In this document: piece by piece, positions 1 through 64,000 of the stretch
Layout: each line of letters begins with the position of its first letter
How positions within the stretch are numbered: the first letter of the stretch is position 1
NCBI RefSeq assembly: GCF_001713475.1
Contig: NZ_CP016499.1
Span: 3,068,501-3,132,500 of the forward strand
Direction: 5' to 3'
Length of the DNA: 64,000 nt
DNA from: Agrobacterium sp. RAC06
GTDB lineage: Bacteria; Pseudomonadota; Alphaproteobacteria; Rhizobiales; Rhizobiaceae
Notes under the pieces: model-generated
The model's input: only the letters and a program-made list of their open reading frames with translations
Database searches by the model: none
Told to the model about the DNA's origin: nothing
Translations under genes and position numbers: made by a program

Positions 1-19
1 ATCCTGGCTACCGGTTCGC

Positions 20-553
20 TCATCCTGCCAGATGGGCGAATTCGGCGACGACCTCTTCGTAAACCCGGCGCTTGAAGGGCACGATGAGACCCGGCAGGTC
101 CTGCATCGGTTTCCAGTCCCAGGCGTCGAATTCTGCCTCATGGCCACCCGGCGGAGGGTTGATGGCGATTTCGCTTTCGTCGCCTTCGAAGCGGAACGCG
201 AACCAGCGCTGGGTCTGGCCGCGGAACTTGCCGCGCAGGCCAATCCCGATCAGATGCGCCGGCAGGTCGTAATTGATCCAACGGCCGGCTTCGGCGAGCA
301 GGGAGACGGATTTCATGCCGGTCTCCTCATAAAGCTCGCGCATGGCGGCCGGTAGCGGATCTTCGCCCGGATCGATCCCACCCTGCGGCATCTGCCAGAG
401 CTGGGGCGAACCGTCATATTCCGAATTGCCTTCGGAAAGGCGGCGTCCCGCCCAGACGAGACCCTCGCGGTTCAACACCATGATCCCGACACAGGGGCGA
501 TAGGGCAGATCTTCAGCCTTCACCTGGGGCTTGGTCGATTGGGGCTCGGTCAT
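20..553 (-). CDS. rppH: RNA 5'-pyrophosphohydrolase (Nudix)
   Basis: A 177-residue Nudix hydrolase that removes pyrophosphate from the 5' end of triphosphorylated RNA and so starts mRNA decay in the cytoplasm. The Nudix box lies at residues about 58-79 (GG-x5-E-x7-RE-x2-EE-x-G pattern) and is preceded by [11 protein letters not shown], typical of RppH. An in-frame extension upstream runs into the neighbouring deacetylase gene, but the ATG at 553 (protein beginning MTEPQSTKP) gives the usual family length and is preferred. It follows the deacetylase gene by 7 bases on the same strand, so the two are probably co-transcribed. The family call is firm; the substrate is from family knowledge. Confidence 0.93.
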
Positions 554-560
554 GATATCC

Positions 561-1742
561 TCAGGGGCTGTTGTCGTTGGCGAGCACCGAAACGCCGACG
601 AATTCGATGCCGCGGGCGACTGCTTCATTACGCCATTCGGCGACCGCTGCAATGGTCTCGTCAAAAGCCGCACCGACGCCGATCGCCTGGCCGTTGCGCC
701 GCGCAATACGCTCCAGTTCGTCGAGCTTCGCCAGGATCGCCTGGCGATCCACCTGCGCGTCGATCATCACGTCCGCATAGGCATGCGGGAAGCCGATCGC
801 CTTGGCGAAATCACCCGACAGCGAGCGCGCGGTGGAGCCGTCGTCGAGGAACATCAGCCCGCGCTTGCCGATATCGCGCATGACAGGGTCCATGGCCTTG
901 TCGTCGGCGAGGAAGCGGGCGCCCATATAGTTCATGATGCCGGTGTAGTTGGTGATCTGCGCCATGGCCTGGTGCAGGTTGGCGATATTGGTCGCTGCCG
1001 TCTTCTCGGCCAGCAACGCGCCGCGCCCCGGATCGTTGGCCGGATAATCGAAGGGCTCCATCGGCACCTGAAGAACGATCTCGTGTCCCTTGCGGCGCGC
1101 CTCCTGCATCCAGCGCTGCAGGCTGTTGCCCGTTGCGGCGAAAGCGAGGGTGATGTCCTCGGGCAGTTCGCGGATCGCCTTCTGGCTGCCGGTCTGGCTG
1201 AGGCCGATGCCGCCAATGACGATCGCGATCCGTGTGCCGCGTGCGCCGGACCACGGCCTCGCATAGAAATCGACGGGTCGGAGGCCGGAGGCAGACACGA
1301 CAGGAAGTTCGCCCGCATCGGTGAGTTCGATCAGGTCTTCATTGGGCTGGCCGGCCAGTCGCGGATCCTGGGTCGACGCGGTGCCGATGATTACCGGCCC
1401 CTGTCGACCCGTCGGGCTGAAGGTCGTGACGACATTGCCGTCTGCGGTGGTGGTGCGGCGGAGCAGGGCTCCGTCGTTCGGACCGCTCCTGACGATGCCG
1501 GCTGCCTCATTCTGCGGTTCACTGCTTGCCGGGGTGTCTGGAGCCTGGGCCGTTTCCGGTGGTGCAGGGGCGAGATTGATCGGCGGGACCATGCGCAGGT
1601 TTGCCGGGGACAGGGCCGTCCATGCGGAAAAGCCTGCAAGGGAGACAACGGCAAGAACAGCCGCAAGACTGGACAAAGCAGAACTGCCTTTGCCTGGCTT
1701 CTTGTCCTTGCGCTCCTGTCCGAGCGGTGCATGAAGATCCAT
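561..1742 (-). CDS. Divergent polysaccharide deacetylase family protein (YibQ/DUF610-like)
   Basis: This 393-residue protein has a cytoplasmic Lys-rich N-terminus, one hydrophobic segment at residues about 25-45, a Pro/Ala-rich linker, and a C-terminal domain of the divergent polysaccharide deacetylase fold. Landmarks are [27 protein letters not shown] and GLMFLDDGS. The family is periplasmic and membrane-anchored, and is often found next to ctpA and envC-like genes in Rhizobiales, as here; its exact substrate is not known. It lies between a hairpin that follows ctpA and rppH. A role in cell-wall remodelling is inferred from fold and neighbours only. Confidence 0.85.
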
Positions 1743-1781
1743 GCGATACTTCCAGTGATGTCGGCAGTCCGGATACAGAAA

Positions 1782-1814
1782 GACCGCCCGCGCATCTGTG
1801 ATACGCGGGCGGTC
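1782..1814 (-). terminator. Hairpin terminator after ctpA
   Basis: An 11-bp perfect stem (GACCGCCCGCG with its complement, arms 1782-1792 and 1804-1814) with an 11-base loop is followed on the minus strand by TTTCTG. It sits 12 bases after the ctpA stop and before the deacetylase gene, so it should at least reduce read-through between them. Confidence 0.7.
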
Positions 1815-1825
1815 AGATCAGATGC

Positions 1826-3145
1826 TTACTGCAGAGCGGCCTTCTGCGGATCGGCGGGGAAGGCCGGATCGGTCTTCACGCCACGCAGCAGATCGAGTGC
1901 ATGGTTGAGCTGGACGTCGTCCTTGGCTTCCGGCGGCACATAGGCAACCGAGCCGGAGCCTTCCTCGTTCTCGTTCTGGCCCTTGATGTGGCCTGGAAGA
2001 GAGGATTCGCCTTCGGTCCGCACCTTGCCCTGAAGCTCTTCCGGAAGCGGCTGCTCGACCTTGATGTCGGGCTCGATGCCGGTTCCCTGGATCGAACTGC
2101 CGGAGGGTGTGTAATAGAGTGCCGTTGTCAGGCGCAGTGCGCCCTTGTCGCCCATCGGGATGATGGTCTGCACGGAACCCTTGCCGAAGGAGCGGGTGCC
2201 GAGCACGGTCGCACGCTTCAGATCCTGCAGCGCGCCGGCCACGATTTCCGATGCCGATGCCGAACCGCCATTGATCAGTACAACCACTGGCTTGCCGTCG
2301 GTCAGATCGCCTGCGGTGGCGTTGAAGCGGCGGGTATCCTGCGGATCGCGCGAACGGGTCGAAACCACCTCGCCACGCTCCAGGAAGGCGTCGGAGACGT
2401 AGATTGCCTGATCGAGCAGGCCGCCCGGGTTGAGACGCAGGTCAAGGACATAGCCCTTCAACTTGTCTTCCGGGACTTCCTTCTTGATCTTCTCGATCGC
2501 CGCTTCCAGATCGTCATAGGTCTTCTCGGTAAACGAGATGACGCGCAGATAACCGACATCGCCCTCGACGCGCGACTTGACGGCGCGGATCGCAATGATC
2601 TCGCGGGTCACGGTGATGTCCAACGGCTTGTCGGCACCCTCGCGCAGGATGGTCAGCTTGATCGGGGTGTTGACCGCCCCACGCATCTTTTCGACAGCTT
2701 CCTCGAGCTTGAGGCCGCGCACGCTTTCGCCGTTGATTTCGGAGATGAAGTCGCCAGCGAGAATGCCGGCCTTGGAGCCGGGCGTGTCGTCGATCGGCGT
2801 GATGACCTTGACGAGTTCTTCCTCCATCGTGACTTCGATGCCGATGCCGCCGAATTCACCGCGCGTCTGGGTCTGCATGTCGGCCGCATCCTTGGCGTTC
2901 ATGTAGACGGAGTGCGGATCTAGCGAGGTCAGCATGCCGTTGATGGCACTTTCAACCAGCTTGTTCTCGTCCGGCGGTGTCACGTATTGGGCGCGAATGC
3001 GCTCAAAGACATCGCCGAAGATCGACAGTTCACGATAGGTGGAATTGCCCGCAGCCTGCGCCGGAACACCCGCCGAATAAATGACGCTCATCGCGGTTGC
3101 GCCCATCAATGCGCCGACGAGGAGAAGAGAGACCCTACGTATCAT
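1826..3145 (-). CDS. ctpA: C-terminal processing peptidase (S41 family)
   Basis: A 439-residue periplasmic serine protease. An N-terminal signal sequence (residues about 1-31, ending AGVPAQA) is followed by a PDZ domain at about 97-170 and the S41 catalytic domain. The Ser/Lys dyad is visible as SASASE near residue 297 and FGKGS at Lys322, with the 25-residue spacing of the Prc/CtpA family. The start at 3145 gives the signal peptide its natural N-terminus; an upstream in-frame extension lies inside the preceding gene. It overlaps the end of the EnvC-like gene by 11 bases, which suggests translational coupling. Family members trim or degrade envelope proteins, including peptidoglycan enzymes. 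Confidence 0.93.
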   Translation of the reverse strand: MIRRVSLLLVGALMGATAMSVIYSAGVPAQAAGNSTYRELSIFGDVFERIRAQYVTPPDENKLVESAINGMLTSLDPHSVYMNAKDAADMQTQTRGEFGGIGIEVTMEEELVKVITPIDDTPGSKAGILAGDFISEINGESVRGLKLEEAVEKMRGAVNTPIKLTILREGADKPLDITVTREIIAIRAVKSRVEGDVGYLRVISFTEKTYDDLEAAIEKIKKEVPEDKLKGYVLDLRLNPGGLLDQAIYVSDAFLERGEVVSTRSRDPQDTRRFNATAGDLTDGKPVVVLINGGSASASEIVAGALQDLKRATVLGTRSFGKGSVQTIIPMGDKGALRLTTALYYTPSGSSIQGTGIEPDIKVEQPLPEELQGKVRTEGESSLPGHIKGQNENEEGSGSVAYVPPEAKDDVQLNHALDLLRGVKTDPAFPADPQKAALQ

Positions 3146-4622
3146 TCTGTGCCTTTCCAGAATCGCCTCCGACCCACCAGGGACGGGAATCAACCGGTTT
3201 ACCGTCTTTCCGAAGTTCAATGTAAAGCGTCGGCCGATCGGTTTCCAGCGCCAATACTGTCGCGCTTGCCACTCTTTTCTCACCCATGGTCGCCAGAGGC
3301 TCCCCAGAGAGGACGAACTTGCCTTGGCTCGTGCTGATCCGGTCCATGCCAGACAGCACCATATGATAGCCGTCGCCCGTATTCAGAATGATCATCTGGC
3401 CGTAGCTTCGGAAATTTCCAGCAAACACTACCCATGCATCGGCCGGTGCGGTTACCAGCGACCCGGGCTGTGAGGCAATGACGATGCCCTGCGCCTGGTG
3501 GCCTGTCCCGTCCGGATCGCCGAACTGTCGCAGGGTTTCGCCGGCAACCGGCAAGTCCAGTTTCTGCTTCAGCTCAGAGAACGGATATGCTGGCGCAATG
3601 CGGTTTTTATCGGGCAGTCCAGACTGGGCGAGCTCCAGCGCGCGGGCTCTCTGCTCCTCGCTCATCTGGCTGCGCCTTGCCTCTTCGGCGCGGGCAAGTT
3701 CGGCCGCCTGGCGCACCGAAGTGATCTCGCTTTCGAGCGACCGGATCAGGGCCTCCATCGTCGAAGCACGTTCGGCAAGTGCCTCCGATTGCTTGCGTTC
3801 TGCCTGCAGCTGCAGCGAATTCGTGCGGGCAAGCCGATCGTTTTCGACAAGGAGAAGATCCATCCGCCGCTCTTCTTCCTGGCGGTTGGCGATGGCCGCG
3901 ACGAGGCTGTCCATCTCCTGCTTCCCGGCATTCCGGAGTGCGATCAACTCTTCGAGATCAGCGGCCAGCTTGTCCGTTTCACGGCGAATACCGGGAACCA
4001 CAGCTCCCAGCAGAATGGCGGTGCGTACGGAGCCGAGTGCGTCCTCGGGACTGACCAGCAGGGCCGGCGGCGGATTGCGACCCATCCGCTGGAGAGCGGC
4101 CAGGACCTCCGCCAGCGTCGCCCGACGCTCCCGGAAGGAGCCGCGGATCTCATCCTCACGCAGGCCGATATCGGCGAGCCGCTTCTCGCCCTGGTTGATC
4201 CGATTTTCGATGTCCTTGCGGCGTTTGGCCGATTCGATCAGCGCCGTCTTCAGGCTCTCCGAGGTCTTTTCCAGCTCTGCGATGCTGTTCTCAAGTTCGG
4301 TCGCCTTTTCTTCCGACAGCTTCATGCTGGCGGCGATTTCCTGCAACTCCGAGCTCACCTGATCGCGTTTGGAACGCAGTTCGAGGGCTGGATCAGGCGC
4401 CGGATCCGGTATGATACGGTCACCCGTTGCTGCCGGCGCCGGCGGCAGCGCGCCAGTGGTGGTATGAGTATCCGCAGGCGTGTTCTGTTGCGCATGGGTC
4501 GGAAGCGGGGATGCCGACGCCAGGAGTGCCGCCAGAACAAAGGCCGCCGCCAAGCCAACCTTGCGGCGGCTGCCGTCGATCAGACGTGCATTGTCATTGG
4601 CTGCAGTGGGCAAAGGCTTCAT
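3135..4622 (-). CDS. EnvC-like murein hydrolase activator (degenerate M23 domain)
   Basis: About 495 residues. A signal peptide (residues about 22-45, ending LPTHAQ) is followed by a long coiled coil rich in Glu, Lys and Leu (about 80-300) and a C-terminal LytM/M23-like domain (about 375-480). The catalytic HxH of active M23 peptidases is missing: the segment reads GDGYHMVLSGMD. That fits the EnvC/NlpD type, which activates amidases rather than cutting peptidoglycan itself. A TTG at 4697 in the same frame would overlap the rlmH stop and give 520 residues; the ATG at 4622 is preferred because it places the signal peptide near the N-terminus. Its position before ctpA supports a cell-division or cell-separation role. 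Confidence 0.85.
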   Translation of the reverse strand: MKPLPTAANDNARLIDGSRRKVGLAAAFVLAALLASASPLPTHAQQNTPADTHTTTGALPPAPAATGDRIIPDPAPDPALELRSKRDQVSSELQEIAASMKLSEEKATELENSIAELEKTSESLKTALIESAKRRKDIENRINQGEKRLADIGLREDEIRGSFRERRATLAEVLAALQRMGRNPPPALLVSPEDALGSVRTAILLGAVVPGIRRETDKLAADLEELIALRNAGKQEMDSLVAAIANRQEEERRMDLLLVENDRLARTNSLQLQAERKQSEALAERASTMEALIRSLESEITSVRQAAELARAEEARRSQMSEEQRARALELAQSGLPDKNRIAPAYPFSELKQKLDLPVAGETLRQFGDPDGTGHQAQGIVIASQPGSLVTAPADAWVVFAGNFRSYGQMIILNTGDGYHMVLSGMDRISTSQGKFVLSGEPLATMGEKRVASATVLALETDRPTLYIELRKDGKPVDSRPWWVGGDSGKAQNDT

Positions 4623-4693
4623 CCGGTTCGGCGGGAAAATACGCTGATTTGCGAACAAGGCAAAGGTATGCCGCGCCGATCGTGATCGGCGCC

Positions 4694-5176
4694 TCAAACG
4701 CGGTGATAGGGATGTCCCGTCAGGATGGTCACGGCCCGATAAAGCTGCTCGGCGATCAGGATGCGGACCAGCTGATGTGGCCAGGTCAGTTTGCCAAGAT
4801 TGAGGACGAGGCGGGCACGATCACGCAGGTCGGGGTCAATGCCATCGGCGCCGCCGATGACCAAGGCCATGTCGCGCTGGCCGTTGTCGGCAGCGTCGCC
4901 GACGAATTTCGCAAATTCGGCGCTGTCAAAGGCCTTGCCGCGCTCGTCGAGGACGACGATCAGCGCGCCGTCGGGGATCTGACGGGAAAGCTCCTGGGCT
5001 TCCTCGCGCTTTCTCGTGTCGGCATTGCCGGCGCGGCTTTCATTCAGCTCCACGGAGCGCGTGAATTCCAGGCCGCATTGCGGTCCGGCCTTGGCGAAGC
5101 GGTCCAGATAGCGGGACGCGAGTTCCTTCTCCGGACCGGCTTTCAGCCGGCCCACGGCATAGATGCCAATTTTCAT
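4694..5176 (-). CDS. rlmH: 23S rRNA (pseudouridine1915-N3)-methyltransferase
   Basis: A 160-residue SPOUT-class methyltransferase that modifies pseudouridine 1915 in helix 69 of 23S rRNA on assembled ribosomes. The conserved pieces are the N-terminal KIGIYAVGRLK strand, the IGGADG S-adenosylmethionine-binding knot loop (about 107-112), and the C-terminal LIAEQLYRA and HPYH segments. Length is normal for the family. It lies downstream of rsfS, another ribosome factor. Confidence 0.95.
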   Translation of the reverse strand: MKIGIYAVGRLKAGPEKELASRYLDRFAKAGPQCGLEFTRSVELNESRAGNADTRKREEAQELSRQIPDGALIVVLDERGKAFDSAEFAKFVGDAADNGQRDMALVIGGADGIDPDLRDRARLVLNLGKLTWPHQLVRILIAEQLYRAVTILTGHPYHRV

Positions 5177-5280
5177 GCGGGCAGTCCCAGTTTCAGGTCA
5201 CAAAACCATCTCTATCGGCAGGAAGTGACCCGCCGTGTCAATCCGGCTTCGGGACCGTCCTTGAAGACGGCCGGCCGTTT

Positions 5281-5712
5281 TCAGTGCAGGCGATCCTCGA
5301 TATCCGGCGTGGCCCACATCCTTTCCAGGTTGTAGACCTCACGAATTTCGGGTCGGAACACATGCACGATGATGTCTCCCGTGTCGATCAGGACCCAATC
5401 TCCATTCTCAAGGCCTTCGACGCGGGCGGAACCCAGGCCTTCGTCCTTCAGGTCGGAAATGAGGTGTTCGCTGATCGCCGAGACATGACGGTTCGAGCGT
5501 CCGGATACGACCACCATGTAGTCGCCCAGCGCCGATTTTCCGGCAATGTCGATAGAGACGATGTCTTCTGCTTTCGAGTCCTCGAGGCTTGCGAGGACCA
5601 GCTCAAGCGCACGGGCTGCAGCATCGGCGCCACGTTCCATGCTCTTCGGGATAGCGCGGGAGGCGCGTCCCTTGGTGTGTACTGTTGTCAGAGTTCGTCC
5701 TTTCCTTGGCAA
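5281..5712 (-). CDS. rsfS: Ribosome silencing factor RsfS
   Basis: A RsfS/Iojap family protein that binds ribosomal protein L14 and blocks subunit joining when nutrients are short. The conserved core starts about residue 30 and includes DIVSIDIAGKSALGDYMVVVSG, then GDWVLIDTGDIIVHVF and YNLERMW near the C-terminus. The 143-residue reading starts at 5712; a shorter start near residue 8-11 is also possible because the first residues (MPRKGRTLT) are not part of the domain. It lies between nadD and rlmH on the same strand, a standard bacterial arrangement. Confidence 0.92.
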   Translation of the reverse strand: MPRKGRTLTTVHTKGRASRAIPKSMERGADAAARALELVLASLEDSKAEDIVSIDIAGKSALGDYMVVVSGRSNRHVSAISEHLISDLKDEGLGSARVEGLENGDWVLIDTGDIIVHVFRPEIREVYNLERMWATPDIEDRLH

Positions 5713-5819
5713 AACAGAACAGCACGTCTGCGATTCTCATAACTTCGATCGCAGACAAAAGGTGGCATCGATCCATTAAACTTTCAAGGCATGGTCGCAG
5801 ATGCGGGGGCTTTGCGTCG

Positions 5820-6452
5820 TCATTGTCGCACGGTGCCGGCGGCCGCTCGGATCGCCGACGAGCTCAGCGTCGAACGTGGCCCATGAATGAAGGTCCAGGC
5901 CGGCGCCCGCTTCTGCCACAGCACGCCAGCATCCTCCTCATCGACACGCGCATAGTCGAAGGTGCGGGCCATCTTCGAGGAGAGATAGGCGAGCGTCGAG
6001 CCGGGTCGGTCGATCACGGCGATCGGGAAGGTGGTGGCGATCTTCTGCCAGCGCTGCCAGCGATGGAAACCGGCGAGATTGTCGGCCCCCATGATCCAGA
6101 TGAAATGGGCATGTGGATTGCGAGTGCGGATGAACTCGAGCGTGCGTGCGGTGTAACTCGTGCCGAGCGATTTCTCGAAGGCGGTGACCTTGATGCGCGG
6201 ATCCGTGGCCAATTGCTCGCACGCCTTCAGGCGCTCTGCGAGAGGCATCAGCTCCGTTCGGCTCTTCAACGGGTTGCCCGGTGTCACAAGCCACCAGAGC
6301 TGGTCAAGACCAAGGCGACGCAAAGCGATCTCTGCGACCAGCAGGTGTCCCGGATGCGGCGGGTTGAAGGAACCGCCGAAGAGGCCGATCACCATGCCGC
6401 GCTCGACATGCGGCATCACGAGATGGCGATGGGCGAGCGTCGTTTCCGCCAC
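5820..6452 (-). CDS. nadD: Nicotinate-nucleotide adenylyltransferase
   Basis: This enzyme transfers AMP from ATP to nicotinate mononucleotide, the penultimate step of NAD synthesis. The nucleotidyltransferase signature GLFGGSFNPPHPGH is near residues 23-36 and the C-terminal SSSAIR motif is present. The longest reading (210 residues) uses a GTG at 6452; ATG codons at 6416 and 6395 are alternatives, and the last one starts three residues before the motif. It follows proA by a single base, so the two are probably on one transcript. Confidence 0.94.
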   Translation of the reverse strand: MAETTLAHRHLVMPHVERGMVIGLFGGSFNPPHPGHLLVAEIALRRLGLDQLWWLVTPGNPLKSRTELMPLAERLKACEQLATDPRIKVTAFEKSLGTSYTARTLEFIRTRNPHAHFIWIMGADNLAGFHRWQRWQKIATTFPIAVIDRPGSTLAYLSSKMARTFDYARVDEEDAGVLWQKRAPAWTFIHGPRSTLSSSAIRAAAGTVRQ

Positions 6453-6453
6453 G

Positions 6454-7737
6454 TCAGGGACGGACCTGGCCGGTGCCGCGGACGCGGTACTTGAAGGATG
6501 TCAGCTGCTCGACGCCCACGGGCCCGCGCGCATGCATCTTTCCGGTCGCGATGCCGATCTCGGCGCCCATGCCGAATTCGCCGCCATCAGCGAACTGCGT
6601 TGATGCGTTGTGCAGCAGGATGGCGGAATCGATCTCGTTGAAGAAGCGTTCGACGACGGCGGGGTCTTCGGCAATCACGGCTTCGGTGTGGTTCGACGAA
6701 TAGCGAGCGATATGATCGATCGCACCACCAATGCCGTCGACAATGGCAACGGAAATGATCGCGTCGAGATATTCCGTGCGCCAGTCCTCCTCCGTTGCCG
6801 GCTTGAGGCCTGGCATGACCCGGAGCACTGTCGCGGAGGCGCGGACTTCGCAGCCCGCTTCGGTCAGCGCCTCGATCAGGGGCTGCAGATGGGTACCGAT
6901 TGCGGCGCTGTCGATCAGCAGGGTTTCAGCCGAACCGCAGATGCCGGTGCGGCGCATCTTGGCGTTGACGACGATCTTCTTCGCCATCTCCAGATCGGCG
7001 GAGCCGTCGACATAGACGTGGCAGAGACCTTCGAGATGGGCAAAGACCGGGACGCGTGCTTCCTGCTGCACGCGCGCGACGAGGCTTTTTCCTCCGCGCG
7101 GCACAATCACGTCGATCGATCCCTCGAGGCCGGAAAGCAGAGCGCCGACGGCGGCACGATCCGTGGTCGGCACAAGCTGGATGGCGTCAGCCGGCAGGTC
7201 GGCGGAGAGAAGGCCCTTGACCAGGCAGGCATGGATAGCGCGCGATGAATTGGCCGAATCCGAGCCGCCGCGCAGGATCACGGCATTGCCGGCCTTCAGG
7301 CAAAGTGCGCCGGCATCGGCCGTCACGTTGGGGCGGCTTTCGTAGATCACGCCGATGACGCCAAGCGGCGTGCGCACGCGCTCAATATGCAGGCCGTTCG
7401 GACGGTCCCATTCGGTGATGACAGTGCCGACGGGGTCGCGCAGTTCGGCGATCTCGCGCATCGACCGGGCGATCGCGGCGATACGATCAGAATTCAAGGT
7501 GAGCCGGTCGATGAAGGATGCGGCAAGGCCCGATTCTGCCGCATTCTTCAGGTCAATCGTATTGGCCGCGAGGATGTCGGACTCGGCGGTCATCAAGGCG
7601 TCGGCCATTGCGAGAAGTGCCCGGTTCTTCGCTTCGGTCGATGCGATCGCCAGTGGTCTTGCTGCCGCGCGGGCGCGGCGGCCGATGTCGAGCATCAGGC
7701 CTTCGACGGAGTTCTGGTTCGACACGGTATCATGCAT
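6454..7737 (-). CDS. proA: Gamma-glutamyl phosphate reductase
   Basis: A 427-residue aldehyde-dehydrogenase-fold enzyme that reduces gamma-glutamyl phosphate to glutamate semialdehyde in proline synthesis. The active-site Cys is in [13 protein letters not shown](P)-binding and substrate segments such as [11 protein letters not shown] and [12 protein letters not shown] are present. The start at 7737 (MHDTVSNQ) is chosen because a GGAAGG ribosome-binding sequence lies 9 bases upstream. It overlaps the end of proB by 8 bases, so the two proline enzymes are translationally coupled. A GTG 21 bases further upstream is less likely. Confidence 0.95.
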
Positions 7738-8904
7738 GGGCGGCATCCTTCCGGTCACCGGCTGCGGCTTCGCGCTGGCCGAGTTCGGTCATGACGAGGT
7801 CGTCGCGATGGATCATCGCAGCGCGACCGGCATAACCAAGGATATTCTCGATCTCGTTGGATTTGCGGCCGCAGATGCGGCGCGCCTCATCGGCGTCGTA
7901 ACCCGCCAGACCGCGGGCGATCTCGCGACCCTCGATCGTGACGATCGAAACCGTATCGCCGCGATGGAAGGCGCCGGAGACGGAGCGGACACCGGCCGGG
8001 AGCAGGCTCTTGCCCGAGCGCAGCGCGCCTTCGGCGCCGTTGTCGACCTGAAGCGTGCCCGCCGGCTGGAGCTGACCTGCGATCCAGGTCTTGCGTGCCG
8101 TAACGGGCGACTTGGATGCCGCAAACCAGGAATGGCGGGCTCCATTCTCGATCGATGACAGCGGGTTCATCGTCTTGCCGGAAGCGATGATCATGGCGCA
8201 GCCAGCGCTGGTTGCGATCTTGCCGGCATCGATCTTGGTGCGCATGCCTCCACGGGAGAGCTCGGAGGCTGCGCCCCCGGCCATGGCTTCGATTGCGGGC
8301 GTGATTTCCTCGATCGTATCGAGAAACTGCGCCTCAGGATCGAGGTGCGGCGGGGCGGTATAGAGGCCGTCGATATCGGAGAGCAGCACAAGCAGGTCGG
8401 CGCCGGCCATGGTTGCCACTCGGGCTGCCAGGCGGTCGTTATCGCCGTAGCGAATTTCGGTGGTGGCGACCGTGTCGTTCTCGTTGATGATCGGGATGGC
8501 GCCGATCTTCAAGAGCTGGCTGAGGGTGGCGCGAGCGTTCAGGTAACGCCGGCGCTCCTCGGTGTCGCCGAGCGTCAGCAGGATCTGTCCAGCGACGATC
8601 TGGTGGCGAGACAGGCTTTCCGACCAGTGGCGGGCAAGCGCGATCTGGCCGACGGCAGCACAGGCCTGGCTCTCCTCAAGCTTGAGGGCACCGGAGGGCA
8701 TGTCGAGCACGGTGCGGCCGAGCGCAATCGCGCCCGAGGAGACGACGAGAACGTCGGTCCCACGGGCTTTCAGAGCTGCGATATCGTCACAGATTGCATC
8801 GAGCCATTGCTTGCGGATTCCGGAGCCGCGATCGACCAGAAGGGCGGATCCGATCTTGATGACGACCCGCTTGACGCGGGAGAGCGAGCGGAGCCGGGTG
8901 GACA

Positions 8905-8905
<1 letters not shown>
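7730..8905 (-). CDS. proB: Glutamate 5-kinase with PUA domain
   Basis: This enzyme phosphorylates glutamate with ATP, the first and feedback-regulated step of proline synthesis. The amino-acid kinase domain (about 10-255) shows [21 protein letters not shown] and [11 protein letters not shown]; a PUA domain fills the C-terminal 100 residues or so. The length of 391 residues is normal for the two-domain form. The ATG at 8905 shares a base with the obgE stop codon, which shows tight coupling obgE-proB-proA. Confidence 0.95.
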
Positions 8906-10068
<1,163 letters not shown>

Positions 10069-10080
10069 TCAAAGAGTATC

Positions 10081-10944
10081 GTGAAGTTCGTCAGCTACAA
10101 CATCCAGTATGGCTTCGGCCAGGACGGGCGTTTTGACCCTGATCGGATCGCCGACAGCATCCGCGATGCGGACGTGATTGCGCTGCAGGAGGTGACCCGT
10201 GGCTATAGCCGGAACGGTTACGCCGATCTGGTCGAGACCTTTTCCGCATTGTTTCCAGACTACTTTACATCCTTCGGTCCGGCTTGCGACGTACTGGTCG
10301 ATCACGCGATGACCGATGGTCGCCTCCGTGAGCGGCGTTTCCAGTTCGGCAACATGGTGCTGTCGCGCTTTCCGATCCGGGCCAGCCGCAACCTGCTCCT
10401 GCCGCGCAACCGGACCTTCGACAAGCTCAATCTTCAGCGCGGGTCGCTGGAGGCCGTCATCGAGGCACCTGATAGGGCGCTGCGGGTCTATTCCGTCCAT
10501 TTGGATCATGTTTCCCCGGACGAGCGGCTGGCGCAGATCGCCTATCTCAAGGAACGTGTCTGTGGCTACCTGTCTGAGGGCGGGGCGCTCACTGGCGCCA
10601 TCGAATTCGCCGTCACTGATCCGCCGTTGCCGGAGGATTTTCTTGTCATGGGTGACTTCAACATGGAGCCGGAAAGCCCTGAATACATCGCCATGGTCGG
10701 GCGAAACGACGCCTATTATGGACGTGCGCCGAGAGCGGGCTATCCTGTCGATGTCGAAGCTCAACTCAAATCGCGGCCTGCGGATGGCTATAGCTGGATC
10801 AGCGAGGACGGATCGCGGCGCATGCATCTCGATTACTGCTTCGTCAGCGGCGGGCTCGTCGATCGGCTGAGGGGCTGCCATGTGGATCGGTCCGCCGTCG
10901 GATCTGACCATTTCCCGGTCTGGGTCGAACTGGCGGAAGGTTGA
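10081..10944 (+). CDS. Endonuclease/exonuclease/phosphatase family protein
   Basis: A 287-residue member of the EEP fold (DNase I / exonuclease III / phosphatase). Visible motifs are the N-terminal SYNIQYGFG, the metal-binding Glu in VIALQEVTRG, VHLDHVSPDE, the GDFNMEPES Asp-Asn pair, and the C-terminal SDHFPVWVEL His. A GTG at 10081 with GGAGG 12 bases upstream gives the domain a natural start; a TTG at 10057 is an alternative. There is no signal peptide, so it is probably cytoplasmic. The substrate cannot be told from sequence. It is transcribed toward the GNAT genes. Confidence 0.85.
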   Translation: MKFVSYNIQYGFGQDGRFDPDRIADSIRDADVIALQEVTRGYSRNGYADLVETFSALFPDYFTSFGPACDVLVDHAMTDGRLRERRFQFGNMVLSRFPIRASRNLLLPRNRTFDKLNLQRGSLEAVIEAPDRALRVYSVHLDHVSPDERLAQIAYLKERVCGYLSEGGALTGAIEFAVTDPPLPEDFLVMGDFNMEPESPEYIAMVGRNDAYYGRAPRAGYPVDVEAQLKSRPADGYSWISEDGSRRMHLDYCFVSGGLVDRLRGCHVDRSAVGSDHFPVWVELAEG

Positions 10945-10945
10945 A

Positions 10946-10968
10946 CTCCGGGCGGCTGGCGCCCGGAG
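10946..10968. terminator. Hairpin between convergent genes
   Basis: A 9-bp GC-rich perfect stem (CTCCGGGCG and its complement) with a 5-base loop lies between the EEP gene and the convergent GNAT gene. There is little T-tract, so its strength as a terminator is uncertain. Confidence 0.5.
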
Positions 10969-10977
10969 CATTGTTGG

Positions 10978-11565
10978 CTATACAAGTCTCTTGCGGGCGG
11001 CGAAGTCTGGCTGGGCGAGACGGAATTCGACCAGCGGCGCCATGGCGTTGCGCGCCTTGGAGAACACGTCACTCACGCCGACCGTTTGGAAGCCGCGGGC
11101 TTCCAGCAATCGGAGCGATGCCGCGTTGTCGGCAAAGGCGCCGCCGAAGATTTCGGCACCGCCCATGCGCCGGAAGAAGCGGTCAAGGGCTGCCTCGACG
11201 GCCTCGGACATCAGGCCGCGTCCCCAGTAGAAGCGGTTCAGCCAGTAGCCGATGTGCCAAAGGCCATGGCGGAGCTCCAGGGAGACCACGCCCACATGGA
11301 CGCCATCGAGCGTGATCGCGAAGTGCCAGTCTGGCTTCAGGCCTGACGTCACCATGTTCAACCAGTCGCGTCCGTCCTCGCGATCGTAGGGAACCGGCAC
11401 GCGCGTCAGCATGCGGGCGACCGCGAAATCACTCAGCGAATTCGCAATCGCTTCCGCGTCCTGCATGCGATGCGGACGAAGCACCAGGCGATCCGTTTCG
11501 ATGACCGGGCAGGGTCCGGGCATGGACGTTTCGAGCACCGGTCTTTCTGCAACAAGCGTGCTCAT
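10978..11565 (-). CDS. GNAT family N-acetyltransferase (RimJ/RimL type), copy 1
   Basis: A 195-residue acetyltransferase. RimL-type features are ETDRLVLRPHRMQDAEAI at the N-terminus, the HIGYWLNRFYWGRGLMSEAV acetyl-CoA-binding region, and NAASLRLLEARGFQ. Family members acetylate protein N-termini or small molecules; the substrate here is unknown. Its start overlaps the stop of the second GNAT gene upstream by 4 bases (ATGA), so both are made from one transcript. The two proteins are clearly paralogous. Confidence 0.85.
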   Translation of the reverse strand: MSTLVAERPVLETSMPGPCPVIETDRLVLRPHRMQDAEAIANSLSDFAVARMLTRVPVPYDREDGRDWLNMVTSGLKPDWHFAITLDGVHVGVVSLELRHGLWHIGYWLNRFYWGRGLMSEAVEAALDRFFRRMGGAEIFGGAFADNAASLRLLEARGFQTVGVSDVFSKARNAMAPLVEFRLAQPDFAARKRLV

Positions 11566-12200
11566 CGCATTTCCCCCCAGCTCTTCAAGGACAGCCAGAT
11601 CTTGCGGTCAAGCCGGTACCATTCGACCGGGACTGTTCCGCCCATGGCGAGGTTGCCGACCATGCCTGTTCCCTGGAACTGGAAGCCGCACTTCTGGATG
11701 ACGCGGCGCGAGGCGATGTTCGTCACCCGGCAGCGCGCATCGATGCGGCTCACCCATTCACGGGTGCGGAAGGCCATGTCGATCAGTGCATGGGCCGCTT
11801 CCGTAGCGTAACCCTTGTTCCAGTAGGGTTCCCCCAGCCAGTAACCCATTTCCAGGATGGTATCGTCGGCCGGATTGGGCTCCAGCGCGCAGCAACCGAG
11901 GAACTCGCCGTTGTCCGCTTTGGTGATGGCATAGACGCACTTGCCGATCTCGCCGATATTCGTGCGTCGCACGAAGTCGGCCGCGTCTTTTGCCGTGTAG
12001 GGATGCGGCATGCGCGCCACCATGGTGGCGATGGCGGCGTTGTTGGCGAGATGGGCAAGGGCGTCGATGTCTTCGATGTGGGGTGCGCGCAGGACGAGCC
12101 TTTGCGACAATAAGACAGGGCAATCGCTCCTCGGCCGATCGGGCCTTGGCTGCTCTTCGGGTGACCGTGATTGGTCATCCCTCAACATCAGACTTTGCAT
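11562..12200 (-). CDS. GNAT family N-acetyltransferase (RimJ/RimL type), copy 2
   Basis: A 212-residue paralogue of the adjacent acetyltransferase and the first gene of the pair. Motifs are LLSQRLVLRAPHIEDIDAL, MGYWLGEPYWNKGYATEA and NIASRRVIQKCGFQ. The ATG at 12200 or one four codons later could be used; neither choice affects the domain. A strong terminator lies directly upstream, so the pair has its own promoter, separate from rplU-rpmA. Substrate unknown. Confidence 0.85.
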   Translation of the reverse strand: MQSLMLRDDQSRSPEEQPRPDRPRSDCPVLLSQRLVLRAPHIEDIDALAHLANNAAIATMVARMPHPYTAKDAADFVRRTNIGEIGKCVYAITKADNGEFLGCCALEPNPADDTILEMGYWLGEPYWNKGYATEAAHALIDMAFRTREWVSRIDARCRVTNIASRRVIQKCGFQFQGTGMVGNLAMGGTVPVEWYRLDRKIWLSLKSWGEMR

Positions 12201-12224
12201 GGTTCAGTCTCCTTCGTTGGACAA

Positions 12225-12262
12225 GAAAAAAGGGGAGATGGCGCCCCATCTCCCCTTTTTTC
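12225..12262. terminator. Strong bidirectional rho-independent terminator
   Basis: A 17-bp perfect inverted repeat (GAAAAAAGGGGAGATGG with its complement, 4-base loop). The A/T ends of the stem provide a T-run on either strand. It ends the rplU-rpmA transcript (minus strand) before the GNAT genes. Confidence 0.9.
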
Positions 12263-12324
12263 TAGACTGAACCTGATGCGGTCAGCCGGGTCGATGAGAC
12301 GCCGGCTGTTAAACGCTACCGGCT

Positions 12325-12594
12325 TTATTCTGCTGCTTCGGCTTTCGGCATTACGGACACGTATACCTTGCCGTTCGCCTTGGTACGGTAGTTCACATTG
12401 CCAGCCGTGAGTGCAAAGAGGGTATGGTCCTTGCCCATGCCGACGTTTGCGTCCGGATGCCACTGGGTGCCGCGCTGACGCACGATGATGTTGCCCGGAA
12501 TGACGACTTCGCCACCGAACTTCTTCACGCCGAGGCGCTTGGAATTGGAATCGCGACCGTTGCGCGAGGAACCGCCAGCTTTTTTGTGTGCCAT
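12325..12594 (-). CDS. rpmA: 50S ribosomal protein L27
   Basis: An 89-residue L27 beginning [20 protein letters not shown], the highly conserved N-terminus that reaches the peptidyl transferase centre. The start is fixed by this sequence. The standard partner rplU lies 33 bases upstream on the same strand, and a strong terminator follows. Confidence 0.98.
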
Positions 12595-12627
12595 TGGATT
12601 GCTCCTTTAAACCTAGTTATCAGCGTT

Positions 12628-12942
12628 TCAGGCTGCGACGATGTCGGTGATGCGCACCACGGTGTGGTGCTGACGATGGCCGCGCGAACGCTTGGAGTTC
12701 TGACGACGACGCTTCTTGAAGGCGATGACCTTCTTGCCGCGGGTCTGTTCGACCACTTCGGCCGTAACCTTGGCGCCAGCCACGAAGGGCGCGCCGATGG
12801 TTGCGGTTTCGCCTTCGCCGACGACGAGGATCTCGGTGAATTCGATGGTTGCGCCAGCTTCGGCTTCCAGCTTTTCGATGGTCAGCACGTCGTTGGCGTT
12901 AACGCGGTACTGCTTACCGCCGGTCTTGATGACTGCGAACAT
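12628..12942 (-). CDS. rplU: 50S ribosomal protein L21
   Basis: A 104-residue L21 starting [14 protein letters not shown], with the conserved [21 protein letters not shown] basic region near the C-terminus. It is the first gene of the rplU-rpmA operon. A leader of about 140 bases with two hairpins separates it from a good promoter upstream. Confidence 0.98.
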
Positions 12943-13084
12943 TTTTTATCCTTTCATGTTCGTTCCGGCTCTCCCCTTGCGAGGGGCCGTCTTTTTGCCA
13001 GTCGGAGGAGCAGGATGTTGATCCCGCCGGTTCACTTCGCAGATAGCGAAGAACGAAAGGCGCACGTCACGCACGCTTTTAGTC
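12943..13084 (-). other. 5' leader of rplU with two hairpins
   Basis: The untranslated leader predicted from the promoter at 13091-13119. On the minus strand it contains a 6-bp perfect hairpin (CTTCGC...GCGAAG, 13035-13051) and then a CCCCT/AGGGG hairpin near 12975-12990, before the rplU start. It could be an autoregulatory site for L21, as known for other ribosomal operons, but no specific family was recognised. Confidence 0.4.
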
Positions 13085-13090
13085 GAGCGT

Positions 13091-13119
13091 CGCATACGTG
13101 AGGCCCTGCGGGGTGTCAA
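13091..13119 (-). promoter_or_regulatory. Sigma-70 type promoter of rplU-rpmA
   Basis: On the minus strand a perfect TTGACA -35 (13114-13119) is followed by 17 bases and a TATGCG -10 (13091-13096). This gives a transcript start near 13084 and a leader of about 140 bases before rplU. Confidence 0.7.
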
Positions 13120-13151
13120 GACAAAAGCCGGAAAAACCGTCACATTCGCTC

Positions 13152-13180
13152 TTGCATGGGGGGTGAGTTGCCGCTATGAG
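13152..13180 (+). promoter_or_regulatory. Promoter of the tRNA-Ser gene
   Basis: TTGCAT (13152-13157), a 17-base spacer and TATGAG (13175-13180), followed by a GC-rich start region typical of stable-RNA promoters. The predicted start is about 30 bases before the tRNA. Confidence 0.6.
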
Positions 13181-13215
13181 ACAGCCCGCGCCATCGAGCG
13201 CCGACCAATGTGACC

Positions 13216-13302
13216 GGAGAGGTGGCTGAGTGGTCGAAAGCACCGCACTCGAAATGCGGCATACTCGCAAGGGTATCGTGGGTTCGAATCCCACCATCAC
13301 TC
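13216..13302 (+). tRNA. tRNA-Ser(CGA), acceptor stem imperfect
   Basis: A class II tRNA. The D arm is normal, the anticodon stem is CCGCA/TGCGG with loop CTCGAAA (anticodon CGA, reads UCG), the long variable arm has a 6-bp stem with a GCAA loop, and the T arm is GTGGG/CCCAC. The 5' acceptor strand is GGAGAGG, but the 3' strand reads CATCACT instead of the expected CCTCTCC. That leaves two unpaired positions (3-70 and 6-67) and a G-T at the first pair. No CCA is encoded. The last 6 bases overlap the 3' end of phnN on the other strand. The body of the tRNA is certain; whether the acceptor end is functional is not. Confidence 0.85.
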
Positions 13303-13893
13303 ACTGTGCAACAATCCCTCGATCAATTGCACAAGCTCGTTGCCAGCCAGTTCCAGATCACCACTGTTGTCGATGTTGATGACTTTCAGATCTGTGGGGA
13401 GGGGGGCAGTGGTTCGGGTGAGGCGTGCTTCGATTTCCGTGGTCGTCTCGCGCCCGCGGGCTGCGAGGCGCTTTGCGAGAACGTCGGCGCGTGCGGTCAC
13501 GTTGACCACCACGAGATTGGGGAAGGCCGCGTGGACGCTTGCAAGGGCGGAGCGGGATCCGTTGACGATCAAGGTGCGTCCTTGAGCGAGGTCCGTACGG
13601 ACATCGAGCGGAATGCCGTAGCCAAGGCCGTGGGCGTTCCAGCTCACGGCAAATGCTCCGGAGCTGACAAGCCGATCGAAAGTTTCGGGGCTGACAGCGT
13701 CATGGACTTCGCCGCCGGTGTCTTCGGGGCGCGTAATGGTCCGTCGCACAAAGCGGACGTCATCCCGGTCGGTGAAGTGTCGGCGGGCAATGTCCAGGAG
13801 GCTGTCCTTGCCCACCCCGCTCGGGCCGACGACGACGACGAGAGTTCCGGTGGCTTTCTCCAAAGATGCGTTTGCTACGGCATGCGTCATCAT
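13297..13893 (-). CDS. phnN: Ribose 1,5-bisphosphokinase
   Basis: A 198-residue P-loop kinase (guanylate-kinase-like fold) that turns ribose 1,5-bisphosphate into PRPP, the last step of the C-P lyase pathway. Walker A is GPSGVGKDS near residues 17-25. The start at 13893 overlaps the phnM stop codon (ATGA); a longer frame begins inside phnM and is less likely. It is the last gene of the minus-strand phn operon and its stop codon falls inside the 3' end of the tRNA-Ser gene. Confidence 0.92.
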   Translation of the reverse strand: MMTHAVANASLEKATGTLVVVVGPSGVGKDSLLDIARRHFTDRDDVRFVRRTITRPEDTGGEVHDAVSPETFDRLVSSGAFAVSWNAHGLGYGIPLDVRTDLAQGRTLIVNGSRSALASVHAAFPNLVVVNVTARADVLAKRLAARGRETTTEIEARLTRTTAPLPTDLKVINIDNSGDLELAGNELVQLIEGLLHSE

Positions 13894-15026
13894 GCGACCC
13901 GCCGCCCTTCTCGCCACACGGCGCGGATCACCGGCACGCCTTCGTCACGGCGCACACGCACGAGATCTGCGCGAAGGCCCGTGGCGATCCGCCCCCGGTC
14001 GTCAAGGCTCACCGTCCGCGCCGGCGTCGCCGTCACCATGGCGATCGCCTGGGGCAGAGAGATGCCGTCTATCTCATCGGCCAGCACGAAGCTCGCATGC
14101 AGCAGGCTCAGCGGCACGTAATCGGACGAGAGGACGTCGAGCACACCGCGCTTGGCAAGATCACGGGCTGCGATGTTGCCGGAATGCGACTTGCCGCGGA
14201 CGACGTTGGGGGCGCCCATCAGCACGCTCATGCCTGATTGGTGCGAGGCTTCCGCGGCTTCGATGCTGGTCGGGAATTCGGCGAGCTTGACGCCATGACC
14301 CTTGGCTTCCTCGACATGGGCGAGCGTCGCGTCGTCATGGCTTGCGACCGTGATTCCGCGCTCGGCGCAGGACCTCGCGAGAGTGTCGCGATGCAGGGCT
14401 GAGTAACGCTCGGAGAGCGAAAGCCGGCTTTCGACGAAGCGGGCGAATTGCTCGTCGGTCAGGCCGCGTTTGGTCTTGTAGTACAGCGTGTACTGTTCCA
14501 TCGTCTGGAACTGACGCTGGCCCGGGGAATGGTCCATCAGCGAGACGAGACGCACATGCGGATCGTTCTCGAAGTCAGCGAAATGCTCGAGCACGTTGTC
14601 GGAGGCAACTTCGCAGCGCAGGTGGATCAGGTGCTCCGCCCGCAGCCGGTCGTCGCGTTCGGCCGCCTGTATGGCATCCGCCATGTCGCGCATCTCGCCC
14701 TTGTCGAAGCCGCCATCCTCGTCGGAGCCCATGCGCAGGCAATCGAAGACGGTGGTGATGCCCGAGGTGACGATCTGCGCATCATGGGCCTGAATGGCCG
14801 AGGTCATGTGCCAGCGCACGCCGGGGCGGGGTGAATAATGCGATTCCAGGTGATCGGTGTGAAGCTCGACCAGGCCGGGGATCAGGTAATCGCCGCCAAA
14901 GTCCTCGCCGCTGCGGCTCGAACCTTCGTCGATCGCGGCGATACGACCGTTACGGATCACCACGCTGCCGTCGACAATCCGGTCTTCGAGAACGATGCGG
15001 GCATTGGAAAAGATCTGTTCGGACAT
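13890..15026 (-). CDS. phnM: Alpha-D-ribose 1-methylphosphonate 5-triphosphate diphosphatase
   Basis: A 378-residue amidohydrolase that removes pyrophosphate from ribose-1-alkylphosphonate 5-triphosphate, giving the substrate of the C-P lyase. Metal-binding motifs of the amidohydrolase fold are visible: LVELHTDHLESH, the HDAQIVTSGITTVFD region, and ASHDD and SSDYVPLSLL further on. Length is normal. It lies 4 bases after the DUF1045 gene and overlaps phnN. Confidence 0.95.
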   Translation of the reverse strand: MSEQIFSNARIVLEDRIVDGSVVIRNGRIAAIDEGSSRSGEDFGGDYLIPGLVELHTDHLESHYSPRPGVRWHMTSAIQAHDAQIVTSGITTVFDCLRMGSDEDGGFDKGEMRDMADAIQAAERDDRLRAEHLIHLRCEVASDNVLEHFADFENDPHVRLVSLMDHSPGQRQFQTMEQYTLYYKTKRGLTDEQFARFVESRLSLSERYSALHRDTLARSCAERGITVASHDDATLAHVEEAKGHGVKLAEFPTSIEAAEASHQSGMSVLMGAPNVVRGKSHSGNIAARDLAKRGVLDVLSSDYVPLSLLHASFVLADEIDGISLPQAIAMVTATPARTVSLDDRGRIATGLRADLVRVRRDEGVPVIRAVWREGRRVA

Positions 15027-15030
15027 GGGA

Positions 15031-15732
15031 TCAGCCGTTTTGTTGGGCGGCCTTTAAAGGCAGCCATGAATGGACAAGGAAGGGGGCGCCACGCTCAGGC
15101 TCAACAAAGAGCGCGAGGCCATCGATCCGGAGGGGGCGGCCGTTGAATTCGGCGAAGCGGAGGTTGAGCACATTGGCCATGGCAGGCGACTGGGCGTCGG
15201 ATACAGGCCCGGTCAACGTCATGTGGAAACGGAACTCGTCAAAGACATAAGGATAGCCCCAGCGCATCAGGTTTTCGCGCTGGCGCGGAGGCAGGCCGTC
15301 CGGCTTGCGCCTTTCGATATCTGCCTGCGAGAGCGGCGCGCGGAAGGGCTCGAATGCCTCGACGACACTGGCAGCGAACGTCTGCAGAGGCGCATGCTGC
15401 CGTTCCGGAACCAGGGCGAAGAATGGCCCAAGCTGGCCGATGATAACGGAGGGGACTTCCAAGGACGCGGTTTTCGCGGCGAACGCGGCAAACTCGGCAA
15501 GCAAATCGGCTTCGCTCACGCCTTCGGCCAGGTGAAAGGGCGCCTTGAGCGTCGCGTGAAAGCCGTATCGCCGGGGATCGGCCGTCAGGGCATCCAGGTC
15601 TTCCGCCGGAAAATCCGTTTCGGCCGTTCTTGGATGCTCAATCCCGGTGAAGGCATCGCGTCCCAGCCAAGCCGCTGCCGTCTGGCTCAGCGGTGCGTCG
15701 GCGCAGGGTGCGAAGTATAGGGCGTAACGCAA
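15031..15732 (-). CDS. Phosphonate-operon DUF1045 protein, 2H phosphoesterase-like
   Basis: A 233-residue member of the DUF1045 family found inside phn operons. Two HxT motifs, YGFHATLKAPF (near residue 60) and FRFHMTLTGPV (near residue 178), are the signature of 2H phosphoesterases such as RNA ligase-like cyclic phosphodiesterases. No phnP is seen in this locus. An attractive inference is that this protein opens the 1,2-cyclic phosphate made by the C-P lyase, but that is not proven from sequence. It is located between phnE and phnM, same strand, with short gaps. Confidence 0.85.
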   Translation of the reverse strand: MRYALYFAPCADAPLSQTAAAWLGRDAFTGIEHPRTAETDFPAEDLDALTADPRRYGFHATLKAPFHLAEGVSEADLLAEFAAFAAKTASLEVPSVIIGQLGPFFALVPERQHAPLQTFAASVVEAFEPFRAPLSQADIERRKPDGLPPRQRENLMRWGYPYVFDEFRFHMTLTGPVSDAQSPAMANVLNLRFAEFNGRPLRIDGLALFVEPERGAPFLVHSWLPLKAAQQNG

Positions 15733-15784
15733 GGGTATGTCTTTCGTGTGTAGTGGCGCGGAAACGGACCCCGCGCCCTAAGAA

Positions 15785-17311
15785 TCAGTGGCGGCTCTTT
15801 CCCATCAGGCGTGAGCGCAGGCTATTGGAGATGGCATCGAAAATGAACACCACGATCAGGATCAGGAGCACCATGTAGGCGACATTTTCCCAGTCGGAAT
15901 TGGTGCGCATGGCCTCCCAGAGTTTGAGGCCGATGCCACCTGCGCCGACCGCGCCGATGATGGTTGCCGATCGGGTGTTCGATTCCCAAAAATAGAGGGC
16001 CTGGGAGGCGAAAACCGGCATCACCTGCGGCAATACACCGAAGCGCTGGACGGCCGCTGCCGGTGCTCCGACCGACTTCACCCCTTCGCGCTGCTTGTCG
16101 TCGATGTTCTCCAGCGCCTCGGCATAAAGCTTGCCGAGCGTGCCGGTGTCGGTGACGAAGATTGCCGAGATGCCGGCAAGCGGCCCAGGGCCAAAGGCGC
16201 GGGTGAAGAACAGCGCCCAGATCAGCATGTCGACCGACCGGACGAAGTCGAAGAAGCGCTTGGTGATCTGGTTCACCGGTCGATTGCGGGTGATGTTGCG
16301 CGCCGCAATGAAGGACAGCGGGAAGGCGACCAGCATGGCGAGCAGCGTACCCATGAAGGCCATGACGATGGTCTGCAAGAGCTTGGTCCAGACGTCCAGA
16401 TGCTGCCAGGAGGCATTGTAGAGGATGTTGTTCCAGGCGAGTGCCAGGTTGCTCATCTTCGGATCGATGCGTTCGCCGGATGTTATTGTCTGCCAGACTT
16501 CACCCGAAGAGAGACCGAAGAAGGGCGAGTTGGTATCAAAGATGAAATTCTCCCAGCCGAAGAACCGCTTGCGGACGCGGACGCGATCCGAGGAGACGTC
16601 GAGCCAGCCGGCCGAGCCGAAATAGGCGATCACGCGGCCGCCTTCGAGGCGCTGCTCCACCCAGTCGGGACGTGCGCCTTCGACCGTCACGGTGTCCCTG
16701 GCGGGATCGAGCAACAGGGTCACTGTTTCTTCGCCGCGAACAAGTGTGACGCGATCACCGGCAATGTCGATACGGGCCGTGCCGGAGAGTGCCACCTGTG
16801 CTTCGGTGATCACTTCCTCGGAGGTTGCTTGAGCTGCGGCGACATTGGTCTCGATGCTCGCGGCCCCAGTTGATGCCTGCGGCGTGGGAGACGTCATGAA
16901 ACTGAAGGTCGAGCTCGGCGTGGCGGTCGCCGGGGCCGGCGCCGCGGCTGCAGGGGCCTGCGGCTCGGCCCGGGTGATCGTTTCGCGTTTCGTCTCGATC
17001 CAGTCCGGGTTCGGGTTTGGTCCGATGGGATCGAAGCGCGGATAATTGATCGTCAACGCTCCGTCGCGGTCGATTTCGAATTCCGGGCGTATCTCGTAAG
17101 AGACCCAGTCGGCAAGGTAGTTGCCGGCGATGCCCCAATTGGCCTCCGACATCGTTTTGCCAATGGCGAAGAACCACCAGCAAAAGAGGAAGTAAAAGGC
17201 CAGGATGCCGAGCGAAGCCGGAATGCGATAGCGTTGCCAGAGGCTGCGCTCCAGCACCTGCGGATAGCGTTCGGCCAGACGGTTCAGTTCGGCAGCGTTC
17301 ATCATGGACAT
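15785..17311 (-). CDS. phnE: Phosphonate ABC transporter permease, long form
   Basis: A 508-residue PhnE-type permease, nearly twice the usual size. The first membrane segment is at about 30-52. Then comes an insert of roughly 200 residues (about 70-260) made of an Ala/Pro/Thr-rich linker and a soluble domain. The normal PhnE core follows (about 270-505), with membrane segments and the EAA-type loop GVKSVGAPAAAVQRFGVLPQ. It pairs with the shorter PhnE upstream to form the channel of the PhnCDE importer. The start at 17311 is 7 bases after that gene; an ATG two codons later is equally possible. Confidence 0.9.
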   Translation of the reverse strand: MSMMNAAELNRLAERYPQVLERSLWQRYRIPASLGILAFYFLFCWWFFAIGKTMSEANWGIAGNYLADWVSYEIRPEFEIDRDGALTINYPRFDPIGPNPNPDWIETKRETITRAEPQAPAAAAPAPATATPSSTFSFMTSPTPQASTGAASIETNVAAAQATSEEVITEAQVALSGTARIDIAGDRVTLVRGEETVTLLLDPARDTVTVEGARPDWVEQRLEGGRVIAYFGSAGWLDVSSDRVRVRKRFFGWENFIFDTNSPFFGLSSGEVWQTITSGERIDPKMSNLALAWNNILYNASWQHLDVWTKLLQTIVMAFMGTLLAMLVAFPLSFIAARNITRNRPVNQITKRFFDFVRSVDMLIWALFFTRAFGPGPLAGISAIFVTDTGTLGKLYAEALENIDDKQREGVKSVGAPAAAVQRFGVLPQVMPVFASQALYFWESNTRSATIIGAVGAGGIGLKLWEAMRTNSDWENVAYMVLLILIVVFIFDAISNSLRSRLMGKSRH

Positions 17312-17318
17312 CGAAACC

Positions 17319-18284
17319 TCACGTGACCGACTGGAAAGACTGCTCGCCGACGAGCTTGCGGCGCAGCCATGCGGAGAACTGGTCGACGGCGATGACTGTC
17401 GACAAAAGGAGAAGGATGATTGCGAGGGTCTTTGCCTCGTGGCCCTGACCGATCGACAGGCGCAGGGCTTCGCCGATGCCGCCGCCGCCGACAGCGCCGA
17501 TGATCGTGGAGGCGCGCACGTTGATTTCTATGCGCAGCAGGAAGTAGCTCATGAAGTTCGGCATGACCTGAGGCGTGATGGCAAACCAGACGCGCTCGAA
17601 CCAGTTAGCGCCGACGGCACGCAGCCCTTCGTCAGGCCGCATGTCGGCATTCTCTATGACTTCGAAGAACATCTTGCCGAGTGCGCCGATGGTGTGGATC
17701 GTCACCGCGATGATCGCAGGGATGGGACCAAGCGAAAGGATGGCCAGGAAGAAGCCTGCGATGACCACTTCCGGAAAGGCGCGCAGGATCTCCATGAAAC
17801 GACGAACCGGCCAGCGGATCCAGGCGCTCGGCATGGTGTTCTTGGCTGCAAGGAAGGCAAGTGCATAGCCGAAGATCATCGCGATCACAGTGGACAGGAG
17901 CGCGATATTCACCGTCTCCAGCATCTTGTGGAAGTATTCGGGGATGTAGAGGCTGTCGGTGATGTAGAACCGACCCTCCGGATAATTGTATTTCAAGCTG
18001 CCGTCGTCATAGGGGGAGGGCAGGTCGAACAGGGCCCGCCATATCTCCCAACCGTCGCGGGGGACGAGTTCGCCCACGAAGTCAAAAAGGTAGGGCAGGC
18101 GGTCGAAGAACTTGCCGGCATTGGTGTCGTTGGCGAACCAGAGCGAACCGGTCACGGCGAGGAGCAGGATCACGGCGCCAAGGCCGGTATAGATGCGCCG
18201 TTTCGCCGCCAGTTCCTGCCAATGGCGCTCGACGACCGCGCCGCGCTCGCTCAGGGTGGGCTGTGTCGCCGTCATGGCCATCAC
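17319..18284 (-). CDS. phnE: Phosphonate ABC transporter permease, short form
   Basis: A 321-residue inner-membrane permease of the phosphonate importer. The first membrane segment is near residues 34-54 and the core has about five more. The EAA-type loop GLRAVGANWFERVWFAITPQ contacts the ATPase PhnC. It lies downstream of phnD and directly before the long PhnE. Confidence 0.93.
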   Translation of the reverse strand: MMAMTATQPTLSERGAVVERHWQELAAKRRIYTGLGAVILLLAVTGSLWFANDTNAGKFFDRLPYLFDFVGELVPRDGWEIWRALFDLPSPYDDGSLKYNYPEGRFYITDSLYIPEYFHKMLETVNIALLSTVIAMIFGYALAFLAAKNTMPSAWIRWPVRRFMEILRAFPEVVIAGFFLAILSLGPIPAIIAVTIHTIGALGKMFFEVIENADMRPDEGLRAVGANWFERVWFAITPQVMPNFMSYFLLRIEINVRASTIIGAVGGGGIGEALRLSIGQGHEAKTLAIILLLLSTVIAVDQFSAWLRRKLVGEQSFQSVT

Positions 18285-18315
18285 CGCAAATCCTTTGGAA
18301 AAGACTTCAAGGAAA

Positions 18316-18344
18316 GACCGCCGGCGGTGTCCCGGCCGGCGGTC
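18316..18344 (-). terminator. Intercistronic hairpin after phnD
   Basis: A 10-bp perfect stem (GACCGCCGGC with its complement, 9-base loop) lies between phnD and phnE. There is no T-tract on the minus strand. Such hairpins often protect the mRNA of the abundant binding protein or reduce expression of the permease genes. Confidence 0.55.
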
Positions 18345-18363
18345 CTATTGGTTTCGTCAGCGA

Positions 18364-19269
18364 TCAGCCGCCGATGGTTGCCTTGCGGGCATCGATGATC
18401 GGCTTGTAGAAGTCGACGGTGACGTCGGTGTAGCCCTTGAAATCGCCGCCCTGGACAGCCGAGAAGCAGGCCGGGTCGGAGGTCGGCAGTTCCATCATGA
18501 ACTGCTTGAACTTCATCTTCATGTCCTCGTTCATCGAGGTGCGAACGACGATCGGGCCGTTCGGGATCAGCGGGGACTTCCAGACTTCGACGAGGTCGTC
18601 CATGTTCAGGACGCCCTTGTCGACCATCTTGCGCAGGTTGCCAGAAGAGTAACCGTCCTTGAAATCGCCAACGCCCGAACCCCAGGTGGTGCCGACGTCG
18701 AAGGTGCCCTTGACGACTTCGAGAACAAGGTTCTCATGGCCGCCGCCGAAGCCGGTGGAGGCGACGACCTGATCAACCGGAGCGCCGAGGGCTTCCGGCA
18801 GGGTGACGAGGGGGACGAGATAGCCGGAGGTCGAGTCCGCATCGGCATAGCCGAGCTTCTTGCCCTTGATGTCTTCGATCTTGGTGATGCCCGAATCCTT
18901 GCGGGCAACCATGATCGAGTAGTAGCCGCTGGAACCGTCGGTCTGGACGGTGGTCAGGATCGGCTCGACGGCGTCTTCCTTGGCGAGGTAGACCTTGGCG
19001 AAGGCCGAGGCGCCGAGTTCGGCGTAATCGAGCGTGCCGCCGAGCAGGCCCTGAACGACGCCATCATAATCGGCGGCCGGGAAGAGCGAGACCTTCTCGA
19101 CGCCGAGAGCGGCCGGGAGCTTTTCGGTCATGCACTGGAAATTGCGCAGACGGTCGGCTTCGTTTTCGCCGCCGAGAATACCGATGCGGAATTCCTTGAG
19201 GTCTTCGGCATGGACGCCGGAAGCCAGAGCAACGAGAGCCGCCGTGGCGAGCAGGGTCTTCTTCAACAT
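18364..19269 (-). CDS. phnD: Phosphonate ABC transporter substrate-binding protein
   Basis: A 301-residue periplasmic binding protein. A cleavable signal peptide (residues 1-21, ending GVHA) is followed by a PhnD domain starting EFRIGILGGENE. It also shows SGYLVPLVTLPEALG, and the VGTTWGSGVGDFKDG segment in place of the usual AG-type loop. It delivers alkylphosphonates (in rhizobial relatives, PhoCDET-type systems also carry phosphate) to the two PhnE permeases. It lies 78 bases after phnC. Confidence 0.93.
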   Translation of the reverse strand: MLKKTLLATAALVALASGVHAEDLKEFRIGILGGENEADRLRNFQCMTEKLPAALGVEKVSLFPAADYDGVVQGLLGGTLDYAELGASAFAKVYLAKEDAVEPILTTVQTDGSSGYYSIMVARKDSGITKIEDIKGKKLGYADADSTSGYLVPLVTLPEALGAPVDQVVASTGFGGGHENLVLEVVKGTFDVGTTWGSGVGDFKDGYSSGNLRKMVDKGVLNMDDLVEVWKSPLIPNGPIVVRTSMNEDMKMKFKQFMMELPTSDPACFSAVQGGDFKGYTDVTVDFYKPIIDARKATIGG

Positions 19270-19347
19270 GAGTGCATCTCCTGTTTCGTAGGATGAGGGA
19301 GTGTCTTTCGGTATTGCCCTTGTCGCAGGGCCAGCGATCTTCGTGGC

Positions 19348-20205
19348 TCAGGCCTCGGCTACGGCGAGAGGGCGCAGGCCAGCGGATGGGATCTTGCGTT
19401 GTTCGTTGTCCTGATGCGCAATGTTGATGCTCGTCGAGGTCATCGTTTCATCGATGCCGGCACCATGCTGGTCGGCGCCGTAGATTTCGTGCACTGCCTC
19501 GGCCGTGAGTTCTGCCGGCGTGCCGTCGAAGACGACGCGGCCCCGCGCCATGCCGATGATGCGCTCGCAGTAGTTGCGGGCCGTATCGAGCGTGTGCAGG
19601 TTGGTCATGACGGTGATGCCTTCGCGCTCGTTGATGTCGCGCAGCGCATCCATGACGATCTTGGCGTTCAACGGGTCGAGCGAGGCGATCGGCTCGTCGG
19701 CGAGGATCATCTTCGGTGACTGCATCAGGGCGCGGGCGATCGCCACGCGCTGCTGCTGGCCACCGGAAAGCGTTCCGGCTGCCTGCAGGGCTGTCTGCTC
19801 GATGCCGAGCCGCTCGAGGGCGGCGATTGCCATCAGGCGCTCTTCGCGGGTGAAGACGTTGAGGATCGAAAGGGTTGTCGACCGATGGTTCAGGCGGCCA
19901 AGCAGTACATTCGTCAGCACGTCGAGACGTGGCACGAGGTTGAACTGCTGGAAGATCATGGCGCAGTCGCGCTGCCAGTTGCGCAGGGCCGTGCCATGAA
20001 GATTGGAGATCTCGAGATCGTCAAAACGGATGCTGCCCGAGGTTGGGTCGACCAGGCGGTTGATCATGCGCAGCAGTGTCGACTTGCCGGCGCCCGAACG
20101 GCCGATCACACCAACCATCTGGCCGGCGGGGATCTCGAGGGTCACCGAGTCCACGGCCTTGGTTGTCCCGAACTGGCGGGTGAGATTGTCCAGCCTGAAG
20201 AGCAT
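19348..20205 (-). CDS. phnC: Phosphonate ABC transporter ATP-binding protein
   Basis: A 285-residue ABC ATPase of the phosphonate importer. Walker A is GRSGAGKST (about 34-42), the signature is [15 protein letters not shown], and Walker B is [14 protein letters not shown]-terminal tail of about 35 residues goes past the ATPase domain. It is the first gene of the phnCDE-E part of the cluster. A gap of 121 bases upstream may hold a second promoter. Confidence 0.95.
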
Positions 20206-20260
20206 TATCTTTCCTTCGCCGTCATTGATTGCGGTGCTGGGATTGCAGTAACGCGGGTCC

Positions 20261-20278
20261 GTGAAGCCGGAATGTCAG
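20261..20278 (-). promoter_or_regulatory. Weak Pho box candidate before phnC
   Basis: On the minus strand CTGACAT-TCCG-GCTTCAC matches the two-heptamer Pho box at about 10 of 14 positions with the correct 4-base spacer. It lies 56 bases before the phnC start. It is weaker than the box before phnG. Confidence 0.35.
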
Positions 20279-20326
20279 ATTTGTGTAGGATTTGTTAAAC
20301 TGTGTAAGTCTCTGAAAAATTTGCGA

Positions 20327-20941
20327 TTAGGCGTATTCTTCGAGGAAAGCTTCAGTGTCCATGTGACGAAAATCGTCGAGTGCGGCGAACAGCCGGTCGT
20401 GATCCCAGTCCCACCAGGCGAGCGCCTGCATGCGTTCGGCAACTGACTTTGGAAATCGTTCACGGATGAGCCTGGCCGGGACTCCACCGACGATTGTGTA
20501 GGGGGCTACATCGCGTGACACGACGGCGCCGGCGCCAATCACCGCACCGTCGCCAATGGTGACGCCTGGCAAGACGGTTGCCCCGTGACCGATCCAGACG
20601 TCATGGCCGATCACGACGCGGTTTTCGCGACGCCAGGCGAAGAAGTCGTGATCGTTCTCGGCGCCGTCGAAATAGTCTCCCGCGCGATAGGTGAAGTGGT
20701 GCAGCGTCGGGCGCCAGGTCGGATGGTTGGTGGCGTTGATGCGCACGGCAGCCGCGATGTTGGCGAACTTGCCGACCGTCGCACACCAGACGGCGCCGTC
20801 CTGCATGATGTAGGAGTAGTCGCCCATTTCGACTTCATCCAACCGGCAGCGATCGGCGACTTCCGTATAGCGGCCAAGCGTCGAATTCACGACGCGTGCG
20901 GTGTCGTGGACGAGGGGTTCGAGCCCGAGCTTCTTCGTCAT
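20327..20941 (-). CDS. Phosphonate-operon hexapeptide-repeat transferase
   Basis: A 204-residue left-handed beta-helix acetyltransferase of the kind repeatedly found in phn operons. The hexapeptide repeats are seen in [19 protein letters not shown] and [14 protein letters not shown], ending with the [17 protein letters not shown] typical of DapH/LacA-like enzymes. It may acetylate aminoalkylphosphonates before C-P cleavage, in place of PhnO, but the substrate is inference. Its start overlaps the phnL stop (ATGA). Confidence 0.88.
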
Positions 20942-21645
20942 GCGGCTGCCTTTCGCGGCGAAAACAGCATGACATCGAGGATCCGGTCGGCCACGGCTTC
21001 GCGGACTTCCTCATCGTGGAAGATGCCGAGCAGCGCGACGCCTGCCTCTTTCTTGGCGCGGATCATCGAGACGACCACGGCCCGGTTGGCCGCGTCGAGC
21101 GAGGCTGTCGGTTCATCGAGCAGCAGCACGGCATGGTCGGTGATGAAGCCGCGGGCGATGTTGACGCGTTGCTGTTCGCCACCGGAAAAGGTGGAGGGTG
21201 GCAGCTGCCAGAGATCGCGCGGCAAATTTAGCCGGCTTAGGAGTTCGCTCGCGCGTTCGCGCGCTTCGTCTACAGATATACCGCGTGCAACGAGCGGTTC
21301 AGCCACCACGTCGAGTGTCGAGACACGCGGGACGGTGCGCAGGAACTGGCTGACATAACCCAGCGTGCCACGGCGGACTTCAAGCACCGTGCGCGGGTCG
21401 GCGCTGGCAAGGTCGACGATGCGGCCGCAGTGATTGACCAGGATCTGGCCCTGGTCGACGGCGTAGTTGCCGTAGAGCATCTTGAGGATCGAGCTCTTGC
21501 CGATGCCAGAGGGGCCGCCGAGCACGACACATTCTCCGGATGCGACAGAGAAGGAGACGTTGGAGACGACCGGCAGGACGAGCCCGCCGCGCAGATGCAT
21601 GGTGAAGCTTTTCGCGACTTCCGAAACGATGAGGGGCGTGGCCAT
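20938..21645 (-). CDS. phnL: C-P lyase subunit PhnL (ABC-like ATPase)
   Basis: A 235-residue ABC-type ATPase without membrane partner. Walker [10 protein letters not shown], signature [15 protein letters not shown], Walker [12 protein letters not shown]. PhnL binds with PhnK to the PhnGHIJ core complex and is needed for C-P lyase activity. It follows phnK by 11 bases. Confidence 0.95.
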
Positions 21646-21656
21646 TGATATCTCCG

Positions 21657-22433
21657 TCAGACCTGCAGGATCGAGGATACGAGCAGCTGAGTGTAGGGTT
21701 CGCGCGGGTCGTCGAGGACGCGGTCGGTCAGGCCGTGTTCGATGACATGGCCGTCCTTCATCACCATCATCCGGTGGGACAGCAGGCGGGCGACCGCGAG
21801 GTCATGGGTAACGACGACGGCCGAGAGGCCGAGGTCGTTGACGAGGCCGCGGACGAGATCGAGCAGGCGGGCCTGGACCGAGACATCGAGGCCGCCGGTC
21901 GGTTCGTCCATAAAGACGAGGCGAGGGCCGGTGACGAGATTGCGGGCGATCTGCAGGCGCTGGCGCATGCCGCCGGAGAAAGCGCGCGGCTGGTCGTCGA
22001 TGCGATCGGTCGAGATCTCGACGCGCTCCAGCCATTCGCTCGCCGTCTGGCGGATGCGGCCATAGTGGCGATCGCCGACGGCCATCAGGCGTTCACCGAC
22101 ATTGGCGCCGGCAGAGACCGTCATGCGAAGACCATCGGCGGGGTTCTGGTGCACGAAGCCCCAGTCCGTGCGCATCAGGAAGCGGCGTTCGGCTTCACCC
22201 ATGTGATAGAGCTCGCGGTACTGGCCGTCGCGCATGTGGTAATCGACGCTGCCGGTCGTCGGCATCAGCCGGGTCGAGAGGCAGCTCAAAAGCGTCGTCT
22301 TCCCCGAGCCGCTTTCGCCGACGATGGCGAGCACTTCGCCCGGCCAGAGATCAAAGGAGACGTTCGAGCAGCCGATCCGGCTGCCGTAGAACTTGGAGAG
22401 GTTGCGAACTTTCAGAAGCGGCTGGTCGCTCAT
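21657..22433 (-). CDS. phnK: C-P lyase subunit PhnK (ABC-like ATPase)
   Basis: A 258-residue ABC-type ATPase, oligopeptide-transporter-like. Walker A GESGSGKTT (about 35-43), signature FSGGMRQRLQIARNL, Walker B LVFMDEPTGGLD. PhnK docks on PhnJ in the core complex. Its ATG overlaps the phnJ stop by 4 bases. Confidence 0.95.
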   Translation of the reverse strand: MSDQPLLKVRNLSKFYGSRIGCSNVSFDLWPGEVLAIVGESGSGKTTLLSCLSTRLMPTTGSVDYHMRDGQYRELYHMGEAERRFLMRTDWGFVHQNPADGLRMTVSAGANVGERLMAVGDRHYGRIRQTASEWLERVEISTDRIDDQPRAFSGGMRQRLQIARNLVTGPRLVFMDEPTGGLDVSVQARLLDLVRGLVNDLGLSAVVVTHDLAVARLLSHRMMVMKDGHVIEHGLTDRVLDDPREPYTQLLVSSILQV

Positions 22434-23323
22434 TCGGCGGCCTCCTTATTCTTCGCGAGCATTTCGCCGACATGGCCCTCGGCCTGGCGCGTCTCGCAAT
22501 GGTCGGTATCGGAGCAGACGAACATCCGGCCGCCCTTGTCGTCGAGTACAACCTCGTCGAGATAGACGTTGTGGGCGCCGCAGAGCGCGCAGGGCTTGTC
22601 GAATGTCTGGATCTCGAAGGGGTGATCCTCGAAGTCGAGGCTGACGACTTCAGTGAAGGGCGGGACCGCATAGATGCGTTTCTCGCGGCCGGCGCCGAAG
22701 AGCTGAAGCGCCTCCGACATGTGCATCTTGGGATTGTCGAACTTCGGCGTCGGCGACGGGTCCATGACGTAGCGGCCCTCGACCTTCACCGGATAGGCAT
22801 AGGTCGTTGCGATGCGGCCGTGCCTGGCGATGTCTTCGTAGAGCTTCACATGCATTAGGCCGTATTCTTCCAGCGCATGCATCTTGCGGGTCTCGGTCTC
22901 GCGCGGTTCGAGGAAACGCAGCGGTTCCGGGATCGGCACCTGGTAGACCAGCACCTGGCCTTCCCTCAGCTTTTCTTCGGGAATGCGGTGACGAGTCTGG
23001 ATGATCGTCGCTTCGCTGGTCTTGGTGGTGACGGCGACGTCTGCGACCTTCTGGAAGAAGGCGCGGATGGACACGGCATTTGTCGTGTCGTCAGCGCCCT
23101 GATCAATGACCTTCAGCGTGTCGTCGCGGCCAATGATCGAGGCTGTCACCTGCACGCCGCCGGTACCCCAGCCATAGGGCATCGGCATTTCGCGGCTGGC
23201 AAACGGCACCTGATAGCCGGGGATGGCGATCGCTTTCAGGATCGCGCGGCGGATCATGCGTTTGGTCTGTTCGTCCAGATAGGCGAAATTATAGGTCGCG
23301 AGTTCGGTTGCCGGCGCGCTCAT
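22430..23323 (-). CDS. phnJ: C-P lyase catalytic subunit, radical SAM
   Basis: A 297-residue radical S-adenosylmethionine enzyme that cuts the carbon-phosphorus bond of ribose-1-alkylphosphonate 5-phosphate, releasing an alkane. The four Cys are at 245, 248, 270 and 276 (C-x2-C-x21-C-x5-C), the same spacing as E. coli PhnJ Cys241/244/266/272. The start at 23323 (MSAPATELATYNF) overlaps the phnI stop (ATGA). The open frame continues 114 codons upstream, but inside phnI, so it is discarded. Confidence 0.97.
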   Translation of the reverse strand: MSAPATELATYNFAYLDEQTKRMIRRAILKAIAIPGYQVPFASREMPMPYGWGTGGVQVTASIIGRDDTLKVIDQGADDTTNAVSIRAFFQKVADVAVTTKTSEATIIQTRHRIPEEKLREGQVLVYQVPIPEPLRFLEPRETETRKMHALEEYGLMHVKLYEDIARHGRIATTYAYPVKVEGRYVMDPSPTPKFDNPKMHMSEALQLFGAGREKRIYAVPPFTEVVSLDFEDHPFEIQTFDKPCALCGAHNVYLDEVVLDDKGGRMFVCSDTDHCETRQAEGHVGEMLAKNKEAAE

Positions 23324-24426
23324 TCTGCGGCCTCCTTCAGGTCGGTCAGATCTGTCTTGTTGGCGTCGTGCTTTGCCCGCATGCGGCGGACGAGATCCAG
23401 TTCGGCCTGGAAGTCGACGTAATGCGGCAGCTTCAGGTGTTCGACGAAGCCGGTCGCCTGGACGTTGTCGCAATGGGAAATCACGAATTCCTCGTCCTGG
23501 GCGGGGGCGACGACATCCTCGCCGAATTCGTCGGTTCGGAGCGCCCGATCCACCAGTGACATGGACATGGCCTTGCGTTCGCTCTGGCCGAAGACGAGGC
23601 CATAGCCGCGGGTGAATTGCGGTGGAGCCTTGGCCGAACCCTTGAACTGGTTGACCATCTGGCATTCGGTGACGCGGATCTCGCCGAGTGAAACCGCAAA
23701 GCCGAGTTCCGGCACGTCGAATTCGACTTCGACCAGCCCCATGCGGATTTCGCCGACGAAGGGATGGGTGCGGCCATAGCCGCGCTGGGTCGAATAGCCG
23801 AGTGCCAGAAGGAAGCCTTCGTCGCCGCGGGCAAGCGCCTGCAGACGCAGGTCGCGGGGCATCGGAAATTCCATCGGCTCGCGGGTGATGTCGCCGGCGA
23901 TATGATCCTCGGGCATCTCGCCATCCGGCTCGATCAGGCCTTCGCCATCGAGGATGTCGGAGACCCGCATGACTGGATCGAGACCTTCCTCGCGCTGCTC
24001 GCCCATATCCACCGTCTCGTCATCGAGCAGCGAGGGATCGAGCAGGCGATGGGTATAGTCGAAGGTGGGGCCCAGCAGCTGTCCGCCGGGCAGATCCTTG
24101 TAGGTGGCGGAGACACGGCGCTCGACGCGCATCTCGGCCGTTTCGATCGGACGAGACGTGCCGAAGCGCGGCAGCGTTGTGCGGTAGGCGCGCAGGAGGA
24201 AGATCGCCTCGATCATGTCGCCGCGCGACTGCTTCAGGGCGAGGGCTGCGAGCGTGCAGTCGTAGAGCGAGGCCTCGGCCATGACCCGGTCGACGGCGAG
24301 ACCGAGCTGGGCCACGATCTGATCGATCGTCACCGACGGCAGCGACCTGTCACCCCGGCGGCGGTCGGCGAGAAGCTTGTGGGCGTTGGCGATGGCTTTT
24401 TCGCCACCCTTGACGGCTACATACAT
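23320..24426 (-). CDS. phnI: C-P lyase subunit PhnI
   Basis: A 368-residue subunit of the PhnGHIJ core that couples the phosphonate to ATP-derived ribose, displacing adenine. The N-terminus MYVAVKGGEKAI and the LADRRRGD segment are conserved across PhnI. It is 3 bases after phnH and overlaps phnJ. Confidence 0.96.
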   Translation of the reverse strand: MYVAVKGGEKAIANAHKLLADRRRGDRSLPSVTIDQIVAQLGLAVDRVMAEASLYDCTLAALALKQSRGDMIEAIFLLRAYRTTLPRFGTSRPIETAEMRVERRVSATYKDLPGGQLLGPTFDYTHRLLDPSLLDDETVDMGEQREEGLDPVMRVSDILDGEGLIEPDGEMPEDHIAGDITREPMEFPMPRDLRLQALARGDEGFLLALGYSTQRGYGRTHPFVGEIRMGLVEVEFDVPELGFAVSLGEIRVTECQMVNQFKGSAKAPPQFTRGYGLVFGQSERKAMSMSLVDRALRTDEFGEDVVAPAQDEEFVISHCDNVQATGFVEHLKLPHYVDFQAELDLVRRMRAKHDANKTDLTDLKEAAE

Positions 24427-24429
24427 GGC

Positions 24430-25038
24430 TCAGGCCTCCATCTCACGGATCTTGGTCGTGCGCGGCAGCGCGATGAAACGGCGACCCGCGGTCAGCACCA
24501 TGTCGACACCGCGCGGGAACAGAGCACCATTGTCGGCCCATTGGCGCAGGAAGGTTTCGGGCAGACCTTTCGGAGCGATGACGGCGGTGTCGCGAATTCC
24601 AGGGCCTGACAGTTGCAGAGGCTTGCCGCCCTCGAGCGATGGGACCTCGACGACCAGCGTCGTCGAACGATCAGGGTATTCCTGGGTTCCCAGCGCAAAT
24701 TGTGTCAGCGACGGGACAGGCGCGCCTGCTTCGACGAAGGCGAACTTGGCATCCGTCTTTGTGGACGTCAGGCTGGCGCCGGTGTGGAAGCCGATCCAGC
24801 CTGAAAGGGCGGACTTGGCGAGAACAGGCGTGACCCAGATCGGCGTGTCGTGGTCGCACAGAGTCAGCAGCAGGGCGCCAGCCGCGATACCGAGCGGGGC
24901 GGGTGGTGCAACTGCCACGTCGACCACACCGACGCTGCCGGGGCGGGCCATGGCGTCCATGATGCTGCGGAAGACCGTCTGGGCATGGGTAACGGCATCC
25001 GGGAAACCGCCGTCGAGGCTTTCAGTCACTTCGAGCAT
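24430..25038 (-). CDS. phnH: C-P lyase subunit PhnH
   Basis: A 202-residue core subunit of the C-P lyase complex. Conserved regions are FPDAVTHAQTVFRSIMDAMARPG at the start and LQLSGPGIRD and FPRGVDMVLTAG later. Its start shares one base with the phnG stop (TGATG), so the two are coupled. Confidence 0.95.
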   Translation of the reverse strand: MLEVTESLDGGFPDAVTHAQTVFRSIMDAMARPGSVGVVDVAVAPPAPLGIAAGALLLTLCDHDTPIWVTPVLAKSALSGWIGFHTGASLTSTKTDAKFAFVEAGAPVPSLTQFALGTQEYPDRSTTLVVEVPSLEGGKPLQLSGPGIRDTAVIAPKGLPETFLRQWADNGALFPRGVDMVLTAGRRFIALPRTTKIREMEA

Positions 25039-25508
25039 CAGTCTTCTCCGCGAACCATGGTGAAGAAATCGACCTTCGTGGCGGCCGTTTCGGTTTCGAG
25101 CTTTGCGGCTTCCGCCGCGACGCGTGCTTCGAGCGGTGCCAGGAGGCGTGTTTCAGCCAGGGCTCGGCCGGCTTCGTCCTGCGCCAGCGCGTCGAGCACG
25201 GCCGAAAGCTGTGCTGACTTGCGGTCAGTTCCCAGGCGGTAGCCATGACCGATCCGGCCGTCAGAGAGCCGAATGCTCGCGCGGCTGACGGTCGCTTCGC
25301 CGAGATTGAAGGGGGCACCGCCGCCGCCGATGCGGCCCTTGACCATCACGAGACCAGTTTCGGGTCCGCGCAGGGCGGTGTAGACCGGTGCCGGGTCGAA
25401 GGCGGTGAGGGCGTCTTGAAGTTCGGCGAGCGTGGCCCTGGCAAGCAGATCGACGATCCGCTTCCTGGCGGTCTGGGCGCCGCGATCGATGTCGGTGGCT
25501 TTTTCCAT
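25038..25508 (-). CDS. phnG: C-P lyase subunit PhnG
   Basis: A 156-residue subunit and the first gene of the phnGHIJKL operon. The ARQ/ARKR-type N-terminus, the GLVMVKGRIGGGGAPFNLGEATV stretch and the C-terminal KVDFFTMVRGED are typical. It is translated divergently from phnF across a 102-base regulatory gap. Confidence 0.94.
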   Translation of the reverse strand: MEKATDIDRGAQTARKRIVDLLARATLAELQDALTAFDPAPVYTALRGPETGLVMVKGRIGGGGAPFNLGEATVSRASIRLSDGRIGHGYRLGTDRKSAQLSAVLDALAQDEAGRALAETRLLAPLEARVAAEAAKLETETAATKVDFFTMVRGED

Positions 25509-25523
25509 TGTCAGTCCTCGAAA

Positions 25524-25541
25524 TGTCTAGTAATATAGACA
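25524..25541. promoter_or_regulatory. Inverted repeat 1 in the phnG/phnF gap
   Basis: TGTCTA-6 bases-TAGACA, perfect 6-bp arms, 16 bases before the phnG start codon. This GTCTA..TAGAC pattern resembles operators of HutC-type GntR repressors, so PhnF is the likely ligand (inference). Confidence 0.6.
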
Positions 25542-25550
25542 ACCATACAA

Positions 25551-25567
25551 GTTACTTTATGAGTAAC
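25551..25567. promoter_or_regulatory. Inverted repeat 2 in the phnG/phnF gap
   Basis: GTTACT-5 bases-AGTAAC, perfect 6-bp arms. It sits where the -10 region of the Pho-box-driven promoter toward phnG would fall, so a bound repressor would block RNA polymerase. Confidence 0.55.
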
Positions 25568-25575
25568 GCGTGGTC

Positions 25576-25593
25576 GTGACAAGCTTGTGACAG
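25576..25593 (-). promoter_or_regulatory. Pho box upstream of phnG
   Basis: On the minus strand CTGTCAC-AAGC-TTGTCAC. Two heptamers with the 11-base repeat spacing of PhoB sites match the consensus at nearly every position. It lies 68 bases before the phnG start and points at the phn operon, indicating induction under phosphate limitation. Confidence 0.8.
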
Positions 25594-25610
25594 GGGGCGG
25601 TGTTTCCGTG

Positions 25611-26330
25611 ATGCAGAGACAGAAGGGCGTGGCCCTTTGGCGCCAGATTTCCGATCGGATCCGCGCCAATATCCTGACAGGTCTCTATGACAAGACGGGC
25701 ATGGTGCCGGCGGAAACCGCGCTGGCGGAGGAATTCGGCGTCAACCGCCACACGGTGCGCGCGGCACTGGCGGCGCTTGCGCAGGAGGGCATCGTGCGCG
25801 CGGCCCAAGGGCGCGGCACGATGATTACCCAGCGCGACAAGTTCGACTTTCCGATCGGGAGGCGTACCCGCTTCAGCGAAGGCATTGGCGAGCAGGCGCG
25901 GGATCTCAAGGGGATCCTGCTGTCGTCCGCTCGCGAAATTGCCTCCGCCGATCTCGTCAAGCGCCTGAAACTCAATCCAGGCGACGAGGTCTTGCGGCTC
26001 GATGGCATCAGAAAGGCCGACGGTCGTGCCGTCTCACGGTCAACCATGTGGTTTCCGGCAGAGCGGTTTGCTGGCATCGACACGGCATTTGCTGAAACGG
26101 GTTCGATCACCCGGGCGCTCTCTCGCTGTGGTGTCGATGACTACGTCCGTGAGGTCACCGAGATCTCGGCCGTCCACGCAGAGCCTGATGACGTCGTTCA
26201 TCTCGAGTTGACGCCGGGTGCGATCGTACTGGTGACCCGTGCGCTGAATACCGATCCGGCAGGCTGCCCGATTCAGTATGCGGTCACCCGTTTCCCGGCA
26301 GATCGCGTTCAGTTCACGATCCGAAACTGA
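25611..26330 (+). CDS. phnF: GntR/HutC-family regulator of phosphonate genes
   Basis: A 239-residue regulator. It has a GntR winged helix (about 1-75: ANILTGLYDKTGMVPAE, VNRHTVRAALAALAQEGIVRA) and then a HutC/UTRA ligand-binding domain (about 90-235). The ATG at 25611 follows a GGGGG stretch; an upstream GTG at 25587 lies inside the Pho box and is less likely. The divergent position to phnG and the inverted repeats between them support autorepression and repression of the phn operon. The ligand is not determinable. Confidence 0.93.
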   Translation: MQRQKGVALWRQISDRIRANILTGLYDKTGMVPAETALAEEFGVNRHTVRAALAALAQEGIVRAAQGRGTMITQRDKFDFPIGRRTRFSEGIGEQARDLKGILLSSAREIASADLVKRLKLNPGDEVLRLDGIRKADGRAVSRSTMWFPAERFAGIDTAFAETGSITRALSRCGVDDYVREVTEISAVHAEPDDVVHLELTPGAIVLVTRALNTDPAGCPIQYAVTRFPADRVQFTIRN

Positions 26331-26359
26331 GCTGAGGCCGACCGCTGGCCGACCTCAGC
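26331..26359. terminator. Hairpin between phnF and the octad-repeat gene
   Basis: A 7-bp perfect stem GCTGAGG/CCTCAGC with an inner partly paired loop separates the two convergent genes. There is no T-run, so function as terminator is only likely. Confidence 0.45.
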
Positions 26360-26366
26360 CAGGTCT

Positions 26367-29300
26367 TCAGGATCCAGCCGCCTGGTAAGCCGCGAGCACG
26401 GCGGCTATCTGGTCCGGGCTCAAGTAGTTGGACTGTGTCGTCGTGATCGCCTGAAGCTGCGCCGACGTCATGTTGGAAATCTGACTGACTGTCAGCCCGG
26501 GGATCGCCTGCTGACTGATGGCTGCCAGATCCTCGGTCGAGAAGGTCCGCAGGTTGTTCGCACCCATCGCCGTCAATTGTGCCGAACTGAGCCCCGCGAC
26601 CTGTGCAGGCGTCAAGGCTTCCGCCTGGGCGGCCGTCAGGGCGCTGACCTGGGCCACGCTCAGACCACCAATCGCCTTGGGATCCATGGCCGAGATCTGG
26701 TCCGTCGTCAGCCAGCCTACCCTGTCCGTTCCCAGTGTTGCCAGTTGGACGGCGTTCATCGCCCCGATCTGTGCCGTCGTCATGGCACCGATCTGATCCT
26801 GGGTCATCGCTCGAAGCTGGTGATAGCTCAGCGCCGCCACCTGACCCGTTGTCAGGGACGCGATCTGCTCTGGCTGCAGGGTGGCAAACACTGTCGGCGA
26901 GAGCCCTCCTACCGCGCTCGGCGAGAGGGCCGCAATGTCGGCGGAGGTCAGCGTTTCGAGTGCCGTCGGACTGAATGCCGACAACTGGGTCGCATTCAAG
27001 GCACCGAACTGCGCCGAAGTCATCGCGTCGATCTGGCTGGCGGTCAGCGTTGCGATCTGCGCCGTGCTCAAGCCGGCGATGGCCTTGGTTGAAATGGCTG
27101 CGATCTGGGTGGCGGACAGACCGGAAATGGTTCCTGCCGAAAGCGAGGCGAGTTGGGTCGCCGTCAGGGCTCCGATCTGGGTCGGGGTCATGACGCCAAG
27201 CTGATCCGGACGCAGGGCGTTCAATTGGTCGAAGGTCAAGGCGCCGATCTGGGCGGCGGTAAGAACACCGATCTGCTCCTGGCTGAGGCCCGCGATGTTG
27301 GCTGCCGACAGGCCGGGAAACGCTGTGGGGGCAATCGCGGCGAGTTCGGCGTTGGAGAAGGTCGCCAGCTGTGCCGACGAAAGTGCTCCGATCTGCGTCG
27401 AGGTGAGCGCGGCAATCTGGGCCTGGCTCATGCTTTCGATCTGCGTGGTCGACATCGAGGCGATCTGTGTCGCCGTCAGGCCAGGGATCGCCTTGACCGT
27501 CAGTGCCGCGATCTTTTCGCTCGTCAGAGTGGCCAGGGCGTCGTTGGTCAATGCGGCGACCTGAGTGGCGCTCAATGCTGCGATCTGGGTGTTGGACAGG
27601 AGCGTGACCTGCTGGGGCGTCATCGCGCCGATCTGTGCCGGGGTCAGTCCCCCGATCTGTGCGGCCGTCAAGGCGCTGATCTGATCCGCTCCCAGACCGG
27701 CGATCTGCTGCGTGGTCAGCCCGGCAATGCCGGTTGCACTGATCGCGGCAAGTTTCGTGGCCGGCAGGTTGCTCAGCTGGGTCGGCGTCAGGGCGGCCAC
27801 TTGTGTGGCCGTCAGGGCACCTATCTGTGCGGTGGTCAGGGCTTCGATCTGGATTGTCGACAGGGCCGCGATCTGGGTCGTCGAGAGCGCGGCAATCGCG
27901 GCCGTGCTGAGGCCTGCGATCTGATCCGGCGTCAGGGCGCCCAAGGCCGCCGTCGTCAACGCTGTCGCCTGCGTTGCGCCGAAGCCTGCCAGCTGTTTTG
28001 CACTCATGGCGTCAAGCTGGGTTGGCGTCAGGGCTGCGACCTGGTCCGTGCTCAGGGCGCCCAGTTGTGCCGGGGTCATGGCGGCAATCTGGTCAATGCT
28101 GAGGGCCGCGATGGTCTCTGCATCGAGGCTGCTCAACGCAGTCGTGTTGATGGCTGCGATTTCTGCCGGCAGGAAGGCGAGGATGTCTGCCTTGCGCATC
28201 GCGCCAAGCTGACTTGCCGTGAGGCCCGAGATTTGGGTCGCCGTCATGGCATCGATCTGATCGGCGGACATGGCCGCGATCTGTTCGTTGCTCAGAGACG
28301 CGATGCTGCGCGCGGAGAGGCTGGCAATCTGCTCGCGTGAAAGCGATGCGATGTTGCTCGGTGAAAGGGCCGCGATTTGCGCGGAGGTCACGGCCTGCAG
28401 CTGGGTGGAAGTCAATGATGCAAGCTGCGTGGGCGTGAAGGCGACCAGTTGCTCGCTTTTCATGGCGGAAATCTGAGCCGTGGTCAGCCTTGCGATCTGC
28501 TCGAGGCTCAAACCGTCGATCTTGTCCGCGGAAATAGATGAGATGGCGCTGGCGGAGATCGACGCAATTTCGGTCGGAAGGAAGGCTGCAAGCTGCTCCT
28601 TGGACAGGGCGCCGATCTGCGGCCCGCTCATCCGTGAAATCTGTGCCGCGGTGAGACCATCGATCTGGCTGTCGTTCAGCGCGGTGATCTGATCGGTCGT
28701 CAATCCGCTGATCGAGGTCGGTGAGACCGCAGCAAGCTGCGACGGTGACCAGACCTTCACAGCGTCGACCGACAGTGCCGACAGCTGCGCCGCCGTCAAG
28801 GCGGTGATCTGACTGTTGGTCATCGATTCGGTCTGGAACGCCGTCAGGCCGGAGACCTGGTCGGCCTTGAGGCCTCTGATCTGGGTGACAGTCAAGGCGG
28901 CGATCTGGGCCGGTGCGAGCGACGCCAGATTCTCCGATGTCAGACCGGTGATCGCCTTTGCGCTAATGGCTGCGATCTTCGCCGGGCTCATCGCCTCAAT
29001 GGCCTCTTGCGGCAATGCTGCGATCTGAGTGGCATTCATCGCGCCGATCTGGCTGGTGCTCAATGCGTCCAGCTGATCCATCGACAGCCCGCCAATCTGC
29101 TCGGCCGTCAGACCGGCGATGGCGCGCGTGCTCAAGGCTGCGATCTGTTCGTCCGAAAAGCCCGTGATGACGTTCTCGGGCATCGCAGCGAGCTGTGGAC
29201 CTGTCAGGCCGCGGATCTGCGTTGGCGTGAGGCCCGCGATCTGGTCTGCCGTGAAGGCTGCGACCTGCGTGGTCTTCAGCGCCGTGATCTGCGCGCTCGA

Positions 29301-30617
29301 CATTGCCCCAATCTGACTAGGGGTCAGGGCGGAGATCTGCGAAGGCGTAAGGCCCGTGACGGCAGACGAACTCAACGCACCGATCTGGGCAGCCGAAAGA
29401 CCAGCGACCTTGTCGCTCGACAGGCTTCCGATCTGGGTTGCGGTCATGGCCGCGATCTGAGAGGTGCTGAGCCCCTTGAGCTGATCGACACTCATCGCGC
29501 CGAGTTGCTCGGCATTCAGGCCAGCGACGGCCTTTGGTGTGAGTGCTGCGATCTGTGTTGCGGTAAAGCCCGCGACGGTCGCTGGCGGCATGGCTGCGAT
29601 CTGTGTCGCGCTGAGCGCCCTGATCTGGGTTGCGGTGAGTGCAGCCAGCTGCTCTTCGCTGAAGGCTGACATCTGGGTGCGGGTGAGAGCGGCAATCTGA
29701 GCGCCGGTGAGGCTCGCCATCTGATCCGGCGACAAAGCCGCGATCTGGTCTACCGAAAGACCCGACATGGCGCGTGGATTGATCGCTGCAATCTGGCTTG
29801 TCGAAAAATTGGCCACCTGTTCGGTACTGAACGCGGGCAGTTGCTTCGAGGTCAGCGTTGCCATCTGCGCCGTGGTCAACGCACCGACCTTTTCATTGCC
29901 CAGACCTGCAATCTGCGTGGTCGAGAGGCCAGTGATCGCACGCGGCGAAATGGCCGCAACTTGCGTCGCGGAGAGCGCGCCAAGTTGGTCGGAGCTCAGC
30001 ACTGCAACCTGGGTTGCACTCAGGGCTGCCATCTGCTGGGTCGAGAAGGCGCCGACTTGCGCGGGGGTGAGCGCTGCGATCTGGGTCGGCGTGAGCGTCG
30101 CGATCTGGTTCGGCTTCAAGGCCGCGATCTGGGTGGTGCTGAACCCGGCCAGTCTCTCGGCAGATTGCCCGCGCAAGGCAGCCGTGTTGATCGCCGCCAT
30201 GTCTTCCGGCGAAAACGTCGCGAGGTCTTCCGCGCTGAAAGCGCTCAGTTGCGTTGCGGTCAATCTGGCGACCTGTGCGGGGGTCAAGGCTTCGGACTGC
30301 TCGGAAGACAACCCGCCGAGCTGGCTTGCCGACATCGCCGCAATCTGCGAGGCAACCAGACTTGAAACATCTTCGGTCGACAGGGCGGTGATCTGGTCCA
30401 GCGTCAGGCCGGTGATCGAACGGGGCGCGATTGCCTTCAACTGCGACGTCGACAGGCCTGCGACGGCTTCCGTCTGCAGCGCCGAGATCTGGGACGACGT
30501 CAGGGCGCCTACCTGCGTGCTCGACAGCTGGCTGATTTCGTCGTCTGACCAGGAGCTAACCGTCGAGTTGGGGAGCGCCCGGATCTGGGCTGGGCTGAGC
30601 AGGGAAATCGACGTCAT
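26367..30617 (-). CDS. Giant octapeptide-repeat protein, 1416 residues, function unknown
   Basis: The protein is a 12-residue head (MTSISLLSPAQI), 174 consecutive octapeptides and a 12-residue tail (ending YQAAGS); 12 + 174x8 + 12 = 1416. The octad consensus is x-A-L-[S/T]-x-x-Q-[I/L/V]. Position 3 is nearly always hydrophobic, position 4 Ser/Thr, and position 7 mostly Gln. There is no signal peptide, membrane segment or visible Cys, and only three Trp. Ser/Thr-x-x-Gln/Glu resembles a helix N-capping box, so each octad might form a short helical turn of a solenoid; a beta-solenoid is an alternative. The start at 30617 has AAGAGG 12 bases upstream. The gene is alone between phnF (convergent) and a P-type ATPase (divergent), so context gives no function. 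Surface, adhesion or scaffolding roles are only guesses. No secretion genes are adjacent. Confidence 0.9.
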   Translation of the reverse strand: MTSISLLSPAQIRALPNSTVSSWSDDEISQLSSTQVGALTSSQISALQTEAVAGLSTSQLKAIAPRSITGLTLDQITALSTEDVSSLVASQIAAMSASQLGGLSSEQSEALTPAQVARLTATQLSAFSAEDLATFSPEDMAAINTAALRGQSAERLAGFSTTQIAALKPNQIATLTPTQIAALTPAQVGAFSTQQMAALSATQVAVLSSDQLGALSATQVAAISPRAITGLSTTQIAGLGNEKVGALTTAQMATLTSKQLPAFSTEQVANFSTSQIAAINPRAMSGLSVDQIAALSPDQMASLTGAQIAALTRTQMSAFSEEQLAALTATQIRALSATQIAAMPPATVAGFTATQIAALTPKAVAGLNAEQLGAMSVDQLKGLSTSQIAAMTATQIGSLSSDKVAGLSAAQIGALSSSAVTGLTPSQISALTPSQIGAMSSAQITALKTTQVAAFTADQIAGLTPTQIRGLTGPQLAAMPENVITGFSDEQIAALSTRAIAGLTAEQIGGLSMDQLDALSTSQIGAMNATQIAALPQEAIEAMSPAKIAAISAKAITGLTSENLASLAPAQIAALTVTQIRGLKADQVSGLTAFQTESMTNSQITALTAAQLSALSVDAVKVWSPSQLAAVSPTSISGLTTDQITALNDSQIDGLTAAQISRMSGPQIGALSKEQLAAFLPTEIASISASAISSISADKIDGLSLEQIARLTTAQISAMKSEQLVAFTPTQLASLTSTQLQAVTSAQIAALSPSNIASLSREQIASLSARSIASLSNEQIAAMSADQIDAMTATQISGLTASQLGAMRKADILAFLPAEIAAINTTALSSLDAETIAALSIDQIAAMTPAQLGALSTDQVAALTPTQLDAMSAKQLAGFGATQATALTTAALGALTPDQIAGLSTAAIAALSTTQIAALSTIQIEALTTAQIGALTATQVAALTPTQLSNLPATKLAAISATGIAGLTTQQIAGLGADQISALTAAQIGGLTPAQIGAMTPQQVTLLSNTQIAALSATQVAALTNDALATLTSEKIAALTVKAIPGLTATQIASMSTTQIESMSQAQIAALTSTQIGALSSAQLATFSNAELAAIAPTAFPGLSAANIAGLSQEQIGVLTAAQIGALTFDQLNALRPDQLGVMTPTQIGALTATQLASLSAGTISGLSATQIAAISTKAIAGLSTAQIATLTASQIDAMTSAQFGALNATQLSAFSPTALETLTSADIAALSPSAVGGLSPTVFATLQPEQIASLTTGQVAALSYHQLRAMTQDQIGAMTTAQIGAMNAVQLATLGTDRVGWLTTDQISAMDPKAIGGLSVAQVSALTAAQAEALTPAQVAGLSSAQLTAMGANNLRTFSTEDLAAISQQAIPGLTVSQISNMTSAQLQAITTTQSNYLSPDQIAAVLAAYQAAGS
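26406..30581 (-). repeat. 174 in-phase 24-bp coding repeats (octapeptide array)
   Basis: I segmented the whole translation by hand into octads ending in the hydrophobic residue at position 8. All 174 stay in one phase with no insertion or deletion. Codons vary between copies, so the DNA copies are diverged and the periodicity is kept at protein level. Typical units: AALTPTQI, GALSATQV, AGLSTTQI, AAMSADQI. Confidence 0.93.
26526..30197 (-). repeat. Nine 408-bp super-repeats (17 octads each)
   Basis: Octads that break the Gln rule (pattern AAIxxxAI, with position 7 Ala/Ser/Gly) recur at numbers 17, 34, 51, 68, 85, 102, 119, 136, 153 and 170, exactly every 17 octads. A second set lies 10 octads later each time: 27, 44, 61, 78, 95, 112, 129, 146, 163. 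The octad after each usually has Gly or Ser at position 2. The unit is thus 136 residues, split 10+7 octads. Confidence 0.88.
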
Positions 30618-31006
30618 CGCTATCGGCCTCTTGTTCTGAAACGAATGTGCTCAAATGTGTTCCACCGGTTGGCATGCAGCCGATCGAGGCAATGCGTCTC
30701 AACCTTTTCAACACCTTCCGGCACAAAGTCTTGTCTGGCGGGTCTGAGGACATCGCGCAGGACCACCTGCTTTTAAGCCGCAAGGCTTGCCTGAGCCTGT
30801 GCTTCCACACCTCCCGGTTGGTTGTCGCCGACAGGCGTCCGAGGCGCGAAGCCGAGGCCGGCATCGTCCAGAATTGTCATAGATCAAGGCGAGAGGCCTA
30901 TCATGACGACATTCTCCCGCACGTCAGCAGATGCAGTACCCGCAAGGGCTGCCGAGGCCATTCTTCAGCGGGCCTGTTCGAGAATCGAAATGCGCAGAGG
31001 ACTGGG
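30618..31006. other. Intergenic region between the octad-repeat gene and the P-type ATPase
   Basis: A 389-base divergent region. It holds an FNR/FixK-like site at 30874-30887 and a possible small leader ORF at 30903-31010. The first 250 bases show no recognisable gene or repeat. The ATPase frame is open through this part but lacks family similarity there. Confidence 0.6.
30874..30887. promoter_or_regulatory. FNR/FixK-type box (anaerobox)
   Basis: TTGTCATAGATCAA differs at one position from TTGAY-N4-RTCAA. It lies 120 bases before the ATPase start. If it acts as an activator at -41.5 the transcript would start near 30922; a CATTCT at 30910-30915 could be the -10. Confidence 0.55.
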
Positions 31007-31010
31007 ATGA
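30903..31010 (+). CDS. Possible 35-residue leader peptide
   Basis: A short frame (starting MTTFSRTSADAVPAR) with AGAGG 6 bases before its ATG. Its TGA overlaps the ATPase ATG (ATGA), as in coupled genes. There is no similarity to a known family. If the FNR-type site drives a start near 30922 this peptide would not be made. It is listed because both the ribosome-binding sequence and the overlap are good. Confidence 0.3.
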   Translation: MTTFSRTSADAVPARAAEAILQRACSRIEMRRGLG

Positions 31011-33712
31011 ACGACAGAACCGCAGATTTTATGCCGCATGCCCTGCCGCCGCAGGTGGTGCTCCAGGCGATGGATACGGATGTCGCGGGGCTCGGGGCAG
31101 AGGAGGCCAAGCGAAGGCTGGAGGTCCATGGTGCCAATCGTCTGCCTGTAGCGCCAAAGCGCAGCCCCGTCGTCCGCTTTCTGTCGCAGTTCCACAATGT
31201 CCTGATTTATGTCCTGCTGGCTTCCGCAGCGGTCACAGGTTTCATGCAGCACTGGATCGATACGGGCGTCATCCTCGCGGTTGTCTTCGGCAATGCCGTC
31301 GTCGGTTATCTGCAGGAAGGTCGTGCCGAAGATGCGATGAATGCGATCAGGGTCATGCTGGCGCCGCATGCCGCGGTGCTGCGTGACGGCCGCCGGACTT
31401 CGGTCGATGCCGCCGATCTCGTGCCGGGAGACATCGTGCTGGTCGAGGCCGGCGATCGCGTTCCCGCGGATCTGCGACTGCTGGAAGCGCGAAGCCTGAA
31501 GGTCGAGGAGGCGGCCCTGACGGGGGAATCGGTGCCTGTCGACAAGACCCACGAAGCCGTCTCAGCCGATTCCGTTCTGGGTGATCGCAGTTCGATGCTG
31601 TTCAGCGGAACGCTGGTTGCCACGGGGACGGGCAAGGGTGTCGTGGTCGCGACTGGCATGGCAACGGAGATCGGCAAGATCAGCGGGATGCTGGAGGCAG
31701 TGGAGTCTCTCTCGACGCCGCTCGTTCGGCAGATGGATGTCTTTGCGCGCTGGCTTACCCTCTTCATCCTCATCATATCGGGCATGCTGCTCGCCTACGG
31801 GCTGGTTGTCAGGCATCTGCCTTTCGATGAACTGTTCATGACCATTGTCGGTCTTGCCGTCGCAGCGATCCCCGAAGGTCTCCCGGCGGTCATGACGATC
31901 ACACTTGCCGTCGGTGTCCAGGCGATGGCTGGTCGCCATGCGATCGTCCGACGACTGCCGGCGATCGAGACACTGGGTTCGGTGTCCGTGATCTGCACGG
32001 ACAAGACTGGTACGCTGACGCGCAATGAAATGGTCGTGGCAAGCCTCGTGGCTGCGCGCCATGTCTATGCCGTTGATGGAGAAGGCTATACACCGGAAGG
32101 TGCCGTCCGCTGGAACGACGCCGATGTCGATCCGCAAGACCACGCCGTTCTCTCCGAATTCGCGCGTGCCGCCGGGCTCTGCAATGACGCCGTGCTGCAT
32201 TCGGCTGATGGCGCCTGGCGCGTGGAAGGCGACCCCATGGAAGGGGCCTTGATGGCGCTTGCGGGCAAGATCACCGGGGGCGGCAGTGATCCCTTCACCG
32301 CAGGTTGGCGACGGATCGATGCCATCCCCTTCGATGCCGCGCATCGCTACATGGCCGTTCTTCACGTCGATGACGAGAACAACAGGCATGTCCATGTAAA
32401 GGGTGCGCCAGAGGCCGTTCTCGAGCTTTGCGCCACCCAGCGCATGCCGGATGGCTCGTCGGCAGCGCTCGACGCGCCATACTGGGAACACATGGTCGAG
32501 GTTCTTGCCTCCGAAGGCCAGCGCGTGCTCGCTGTTGCCGTCGGCGCTCCACCAAGCGGCGGGGCGCATCTTGTCCAGACCGACCTTCCCGGCACGCTGA
32601 CGCTGATTGGACTGGTGGGCCTGATCGATCCGCCGCGCCCGGAAGCGATTGTCGCTGTGGCCGACTGCCATCAGGCAGGCATCCGGGTGAAGATGATCAC
32701 CGGCGACCATGCTGCGACGGCCCGGGCGATCGCTGGAATGATCGGGTTGAAGAACACCGATCGGGTGCTGACCGGAGCGGATCTCGACCGCATGGACGAT
32801 GTCACGCTATCGCTTGCCGCCGCCGAGACCGATATCTTTGCTCGAACCTCGCCGGCTCACAAGTTGCGGCTGGTCACCGCGCTCCAGTCCCAGGGCTTGA
32901 CGGTCGCGATGACCGGTGACGGTGTCAACGATGCGCCGGCCCTCAAGCGGGCCGATGCAGGGATCGCGATGGGCGTGAAGGGCAGCGAAGCGGCGAAGGA
33001 AGCCGCCGAGCTGGTTCTGGCGGACGACAACTTCGCCTCTATTGCCGCCGCCGTTCGTGAGGGGCGCACCGTCTACGACAACATCAAGAAAGTGATCAGT
33101 TGGACCCTGCCGACGAATGCTGGCGAAGCGGGAACTATCATCGTCGCGCTCTTTGCCGGCCTGGCGCTCCCGGTCACGGCCGTCCAGATCCTTTGGATCA
33201 ATCTGGTCACGGCGACTACGCTCGGATTGGCGCTTGCCTTCGAGCCATCGGAAGAGGGTACCATGCGGCGACCACCGCGCCGGCGGGACGAGCCGCTTTT
33301 GACCAGCGACCTCATCTGGCATGTTCTGCTCGTTTCCGTGCTCTTTGCCGCTGCGGTTTTCGGAATTTTCTTCTACGCCCTGGACAGGGGTTATCCGATT
33401 GAGCTCGCACGCACGATGGCGATGAACACCCTGGTCGTCATGGAAATCTTCCACGTCTTCTTCATCCGCAATATCTACGGAACATCGCTCACCTGGCAGG
33501 CCGTGCGCGGGACGAAGGTCGTCTGGATCTGCGTGATCTCCGTATCGGTTGCCCAGTTCGCCGTCACTTATCTGCCCTTCATGCAATCCCTGTTCGGGAC
33601 GCAGAGCGTTCCCCTGCAGGACGGGTTGCTGATCGTCGGGATCGGGGCCGTGTTCTTCGCTCTGGTGGAAATCGAAAAGCAGATGCGTTTGGCATTCCGC
33701 AATCGGGGCTGA
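31007..33712 (+). CDS. P-type cation-transporting ATPase (P2/SERCA-PMR type)
   Basis: A 901-residue membrane pump. It has an N-terminal cation-ATPase domain (about 10-75), actuator with LTGESVPVDK, M4 motif PEGLP (Pro289), phosphorylation site DKTGT (Asp332), hinge MTGDGVNDAP (Met635), and about ten membrane helices. Compared with SERCA, the M5 Asn/Glu (NAGEAG) and the M6 Asn732/Thr735 ion ligands are kept, but the key M6 Asp (SERCA Asp800) is Ala736 (NLVTATT). The exported or imported ion is therefore uncertain: not a standard Ca2+ pump, possibly Na+/K+/H+ related. The start at 31007 follows GAGG and matches the family N-terminus; the frame is open 120 codons further upstream. Control by an oxygen-responsive regulator is suggested by the FNR-like site. 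Confidence 0.9.
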   Translation: MNDRTADFMPHALPPQVVLQAMDTDVAGLGAEEAKRRLEVHGANRLPVAPKRSPVVRFLSQFHNVLIYVLLASAAVTGFMQHWIDTGVILAVVFGNAVVGYLQEGRAEDAMNAIRVMLAPHAAVLRDGRRTSVDAADLVPGDIVLVEAGDRVPADLRLLEARSLKVEEAALTGESVPVDKTHEAVSADSVLGDRSSMLFSGTLVATGTGKGVVVATGMATEIGKISGMLEAVESLSTPLVRQMDVFARWLTLFILIISGMLLAYGLVVRHLPFDELFMTIVGLAVAAIPEGLPAVMTITLAVGVQAMAGRHAIVRRLPAIETLGSVSVICTDKTGTLTRNEMVVASLVAARHVYAVDGEGYTPEGAVRWNDADVDPQDHAVLSEFARAAGLCNDAVLHSADGAWRVEGDPMEGALMALAGKITGGGSDPFTAGWRRIDAIPFDAAHRYMAVLHVDDENNRHVHVKGAPEAVLELCATQRMPDGSSAALDAPYWEHMVEVLASEGQRVLAVAVGAPPSGGAHLVQTDLPGTLTLIGLVGLIDPPRPEAIVAVADCHQAGIRVKMITGDHAATARAIAGMIGLKNTDRVLTGADLDRMDDVTLSLAAAETDIFARTSPAHKLRLVTALQSQGLTVAMTGDGVNDAPALKRADAGIAMGVKGSEAAKEAAELVLADDNFASIAAAVREGRTVYDNIKKVISWTLPTNAGEAGTIIVALFAGLALPVTAVQILWINLVTATTLGLALAFEPSEEGTMRRPPRRRDEPLLTSDLIWHVLLVSVLFAAAVFGIFFYALDRGYPIELARTMAMNTLVVMEIFHVFFIRNIYGTSLTWQAVRGTKVVWICVISVSVAQFAVTYLPFMQSLFGTQSVPLQDGLLIVGIGAVFFALVEIEKQMRLAFRNRG

Positions 33713-33742
33713 CGCTCGTCCCGGTGCATCAAGCACGACAGG

Positions 33743-34420
33743 TCATCGGGCGGCGACAGTTGCTTCGCTTAGGAAGTGCCGCCCGAGGTGGCCGACCCCA
33801 TCCTGTATGTCTGCTTCGATTGCGGCCGACAGCGCATCAGGATCCCTTGCGCGGATCGCGTCCAGTGCCTCGGCATGCCGGTCAATTCGGTAGCTTTCTT
33901 CCAGCTTGGCCGTGGCCAGGCGCATGAACGGGCCGAGACGTAACCAGACGGACTCCGTCAGATCGAGAATGACACCACTCGCTCCGGGCTCGTAAAGCGT
34001 GCGATGGAAAAGGAAGTTGAGTTCCGTCGAGCGCAGCAGATCGTTCGCCGCATATGCGTCGTCGATCGCGGTATCGATCACCTGCAGACGTTCGAGCCGT
34101 TCGGCGTCGATATGCGGCAAGGCCCTGGTCGCTGCCAGTGTCTCGAGCGCGATGCGGGCGGCAATGATCTCCTCGAATTTGGAAAGCGTCATTTCCGGCA
34201 CGCGCACGCGGCGATTGTCGAGATATTCCAGGGCTCCGTCGGCCACGAGACGATGCAGCGCTTCGCGCACCGGCATGGCACTGACGGCCAGATCTTCGGC
34301 CACACCGTTGATGGTGATCGGCAGGCCTGGAGCGACCGCGCCTGACATCACACGGCTGCGCAAGGTCCGGTAGACCCGCTGCTTCAACGATTTCTCTGCC
34401 TTGCCTTCTTCAAATGCCAT
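33743..34420 (-). CDS. GntR-family (FadR/FCD) transcriptional regulator
   Basis: A 225-residue regulator. The winged-helix domain (about 12-75: VYRTLRSRVMSGAVAPG, VSAMPVREALHRLVADGALEYLDNRRVRV) is followed by an all-helical FCD effector domain (about 85-215). It is divergent from the glutamine amidotransferase gene across 157 bases that hold a TTTGATCAAA palindrome, so it probably regulates that gene. Ligand unknown. Confidence 0.92.
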   Translation of the reverse strand: MAFEEGKAEKSLKQRVYRTLRSRVMSGAVAPGLPITINGVAEDLAVSAMPVREALHRLVADGALEYLDNRRVRVPEMTLSKFEEIIAARIALETLAATRALPHIDAERLERLQVIDTAIDDAYAANDLLRSTELNFLFHRTLYEPGASGVILDLTESVWLRLGPFMRLATAKLEESYRIDRHAEALDAIRARDPDALSAAIEADIQDGVGHLGRHFLSEATVAAR

Positions 34421-34495
34421 GGTTCAGATCGAGATCCCGCCTTTTCGCTGCTATCGTGGACAGGGCGCGCCGAATAGCCGTGCACCCTCTTGAAA

Positions 34496-34505
34496 TTTGA
34501 TCAAA
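34496..34505. promoter_or_regulatory. Palindrome TTTGATCAAA, possible operator
   Basis: A perfect 10-bp palindrome in the gap between the FCD regulator and the amidotransferase, 73 bases before the latter's start. A binding site for the divergent GntR protein is plausible but unproven. Confidence 0.35.
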
Positions 34506-34577
34506 CTAGCATTTGGTATAGATGGACGGAGTGCAAGGCCCAAAGGCCGTTCTTTTCGCATGTTTCAGGAAGCCCAC

Positions 34578-35264
34578 ATGACCGCCAAGACCATCGGCAT
34601 TCTCGTTACGGGTCACTCACCCGCCGAACTCGCGACCGAGTACGGCAATTACGCCGATATGTTCGCCGCGCTGCTGGGCTATTTCGACTTCTCGTTCAAG
34701 CGCTACTTCGTCGTTGACGGCGAGTTCCCGCAAAGTCCGACCGAGGTCGACGGATGGCTGCTGACCGGCTCCAAGTTCGGCGTCTACGAGGACCATGACT
34801 GGATCCGCAAGCTTGAGGACTTCATTCGCCAGGTGCATGCGGCCAAGGTGCCCATGGTCGGGATCTGTTTTGGACATCAGGTGATGGCCAAGGCACTCGG
34901 TGGGCATGTCGAGAAGTTCAAGGGGGGCTGGTCTGCCGGTCCGGTGACCTACAAGCGGTCCGATACGGGCGAAGAGCAGGTGCTGCTTGCCTGGCATCAG
35001 GACCAGGTCATCAAGGTACCCGAGGGAGCCGAAGTCGTCGGCAAGACCGACACCTGCGAGAACGCCGTCATCCGCTACGGCGATTGGGGTCTCTCCTATC
35101 AGCCGCATCCGGAGTTTTCGCCGCGCTTCTTCGAGGGGCTGGCGGAGGCCCGCAAGGCTGCCATCCCCGAGCCGCTCTTCGAGAAGGTGAAGAAGGTCGA
35201 CGTTCCGATCGCGACGGACCGTATCGCTCAGGAAATCGGCGAGTTTCTCGGACGCGACCGCTGA
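34578..35264 (+). CDS. Type 1 (class I) glutamine amidotransferase
   Basis: A 228-residue cytosolic enzyme of the GATase1/GMP-synthase-like fold. The nucleophile Cys is in GICFGHQVMAKALGG (about 93-107) and the His-x-Glu pair is in YQPHPEF. Family members hydrolyse glutamine or gamma-glutamyl conjugates. A partner synthase is not encoded next door, so a stand-alone gamma-glutamyl hydrolase role is likely. The ATG at 34578 has AGGAAG 6 bases upstream; ATG codons further upstream are disfavoured. Confidence 0.88.
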   Translation: MTAKTIGILVTGHSPAELATEYGNYADMFAALLGYFDFSFKRYFVVDGEFPQSPTEVDGWLLTGSKFGVYEDHDWIRKLEDFIRQVHAAKVPMVGICFGHQVMAKALGGHVEKFKGGWSAGPVTYKRSDTGEEQVLLAWHQDQVIKVPEGAEVVGKTDTCENAVIRYGDWGLSYQPHPEFSPRFFEGLAEARKAAIPEPLFEKVKKVDVPIATDRIAQEIGEFLGRDR

Positions 35265-35270
35265 CTGCAG

Positions 35271-36182
35271 TCACACGGTCTGTCCACCGTCCCAGCTTTC
35301 CTTGATGAAGGCTTCGAAGAAATCCGAGAAGGTTGCTACCCTCAGCGGCAGCTGTTCGTAAGGCGGGTAGTAGAGCGTCAGCCAAATTTCCGGTGTGCTC
35401 CAGTCGGGGAGCACCTGGACCAGTCGACCGGCATGCAGATCCTCTTCAACGATGAAACGCGGCAGAAGGGCGATGCCCTCGCCTGCGACAGCGAGCCGGC
35501 AGAGGAAGTCTCCGTTGTTGATCGAGAAACGGCCCTTGGCTTCGATCGTTCTCGTCTGCCCTGGCCGGCTGAGTGCCCAGGTCTCCGTCTTCAGCTGATC
35601 GTGATAGCTCAGGCATTCTAGCCCGCTCAGGTCCTCGGGCATAACAGGCATGCCATGGCGGGCGATGAAGGAGGGCGCGGCGACCAGCAGCCGAGGCACG
35701 GGGCGGATCTTGCGCCAGATCGTCGACTTGTCGGTCGGCGGACCGGAAATGCGGATCGCGAGGTCGTAGTTCTCCTCAACGATGTCGATGAAGCGGTCCG
35801 AGAGTTCGATCGCCACGCTGGTGCGTGGATGAATGATTGCAAACTGTGACAGGACCGTCGGCAGGACTTTCATGCCGAGCGACATCGGGGCCGAGACGCG
35901 AAGCGAACCGGCGGTCACTTTCTGCAGATCCCGGGTTTCCTCCGTGGCGCGGGCGAGGCCCTGGACCAGCGGTGCGACACGCGCGGCATAGGCGGCACCC
36001 GCCGAGGTCAGCGATACCTTGCGCGTGGTGCGCAGCAAAAGCTGGACGCCGAGCTGTTCCTCCAAGCTAGAGATCGTGCGCGTGACCGAGGCGGGCGTCA
36101 TGCCGAGCAGGCGGGCTGCGGCGCTGAAGCTGCTCTGGCTGGCAACCGTCAGGAACGTTCTGATCGCTTCGAGCTCGCCCAT
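35271..36182 (-). CDS. LysR-family transcriptional regulator
   Basis: A 303-residue regulator with an N-terminal helix-turn-helix (about 3-62: AIRTFLTVASQSSFSAAARLLGMTPASVTRTISSLE) and a periplasmic-binding-like effector domain (about 90-295). It is divergent from the dioxygenase gene, and a T-N11-A box within a perfect inverted repeat lies 4 bases upstream of its start codon. It probably controls the dioxygenase/hydrolase pair in response to an aromatic or quinone compound (inference). Confidence 0.93.
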   Translation of the reverse strand: MGELEAIRTFLTVASQSSFSAAARLLGMTPASVTRTISSLEEQLGVQLLLRTTRKVSLTSAGAAYAARVAPLVQGLARATEETRDLQKVTAGSLRVSAPMSLGMKVLPTVLSQFAIIHPRTSVAIELSDRFIDIVEENYDLAIRISGPPTDKSTIWRKIRPVPRLLVAAPSFIARHGMPVMPEDLSGLECLSYHDQLKTETWALSRPGQTRTIEAKGRFSINNGDFLCRLAVAGEGIALLPRFIVEEDLHAGRLVQVLPDWSTPEIWLTLYYPPYEQLPLRVATFSDFFEAFIKESWDGGQTV

Positions 36183-36185
36183 CTG

Positions 36186-36208
36186 ATTATTGCTCCCAGT
36201 GAAATAAT
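36186..36208. promoter_or_regulatory. LysR-type regulator box
   Basis: ATTATT-11 bases-AATAAT, a perfect 6-bp inverted repeat with the T-N11-A core of LysR-type sites. It lies between the regulator and the divergent dioxygenase gene. Confidence 0.65.
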
Positions 36209-36305
36209 ATCCACAACATTACAACGGTTCACATCAGAAAAGCCATGGCCCATATTCCGTTCAACAGAACAAGGCCGGCGCGAGTGCCGGGAAAGGATCA
36301 GAGCC

Positions 36306-37235
36306 ATGCTTACCCAGATCAAGGGCCTGCATCACGTTACCTCCATGGCTGCGGATGCCCAGGAAAACAACGACTTTTTCACCAAGACGCTTGGCCTTCG
36401 CCGGGTCAAGAAGACCGTCAACTTCGACGCGCCGGATGTCTATCACCTCTACTACGGCGACGAAGTCGGCAATGCCGGATCGGTCATGACCTATTTTCCG
36501 TTTGCCAATATGGGCAAAGGTGGTCGCGGTGCCGGCGAAGTGTCGGAGACCGTCTTCTCCGTGCCGAAGGGCACGCTCGGCTTCTGGCAGGAGCGCCTGT
36601 CGAAGGAAGGCGTGAAGCAGCTCGGTTCCTATTCGCTGTTCGGTGAAAATCGTCTGCGCTTTGCCGGTCCCGATGGCGATGGCTTTGCTCTTGCCGAAGT
36701 CGATGGCGACAGCCGCGTGCCCTTTGCCGGCCCGGTTGCAGTCTCGGAAGGCATTCATGGCTTCCGCGGCGTCACCATGCGGCTGCGCGACGAAGGGGCC
36801 ACGGGTGAACTCCTGAAGTTCATGGGCTATCAGCCGGTCGACAGCCAAGGTGACTTCGTGCGCTACGCAGTCCCCGGCGGTAATGGGGCCGACTATATCG
36901 ATCTCGAAGTGCTGCCGGGTGCATCGCATGCCCAGCAGGGCGCCGGATCGGTTCACCATGTTGCCTTTGCCGTTGAAGACCGCGCCGCCCAGCTCGAGGT
37001 GCGCAAGGCGCTGCTCGACACGGGATATCAGGTCACGCCGGTCATCGACCGCGATTACTTCTGGGCGATCTATTTCCGCACACCGGGTGGTGTGCTGTTC
37101 GAAATTGCCACGAACGAACCTGGCTTCAACCGTGACGAAGATACCGCACATCTCGGTGAGGCGCTGAAGCTGCCGACCCGCTACCAGCAGTATCGTTCGC
37201 AGATCGAAGCCCATCTGACCCCGATCCAGGACTGA
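36306..37235 (+). CDS. Ring-cleaving dioxygenase, glyoxalase (VOC) fold, MhqO/LinE-like
   Basis: A 309-residue protein with two VOC half-domains. Likely iron ligands of extradiol-type enzymes are visible: His in IKGLHHVTSM (residue 10), His in SVHHVAFAVED (about 219), and Glu in GVLFEIATNEPGF (about 265). Members such as MhqO open hydroquinone-type rings. It starts with a normal ribosome-binding sequence and is followed 61 bases later by a carboxylesterase, the same pair as in hydroquinone-resistance operons. Confidence 0.88.
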   Translation: MLTQIKGLHHVTSMAADAQENNDFFTKTLGLRRVKKTVNFDAPDVYHLYYGDEVGNAGSVMTYFPFANMGKGGRGAGEVSETVFSVPKGTLGFWQERLSKEGVKQLGSYSLFGENRLRFAGPDGDGFALAEVDGDSRVPFAGPVAVSEGIHGFRGVTMRLRDEGATGELLKFMGYQPVDSQGDFVRYAVPGGNGADYIDLEVLPGASHAQQGAGSVHHVAFAVEDRAAQLEVRKALLDTGYQVTPVIDRDYFWAIYFRTPGGVLFEIATNEPGFNRDEDTAHLGEALKLPTRYQQYRSQIEAHLTPIQD

Positions 37236-37296
37236 ACGCACAGCGAGGACGGCGCCTGAACTGTCAGGCGTCGTCCCTGTTGCGGAGGAAAGCATC

Positions 37297-37905
37297 ATGG
37301 CACTCGATAGCTACATCCACCTCTACCAGGCGCCGCAGGGTGCCGCACCGCTGGTCTTCACATTCCACGGCACCGGCGGCGACGAACATCAGTTTCCCGG
37401 GCTCGTGAACCGGATCCTGCCCGAGGCCGGGATCGTCTCGCCACGCGGCGACGTGTCGGAATACGGGGCCGCCCGCTTCTTCAAGCGCACCGGTGAAGGG
37501 GTCTATGACATGGCCGATCTCGCAGCGAGAACGGCGAAGATGGCGGCCTTCATCCGCGCTCACAAGGAGAAGAACCCGGATCGACCGATCTACGGGCTCG
37601 GTTATTCGAACGGCGCCAATATCTTGGCTTCGGTCCTGTTCGAGGCCCCTGATCTCTTTGAGCGCGTGATCCTGATGCATCCGCTGATCCCCTTCGATCC
37701 GCCGTTACAGCCGGGGCTTGGCTCCCTTTCGGCGCTGGTCACGGCAGGACAGCGCGACCCGATCTGCCCGCTGCCGCTCACAGAGCTTCTGGTCTCCTAC
37801 TTCGAGGCGCAAGGGGTGTCTGTCGAAACCTTCCTGCATCAGGGCGGCCACGAGGTTTCGCAAGGCGAGGTCGATGCGATCGCCGCCTTCCTGCAGAAGG
37901 CCTGA
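37297..37905 (+). CDS. Alpha/beta hydrolase (phospholipase/carboxylesterase, MhqD-like)
   Basis: A 202-residue serine hydrolase. The nucleophile is in GYSNG (about residue 110), the acid in GQRDPICPL, and the His in QGGHEVSQGE near the end. The oxyanion segment FHGTGGDE is near the start. It probably acts on ring-cleavage products or esters made by the preceding dioxygenase. A bidirectional terminator follows. Confidence 0.88.
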   Translation: MALDSYIHLYQAPQGAAPLVFTFHGTGGDEHQFPGLVNRILPEAGIVSPRGDVSEYGAARFFKRTGEGVYDMADLAARTAKMAAFIRAHKEKNPDRPIYGLGYSNGANILASVLFEAPDLFERVILMHPLIPFDPPLQPGLGSLSALVTAGQRDPICPLPLTELLVSYFEAQGVSVETFLHQGGHEVSQGEVDAIAAFLQKA

Positions 37906-37926
37906 GGCCAGGAACACTCAAATGAA

Positions 37927-37951
37927 AAGCCCGCGTCAGAACCGCGGGCTT
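37927..37951. terminator. Bidirectional terminator
   Basis: A 9-bp perfect stem AAGCCCGCG/CGCGGGCTT with a 7-base loop and T-rich flanks separates the hydrolase from the convergent Zn-dehydrogenase. Confidence 0.8.
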
Positions 37952-37966
37952 CTTCATATCCGGATT

Positions 37967-38983
37967 TCAGCCAATCCGGATCAGAGCCTTGATCAGGCCG
38001 GATTTTTCGCGCGCCCAGCGCGGCAGGTCTTCCGCCAGGTCGCTAAGCGTCGTGCGGTGGGTAATCAGCTGGTCGATCGGCACAAGCCCGTCCGCAATCG
38101 ACTTGCGGACATGATCGAAATCGACGCGGGTCGCGTTGCGGCTGCCGATCAGCATCATCTCGCGTTTGTGGAATTCGGGGTCGGAGAAGGTGATGTCCTC
38201 CTTCACCACGCTGACCAGCACCAGGCTTCCGCCGTGGGCGACAAAGCGGAAGGCGCGTTCCATCGAGGGGCGATAGCCGGTGGCATCAAAGACCACATCG
38301 AAGCCGTCTCCCCCGGTCAAGTCCGCGACCGCAGACTCGAGGCTGTCATCGGCGATCAGCCCTGATGTGAAGCCGAGGCGATCGGCTGCCATCCTCAGGC
38401 GTTCCTGGCTGGTATCGAGGAGGGTTACCTCGTGGCCAGCGATACGTGCGAAGATCGCCGTGCCGAGGCCGATGGGACCGGCGCCGATAACCAGTGCTTT
38501 TGAGCCTGCGGGAGCCATGGAGCGACGCACGGCATGCGCGCCGATGGCCAGAAATTCGACGGTGGCCGCCGCTTCCGGGGAAAGGTCGTCAGCGGGATAA
38601 AGGTTGCTCGAGGGTACCGTGATCTCCTCGCACATTGCGCCATCTGTGTGCACACCGAGCACGCGAATGTTGGTGCAGCAATTGGGCTTGTCCTTGCGGC
38701 AGGCGATGCAGGTGCCGCAGGCGATGTAGGGATTGACGATGACCTTCGTGCCGGCCGGCAGATCGACCCCCTCTCCAGCCTCCACGACGGTTGCCGAGAT
38801 CTCGTGGCCCATGACGCGAGGATATTCGAGGAACGGGTGCTTGCCTTCAAAGATGTGGTAGTCGGTCCCGCAGATGCCGACATGGCTGATGGCAATGCGG
38901 GCTTCGCCTGCTTTAGGACGTGGCGCCGGATCGTGATCGACGATTTCGAGACGGCCCGGTTCGACACATAATGCGGCCTTCAT
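37967..38983 (-). CDS. Zinc-dependent alcohol dehydrogenase, L-galactonate 5-dehydrogenase-like
   Basis: A 338-residue medium-chain dehydrogenase. The catalytic Zn site is in HVGICGTDYHIFEG and GHEI; structural Zn Cys are in CGTCIACRKDKPNCC; the NAD-binding motif is VIGAGPIGLGTAI. It resembles the sorbitol/threonine dehydrogenase branch that includes LgoD (YjjN), which oxidises L-galactonate to D-tagaturonate. With UxaA and a tagaturonate-reductase-like enzyme nearby, this substrate is a good hypothesis. The start at 38983 (MKAALCVEPG) is chosen over an upstream frame extension. A terminator lies between it and the permease gene, so it may have its own promoter. Confidence 0.85.
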   Translation of the reverse strand: MKAALCVEPGRLEIVDHDPAPRPKAGEARIAISHVGICGTDYHIFEGKHPFLEYPRVMGHEISATVVEAGEGVDLPAGTKVIVNPYIACGTCIACRKDKPNCCTNIRVLGVHTDGAMCEEITVPSSNLYPADDLSPEAAATVEFLAIGAHAVRRSMAPAGSKALVIGAGPIGLGTAIFARIAGHEVTLLDTSQERLRMAADRLGFTSGLIADDSLESAVADLTGGDGFDVVFDATGYRPSMERAFRFVAHGGSLVLVSVVKEDITFSDPEFHKREMMLIGSRNATRVDFDHVRKSIADGLVPIDQLITHRTTLSDLAEDLPRWAREKSGLIKALIRIG

Positions 38984-39018
38984 GCTTGTTCCTCTTGGCT
39001 GCCCGGCAAGGTTTGACG

Positions 39019-39050
39019 AAAAAAAAGGGGATGCCATTCGCGGCACCCCC
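39019..39050 (-). terminator. Rho-independent terminator after the sugar permease gene
   Basis: On the minus strand GGGGGTGCC...GGCATCCCC with one mismatch is followed by eight T. This is a strong terminator signature placed between the permease and the Zn-dehydrogenase. Confidence 0.75.
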
Positions 39051-39064
39051 ACCTTGGGAAATTC

Positions 39065-40036
39065 TCAGCGGCTGCCGCGGCGGCGCAGCTGGTCGAAATA
39101 GACGATCAGGATGATCAGGGCGCCGGTGATGATGCGCTGCCAGAAGGAGTTCACGTTCATCAGGTTGGCGCCGTTGTTGATTGTCGCCAGAATGAAGGCG
39201 CCGAGCAGCGGGCCCTGGACTGAGCCGACGGCGCCGAAGAGGCTGGTGCCGCCGATGACCGAGGAGGCGATTGCCTGCAGTTCCCAGCCTTCCGCCTGGG
39301 TGGCGTTGCCGATCCCGATGCGCGAGGCAAGCAGGATGCCGACGAAGGCCGCACAGGTGGAAGACAGGATATAGGCCATGTAGATCGTGCGGTTGACGTT
39401 GACGCCAGACAGGCGTGCCGCCTCGCTGTTTGAGCCGACCGCGAAAAGATAGCGGCCCCAGCGGCTCAGGTGCAGGAAGATATAGGCCGGCACGGCGACG
39501 ACTATGACCATCCAGAAGAGGCTCGGTACCCCGAGGAAGTCGGCACGGGCGAAGTTGGTGAACGCCTCGTTGGAGATCGAGATCGTCGAGCCGTTGGTGA
39601 TCAATAGGCCGATACCGCGCAGCGAGGTGAGGGTTGCGAGCGTGATGATGAAGGCGGGAAGACCCATGCGTACGATGCCAAAGGCGTGGAAGCTTCCGAT
39701 TGCCACACCCATCAGGAGGGTGAGGATGATCGCCAGCCAGACCGGCAGGCCGGCGGCCAGCAGCCAGGCGAGGATGACGCTGGCAAAACCGACGACTGCG
39801 CCGACCGAAAGGTCGATGCCGGCGGTGATGATGACGAAGGTCTGACCGACGGCGAGGATTGCTGTCATCGAACCCTGTCGCAGCAGATTGCTGATGTTGT
39901 TCGGCGTCCAGAAGCTGTTGGTGGCAAAGCCAAGGAGCAGCCAGAGGAAGAGCAAGAGGCCGAGCAGCGTGAGGCTGAAGAGGATGCTCATGCCCCTCTT
40001 CGGTGCGACCTTGGTCTCGGTGGTGTCGGTGCTCAT
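39065..40036 (-). CDS. Sugar ABC transporter permease (RbsC type)
   Basis: A 323-residue inner-membrane protein with eight to ten hydrophobic segments. The family motif region is AVGQTFVIITAGIDLSVGAVVGF, and GGTSLFGAVGSVQGPLLGAF comes later. It forms the channel of a ribose-type importer with the upstream ATPase and binding protein. Confidence 0.94.
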   Translation of the reverse strand: MSTDTTETKVAPKRGMSILFSLTLLGLLLFLWLLLGFATNSFWTPNNISNLLRQGSMTAILAVGQTFVIITAGIDLSVGAVVGFASVILAWLLAAGLPVWLAIILTLLMGVAIGSFHAFGIVRMGLPAFIITLATLTSLRGIGLLITNGSTISISNEAFTNFARADFLGVPSLFWMVIVVAVPAYIFLHLSRWGRYLFAVGSNSEAARLSGVNVNRTIYMAYILSSTCAAFVGILLASRIGIGNATQAEGWELQAIASSVIGGTSLFGAVGSVQGPLLGAFILATINNGANLMNVNSFWQRIITGALIILIVYFDQLRRRGSR

Positions 40037-40086
40037 CTTTGTCCTCCCAGTCGTCTTTTCATATCGGTGTTTTCGGGGATCTCGTC

Positions 40087-41640
40087 TCAGACGCCGATCG
40101 CCTCGGTCAGCACGTCTTCATGCGATGCGGTTCGATAGTCATGGCTCGCCACCAGTTTCCCCTGACGGAAGACATGCAGTCGGTCGGCCAGTTCGTAGAC
40201 CTCGGGCAGGTAGGACGAGATCAGGATGATGCCGGCGCCCTGCTTCAAGAGCTCGGCAAAGAGGCGGTAGATTTCCGCCTTGGTGCCGACGTCGACGCCG
40301 ACGGTCGGCTCATCAAAGATGAAGAGGCGTGCACCGTGGCTCAGCCACTTGCCGATGACGATCTTCTGCTGGTTACCGCCGGACATGGCAGACGCTAGAA
40401 CTGCCCGGGTCGGCGTCTTGATCTTCAGGTCGTTGATCTGCTTGTCGGCGTTTCCGGCTTCCAGCTTTGGGCTGATGGTGAGGCCACGGCTCAGGCGGCC
40501 AAAGACCGGCAGGTTGATGTTGAGGCCGATCGGCAGATTGAGGCAAAGGCCCTGATCGCGGCGGCTTTCGGGGGCGAGCGCAATGCCTAGGTCCATGGCC
40601 TTGCGCTCGGTGTCGATGACGACTTTCTTGCCGTCCCAGAAGACTTCGCCTGCCGTCAGTTTGTGACGGCCATAGAGACCCAGCGCAAATTCGCTCCGAC
40701 CGGCACCGATCAGGCCATAGAGGCCGACGATTTCGCCCGAGCGGACCGAGAGCGAGACATCCGAGAAACCCGGTCCGGAAAGGCCCTTCGCCTCAAGGAT
40801 GGTCGCGCCGATCGGCAGCTTTTCCTTGTGGTAGATCTGCTCGATCGAACGGTTGATCATCAGTGAGATAAGTTCGGCGTCGTTGGTCTCGCCGATCAGG
40901 CGGGTGCCGACATGGGTGCCGTCGCGCAGGACAGAGACGCGGTCGGCGAGTTCGAAGACCTCTTCCATGCGGTGGCTGATATAGACGATGGTGACGCCTT
41001 CCGACTGCAGGCGGCGGATGAGGCGGAAGAGCTGGGCGGATTCCTGACGTGTCAGATAGGCGGTCGGTTCGTCGAAGATTATGAAACGGATACCGCGCAT
41101 CGCTGCTTTGGCGGTGGCGATCAGCTGCTGTTGACCGATCGTCAGGTTGCCGAGGATCTCGCCGGCGGGAAGATTGAAACCGAGGTCGTCGAGGACGTTT
41201 TGCGCAGCCTGCGTCATGGCGCGCTGGCGCATGATTCCACCTGATGACATCTCGTCGCCGAGGAACATGTTGGCTGCGACGGAGAGATGCGAGCAGAGAA
41301 CGACTTCCTGGTGCACGGCATTGATGCCGCGCTGGATCGCCTCGTTGGGGGTCGCGAGCGCAACCGGCTTGCCGCACCAACGTATTTCGCCCGAAGTGCG
41401 TGGAATGACACCGGTCAGAAGCTTGATGAGCGTGGATTTGCCGGCACCGTTTTCGCCGACGATGGCGTGAATTTCTCCAGCGAGGAAGGTGATGGTCGCG
41501 GGCTTCAGGGCCTCGACGGCGCCATACTTCTTCTGCAGGCCGATGAGCTCGAGGATCGGCGTTCCCGGCGGGATGCGATCGGTCTCAAGCAGTTCCGGCG
41601 CGTCATCGTGCCGGTGGCTCACATCGTGCAGCGAAGTCAT
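40087..41640 (-). CDS. Sugar ABC transporter ATP-binding protein (RbsA/MglA type)
   Basis: A 517-residue double ATPase. The first half has Walker A GENGAGKST and Walker B FIIFDEPTAYL; the second half keeps the signature MSGGNQQKIVIGKWL and Walker B LFIFDEPTVGVD, with a degenerate second Walker A, usual in this family. It energises the importer encoded here. It is 50 bases before the permease gene. Confidence 0.95.
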   Translation of the reverse strand: MTSLHDVSHRHDDAPELLETDRIPPGTPILELIGLQKKYGAVEALKPATITFLAGEIHAIVGENGAGKSTLIKLLTGVIPRTSGEIRWCGKPVALATPNEAIQRGINAVHQEVVLCSHLSVAANMFLGDEMSSGGIMRQRAMTQAAQNVLDDLGFNLPAGEILGNLTIGQQQLIATAKAAMRGIRFIIFDEPTAYLTRQESAQLFRLIRRLQSEGVTIVYISHRMEEVFELADRVSVLRDGTHVGTRLIGETNDAELISLMINRSIEQIYHKEKLPIGATILEAKGLSGPGFSDVSLSVRSGEIVGLYGLIGAGRSEFALGLYGRHKLTAGEVFWDGKKVVIDTERKAMDLGIALAPESRRDQGLCLNLPIGLNINLPVFGRLSRGLTISPKLEAGNADKQINDLKIKTPTRAVLASAMSGGNQQKIVIGKWLSHGARLFIFDEPTVGVDVGTKAEIYRLFAELLKQGAGIILISSYLPEVYELADRLHVFRQGKLVASHDYRTASHEDVLTEAIGV

Positions 41641-41699
41641 ATCATTCCTCCCGTAAATCAGTGGAAGCGGCCGACGCCTCCCGCGTCTGCCGTTTCCGG

Positions 41700-41733
41700 T
41701 TCGGCACGCGCGACGAGCGCCGCGCGTGCCGAA
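41700..41733 (-). terminator. Intercistronic hairpin after the binding-protein gene
   Basis: An 11-bp perfect stem (TTCGGCACGCG with complement, 12-base loop) directly follows the stop of the binding protein. It probably stabilises that part of the mRNA or attenuates downstream expression. Confidence 0.6.
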
Positions 41734-41740
41734 GTCTTGA

Positions 41741-42727
41741 TCAGTTGACCTTCGGGTTCAGAAGGGCGTCGATCTTCGGGTCGGCCATATTGGCCTGGGT
41801 CACGAGGTTGGCACCGGTATCGACGAAGGTTTCGACCTTCTCGCCCTTGGAGACGGCGAGTGCCGTCTTCACGCCGTCATAGCCCATGCGATAGGGATCC
41901 TGGACGACGAGGCCGGCGAGCACGCCTTCCTTGAGGAAGCCGACGGTCTTTTCATCCGAGTCGAAGCCGATGACCTTGATCTTGTCGCCGAGCTTGTTTT
42001 CGGCGATCGCCTGACCGACGCCCTGCGCCATGATCAGGTTCGAGGCGAAGACGCCAACGATGTTCGGGTTGGCGGTGATCAGGTCGGTCATCATGTTGAG
42101 GCCGGTCGTGGCCTGACCATCAGCAAACCGGTCAACCACCACGGTGATGCCCGGATACTTGGTCTTCATCTGGTCGAGGAAGCCTTCACGGCGCTGGTCG
42201 AGCGAACCGACGCCCGGCAGACTGGTGATGATGGCGACTTCGCCTTCTTCCTTGCCGGTCGCGGCCTTGATGGCGGCTGCCAGGCCGTCAGCTGCAATGC
42301 GGCCACCCTGGACGTTGTCGGTGGTCAAGAACGATGTGAAGGCCTGGGAATCCGCACCAGAGTCGATGCCGATGATCGGAACCGCCTTGGCGGCTTCATC
42401 GATCGGCTTGCCGAGGGCCTTGAACTCGGTCGGCGAGATGACGACTGCGGCCGGGCTTCCAGCGACTGCGTTTTCCAGGATGCTAATCTGACCGTTGATG
42501 TCGGATTCCGACTGAGCGCCGAGTTCAGGCACGTTGACGCCGAGGTCCTTGCCGGCCTGACGGGCGCCGGCGAGCACGATCTGCCAGTAGAAGGACGTGG
42601 TGTCCTTGACGATGATCGGAATGGTCACGTCCTGTGCAAAGGAAGCGGCCGGCATCATTGAGGTCATCATTGCAGCGCCTGCAATCCCCATCAGGGCGCG
42701 GCGAGTCATGCTCTTCAGAATGGTCAT
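41741..42727 (-). CDS. Sugar ABC transporter substrate-binding protein
   Basis: A 328-residue periplasmic protein. A signal peptide (residues 1-30, ending ASFAQ, with an RRAL motif near the start) is followed by a ribose-binding-protein fold (peripla_BP_4: SFYWQIVLAGARQAGKDLGV, IISPTEFKALGKPIDEA, GVFASN). It is the first gene of the importer operon. The start at 42727 has GAGAGGAG upstream. A TTTTATCGATAAAA palindrome lies 70 bases upstream. The sugar is inferred from the adjacent enzymes as L-galactose or L-fucose-like. Confidence 0.92.
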   Translation of the reverse strand: MTILKSMTRRALMGIAGAAMMTSMMPAASFAQDVTIPIIVKDTTSFYWQIVLAGARQAGKDLGVNVPELGAQSESDINGQISILENAVAGSPAAVVISPTEFKALGKPIDEAAKAVPIIGIDSGADSQAFTSFLTTDNVQGGRIAADGLAAAIKAATGKEEGEVAIITSLPGVGSLDQRREGFLDQMKTKYPGITVVVDRFADGQATTGLNMMTDLITANPNIVGVFASNLIMAQGVGQAIAENKLGDKIKVIGFDSDEKTVGFLKEGVLAGLVVQDPYRMGYDGVKTALAVSKGEKVETFVDTGANLVTQANMADPKIDALLNPKVN

Positions 42728-42796
42728 TTGGGTTCTCCTCTCAACGCGTCCTGTTCCTCCGGTGAGATCGATCCGCAGAACGCAACCAGATCGATC

Positions 42797-42823
42797 TTTT
42801 ATCGATAAAAAACATTTTATCGA
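42797..42823. promoter_or_regulatory. Operator-like palindrome before the sugar importer
   Basis: A perfect 14-bp palindrome TTTTATCGATAAAA (42797-42810) is followed 4 bases later by a further copy of one half, TTTTATCGA (42815-42823). Related sequences occur in the promoter region at 45978-46026, pointing to one shared regulator. Confidence 0.6.
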
Positions 42824-42918
42824 GCACGCTACTCCAGCATTCTGGAGAATGCAAGCGGGCAAAAATGAGCTCCTCCAAACTCGATTTTGCCTTGAAATCC
42901 AGGGCTTCCGGGGTCTCC

Positions 42919-43365
42919 TCAGACCCGATGAACCTCTTCCGGATAGACGACACCCTTCTTCAGGATGACGTTGCCGTAGATCCGCAATTCCGTCGTCGCG
43001 ACGATGTACGCTGCTGTCTGTGCGCGCTGATAGAAGGCGAAGCGCTCAAGGCTTTCCAGCTGGACGTCGCCGGCCAGTCTCGTGATCACCGACTGGAATT
43101 CGGCGCAGATTTCCGGAACCGCATGCGGATCGCCGACGACCTGCATGCGCCAGGCCGAATCGTCCACGAACTGATCGAGCGGCATATGGGCGAGGATCGC
43201 TTCGAGGATCTCGACGGCACCGACGCCGTCTGCCCGGATCACCGGTGGACCCATGGTCGAGGCCGGGAAATTGCCATCGGCGATGACGATCTCGTCGCCA
43301 TGACCCATAGTCGCAATGGCGTGCAGCAGGTCAGGTCCCAGCAGAGGATGGATGCCCTTCAGCAT
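42919..43365 (-). CDS. RbsD/FucU family sugar mutarotase
   Basis: A 148-residue protein that interconverts the anomers of a sugar before oxidation. The family start MLKGIHPLLGPDLLHAIATMGHGDEIVIAD is clear and closer to FucU (L-fucose; L-fucose is 6-deoxy-L-galactose) than to RbsD. The start at 43365 is fixed by this sequence. It is 10 bases after the aldose dehydrogenase gene, so it acts in the same pathway. Confidence 0.9.
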   Translation of the reverse strand: MLKGIHPLLGPDLLHAIATMGHGDEIVIADGNFPASTMGPPVIRADGVGAVEILEAILAHMPLDQFVDDSAWRMQVVGDPHAVPEICAEFQSVITRLAGDVQLESLERFAFYQRAQTAAYIVATTELRIYGNVILKKGVVYPEEVHRV

Positions 43366-43375
43366 AGTGCGCTCC

Positions 43376-44395
43376 CTATTCCCGCACCGGCGCGTCGCCG
43401 AGCGGCGGTGCGACCAGCGTATGCGCTTCGAAGGGAGCAAAGGCGGAAGCCGGCAGTTCCTCTGATGTCAGCGCCATGTTGCGATGAAGGCTTTCCGGCT
43501 TTGCCGTGCCGATGATGACAGAGGCAACGGCCGAATGGTGCAGCGGGAACTGCATTGCAAACTGGGCGAGCGGCTTGCCGGCCTGTTTCGCCAGGTCTTC
43601 CATCGCGCGCACCTTGCCAAGTACCTCATCCGTTGCGGGGGTGTAGTCGAAATGCGCGCCCGGAACGGCTCCTGTCGCCAGAATGCCCGAATTGAACACA
43701 CCGCCGGCGGTGATCGAGGTGCCACGCTTTTCGCAGAGCGGCAGCAGTTCCTCGACGGCGGAGCGATCGAGCAGCGAATAGCGCCCGGCCATCAGGATGA
43801 CGTCGATATCGATGTCCGCCATCATCTCCAGGCAGGCGGGTACCTCGTTGACGCCGAGACCGAAGGCCTTGATGGCGCCTGATGATTTGAGTTCGTCGAG
43901 CGCCTTGTAACCGCCATCACGGAGCTGCTTCACATAGCGATCGTTGGCCTCGCGGCCATGTGTGTAAACGCCGATATCGTGGACATAGAGGATGTCGATG
44001 CGGTTGAGGCCGAGGCGGGCATAGCTGAAATCGACCGAACGCATGATGCCGTCATAGCTGTAGTCGTAGACCAGCTTGAACGGGAGCGGATCGACGAAGC
44101 CGACATTCGGGATCTGGTCCTTCGGTACTGGTGCGAGCAGCCGGCCAACCTTGGTCGAGAGCACGTAACTGTCTTCCGGCTTGTCGCGCAGGAAGTCGCC
44201 GACATAACGCTCGGCCTGGCCAAAGCCGTAATGCGGCGCCGTATCGAAATAGCGGATGCCGTGATCCCAGGCCGCCTGCAGCGTGGCGATGCCGACATCA
44301 CGCGGGCAGGGACGGTAGAGGCCGCCAAGCGGGGCCGTGCCGAAGGAGTATTCGGTCACTTCCAGGGCGGTCTTGCCGATGCGTCTCGTCTTCAT
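43376..44395 (-). CDS. Aldo/keto reductase, aldose 1-dehydrogenase type (L-fucose/L-galactose)
   Basis: A 339-residue TIM-barrel oxidoreductase. Expected catalytic residues are Asp and Tyr in FDTAPHYGFGQAE, Lys in LSTKVGR, and His in YVHDIG. It belongs to the branch that contains D-threo-aldose/L-fucose and plant L-galactose dehydrogenases, which oxidise C1 to a lactone with NAD(P)+. Start at 44395 (MKTRRIGKTALEV). It lies between uxaA-like and mutarotase genes on the same strand. Confidence 0.88.
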   Translation of the reverse strand: MKTRRIGKTALEVTEYSFGTAPLGGLYRPCPRDVGIATLQAAWDHGIRYFDTAPHYGFGQAERYVGDFLRDKPEDSYVLSTKVGRLLAPVPKDQIPNVGFVDPLPFKLVYDYSYDGIMRSVDFSYARLGLNRIDILYVHDIGVYTHGREANDRYVKQLRDGGYKALDELKSSGAIKAFGLGVNEVPACLEMMADIDIDVILMAGRYSLLDRSAVEELLPLCEKRGTSITAGGVFNSGILATGAVPGAHFDYTPATDEVLGKVRAMEDLAKQAGKPLAQFAMQFPLHHSAVASVIIGTAKPESLHRNMALTSEELPASAFAPFEAHTLVAPPLGDAPVRE

Positions 44396-44423
44396 GCGGA
44401 TATCCGGTTCCCAGTTGTCGAGG

Positions 44424-45929
44424 TCAGAGCGTGGCACCGAGGTGCCACGGCACGAATTCGTTGTCGCCGTAGCCGAAGAGCTCGCTCTTGGTCTTCTGGC
44501 CCGAGGCGGTCTCGATGATCAGGTCGAAGATGTCGCGGCCAAGCCCGGAGACGCTGGCATCACCCGTGGCAATGACGCCGCAATCGATGTCCATGTCCTC
44601 TTCCATCGACTTGTAGAGCGCGGTGTTGCTCGTCAGCTTGATGGAGGGCACGGGACGCGAGCCGAAGCAGGAGCCGCGGCCGGTGGTGAAGGCAATCACA
44701 TTGGCGCCGCCTGCCACCTGGCCGGTCGCCGAGACAGGATCGTAGCCGGGCGTGTCCATGAAAACGAGGCCGTGCTCGGTGACGCGTTCCGCGTAATTGT
44801 AAACGGCGGTCAGCGGCGAGCGTCCGCCCTTGGCGACCGCACCGAGCGACTTTTCGAGAATGGTGGTGAGGCCGCCCTTCTTGTTGCCGGGCGAGGGATT
44901 GTTGTCGAGGGAGGCGCCGTGCTGGGCGACATAAGCCTCCCACCAGGAGATCAGCCCGTCGAGCTTGACTGCGACCTCTTCGTTCACGGCGCGGCTGCGC
45001 AGCAGATGTTCGGCGCCATAAATCTCCGAGGTTTCGGAGAGGATCGCCGTACCGCCGGCGCCGGCCAGAATGTCGACAGCGACGCCGAGTGCCGGATTTG
45101 CGGTAATTCCGGAAAGGCCATCCGAGCCGCCGCATTGCAGGCCGACGATGATCTCGCTGACGGAGATCGGTTCGCGGCGCATTATGCCGACTTCAGCTGC
45201 GATCTCTTTCAGAATCGAAAGGGCGTTCTCGACCGCGCGGCGCGAGCCGCCAGCGTCCTGGATGTTGAAGTGACGCTTGGAGGCGCCGGCGCCGCTCTGG
45301 CCATAGAGGGTGAGCTGGTTCACCTCGCAGCCGAGACCAACCATCAGCACGCCGCCGAAATTCACATGCCTCGTGTAGCCGGCTATTGTTCTGTGCAGCG
45401 TGCGCATGCCGTCGCCGGTCGAGCTCATGCCGCAGCCCTGATCATGGACGATCGGCACGAAGCCGTCGATGCCCTCGTAATGCGGCAGGATAGTGCGGTT
45501 GGCGGCATCCGCGATCGCCCGACAGACGGTGGTGGAACAGTTCACGCTGGCGATGATGCCGATATAGTTGCGGGTGGCAGCGCGTCCGTCGGCGCGGCGA
45601 TAGCCCATGAAGGTGCGGCCCTTGTCGGCAGCCGTCGCCGTTTCGGGCTGGGCGAGGCCGCTGACCGAGAGGCGATCTTCATCGAAGGCGAGATTGTGGG
45701 AATGGACGTGGTCGCCGGCTGCAATGTCCGTGGTCGCGCGGCCGATCGCCTGGGCATATTTGACGACAGGCTCGCCTTTGTGGATGGCACGGACCGCCAC
45801 CTTGTGGCCAGGATCAATTTTCGCCGCTGCCGGCGCGCCGCCCGGCAGGACATGCCCGGCGTCGATTGCAACAGTGGTCACGGCAACATTGTCGTCCTGC
45901 GACAGCAGGATACAGGCTGGTTTCGACAC
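44424..45929 (-). CDS. uxaA: UxaA family altronate dehydratase
   Basis: A 501-residue dehydratase. The N-terminal SAF domain (about 15-95: DNVAVTTVAIDAG, HVHSHNLAF) is followed by the large UxaA domain (FMGYRRADGRAATRNYIGIIASVNCS, HDQGCGM, LQCGGSDGLSGITANPALG). It converts D-altronate to 2-keto-3-deoxy-D-gluconate. The GTG start at 45929 has GGGAGA upstream and gives the standard length; the open frame runs 65 codons further. It is the first gene of a uxaA-AKR-mutarotase transcript. Confidence 0.93.
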   Translation of the reverse strand: MSKPACILLSQDDNVAVTTVAIDAGHVLPGGAPAAAKIDPGHKVAVRAIHKGEPVVKYAQAIGRATTDIAAGDHVHSHNLAFDEDRLSVSGLAQPETATAADKGRTFMGYRRADGRAATRNYIGIIASVNCSTTVCRAIADAANRTILPHYEGIDGFVPIVHDQGCGMSSTGDGMRTLHRTIAGYTRHVNFGGVLMVGLGCEVNQLTLYGQSGAGASKRHFNIQDAGGSRRAVENALSILKEIAAEVGIMRREPISVSEIIVGLQCGGSDGLSGITANPALGVAVDILAGAGGTAILSETSEIYGAEHLLRSRAVNEEVAVKLDGLISWWEAYVAQHGASLDNNPSPGNKKGGLTTILEKSLGAVAKGGRSPLTAVYNYAERVTEHGLVFMDTPGYDPVSATGQVAGGANVIAFTTGRGSCFGSRPVPSIKLTSNTALYKSMEEDMDIDCGVIATGDASVSGLGRDIFDLIIETASGQKTKSELFGYGDNEFVPWHLGATL

Positions 45930-45977
45930 CCGATGTTTCTCCCATGCGTCCGGCGATACCGGATCCTGTGTTTTGTC

Positions 45978-46026
45978 TTTTATCGGCAATAGACAGTTTC
46001 TCGTCAATGGGTATGATATCGATAAA
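45978..46026. promoter_or_regulatory. Operator-like sites in the uxaA/regulator gap
   Basis: The 250-base divergent gap holds TTTTATCG (45978-45985) and TATCGATA followed by AA (46017-46026). Both match parts of the TTTTATCGATAAAA palindrome before the sugar importer. They are placed to control both uxaA and the regulator gene. Confidence 0.5.
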
Positions 46027-46179
46027 GAACAATTTGCTCCAGCTCGGAGCGGGAGGAACACATACCCTTGTCGAAGGAGAGGAAGCCCGCCGCAATCGGT
46101 GGTTTTCATTGCGCGGGTTCGCATCTTGCGCCAAGAGGCAAAAGACCGAAGCGCCAGATAACATCAACCAGGCAGATCC

Positions 46180-47067
46180 ATGGCCAAGCAGAACACCGTC
46201 TTCAAGGATGCTTACAACCGCACGCTGAAGCTGATCGAGGAAACAGATACGCTTCCCTCGGAGCCGGAGCTCGGCGGTCTGTTAAGCGTCAGCCGGACCA
46301 CAGTGCGGGCCGTTCTGACGCGTCTCGGTGAGGTCGGGCTGGTGGCCTGGGACAAGCGGTCGAAGACGGTGTTGCGACGGCCGGTCGAGAACGACTATTT
46401 CCCCGACGAGGAGACGAACTCGTTGTCGGAGATCATCGAGCGAAGCTTCATGCGCCGGATCCTGGCAGGGGGCGCACAGCCGGGCATGCAGATCAACGAG
46501 CTGGAACTGGCCCGCGAGATCGGCATTGGAACGACCAGCGTGCGGGAATTCCTTATCCGCTTCAGCCGGTTCGGGCTGATCGAGAAACGGCCGAACAGCC
46601 ATTGGGTGCTGAAGGGCTTTACCCGTGAGTTTGCGCTCGAACTCACCGAAGTCCGCGAGATGTTCGAACTGCGCTCTGCGGCTGCTTTCGTGCATCTGGC
46701 GGCGGATCATCCGGCCTGGGCGGAGTTGAAGACCGTCGAGGCACAGCACCATGCATTGTTGGCCGAGATCGACACCCGCTATACGGAGTTTTCGGAGCTC
46801 GACGAGCGGTTCCACCTGCTCGTCCAGAAGGCCTCGAGCAACCGCTTCATCATCGATTTTTACGACATCATCGCGATCGTCTTCCACTACCACTACCAGT
46901 GGAACAAGACGAATGCGCGGGCGCGCAACCAGCGAGCGCTGGAAGAGCATCTCGACTACATCAGCGCGCTCTTTTCCCGCGATCCGGCGGCGATCCAGAA
47001 GGCCTGCCGGCAGCACCTGAAATCGGCGCGCGAAACATTGCTGCAATCCATCCAGGAGCCTGCCTGA
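46180..47067 (+). CDS. GntR-family regulator with two winged-helix domains and FCD
   Basis: A 295-residue regulator. A first helix-turn-helix is at about 20-65 (LPSEPELGGLLSVSRTTVRAVLTRLGEVGLV). A second full GntR-type one is at about 85-150 (RILAGGAQPGMQI, LAREIGIGTTSVREFLIRF). An FCD effector domain fills about 155-290. GntR proteins usually have one DNA-binding domain, so this is a two-headed form. It is divergent from uxaA and followed 3 bases later by the reductase gene, so it very probably regulates the sugar-acid pathway. Confidence 0.88.
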   Translation: MAKQNTVFKDAYNRTLKLIEETDTLPSEPELGGLLSVSRTTVRAVLTRLGEVGLVAWDKRSKTVLRRPVENDYFPDEETNSLSEIIERSFMRRILAGGAQPGMQINELELAREIGIGTTSVREFLIRFSRFGLIEKRPNSHWVLKGFTREFALELTEVREMFELRSAAAFVHLAADHPAWAELKTVEAQHHALLAEIDTRYTEFSELDERFHLLVQKASSNRFIIDFYDIIAIVFHYHYQWNKTNARARNQRALEEHLDYISALFSRDPAAIQKACRQHLKSARETLLQSIQEPA

Positions 47068-47070
47068 GCC

Positions 47071-48159
47071 ATGACGACGCCCATCCTGCAATTCGGCACG
47101 AGCCGATTTCTCCAGGCGCATGCCGATCTCTTCGTCAGCGAAGCCATGGAGGCGGATAAGGCGCTGGGACCGATCACCGTGGTGCAGACGTCGGGTGATC
47201 CCACCCGAGCCGGACGGATCGGGGCGCTGTCTGCCCCGGATGGCTTTCCGGTGATCATCCGGGGGCTGGAGGAGGGGCAGCCTGTCGAGCGAGAGCTCAG
47301 GGTACGATCCGTGACGCGGTCGCTCTCGACGTCCAGTGACTGGGCCGAGGTGAGGCGTGTGTTCATGGAGGAGGCGAGGGTCGTGCTGAGCAATACCGGA
47401 GACAAGGGGTACGCCCTCGTCGAGGGGGACAGTGTCGACGGGGTTCCGCGCTCCTTTCCGATGAAGCTACTGGCGCTCCTTCACGCGCGCTTTCGCGGCG
47501 GCGCGATGCCGTTGACGATATTGCCCTGCGAGTTGATCTCGCGAAATGGCGAGGTGCTGCGGGACCTGATCGTCGATCTTGCGAGCCGCCATGTTCCCGA
47601 CGCGACCTTCGTGTCCTGGCTTTCGGAGCGGGTCATCTGGGGCAACACGCTGGTCGATCGCATCGTGTCCGAGCCGATCGAGCCGGCGGGGGCGATCGCG
47701 GAGCCGTATGCGATCTGGGCGATCGAACGCCAGGCAGGGCTGACGCTGCCCTGCGAGCATCCCTGCATCAAGCTCGTTGACGACCTGACGCCTTATGAGC
47801 GGCTGAAGCTGCATATCCTCAACCTTGGCCATACTGTGTTGGCCGATCGCTGGCTGAAGGACGGTCGCCCCGGCGGGGAATGCGTGAAAGATATTCTTGC
47901 CGATCCCGCGATCCGGTCGGAACTCGAGTTGATCTACCGAGAAGAGGTTGTCCCTGGTTTTCGCCGGCATGGTCTTGGCGACGAGGCCGAGGCCTATGTC
48001 GCGACCACGCTCGAGCGTTTTCTCAATCCCTATCTGGACCACAGATTGTGCGATATCGCTGGCAACCACGCAGAAAAGACCGTCCGCCGCATCATCGGTT
48101 TCAAGGACTGGTGCCCTGACGTCGCCATGCCGAAGCTTTCGGCGATTGCCGCTCGATAA
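47071..48159 (+). CDS. Mannitol dehydrogenase-family oxidoreductase, tagaturonate/mannonate reductase-like
   Basis: A 362-residue NAD-dependent polyol dehydrogenase. The N-terminal Rossmann start is ILQFGTSRFLQAHADLF; the C-terminal domain has the catalytic Lys/Asn/His set in RLKLHILNLGHT. The protein is shorter than E. coli UxaB, but of the same family. Next to UxaA the likely reaction is D-tagaturonate to D-altronate; fructuronate/mannonate is the alternative. It is in an operon with the two-headed GntR regulator. Confidence 0.85.
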   Translation: MTTPILQFGTSRFLQAHADLFVSEAMEADKALGPITVVQTSGDPTRAGRIGALSAPDGFPVIIRGLEEGQPVERELRVRSVTRSLSTSSDWAEVRRVFMEEARVVLSNTGDKGYALVEGDSVDGVPRSFPMKLLALLHARFRGGAMPLTILPCELISRNGEVLRDLIVDLASRHVPDATFVSWLSERVIWGNTLVDRIVSEPIEPAGAIAEPYAIWAIERQAGLTLPCEHPCIKLVDDLTPYERLKLHILNLGHTVLADRWLKDGRPGGECVKDILADPAIRSELELIYREEVVPGFRRHGLGDEAEAYVATTLERFLNPYLDHRLCDIAGNHAEKTVRRIIGFKDWCPDVAMPKLSAIAAR

Positions 48160-48171
48160 CGGCATGGCTGC

Positions 48172-49095
48172 TCAGGTCGGCGGCGCCCCTTTCGAGCGCA
48201 TGCGACGACGGAAGGCGGTCGGCTTTTCGACAAAACGCTGGCTGAAGGCCTCGTAGAAGCGAGAGACCGATCCGAAGCCGCTTTCGAAGGCGACGTCGGT
48301 GATCGAGAGGTCGGTCGAGATCAGCAGGGACTGTGCGGTGTCGAGGCGGTGGCGCACGATCGCCTGGTTGATCGTGTGGCCCACGGCGCGCTTGAAGATC
48401 GACATTGCGTAGTTCGGGTGAAGGCCCACCGCATTGCCCACGTCATCTGCGGAGATGTTTTCGAGCGCATGTTCGGCGATGAAGCGCAGCATGCGCTCGA
48501 TGTGTTCGACGCGCTCGCTGTCATTGGCGCTGAAGCTGGCAATCGCCGAGCCTTCTTCGCGCAGATCCCGCCAGCCGTCGCGCTCGATCCTGAGAACGCG
48601 TGCCGTCAATTCGTTTCGCACGATTTCGGTCAGGTTCTCGTCGCCGGCCAGAAGTTCCTCGCGCCAGCGCTGAAAGATATCACGGTCCCAGGAACGGATC
48701 TCGAGCGCTTCAATCATCGCGCCGCGAAACACGGCATCGCGGAAACGGCTCAGATTGGCGAGGCCGAGGAAGACGGACATCGGCACGTAAAGGCAGACGA
48801 AGCGTGTGCCTTCCTGTCTGTCGATCACTTGATGCGGGATCATGCCCCAGAAGAGGCAAAGGCGACCCTCGTCCACCGTCAATTCACGGCCATCGAACCA
48901 GTAGGTCATGTGGCCCGATAGAACGAAGTTGAGCTCGATCTGGCTGTGCATGTGCGGGCCTGCCATCCGCTGGACCGTCAGATTTTCGCCAGCACAAAAC
49001 CGGTGATCGCCGAAGATGACGAGCGGGTGTCGCGGGTCATGATCCGGATGGACCGGGACGGACTCGTCCTCCAGAAGCGGCTTCACATGTTCCAA
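48172..49095 (-). CDS. AraC-family transcriptional regulator
   Basis: A 307-residue regulator. An N-terminal cupin sugar-binding domain (about 25-150: HMHSQIELNFVLSGHMTYWFDG, the arabinose-sensor style) is followed by a C-terminal double helix-turn-helix (about 195-300: VGLHPNYAMSIFKRAVGHTINQAIVRHRLDTAQSLL and ITDVAFESGFGSVSRFYEAF). It is divergent from the galactoside ABC operon and most likely its activator, with a galactose-containing ligand inferred. Confidence 0.93.
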   Translation of the reverse strand: MEHVKPLLEDESVPVHPDHDPRHPLVIFGDHRFCAGENLTVQRMAGPHMHSQIELNFVLSGHMTYWFDGRELTVDEGRLCLFWGMIPHQVIDRQEGTRFVCLYVPMSVFLGLANLSRFRDAVFRGAMIEALEIRSWDRDIFQRWREELLAGDENLTEIVRNELTARVLRIERDGWRDLREEGSAIASFSANDSERVEHIERMLRFIAEHALENISADDVGNAVGLHPNYAMSIFKRAVGHTINQAIVRHRLDTAQSLLISTDLSITDVAFESGFGSVSRFYEAFSQRFVEKPTAFRRRMRSKGAPPT

Positions 49096-49245
49096 ATCTT
49101 AGGATCCCGGAAAAGTTCGGTGAAAACTCGGTAGATTATTACGGGTTTGAATCGGATGATCAAGCAGAGCTGAGAAATCCGCTCCGGTGGGATCCGGGGC
49201 TAGAGCTCCGGAAATGCCAAGCATAACGGTCATAGGGAGGAAAAC

Positions 49246-50478
49246 ATGACCTTTTTCAAAAGCCTGAGCGCGATCGCTCTGGGTGCAGTCCTGCTGTCGT
49301 CCACCGCGTTTGCCGGTGAAATCACCCTCAACTCGAACCATTCCGACCCGGCGCCGAAAAAGGCGATCGAGGATCTGATCGCGGATTTCCAGGCGGCCAA
49401 TCCGGACATCACGGTCAAGTGGAACAATTTCGACCACGAGGGCTACAAGTCCGCGATCCGCAACTTCCTGACCGCCGACGCGCCTGACGTCGTTTCCTGG
49501 TTCGCCGGCAACCGCATGGAGCCCTTCGTCAAGGCGGGTCTCTTCGAAGACGTGACCGACGTATGGGAAGCCAATGGCCTCAACGACCAGCTGAAGTCCG
49601 CTGCACCTTCGATGACCATCGACGGCAAGAAGTGGGGCGTTCCCTATACCTATTACCAGTGGGGTATCTATTACCGTAAGGATATCTTCGCCGAGCAGGG
49701 TATCGAGCCGCCGAAGACCTGGGCCGAGTTCCTGGCGGCCAGCGAAAAGCTGAAGTCGGCCGGCATCACCCCGATCACCATCGGCACCAAGGCACTCTGG
49801 CCGACGGGCGGCTGGTTCGACTATCTGAACCTGCGCGTCAATGGCTACGAATTCCACATGGAGCTGACCTCGGGCAAGGTTCCCTACACCGACCCGCGTG
49901 TGAAGGCCGTGTTCGAAAAGTGGGGCGAACTGGTCAAGGCCGGCTACTTCAATGAAAACCATGCCGCGATCGACTGGCAGGATGCAATCCCGCAGATGGT
50001 CCAGGGCAAGGCTGCGATGTATCTGATGGGCAACTTCGCCGTTGCCACGATGAAGGACGGCGGACTGAAGGAAGAGCAGATCGGCTTCATGCAGTTCCCG
50101 GAAATCACTGCCGGCATTCCGATGGCAGAGGAAGCGCCGACCGACACCTTCCACATCCCGTCGGGTGCGAAGAACAAGGAAGATGCGAAGAAGTTCCTCG
50201 CCTTCGTTGCTTCGCCGGCTGCGCAGTCGAAGATGAATGCCACGCTCGGCCAGCTGCCGGTGAACAACCAGTCGGAAAAGCCGGCTGATCCGTTCCTGCA
50301 GGCCGGTTTCGAGATGCTGTCCAACGCCTATGCGCTGGCGCAGTTCTACGATCGTGACGCCGATGCCGAAATGGCAAAGGCCGGCATGGAAGGCTTCCAG
50401 GAATTCATGGTCAAGCCTGAGCGTCTGGACGCCATACTGGAGCGCCTCGAAAAGGTTCGCGCCCGCGTCTACAAGTAA
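49246..50478 (+). CDS. Galactoside ABC transporter substrate-binding protein
   Basis: A 410-residue periplasmic solute-binding protein of family 1 (maltose/UgpB type). A signal peptide (1-23, ending STAFA) is followed by motifs FQAANPDITVKWNNFDH, DAPDVVSWFAGNRM, GVPYTYYQWGIYYRKD and KAAMYLMGNFAV. The upstream region has a clear GGGAGG ribosome-binding sequence. As first gene of the operon with alpha- and beta-galactosidase, it probably binds galactosides such as raffinose or melibiose. Confidence 0.92.
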   Translation: MTFFKSLSAIALGAVLLSSTAFAGEITLNSNHSDPAPKKAIEDLIADFQAANPDITVKWNNFDHEGYKSAIRNFLTADAPDVVSWFAGNRMEPFVKAGLFEDVTDVWEANGLNDQLKSAAPSMTIDGKKWGVPYTYYQWGIYYRKDIFAEQGIEPPKTWAEFLAASEKLKSAGITPITIGTKALWPTGGWFDYLNLRVNGYEFHMELTSGKVPYTDPRVKAVFEKWGELVKAGYFNENHAAIDWQDAIPQMVQGKAAMYLMGNFAVATMKDGGLKEEQIGFMQFPEITAGIPMAEEAPTDTFHIPSGAKNKEDAKKFLAFVASPAAQSKMNATLGQLPVNNQSEKPADPFLQAGFEMLSNAYALAQFYDRDADAEMAKAGMEGFQEFMVKPERLDAILERLEKVRARVYK

Positions 50479-50564
50479 GCCATAGAGCTCCCTGCGCCGG
50501 GTGCTGTGGGTCTCCCTGGGCCCATGGCATCCGGTTGCCGTTCCCATTCCTCAGAGGTGCCGCC

Positions 50565-51473
50565 ATGAGCAACACCGTTTCCCCGGCTTCCGGTTTCTGG
50601 AAGCGCAATCAGCAGACGCTCGCGCCGCTTCTTTTCCTCGCGCCCGGCATGCTGATGTTCGTGATCTATGTTCTGGTCCCGATCTTTCAGTCGATCTGGA
50701 TCAGCTTCCACGACTGGGACGGCCTGGGCGCAATGACATGGATCGGCGTGGGCAATTACGTCGAATTGCTCGATGACGATTCCTTCTACGTCTCGCTCGA
50801 AAACAATCTCATCTGGCTGGTTCTCTATCTTCTTGCGATCCCGGCGGGTCTGGCGGTCGCGCTGTTCCTCAACCAGACGGTCACCGGCATTCGGCTCTAC
50901 AAGTCGTTGTTCTTCTTCCCCTTCGTGATCAGCCAGGTGGTTGTCGGCCTGATGTTCACCTGGTTCTACGCGCCCGACTTCGGTCTGTTCTCCAAGCTCT
51001 TGGAAATGGTCACCGGCGAACAATTCGCCGTGCTCGCCGACGAGCGCTTCGTGACCTATGGTATCATCGTCGCCGGTCTCTGGCCGCAGACGGCCTACTG
51101 CATGATCCTCTACCTGACGGGTCTCAACAACATCAATCCAGAGCAGGTCGAAGCTGCCCGCATGGATGGCGCCAAGGGCCTGAAGCTCCTCTGGTATGTG
51201 ATCCTGCCGCAGCTTGCGCCTGCAACCTTCATTGCCATGGTGGTGACGGTCATCGGTTCTCTGCGCTCCTTCGACCTCGTGTCGATCATGACCGCCGGCG
51301 GCCCTTACGGATCGAGCCAGGTTCTCTCCTACTTCATGTATGAGCAGGCGCTCTCCGAATATGGCTTCCGCATGGGTTACGGTGCATCGATCGCGGTCGT
51401 GCTGTTCCTCATCATGATGGTCTTCATCTCGCTCTTCATCGTCCGCATGCTCGCTCAGGAAAGGAACGCCTAA
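50565..51473 (+). CDS. Sugar ABC transporter permease (MalF/UgpA type)
   Basis: A 302-residue inner-membrane protein with six hydrophobic segments. The EAA loop EAARMDGAKGLKLLWYVILPQL (about 195-216) contacts the ATPase. Start at 50565 (MSNTVSPASGF) with AGAGGTG upstream. The next permease starts on its stop codon (TAATG). Confidence 0.94.
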   Translation: MSNTVSPASGFWKRNQQTLAPLLFLAPGMLMFVIYVLVPIFQSIWISFHDWDGLGAMTWIGVGNYVELLDDDSFYVSLENNLIWLVLYLLAIPAGLAVALFLNQTVTGIRLYKSLFFFPFVISQVVVGLMFTWFYAPDFGLFSKLLEMVTGEQFAVLADERFVTYGIIVAGLWPQTAYCMILYLTGLNNINPEQVEAARMDGAKGLKLLWYVILPQLAPATFIAMVVTVIGSLRSFDLVSIMTAGGPYGSSQVLSYFMYEQALSEYGFRMGYGASIAVVLFLIMMVFISLFIVRMLAQERNA

Positions 51474-52324
51474 TGTTCCCCACTCCGATCCAGAAGGCCT
51501 CGCCATTCGCGCAGACGGCCTACAAGATCCTGCTGCCGGTGGCGCTCGTCCTCTGGCTGTTGCCCTTGATCGGCGTTGCGATCACCTCGGTTCGTCCGGC
51601 CGGTGACTTGGCTGCCGGCAACTACTTTGGCATTCCTTCGGGCTTTGCCGGTTTCGAGAACTATTCGGCCGTCTTCAACAACTCGCCGATCGGCTACTAC
51701 ATCCTGAATTCGTTCAAGGTCACGATCCCGACGGTGATCGGCGCGGTGGCGCTCTCCTGCCTCACCGGCTTTGCGCTCGCGGTCTACAAGTTCAAGGGCA
51801 ATCTGATCCTGTTCTTCATGTTCGTCGCCGGCAATTTCATCCCGTTCCAGATCCTTATGGTTCCGGTTCGCGACATGACTCTGCGCGCGGGTCTCTACGA
51901 CACCACGATGGGCCTCGTACTCTTCCATGTCGCCTTCCAGACCGGATTCTGCACGCTGTTCATGCGCAATTTCATCAAAGGGCTGCCCTTTGCGCTGATC
52001 GAATCGGCGCGGGTCGAGGGTGTCTCCGAATGGCGGATTTTCCGCTACATTGTGCTGCCGCTGATGCGGCCGGCGATCGCTGCCTTGTCCGTTCTGATCT
52101 TCACCTTCGTCTGGAACGACTACTTCTGGGCAACCGTGCTCGTGCAGGGCCAGCATGCCATGCCGGTGACAGCAGGTCTCTATTCGCTGAACGGCCAGTG
52201 GGTTGCCGCCTGGCATCTCGTCTCTGCCGGTTCGATCGTGGCAGCGCTGCCGCCGGTCGCCATGTTCTTCCTCATGCAGCGCCACTTCATTGCCGGCCTC
52301 ACACTCGGAGCGACCAAGGGATGA
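51473..52324 (+). CDS. Sugar ABC transporter permease (MalG/UgpE type)
   Basis: A 283-residue inner-membrane protein with six hydrophobic segments. The EAA loop is ESARVEGVSEWRIFRYIVLPLM (about 180-201). It pairs with the previous permease. Its TGA overlaps the alpha-galactosidase ATG (ATGA). Confidence 0.94.
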   Translation: MFPTPIQKASPFAQTAYKILLPVALVLWLLPLIGVAITSVRPAGDLAAGNYFGIPSGFAGFENYSAVFNNSPIGYYILNSFKVTIPTVIGAVALSCLTGFALAVYKFKGNLILFFMFVAGNFIPFQILMVPVRDMTLRAGLYDTTMGLVLFHVAFQTGFCTLFMRNFIKGLPFALIESARVEGVSEWRIFRYIVLPLMRPAIAALSVLIFTFVWNDYFWATVLVQGQHAMPVTAGLYSLNGQWVAAWHLVSAGSIVAALPPVAMFFLMQRHFIAGLTLGATKG

Positions 52325-54418
52325 GTGAAATCGTCATCATCGATTCAGGCCAGCTGGCGCTGAGCCTCCGCCTGCCGGCGCTTGGCATGCCGGAGATCCT
52401 GTCCTTCGGTGCGGAGCCTGTAGACGCTGATCCGCTGTTCGAGATCGAGCGCTCCAGCCGGGTCAACGGCATGGACGTGGCCGTGCCCTCGAACGTGCTC
52501 CTGCCGACGGGTGGCATGGGCTTCTTTGGCTGGCCGGCGATTGCAGGTCACCGCGGGGGCCGCGATTTCGTGGCGCAGTTCGGCGGCTGGACGGTCATTC
52601 GCGACGGCAATCAGACGGTGCTGAAAGCTGTCGATTCGGTCGCCCGGCTCGGCATTGCCATCACGCTCACCGCGCATAACTCCGGCCTGATCTCGATGGC
52701 GCCGGAACTCAGGAATCTGGGCGATGCGGATTACCAGCTTGATCGCTGCATGGCGGCGACCTTCCTCGCGCCTGCCGGGGATTTACAGGTGATGAGCTTC
52801 ACCGGCATCTGGGGGCGCGAGTTCCAGACGCGGCGGGAGCTTCTCGGTAATGGCGCCTGGATCCAGGAAAACCGTCGCGGTCGCACCTCGCATGACCGTT
52901 TCCCGATGCTGTTTATCGAAAGCGAGGCCCAGATCTTTGGCGTCACGCTCGGCTTCAGCGGCAACCACCAGATGGTGATTGACCGGACCGATGACGGACG
53001 GCGCCTCGTGCATCTCGGTGAGCTGTTCGAGCCGGGCGAAATCATCCTCGGACCGGGCGAGAGCTATGAAAGCCCGATTGCCTATGCAGGCGCCGACACG
53101 GAAGACTTCCATGCCTTCGTGCGCGAAGAACTTACCACCTGGCCAGGCGGTAAGATGAGCCCGCGCCCGGTGACGCTGAACACCTGGGAAGGCAACTACT
53201 TCGACCACCGGATGGACAGCCTGAAGGCGCAAGCGACCGCGGCAGCCGAACTTGGCATCGAGCGATTCGTGCTCGACGACGGCTGGTTCGGCAAGCGCGA
53301 CAACGACACCACGAGCCTCGGCGACTGGGATATCGATGCGCGCAAATATCCCGATGGCCTGAAGCCGCTGGTGGATCACGTGACCGGGCTCGGCATGCAG
53401 TTCGGCATCTGGTTCGAGCCTGAGATGGTGAACCCGGTTTCGGAGCTCTACAAGGCGCATCCCGACTGGGCGCTGACGATCGAGGGCCGTCCGGTCCTCG
53501 AATCGCGCACCCAGCTGGTGCTGGATCTGACGCGTCCCGAAGTCTCCGACTATCTCTTCGGCAAGATCGACGCGGTGCTGTCCAACCATGCCGTCTCCTA
53601 CATCAAGTGGGACATGAACCGAGATCTGACGCATGCGGCCGGTCGCGACGGCAAGGCGAAGACTGCCGCCCAGACGCGTGCCGTCTATGCGCTGATGGAC
53701 CGCATCCGTGCCGCTCATCCCAATGTCGAAATCGAAAGCTGCGCTTCCGGTGGCGGACGTATCGATTACGGCGCCTTGAAGCGCACCCATCGCGTCTGGA
53801 CGTCCGATTGCACGGATGCGCTGGAACGGCTGGAAATCCAGCGCGGCGCTTCGGTCTTCGTGCCGCCGGAAATTCTCGGCAGTCACATCTCGGCCTCGCC
53901 GAACCATCAGACAGGTCGTCGCCACACGCTTGCCTTCCGGGCGCTCGTGGCCATCGCCTATCATCTCGGGGTGGAGCTCAACCCGCTCGAACTCACCGAT
54001 GAGGAGCGCGACGAACTCAAGGTCTATATCGAGACCTACAAGCGGCTGCGCGATCTCTTCCATGCACCGGGCGCCAGCTTCCGCATGGAGCCGCTCGACG
54101 GTCGCTATGTCTGGGGTGCGGCTTCGGCCGAGAAGATCGTGGTCATCGTCGCCCAGGGACCGCAGATGGTGGGCGAACAGCCAGCACCTCTGCGTCTGCC
54201 CGATGAGGTCACCCAGTTCGGTGGCCAGTGGCGGATCAAGACCGTGCTGCCGGCAGAACCGCAATTCATCCGTATCTCCGAGGGCCAGAAAGCGCTGCTT
54301 TCCGGTGCCGTCACCTTCGCGCTTTCCAGTGCCGGACTTGCCGGCCTGCCGCTGCCGATGCTGACGCCCGAAAGCGCGCTTCTCCTCGAACTCGAACCGA
54401 TCAAGGGAGGCAAGACCC

Positions 54419-54426
<8 letters not shown>
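52321..54426 (+). CDS. Alpha-galactosidase, GH36
   Basis: A 701-residue retaining alpha-galactosidase. An N-terminal beta-sandwich is followed by the catalytic barrel with nucleophile Asp431 (YIKWDMNRD) and probable acid/base Asp496 (WTSDCTD). ESCASGGGRIDYG and LDDGWFGKRD are further signature segments. There is no signal peptide, so it cuts imported alpha-galactosides in the cytoplasm. The start at 52321 overlaps the permease stop; a longer open frame inside the permease gene is discarded. The 3' end overlaps the ATPase gene by 8 bases. Confidence 0.95.
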
Positions 54427-55509
<1,083 letters not shown>

Positions 55510-55510
<1 letters not shown>

Positions 55511-57441
55511 TGCTGGGCGTTTGCTACTATCCGGAACACTGGGACGAAAGCCGGTGGCGAACCGACGCGCGCCGGATGCGCGAACTCGGCATTTCCTTCG
55601 TGCGTATCGGTGAGTTTGCCTGGTCTCGACTGGAGCCCTCGCGCGGCACTTTCACCTTCGAATGGCTCGATCGGGCGATCGACGTGCTGCACGAAGCGGG
55701 CCTCAAGGTCGTTCTCGGCACGCCGACCGCAACCCCGCCCAAGTGGCTGGTGGACGAATGCCCCGATATCATCCCCTATGACGAACAGGGCCGCCCGCGC
55801 GGTTTCGGGTCGCGTCGCCATTACACCTTCTCGTCGGAGACCTGGTGGAAGGAAAGCGCCCGGATCGTCGAGATCGTCGCCAAGCGCTACGGGACCCATC
55901 CCGGCATCGCCGGCTGGCAGACCGATAACGAATATGGCTGCCATGACACGACGCTGTCCTGGGGGCCTGAGGATCTGAGGAGTTTCAAGCGCTGGCTGCG
56001 GCTGCGCTACCAGTCGACCGATCAGCTCAACGAAGCCTGGGGTTCGGTCTTCTGGTCGATGGAGCTGACCAGTTTCGACGACGTCGCCCTGCCGAACCTG
56101 ACGGTGACCGAGCCGAACCCGGCGACGCGTCTCGATTTCTGGCGCTTCCATTCGGACCAGGTCGCGGCTTACGACAAGATGCAGTGCGAGATCATCCGCA
56201 AGCATTCGCCGGATCGCTGGATCACGCATAACTTCATGGGCTTCGTCTCCGATTTCGATCACTTCAAGGTCGGCGACAATCTCGATCTCGCCTCCTGGGA
56301 CAGCTATCCGATCGGCTTCGTTGAGAAGTTTCCCTTCACGGAAGAAGAGCGCAATCGCTGGGCCGAAACCTCGCATCCCGATATCGCGCCCTATCACCAC
56401 GATCTCTACCGCGCCGTCGGCAAAGGGCGCTTCTGGGTGATGGAGCAGCAGCCGGGGCCGGTGAACTGGGCGCCGTGGAACCCCGTGCCGAAGCCCGGCA
56501 TGGTGCGTCTGTGGACCTGGGAGGCGCTCGCGCATGGCGCTGATGTCGTCAGCTATTTCCGCTGGCGTCAGGCACCGTTTGCGCAGGAACAGATGCATGC
56601 GGGCCTGAACCTGCCCGGCCTCGACGAATGGTCGCCGGGCGGCAAGGAAGCCATGCAGGTCTCGGACGAGTTGGCTGCGCTCGGCGCGCTTCCCGAAACG
56701 AGCCAGGCACCTGTCGCGCTGGTCTTCGACTACCAGAGCTATTGGTCGACGATGATCCAGCCGCAGGGCAAGGATTTCCGCTACGAGGAACTCTGCTTCC
56801 GTTGGTACGAGGCCCTTCGCCATCTGGGTCTCAACGTCGATTTCGTCCGTCCGGGTGCCTCGCTCGAGGGCTATCCGCTGGTCGTGGTGCCCTGCATGAC
56901 GGAAGTGACCGAAGCGGCACGGGCCGAGCTCGAAAAGGCTGGGGGTGTCGTGGTGATCGGCGCCCGTACGGGTTCGCGCGACCGCAATTTCCGCATTCCG
57001 GAAAACCTGCCGCCGGGTCCGCTCGGGAGCCTGACGGGCAATCGCGTCACTCAGGTTTCCTCCATGCGGCCGGGGCTCTCGGATGGCGTTTCCGGTGCGG
57101 TTTCGGGTCATGCGATCCGTTGGCGCGAATATGTGGAGACCTCGACCTCGGTGCTGGCGACCTTCGAAAACGGCGATCCGGCTCTGACCGAGAAGGGCAA
57201 TGTACTCTATCTCGCCTGCTGGGCGGATGCTGGTCTCCTGGCCGAGGTGCTCCAGCTTGCAACGAAGAAGGCTGATATTCCGACAATCCGGGTTCCAGAT
57301 TCGATCCGTATCCGTCGCCGCGGCGATCTCGTCTTCGCCTTCAACTACGGAATGGAAGACTGGGCGCTCCCTGAAGGCGCCGATCCGGTGCTTGGCGAGA
57401 GCGTGCTGAAACCGCAGGCTGTCGCCGCCTGGCGCGGGTGA
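55510..57441 (+). CDS. Beta-galactosidase, GH42
   Basis: A 643-residue GH42 enzyme. Acid/base Glu141 (TDNEYG) and nucleophile Glu312 (VMEQQPGPVNW) are at the same numbers as in the well-studied Thermus A4 enzyme. The N-terminus LGVCYYPEHWDES is typical. After the barrel come the trimerisation and C-terminal beta domains. It has no signal peptide and so acts on imported beta-galactosides. It is the last gene of the operon; a terminator follows. Confidence 0.95.
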
Positions 57442-57456
57442 TCCCGAATGTTTCAA

Positions 57457-57479
57457 AGGGCCGGCGTCACGCCGGCCCT
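57457..57479 (+). terminator. Terminator of the galactoside operon
   Basis: A 10-bp GC-rich perfect stem AGGGCCGGCG/CGCCGGCCCT with a 3-base loop, followed by TGTTCATTT, 16 bases after the beta-galactosidase stop. Confidence 0.75.
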
Positions 57480-57561
57480 GTTCATTTGCCGGTACCGATT
57501 TCCGGAACTCATCCATGGCTCACCGGTTTGACCCTCGACATCAGCAACGAGGAGATGACCC

Positions 57562-58419
57562 ATGGCCGATTATCCGACGCCCCCATTTTCGCAGAAGAAA
57601 GTCCCGATGCCGGGCCGCACCTCGGACATGGACCCGAGGCCTGATCACGGCGAAGAAAGCTACAAGGGGTCGGGCAAGCTCGAAGGGCTGAAGGCGATCA
57701 TCACCGGCGGCGACAGCGGGATCGGCCGGGCGGTGGCAATCGCCTATGCGCGCGAAGGCGCCGATGTGCTGCTCTCCTATATCGAGGAGGACGAGGACGC
57801 GCAGGATACCGCCCGTTGGGTGGAAAAGGCGGGGCGCAAGGCCGTGCTGGTCCGAGGGGATATCCAAAACGCTGATCATTGCAGAGAGATTGTCGACACA
57901 GCGGTTCGTGAACTCGGCGGCGTCGATATTCTTGTCAACAATGCAGCCCATCAGGCCAGCTTCGATGACATCACGGAGATCCCGGACGAGGAGTGGGAAC
58001 TCACCTTTCGGGTCAACATCCATGCGATGTTCTACCTGACCAAGGCGGCCGTGCCGCATATGAAAAATGGCGGTTCGATCATCAACACGGCGTCGATCAA
58101 CTCGGATAGCCCCAGCCCGCACCTTCTCGCCTATGCGACCACCAAGGGCGCGATCCAGAATTTTACGGCCGGTCTTGCGCAGATGCTGGCGGAAAAGAAC
58201 ATCCGGGCCAATGCCGTGGCACCCGGCCCGATCTGGACGCCGCTCATCCCCTCGACCATGCCGGAAGAGAAGGTCAAGAACTTCGGCAAACAGGTGCCGA
58301 TGAAGCGGCCTGGGCAACCGGCGGAATTGCAGACAGCCTATGTGATGCTGGCAGACCCGCTGTCGAGTTACGTGTCCGGCGCGACGATCGCTGTCACAGG
58401 CGGGAAGCCTATAATCTAA
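57562..58419 (+). CDS. SDR family oxidoreductase (YghA-like)
   Basis: A 285-residue short-chain dehydrogenase with the 45-residue N-terminal extension of the YghA/YdaD stress group (MPGRTSDMDPRPDHGEESYKGSGKLEG). The cofactor motif is TGGDSGIGRA, the NAG motif is VNNAAHQ, and the active site is Ser with YATTK. It has a GAGGAG ribosome-binding sequence. The physiological substrate is unknown. Confidence 0.92.
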   Translation: MADYPTPPFSQKKVPMPGRTSDMDPRPDHGEESYKGSGKLEGLKAIITGGDSGIGRAVAIAYAREGADVLLSYIEEDEDAQDTARWVEKAGRKAVLVRGDIQNADHCREIVDTAVRELGGVDILVNNAAHQASFDDITEIPDEEWELTFRVNIHAMFYLTKAAVPHMKNGGSIINTASINSDSPSPHLLAYATTKGAIQNFTAGLAQMLAEKNIRANAVAPGPIWTPLIPSTMPEEKVKNFGKQVPMKRPGQPAELQTAYVMLADPLSSYVSGATIAVTGGKPII

Positions 58420-58461
58420 GTCGGCCTTGCCTTTGGCGCGCGGCGTGGCAAGTTGCGCGCC

Positions 58462-59268
58462 ATGAACAAAGTGATCCTGATCGTTCTCGACGGGCTGCGT
58501 TACGATGCGGCCCGTACCTGTCTCGGCTACATGGAAGGTCTCGTGGCTGCGGGCCGCGCCGATGTGCGCAAGCTGACCTGCGAGCTGCCGGCCATGTCAC
58601 GTCCCCTCTATGAGACGCTGATGACTGGGCGGAAGCCCGTGGACCACGGTGTGGTCAGCAATGGCGTCGTGCGCCGCTCGATAGGGGATAATCTCTTCGC
58701 GCGAGTTCGCGCACAGGGTGGAGTGACGGCTGCGGCGGCCTATCACTGGGTGTCGGAGCTCTATGTCTCCTGCCCGTTCGACCGATATCGCGATCGCATT
58801 CTTGTCGATGGCACTGGAGATATTGCACACGGCCTGTTCTACTGGGACGACGCTTATCCAGACAGCCATCTCTTCGCCGATGCCGAATGGCTGATCCGCG
58901 CCAAGGCACCGGACTTTCTCCTGCTCCATCCGATGAATGTCGACGATGCCGGCCACAAGCATGGGGGTGACAGCATCGGCTATCGCAATGCAGCGCGCCT
59001 GCAGGGGGATTTACTTGCGCGACATCTGCCGGGCTGGGTCGAGGCCGGTTACACGGTGATCGTCACCGCCGATCACGGCATGGGTGACGACGGCAATCAT
59101 GCCGGGCCGACGCCACAGGAGACCGAAGTGCCGTTCTACACGGTCGGTTTCCGGCTTGGTCTCGATGTTGCGCTCAAGCAAACCGAGATTGCGGGGCTGA
59201 TCTGCTGGTTGATGGAGATCGATCCTGGCGCGATGCCGTCTTTCGACGGCGCCATCGAACGCCCCTGA
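58462..59268 (+). CDS. Alkaline phosphatase superfamily protein (nucleotide pyrophosphatase/phosphodiesterase)
   Basis: A 268-residue cytoplasmic member of the phosphodiesterase family. Metal ligands are visible in VLDGLRYDAA (Asp), the nucleophile Ser/Thr region PAMSRPLYETLMTG, and DDAGHKHGG and TADHGMGDDGNHAG. It is shorter than secreted NPPs and has no signal peptide. Start at 58462 (MNKVILIVLDGL) is preferred; the frame opens 3 codons earlier. Substrate unknown. Confidence 0.85.
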   Translation: MNKVILIVLDGLRYDAARTCLGYMEGLVAAGRADVRKLTCELPAMSRPLYETLMTGRKPVDHGVVSNGVVRRSIGDNLFARVRAQGGVTAAAAYHWVSELYVSCPFDRYRDRILVDGTGDIAHGLFYWDDAYPDSHLFADAEWLIRAKAPDFLLLHPMNVDDAGHKHGGDSIGYRNAARLQGDLLARHLPGWVEAGYTVIVTADHGMGDDGNHAGPTPQETEVPFYTVGFRLGLDVALKQTEIAGLICWLMEIDPGAMPSFDGAIERP

Positions 59269-59337
59269 GACAATCTGTGCCTGATCCGGTCTGGCTGCCT
59301 GCCGTATTGGGTAGCACAGACCTGCAGGAGTTTTCAG

Positions 59338-60054
59338 ATGACCGACTTTTCCGGAATGACGTCCCTCAATCCCGGCTACCGTGCGCTCGTGCTTGGGGCA
59401 AGTGGCGGTATCGGTGGCGCCTTTGCCGCTGCGATCAAGGCCGATCCGAATTGTGGCAGTGTGATCGAACTGTCGCGCAGCGTTGACGGGTTCGACATCA
59501 CGGATGATGCGTCCGTCGCCGCTGCGGCTGCGCGACTTTCGGAAGCGGGCTTCAAGTTCGACCTGATCCTCTGCGCAACGGGTGCGCTCGTGATCAACGG
59601 CAATGGTCCAGAGAAGACGATCAAGGCGATCCAGGCCGATGTGATGGCAGCGCAGTTTGCCTTGAACGCGATCGGCCCGGCACTTGCGCTCAAACACTTC
59701 GCGCCGCTTCTCTCCAATGAAGGCAAGAGCGTTTTTGCGACGCTTTCGGCACGGGTCGGCTCGATCGGCGACAACAAGCTTGGCGGCTGGATCTCCTACC
59801 GCTCCGCAAAATCGGCGCTGAACCAGATCACCCGCACATGTGCTATCGAAATCGCTCGTCTTCGACCGAAGAGCGTTGTGGTGGCGCTGCATCCGGGTTC
59901 CGTCGATACCGGCTTTTCCGGCGGTTTCTCCAAGACGCATGACAAGATCCAGCCGGCAGACAGTGTCGCCATGATGCTCTCGGTCCTTGATGGGCTGGAG
60001 CCGGCACAGACCGGTGGCTTCTTCGCCTATGACGGCCAGCCGATCGAATGGTGA
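59338..60054 (+). CDS. SDR family NAD(P)-dependent oxidoreductase
   Basis: A 238-residue short-chain dehydrogenase with cofactor motif VLGASGGIGGAFA (about 18-30), active-site Tyr/Lys in SYRSAKSALNQ, and C-terminal LHPGSVDTGFSG. It is close to C-factor-like SDRs. It overlaps the photolyase gene by 7 bases, so the two are coupled; why an SDR goes with a photolyase is not known. Confidence 0.9.
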   Translation: MTDFSGMTSLNPGYRALVLGASGGIGGAFAAAIKADPNCGSVIELSRSVDGFDITDDASVAAAAARLSEAGFKFDLILCATGALVINGNGPEKTIKAIQADVMAAQFALNAIGPALALKHFAPLLSNEGKSVFATLSARVGSIGDNKLGGWISYRSAKSALNQITRTCAIEIARLRPKSVVVALHPGSVDTGFSGGFSKTHDKIQPADSVAMMLSVLDGLEPAQTGGFFAYDGQPIEW

Positions 60055-61586
60055 TGGCCTCGCGCATCCATCTCGTTCTCGGCGATCAGCTCAGTCACTC
60101 GCTGTCAGCGCTTGCCGATGCCGATCCTGAAACCTCGCTCGTGTTGATGGCGGAAGTCATGAGCGAGGCGACTTATGTGAAGCATCACAAGAAGAAGATT
60201 GCCTTTCTGTTTTCCGCCATGCGGCACTTTGCCGAGGAGTTGAGAGAAAAGGGTCTTGCCGTCCGTTATGTCACTCTGGACGATCCTCAGAACACGCAGA
60301 GCCTGAAAGGCGAACTTGCCCGCACTCTTGCCGACACCGGCGCAGCCTCCGTCGTCGTGACGGAATGCGGGGAGTGGCGTCTGGCGGACGAGATGCGCGG
60401 ATGGGAAGCGTCCCTCGGTGTGCCGGTCGAGATCCGGGAAGATGATCGCTTTCTCTGTTCGATCGAGGACTTCCGGGAATGGCGCAAAGGGCGCAAGCAG
60501 CTGCGCATGGAGTATTTCTATCGCGACATGCGCAGGCGTCACCGGGTGCTGCTGGAGGGCGAGGAGCCTGTCGGCGGCAAGTGGAATCTCGATGCCGAGA
60601 ACCGCAAGCCACCGGCGGAGGGGTTGAAGGGACCAAAGCGGATCAGCCACCGAAAGGATACGATCACGAAGTCCGTACTGGACTTGGTCGAAGAGCGCTT
60701 CACCGGCCACATGGGTTCGCTCGCCAGCTTTCATTTTGCAGTGACTGCTGCCCAGGCGGAGATGGAGCTTCAGCAGTTCATCGAAGAGATCCTGCCCACT
60801 TTCGGCGACTATCAGGACGCGATGGTGAAGGGCGAGCCTTATCTCTACCACTCGCTGATCTCATCCTACGTCAATGCCGGCCTGCTTCTTCCGATTGACG
60901 TCATCCGGCGAGCGGAAGCGGCGTGGTTCGACGGGCGGGCGCCGCTCAATGCCGTCGAGGGCTTTATCCGGCAGATCCTCGGTTGGCGCGAATATGTGCG
61001 CGGTATCTACTGGACCGAGATGCCCGACTATGCCGGCCTCAATCATCTTGTTGCGTCGCGTCCCCTGCCGCAGATGTACTGGACGGCGAAGACCGACATG
61101 GCCTGCATGCGGGGTGCGGTCGGCGACACGATCGAGCATGCCTATTCACATCATATCCAGCGGCTGATGGTGACGGGCAACTTCGCGATGCTGGCCGGGA
61201 TCGATCCGGTGCAAGTCTGCGACTGGTATCTTGCCGTCTATTCCGATGCCTATGAGTGGGTTGAACTGCCGAACACACTCGGCATGGCGCTTTATGGCGA
61301 TGGCGGGATCATGGCGAGCAAGCCCTATGCGGCGAGCGGCAAATACATCGACCGGATGAGCAATTTCTGCGGCGGCTGTCGCTACGATCCAAAGCTGACG
61401 ACGGGATCGAAGGCCTGTCCGTTCAATGCGCTTTACTGGGATTTCCTCGACCGCAACACAGAGAAGCTCGCGCGCAATCCGCGGCTTTCCAACATGTATG
61501 CGACCTGGCGGCGCATGGATCCCTTCAAGCAGGACGCCATCCGCAAGCACGCCACTGAGGTGCTGGACAGACTCGATAGCCTCTGA
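60048..61586 (+). CDS. phrB: Iron-sulfur (6-4) photolyase / cryptochrome (PhrB, FeS-BCP family)
   Basis: A 512-residue light-driven DNA repair enzyme with FAD and a 4Fe-4S cluster. The N-terminal photolyase domain starts RIHLVLGDQLS. The four cluster Cys are at 353, 441, 444 and 457, with exactly the spacing of Agrobacterium PhrB (350, 438, 441, 454). FAD-pocket segments are NAVEGFIRQILGWREYVRGIYW and HHIQRLMVTGNFAMLAG. Its lumazine antenna is known for the family, not visible here. The start could be 60048 or 60054. Confidence 0.95.
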   Translation: MVMASRIHLVLGDQLSHSLSALADADPETSLVLMAEVMSEATYVKHHKKKIAFLFSAMRHFAEELREKGLAVRYVTLDDPQNTQSLKGELARTLADTGAASVVVTECGEWRLADEMRGWEASLGVPVEIREDDRFLCSIEDFREWRKGRKQLRMEYFYRDMRRRHRVLLEGEEPVGGKWNLDAENRKPPAEGLKGPKRISHRKDTITKSVLDLVEERFTGHMGSLASFHFAVTAAQAEMELQQFIEEILPTFGDYQDAMVKGEPYLYHSLISSYVNAGLLLPIDVIRRAEAAWFDGRAPLNAVEGFIRQILGWREYVRGIYWTEMPDYAGLNHLVASRPLPQMYWTAKTDMACMRGAVGDTIEHAYSHHIQRLMVTGNFAMLAGIDPVQVCDWYLAVYSDAYEWVELPNTLGMALYGDGGIMASKPYAASGKYIDRMSNFCGGCRYDPKLTTGSKACPFNALYWDFLDRNTEKLARNPRLSNMYATWRRMDPFKQDAIRKHATEVLDRLDSL

Positions 61587-61601
61587 ACGGCTTCGAAAGC
61601 C

Positions 61602-63347
61602 TCAGATTGCCGGGCTTGGCTCTTCCTTCAGAAGGCCACTGGTGCGCAGGAGTGAGGTGAAGCGACCACCGAGCGCGCTCAGCTGGTCGTAATTGCCCAT
61701 CTCGATCACCTGGCCATGGTCGAGGAAGACGACAAGGTCGGCTTCGCGAATGGTCGAGAGGCGGTGGGCGATGATGAAGGTGGTGCGGTTCTTTCTGAGC
61801 CGGTCGATTGCCTGTTTGACGCGGGCTTCCGTTTCGACGTCAAGCGCGCTGGTGGCTTCGTCTAGCACGAGGATCGGCGCGTTCTTGAGGATCGCACGAG
61901 CGATGGCAATGCGCTGGCGTTCGCCGCCGGACAGGCGGTTGCCGCGCTCGCCGACATGGGTGTCGTAGCCGATCATGCGGCTTTCAATGAAGTCTGTAGC
62001 GGCGGCTGCTTCGGCCGCCTGGATGATTTCCTCCTCGGTCGCGTCCTCGCGACCAAGGCGGATATTCTCCTTGATCGAACGGTTCAGCAGGCCTGCATCC
62101 TGGAAAACAGTCGCGATCGAGTGGCGCAGCGACTTCCTGGTCACCTTGGCGATGTCCTGGCCGTCGATCAGGATCTGACCCGACTGGGGATCATAGACGC
62201 GCTGCAGGAGGTTTATGAGCGTGGTCTTGCCGGCGCCCGTTGGACCGACGATGGCAACCGTCTGGCCTGCGCGGGCATGGAAGGAAATATCGCGCACGCC
62301 CTGGGTGGTGGAGGCGAAATCGAAGGAAACGTTGCGGAACTCCACATCGCCGCGAACCGGCTCGAGGTCGGCCGAACCTGCGCGCTCCTCGCGTTCCTGC
62401 ACGGCGTCCTCAAGCTTGTAAAAGTCTTCGAGTTTAGATCGCGCTTCGAAGATCTGGTTCACGAAGGCGATCATCTGATCGAGACGGGAGATCAAGAGGG
62501 TGGCAAAGCCTGTGAAGGCGATGATGTCGCCGACCGTCAATTCGCCTCGCTGAACCAGCAGTGTGCCGATTACGAGGATGACGAGCATAGACAGTGTCGA
62601 AGCGATGCGGTTCAGGGCGCCTGCCAGCGCCCACCAATCGAGGACCGGATACTGAGCGGAGAGCAGCTTGGTCGTGTATTCTTTCAGCGCGCGCGTCTCC
62701 GCCTCGATGCGGTTGTAGCTGTGCAGGACCGAGACGTTGCTGATCGAGTCGCTCACATGGGAAAAGACCGTGTGATAGTGGCTCTCCACCGAGGCCTGGC
62801 CTTCCTTGGTCCTGTTCATCACTGTCTTGCCGATGATGACATAAAGGACAGCCAGGATGATCAGGACCGATGTGAGCCGCACGTCCATCGAAAAGGCGGT
62901 CGGGATCAACAAGGCCAATGCAACGGCTGTCGCCAGATGGGTTCGCATGAATTCCAGCCATAGCCCGAACAGCGTCTCACCCGCGCGCAACAGCGTATGC
63001 AGGGCATTCGAGGTGCCGCGCGTGTGGTGCCAGCTGAGCGGCATGGAAATGATCTTGCCGAATGATTCGGTCAGCAGATCCGCGCGGCGGCCATGGGCCA
63101 GTCGATCGGCCTGGCGCGCGACAAGCACATAGGCGACCGTGTTGAATACGCCGAAGCAGCCCCAGGCGATCAGGATTCCCGTGGCGTCCCGCTTTTCCGA
63201 GATCGCATCAATGATGCGACCGAAAAGAATGGGCTCGAGGATCGTAATGACAGCGAGAACGACGTTCGCAGCGACGACGAGTGAAACTCTTAACTTGTAA
63301 CTTGCAAGGTATTTCAGGGCCTTGAAATATACTTGTAGCAGGGACAA
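61602..63347 (-). CDS. ndvA: Cyclic beta-1,2-glucan ABC exporter
   Basis: A 581-residue exporter half-transporter (NdvA/ChvA): a six-helix membrane domain (about 15-310) fused to an ATPase domain (Walker A GPTGAGKTT, signature LSGGERQRIAIARAIL, Walker B LVLDEATSALD). It exports cyclic beta-1,2-glucan to the periplasm, needed for nodule invasion, attachment and hypo-osmotic growth. The N-terminus SLLQVYFKALKYL matches the family; the start is a TTG at 63347 with AAGGTG 7 bases upstream. The convergent photolyase gene ends 15 bases away. Confidence 0.94.
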   Translation of the reverse strand: MSLLQVYFKALKYLASYKLRVSLVVAANVVLAVITILEPILFGRIIDAISEKRDATGILIAWGCFGVFNTVAYVLVARQADRLAHGRRADLLTESFGKIISMPLSWHHTRGTSNALHTLLRAGETLFGLWLEFMRTHLATAVALALLIPTAFSMDVRLTSVLIILAVLYVIIGKTVMNRTKEGQASVESHYHTVFSHVSDSISNVSVLHSYNRIEAETRALKEYTTKLLSAQYPVLDWWALAGALNRIASTLSMLVILVIGTLLVQRGELTVGDIIAFTGFATLLISRLDQMIAFVNQIFEARSKLEDFYKLEDAVQEREERAGSADLEPVRGDVEFRNVSFDFASTTQGVRDISFHARAGQTVAIVGPTGAGKTTLINLLQRVYDPQSGQILIDGQDIAKVTRKSLRHSIATVFQDAGLLNRSIKENIRLGREDATEEEIIQAAEAAAATDFIESRMIGYDTHVGERGNRLSGGERQRIAIARAILKNAPILVLDEATSALDVETEARVKQAIDRLRKNRTTFIIAHRLSTIREADLVVFLDHGQVIEMGNYDQLSALGGRFTSLLRTSGLLKEEPSPAI

Positions 63348-63627
63348 CTGGGTTCACCTTTGCCTGATGTCGCGAAACTCGCCGAATTTTCCGCTCGCGC
63401 AGTCCGCCAGCCAGAAAGGATGCCTAATGCGACAGCCATGCCGCCGCAAGATCCCACCCATGCCAGACAGCGCTTCGTGGTCGGGCGAAGCTAGAATTCC
63501 GCACGCCGCCATAGGTTTCCAATAACCCATTTTGACGGTAAACGTTCAAATTGCTTCGCGTGGCCGAAAAAGCCGTCGCTCGTGGCTTTTTAATGGTAAT
63601 TTTAGTAGCGCATTTTGGAGAGACTTT
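63348..63627. other. Gap between ndvA and the luxR-type gene
   Basis: A 280-base divergent region. It must contain the promoters of both genes; no conserved box, repeat or small gene was recognised. Confidence 0.5.
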
Positions 63628-64000
63628 GTGAATATCAACCAATTGCTGCATTTCCTTGTCATCGTCGATGAATGCCGATCGGCAGCCGAGGTTGTTTCGG
63701 AGCTGGAGAAACTGGTTCGAGGCTATGGCTTCGAGTATTACGGGGTTGTTCGCCAGCCGAAGCCGGACGAGAACCCGATGAACCTCGTCCTGACCGGCCA
63801 CTGGCCCGAGGGTTGGCCGCAGCTCTATATCGCTAAGAAATACGTTCTGATCGATCCGACGATCCGCTATCTCGGACAGGCCCATGCCGGGTTCCGTTGG
63901 CGCGACGCGCTGCACGCTTTCCGTGCCGATCCGCATCGCAAGCGGATGGAGCGCATGCTTGGAGACAGCCTGCGTTTCGGCCTGGCGGATGGCTACATCT
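63628..64000 (+). CDS. LuxR-family quorum-sensing regulator, N-terminal part
   Basis: A partial gene cut by the window end (124 codons visible). A GTG at 63628 has GGAG 8 bases upstream. The N-terminal autoinducer-binding domain shows the conserved pattern: HWPEGWPQLYIAKKYVLIDP (Trp, Tyr, Asp), FRWRD (Trp) and RFGLADGY (Gly). The DNA-binding half is outside the window. It probably senses an acyl-homoserine lactone. No luxI gene is seen here. Confidence 0.88.
   Translation, partial: MNINQLLHFLVIVDECRSAAEVVSELEKLVRGYGFEYYGVVRQPKPDENPMNLVLTGHWPEGWPQLYIAKKYVLIDPTIRYLGQAHAGFRWRDALHAFRADPHRKRMERMLGDSLRFGLADGYI

Follow-up and report, generated by a model that had tools for sequence, protein, structure and literature searches.

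A 174-octad ALTTAQ-repeat protein of Agrobacterium sp. RAC06 and the GT41 glycosyltransferases linked to its sibling arrays

The octad array and its genomic setting

The window, the whole stretch of 64,000 nucleotides analysed here, covers positions 3,068,501 to 3,132,500 of contig NZ_CP016499.1 from Agrobacterium sp. RAC06. In it, a CDS for a 1416 aa ALTTAQ-repeat protein (26367..30617), identified by its match to PF20080 and by dN/dS against five orthologs, is flanked on one side by phnF, which belongs to a cluster for phosphonate C-P lyase, and on the other by a gene for a P-type ATPase. The preliminary description gave no strand for this open reading frame; it lies on the minus strand, and the frame on the opposite, plus strand of the same interval is interrupted by stops. 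Segmentation confirms the layout first described, which is 12 residues, 174 octads, and 12 residues with the phase unbroken, while segmentation and lag analysis together define the array (residues 13–1404, 26406..30581, minus strand) as one with a 17-octad (136 aa) super-repeat. Degenerate octads are also present within the first 12 and the last 12 residues.

The tandem x-A-L-[ST]-x-x-Q-[ILV] pattern of PF20080 is present as 174 in-phase octads, with 1.3–2.7 bits of information per position. Position 3 is L/M/F/I and position 8 is I/L/V, position 4 is S/T in 140 of the 174 octads, and position 7 is Q in 120. The earlier claim of strict octads with diverged copies is supported, and that of a protein free of Cys is borne out by a count of zero in its composition. 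The C-terminal 32 residues (26370..26465, minus strand) are predicted by AlphaFold2 to form two longer helices of 14 and 15 residues, and a Tyr near the C-terminal end is common to 24 of the 25 loci of the genus for which array ends were listed. Upstream, 9 nt 5' of the ATG, there is by eye a Shine-Dalgarno-like AAGAGG (30627..30632, minus strand), and an element of this type also precedes the gene in all five orthologs compared, again by eye.

The convergent neighbour is phnF (25587..26330, plus strand), a phosphonate regulator. The divergent neighbour, encoding the P-type (Ca2+-type) ATPase (30647..33712, plus strand), probably has its real start further downstream than 30647, and is found beside five of the eight distinct orthologs. 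The minus-strand C-P lyase genes phnJ, phnI, phnH, and phnG, together with the plus-strand phnF, occupy 22430–26330 of the window. Elsewhere in the window, at 61602–63347 (minus strand), there is a ChvA-type beta-glucan exporter (TIGR01192, 1047.8 bits).

Eight distinct orthologs were examined (L009–L013, L062, L066, and L067), L070 and L071 having been left out as duplicates of L010 and L012, and phnF and phnG adjoin all eight. Six relatives carry names, and their records belong to Rhizobiaceae or are labelled 'Rhizobiales bacterium'; they include Agrobacterium albertimagni, Rhizobium rosettiformans, and Rhizobium sp. RU33A. Comparison of the window gene with five orthologs gives NG86 dN/dS of 0.086–0.103, with dS uncertain for three of them because pS is 0.60–0.62 in these comparisons. 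Judged from these ratios, the window gene is under purifying selection, which supports the earlier suggestion that selection acts upon the protein. Conservation among the orthologs is highest at position 7 (Gln) and lowest at positions 5 and 6. The syntenic ortholog L062, in genome G027, is 50% identical to the window protein across 174 octads that align in a single register without gaps, so that the number of octads has been kept despite this divergence. Runs of octads in phase extend to 176 in eight of the nine distinct loci, including that of the window, and to 178 in L067.

Family membership, predicted fold and register

The window protein is matched by the Pfam family PF20080 (ALTTAQ_rpt) with an E of 7.3e-198 and 640.4 bits, above the gathering cut-off of 26.4 bits, in 58 stretches that cover the protein, and the earlier statement that it has no known domain is therefore wrong. 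The octads, the diverged copies, the selection, and the N-cap solenoid of the preliminary description all stand; the known Pfam repeat, the 17-octad super-period, and the two further ALTTAQ proteins in the genome were absent from it. PF00353, the RTX calcium-binding nonapeptide, is not among the nine families that match the window protein at E<=1, and there are 7 N-x-S/T sites in its 1416 residues, not the dense sites expected of an HMW1-type adhesin.

Other PF20080 proteins share the octad consensus and the long arrays. Most of the 120 database relatives listed carry extra domains, whereas the window protein consists of octads alone. In these database proteins (P0002–P0121) the repeats are fused to filamentous-haemagglutinin, calpain-type protease, RTX, Ig-like, and G8 domains. 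A solved chain of 120 residues, HeliScrew4 (PDB 9zem), is made of LTPEQIAA-type octads (phmmer E 9.9e-19); its name suggests that it is a designed protein. It is of the same octad type as the window protein, a likeness of sequence, but it is short beside 174 octads, and the 50 matches listed by the fold searches, which used a library to April 2026, do not include it. The preliminary description had known of no assigned structure or role. A solved chain of such octads does exist in 9zem, and in the literature searched with the terms ALTTAQ and PF20080 no role for the family was found: 'ALTTAQ' returned no paper, and the publications in which 'PF20080' occurs deal, to judge from their titles, with unrelated subjects. 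The part of a 2024 alpha-solenoid review that sets out eight subfolds has no octapeptide type among them (PMC11514114). The ALTTAQ proteins would be a little-studied family of rod proteins.

AlphaFold2 models of residues 1–556 (mean pLDDT 94.0) and 861–1416 (mean pLDDT 91.8) have one short helix per octad, in which position 4 is the N-cap and the helix starts at about position 5, the first helical residue. The earlier idea that the Ser/Thr of position 4 caps the helices of a regular solenoid is supported by these models. Resemblance between octads of the window protein is greatest at lag 17, with a z of 8.51 against a best of 3.55 in 1000 shuffles of octad order. The joint Fourier peaks lie at 2/17, 5/17, and 7/17, which are harmonics 3, 1, and 2 of 5/17, and charge has a peak at 3.41 octads with a power of 17.2 (maximum of 300 shuffles, 11.1).

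The register was surveyed in 157 candidate proteins, of which 90 with at least 40 octads in phase were kept, 37 alphaproteobacterial and 53 from the protein database. Over lags 1–35 the mean z of the 37 alphaproteobacterial arrays is above zero solely at 3, 7, 10, 14, 17, 20, 24, 27, 31, and 34. The top lag, in the range 6–36, is 17 in 24 arrays, 24 in five, 27 in four, 10 in three, and 31 in one, with a z below 4 in three of the 37, and all of these lags are near multiples of 3.4. This preference is read as 3.4 octads per turn of the solenoid. The super-repeat units found elsewhere, of 24 octads in L057 and L061 and of 31 octads in L059, correspond to 7 and 9 turns if each turn takes about 3.43 octads, so that units of different length all keep their turns nearly whole. 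The 3.4-octad register is not seen in the 53 database arrays, in which, unlike the window protein with its 17-octad register, a two-octad alternation dominates. The repeat, the selection, the 17-octad register, and the Pfam membership are established.

The window protein is expected to wind up as a long, slender rod with about 3.4 octads per turn, in which 17 octads would be 5 turns and 174 octads would make about 51. An ARM-like rise would make such a rod roughly 50 nm long. The nearest solved folds to the model include mesothelin, and the superhelices of ARM repeats and mesothelin are, like the model, alpha-solenoids of short helices. An ARM repeat spans 3.35–3.95 octads (median 3.6, from the 16 ARM rows among the 50 best matches listed), which is a rough fit to 3.4 and not an exact one.

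GT41 genes beside the sibling arrays and position 5 of the octad

The genome of strain RAC06 encodes three ALTTAQ proteins, that of the window and two more. One sibling, of 1724 aa (L016:7203-12377), is divergent from a gene (L016:4609-6660) whose product scores 231.9 bits with PF13844 against a cut-off of 25 and so belongs to GT41. Seven Pfam TPR models also match this enzyme, all below their cut-offs (the best at 28.8 against 32.7 bits). Its best solved relative is XcOGT (E 1.3e-74), the match to HMW1C being far weaker (E 2.9e-5). In the alignment of the enzyme with XcOGT the DHAVG His, a Lys, and HSTASDAL coincide, and these are presumably the catalytic places. When these were checked as patterns, DHAVG was found in 13 of 18 class-A rows, and of 35 rows none showed the Lys pattern, class A being defined as GT41 scoring at least 635 bits. 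The adjacent L016:3303-4556 (minus strand, 417 aa), which is present in several loci of the genus, has a DDD motif and PF12248, and its product looks by eye like a further sugar transferase.

Co-occurrence was assessed in 60 relatives, including strain RAC06 itself, 30 with ALTTAQ and 30 without. Class-A GT41 is present in 29 of the 30 genomes with ALTTAQ and in none of those without, where the best GT41 score is 337 bits; within the genus the figures are 28 of 29 and 0 of 7. Fisher tests that ignore relatedness give 5e-16 for the full set and 1e-6 for the genus. An array lies no more than 1.9 kb from the GT41 in 27 of the 29 class-A loci (26 by the first pattern, together with L041). The exceptions are L022, which ends with its contig, and L043, for which the nearest array is about 17 kb away (L065). 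This adjacency persists between class-A loci while gene order and strand vary. Among other GT41, only one of the 81 places listed, from 16 genomes with ALTTAQ, has a listed array less than 20 kb away, at about 12 kb. The same 20-kb locus contains glf in 22 of the 29 class-A loci (once at 38% identity) and galE in 14, while at the same threshold neither was found in the loci outside the genus.

When 35 GT41 domains are placed on a tree, the class-A enzymes that adjoin arrays come from four families and group in a single clade (100/100 support, 18 rows), and two further array-adjacent GT41 groups are placed elsewhere, bringing the adjacency to six families overall, four with class-A and two with other GT41s. 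Beyond the close relatives, ALTTAQ is found at E<=1e-7 in 6 of 337 Alphaproteobacteria, including strain RAC06. Three of these (G262, G234, and G330) have GT41 0.2–4 kb from the array, while G099 has it only elsewhere in the genome and G200 has none. In the phylum, 8 of 398 genomes, again including strain RAC06, have ALTTAQ at E<=1e-9, and all seven of the others carry GT41. Among the loci fetched from these seven, GT41 is next to the array in two: in G729, where a frame of 5446 residues is some 0.1 kb away, and in G484, as a 3767 aa protein with multiple GT41 about 1.2 kb from the array. This last protein (L087:5251-16554, minus strand) has at least four GT41 domains. Two other genomes may be mentioned: G427, with 58 GT41 matches, and the control Caulobacter vibrioides, which matches PF20080 (not at E<=1e-9) and PF13844.

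Arrays with at least 15 octads of the core motif were compared by the share of Ser/Thr at position 5 in those octads, which leaves out small arrays such as two in L042. The 35 arrays with GT41 within 6 kb have a share of 0.61–0.99 (median 0.87), and the window protein and its eight orthologs 0.25–0.36. The window protein itself is at 0.31 (95 core octads), and does not reach the half that marks the Ser/Thr-rich class. The 31 arrays without GT41 in the fetched flank, for some of which the array or the flank runs to the end of the stretch, are bimodal, with 13 at 0.25–0.36 and 18 at 0.55–0.88. The low group is made up of the window protein, its eight orthologs, L055, L056, L058, and L063. For 17 of the 18 high arrays the genome carries GT41 elsewhere, the remaining one being L014. 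Both classes occur within single genomes, with L016 at 0.86 and L015 at 0.80 against the window protein at 0.31, and L057 at 0.95 against L058 at 0.26. G027 is the sole genome of the genus with ALTTAQ and without any GT41, and in this one genome both arrays are low (0.25 and 0.31). One of them, L063, is 36% similar to L015 and 35% to the window protein, with no synteny with L015. The median in 106 database proteins is 0.22. In the models the helix opens with position 5, and in the window protein this is one of the positions that change fastest, so that it is probably exposed. The co-occurrence and adjacency of GT41 with the sibling arrays, and the split into two classes at position 5, are established.

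A possible glycoprotein system

There is no GT41 near the window gene or its orthologs, and its own role is therefore argued from its siblings. In the sibling arrays, the Ser/Thr of position 5 would be O-glycosylated in the cytosol by the neighbouring GT41; glf and galE in the same loci suggest that the sugar may be of galactose type. The window protein has no such pattern of acceptors at position 5 and is therefore read as a bare rod. That it is a rod of 174 octads with some 3.4 of them to the turn, and the uncoated counterpart of Ser/Thr-rich rods on which the neighbouring GT41 is predicted to place sugar, is a reading with about as much for it as against it. Slightly less probable is the wider proposal of an unrecognised bacterial glycoprotein system built on ALTTAQ arrays. 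It would comprise a superhelix of one helix per octad and 3.4 octads per turn, with a sugar attached to almost all octads at the residue that opens the helix, an OGT-like GT41 devoted to this task, with glf/galE as donor genes in rhizobia, and, in part of the lineage, an uncoated window rod of near-fixed length that works together with the coated ones.

A parallel for a GT41 beside a giant protein is HMW1/HMW1C of Haemophilus. In the passages of PMC3983070 that concern it, the GT41 HMW1C modifies the adjoining giant HMW1 in the cytosol, makes N-links at NxS/T, and has no TPR fold. Here, in contrast, the links would be O-links, and the enzyme linked to the siblings is far closer to XcOGT.

The rods may leave the cell, in which case glycosylation would precede exit, and outside the cell the bare window rod would be a fixed-length spacer or a partner of the coated rods. 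Export is the weakest step, because it is only in a distant genus that a pair of type I secretion genes neighbours the array, HlyD and HlyB-type ABC genes lying between the GT41 and the array in L057 and L061. The ABC exporter of strain RAC06 nearest to that of L061 is only 30% identical and is beside a 2013 aa ORF (L086:13134-19175, minus strand), perhaps the own substrate of that type I pair, and is accordingly not assigned to the rods as their exporter. The rods could instead be cytosolic scaffolds that stay inside, with the OGT-like enzyme marking the sibling arrays internally. No signal peptide is evident by eye at the N-terminus of the window protein, as the preliminary description had it, the best solved relative of the sibling GT41 is XcOGT, and a pair of the L061 type was not found among the conserved neighbours of the arrays of the genus. 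Such scaffolds, which we consider somewhat unlikely, are opposed by the secretion genes in L057 and L061 and by the listed set of 120 database relatives, where the repeat is joined to domains of the filamentous-haemagglutinin, RTX, and Ig-like kinds.

It would be less probable still that GT41 and the arrays only travel together, the enzyme having another true target and the Ser/Thr of position 5 being a habit of composition in the lineage. One genus does supply most of the loci compared, and it holds many further GT41 paralogues. However, the adjacency is kept through changes of gene order and strand and recurs in six families, all but one of the 81 other GT41 places listed have no listed array within 20 kb, high and low arrays coexist in single genomes, and G027, without GT41, has two low arrays. 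Lastly, the bare window rod might be a lectin-like partner that binds its sugar-coated siblings, a role of the kind proposed for mesothelin-type ARM superhelices in the relevant part of PMC2628672. Mesothelin among the nearest solved folds, the nearly fixed number of octads, and an acidic face that recurs every 3.4 octads would fit such a partner, which we regard as very improbable. The reading of the window protein as the bare counterpart of glycosylated siblings is the one retained here.

While PF20080 and 9zem were already known, the predicted octad helices, the 17-octad register, the link to GT41, and the split at position 5 are new. The GT41 link and the position-5 signature make PF20080 a testable glycoprotein system, in which the Ser/Thr-rich and the bare arrays provide a control inside one genome, and through which a class of bacterial OGT-like enzymes gains a probable substrate. 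The 3.4-octad register ties the period of the sequence to the geometry of the solenoid, and would be a guide for the design of helical-screw proteins.
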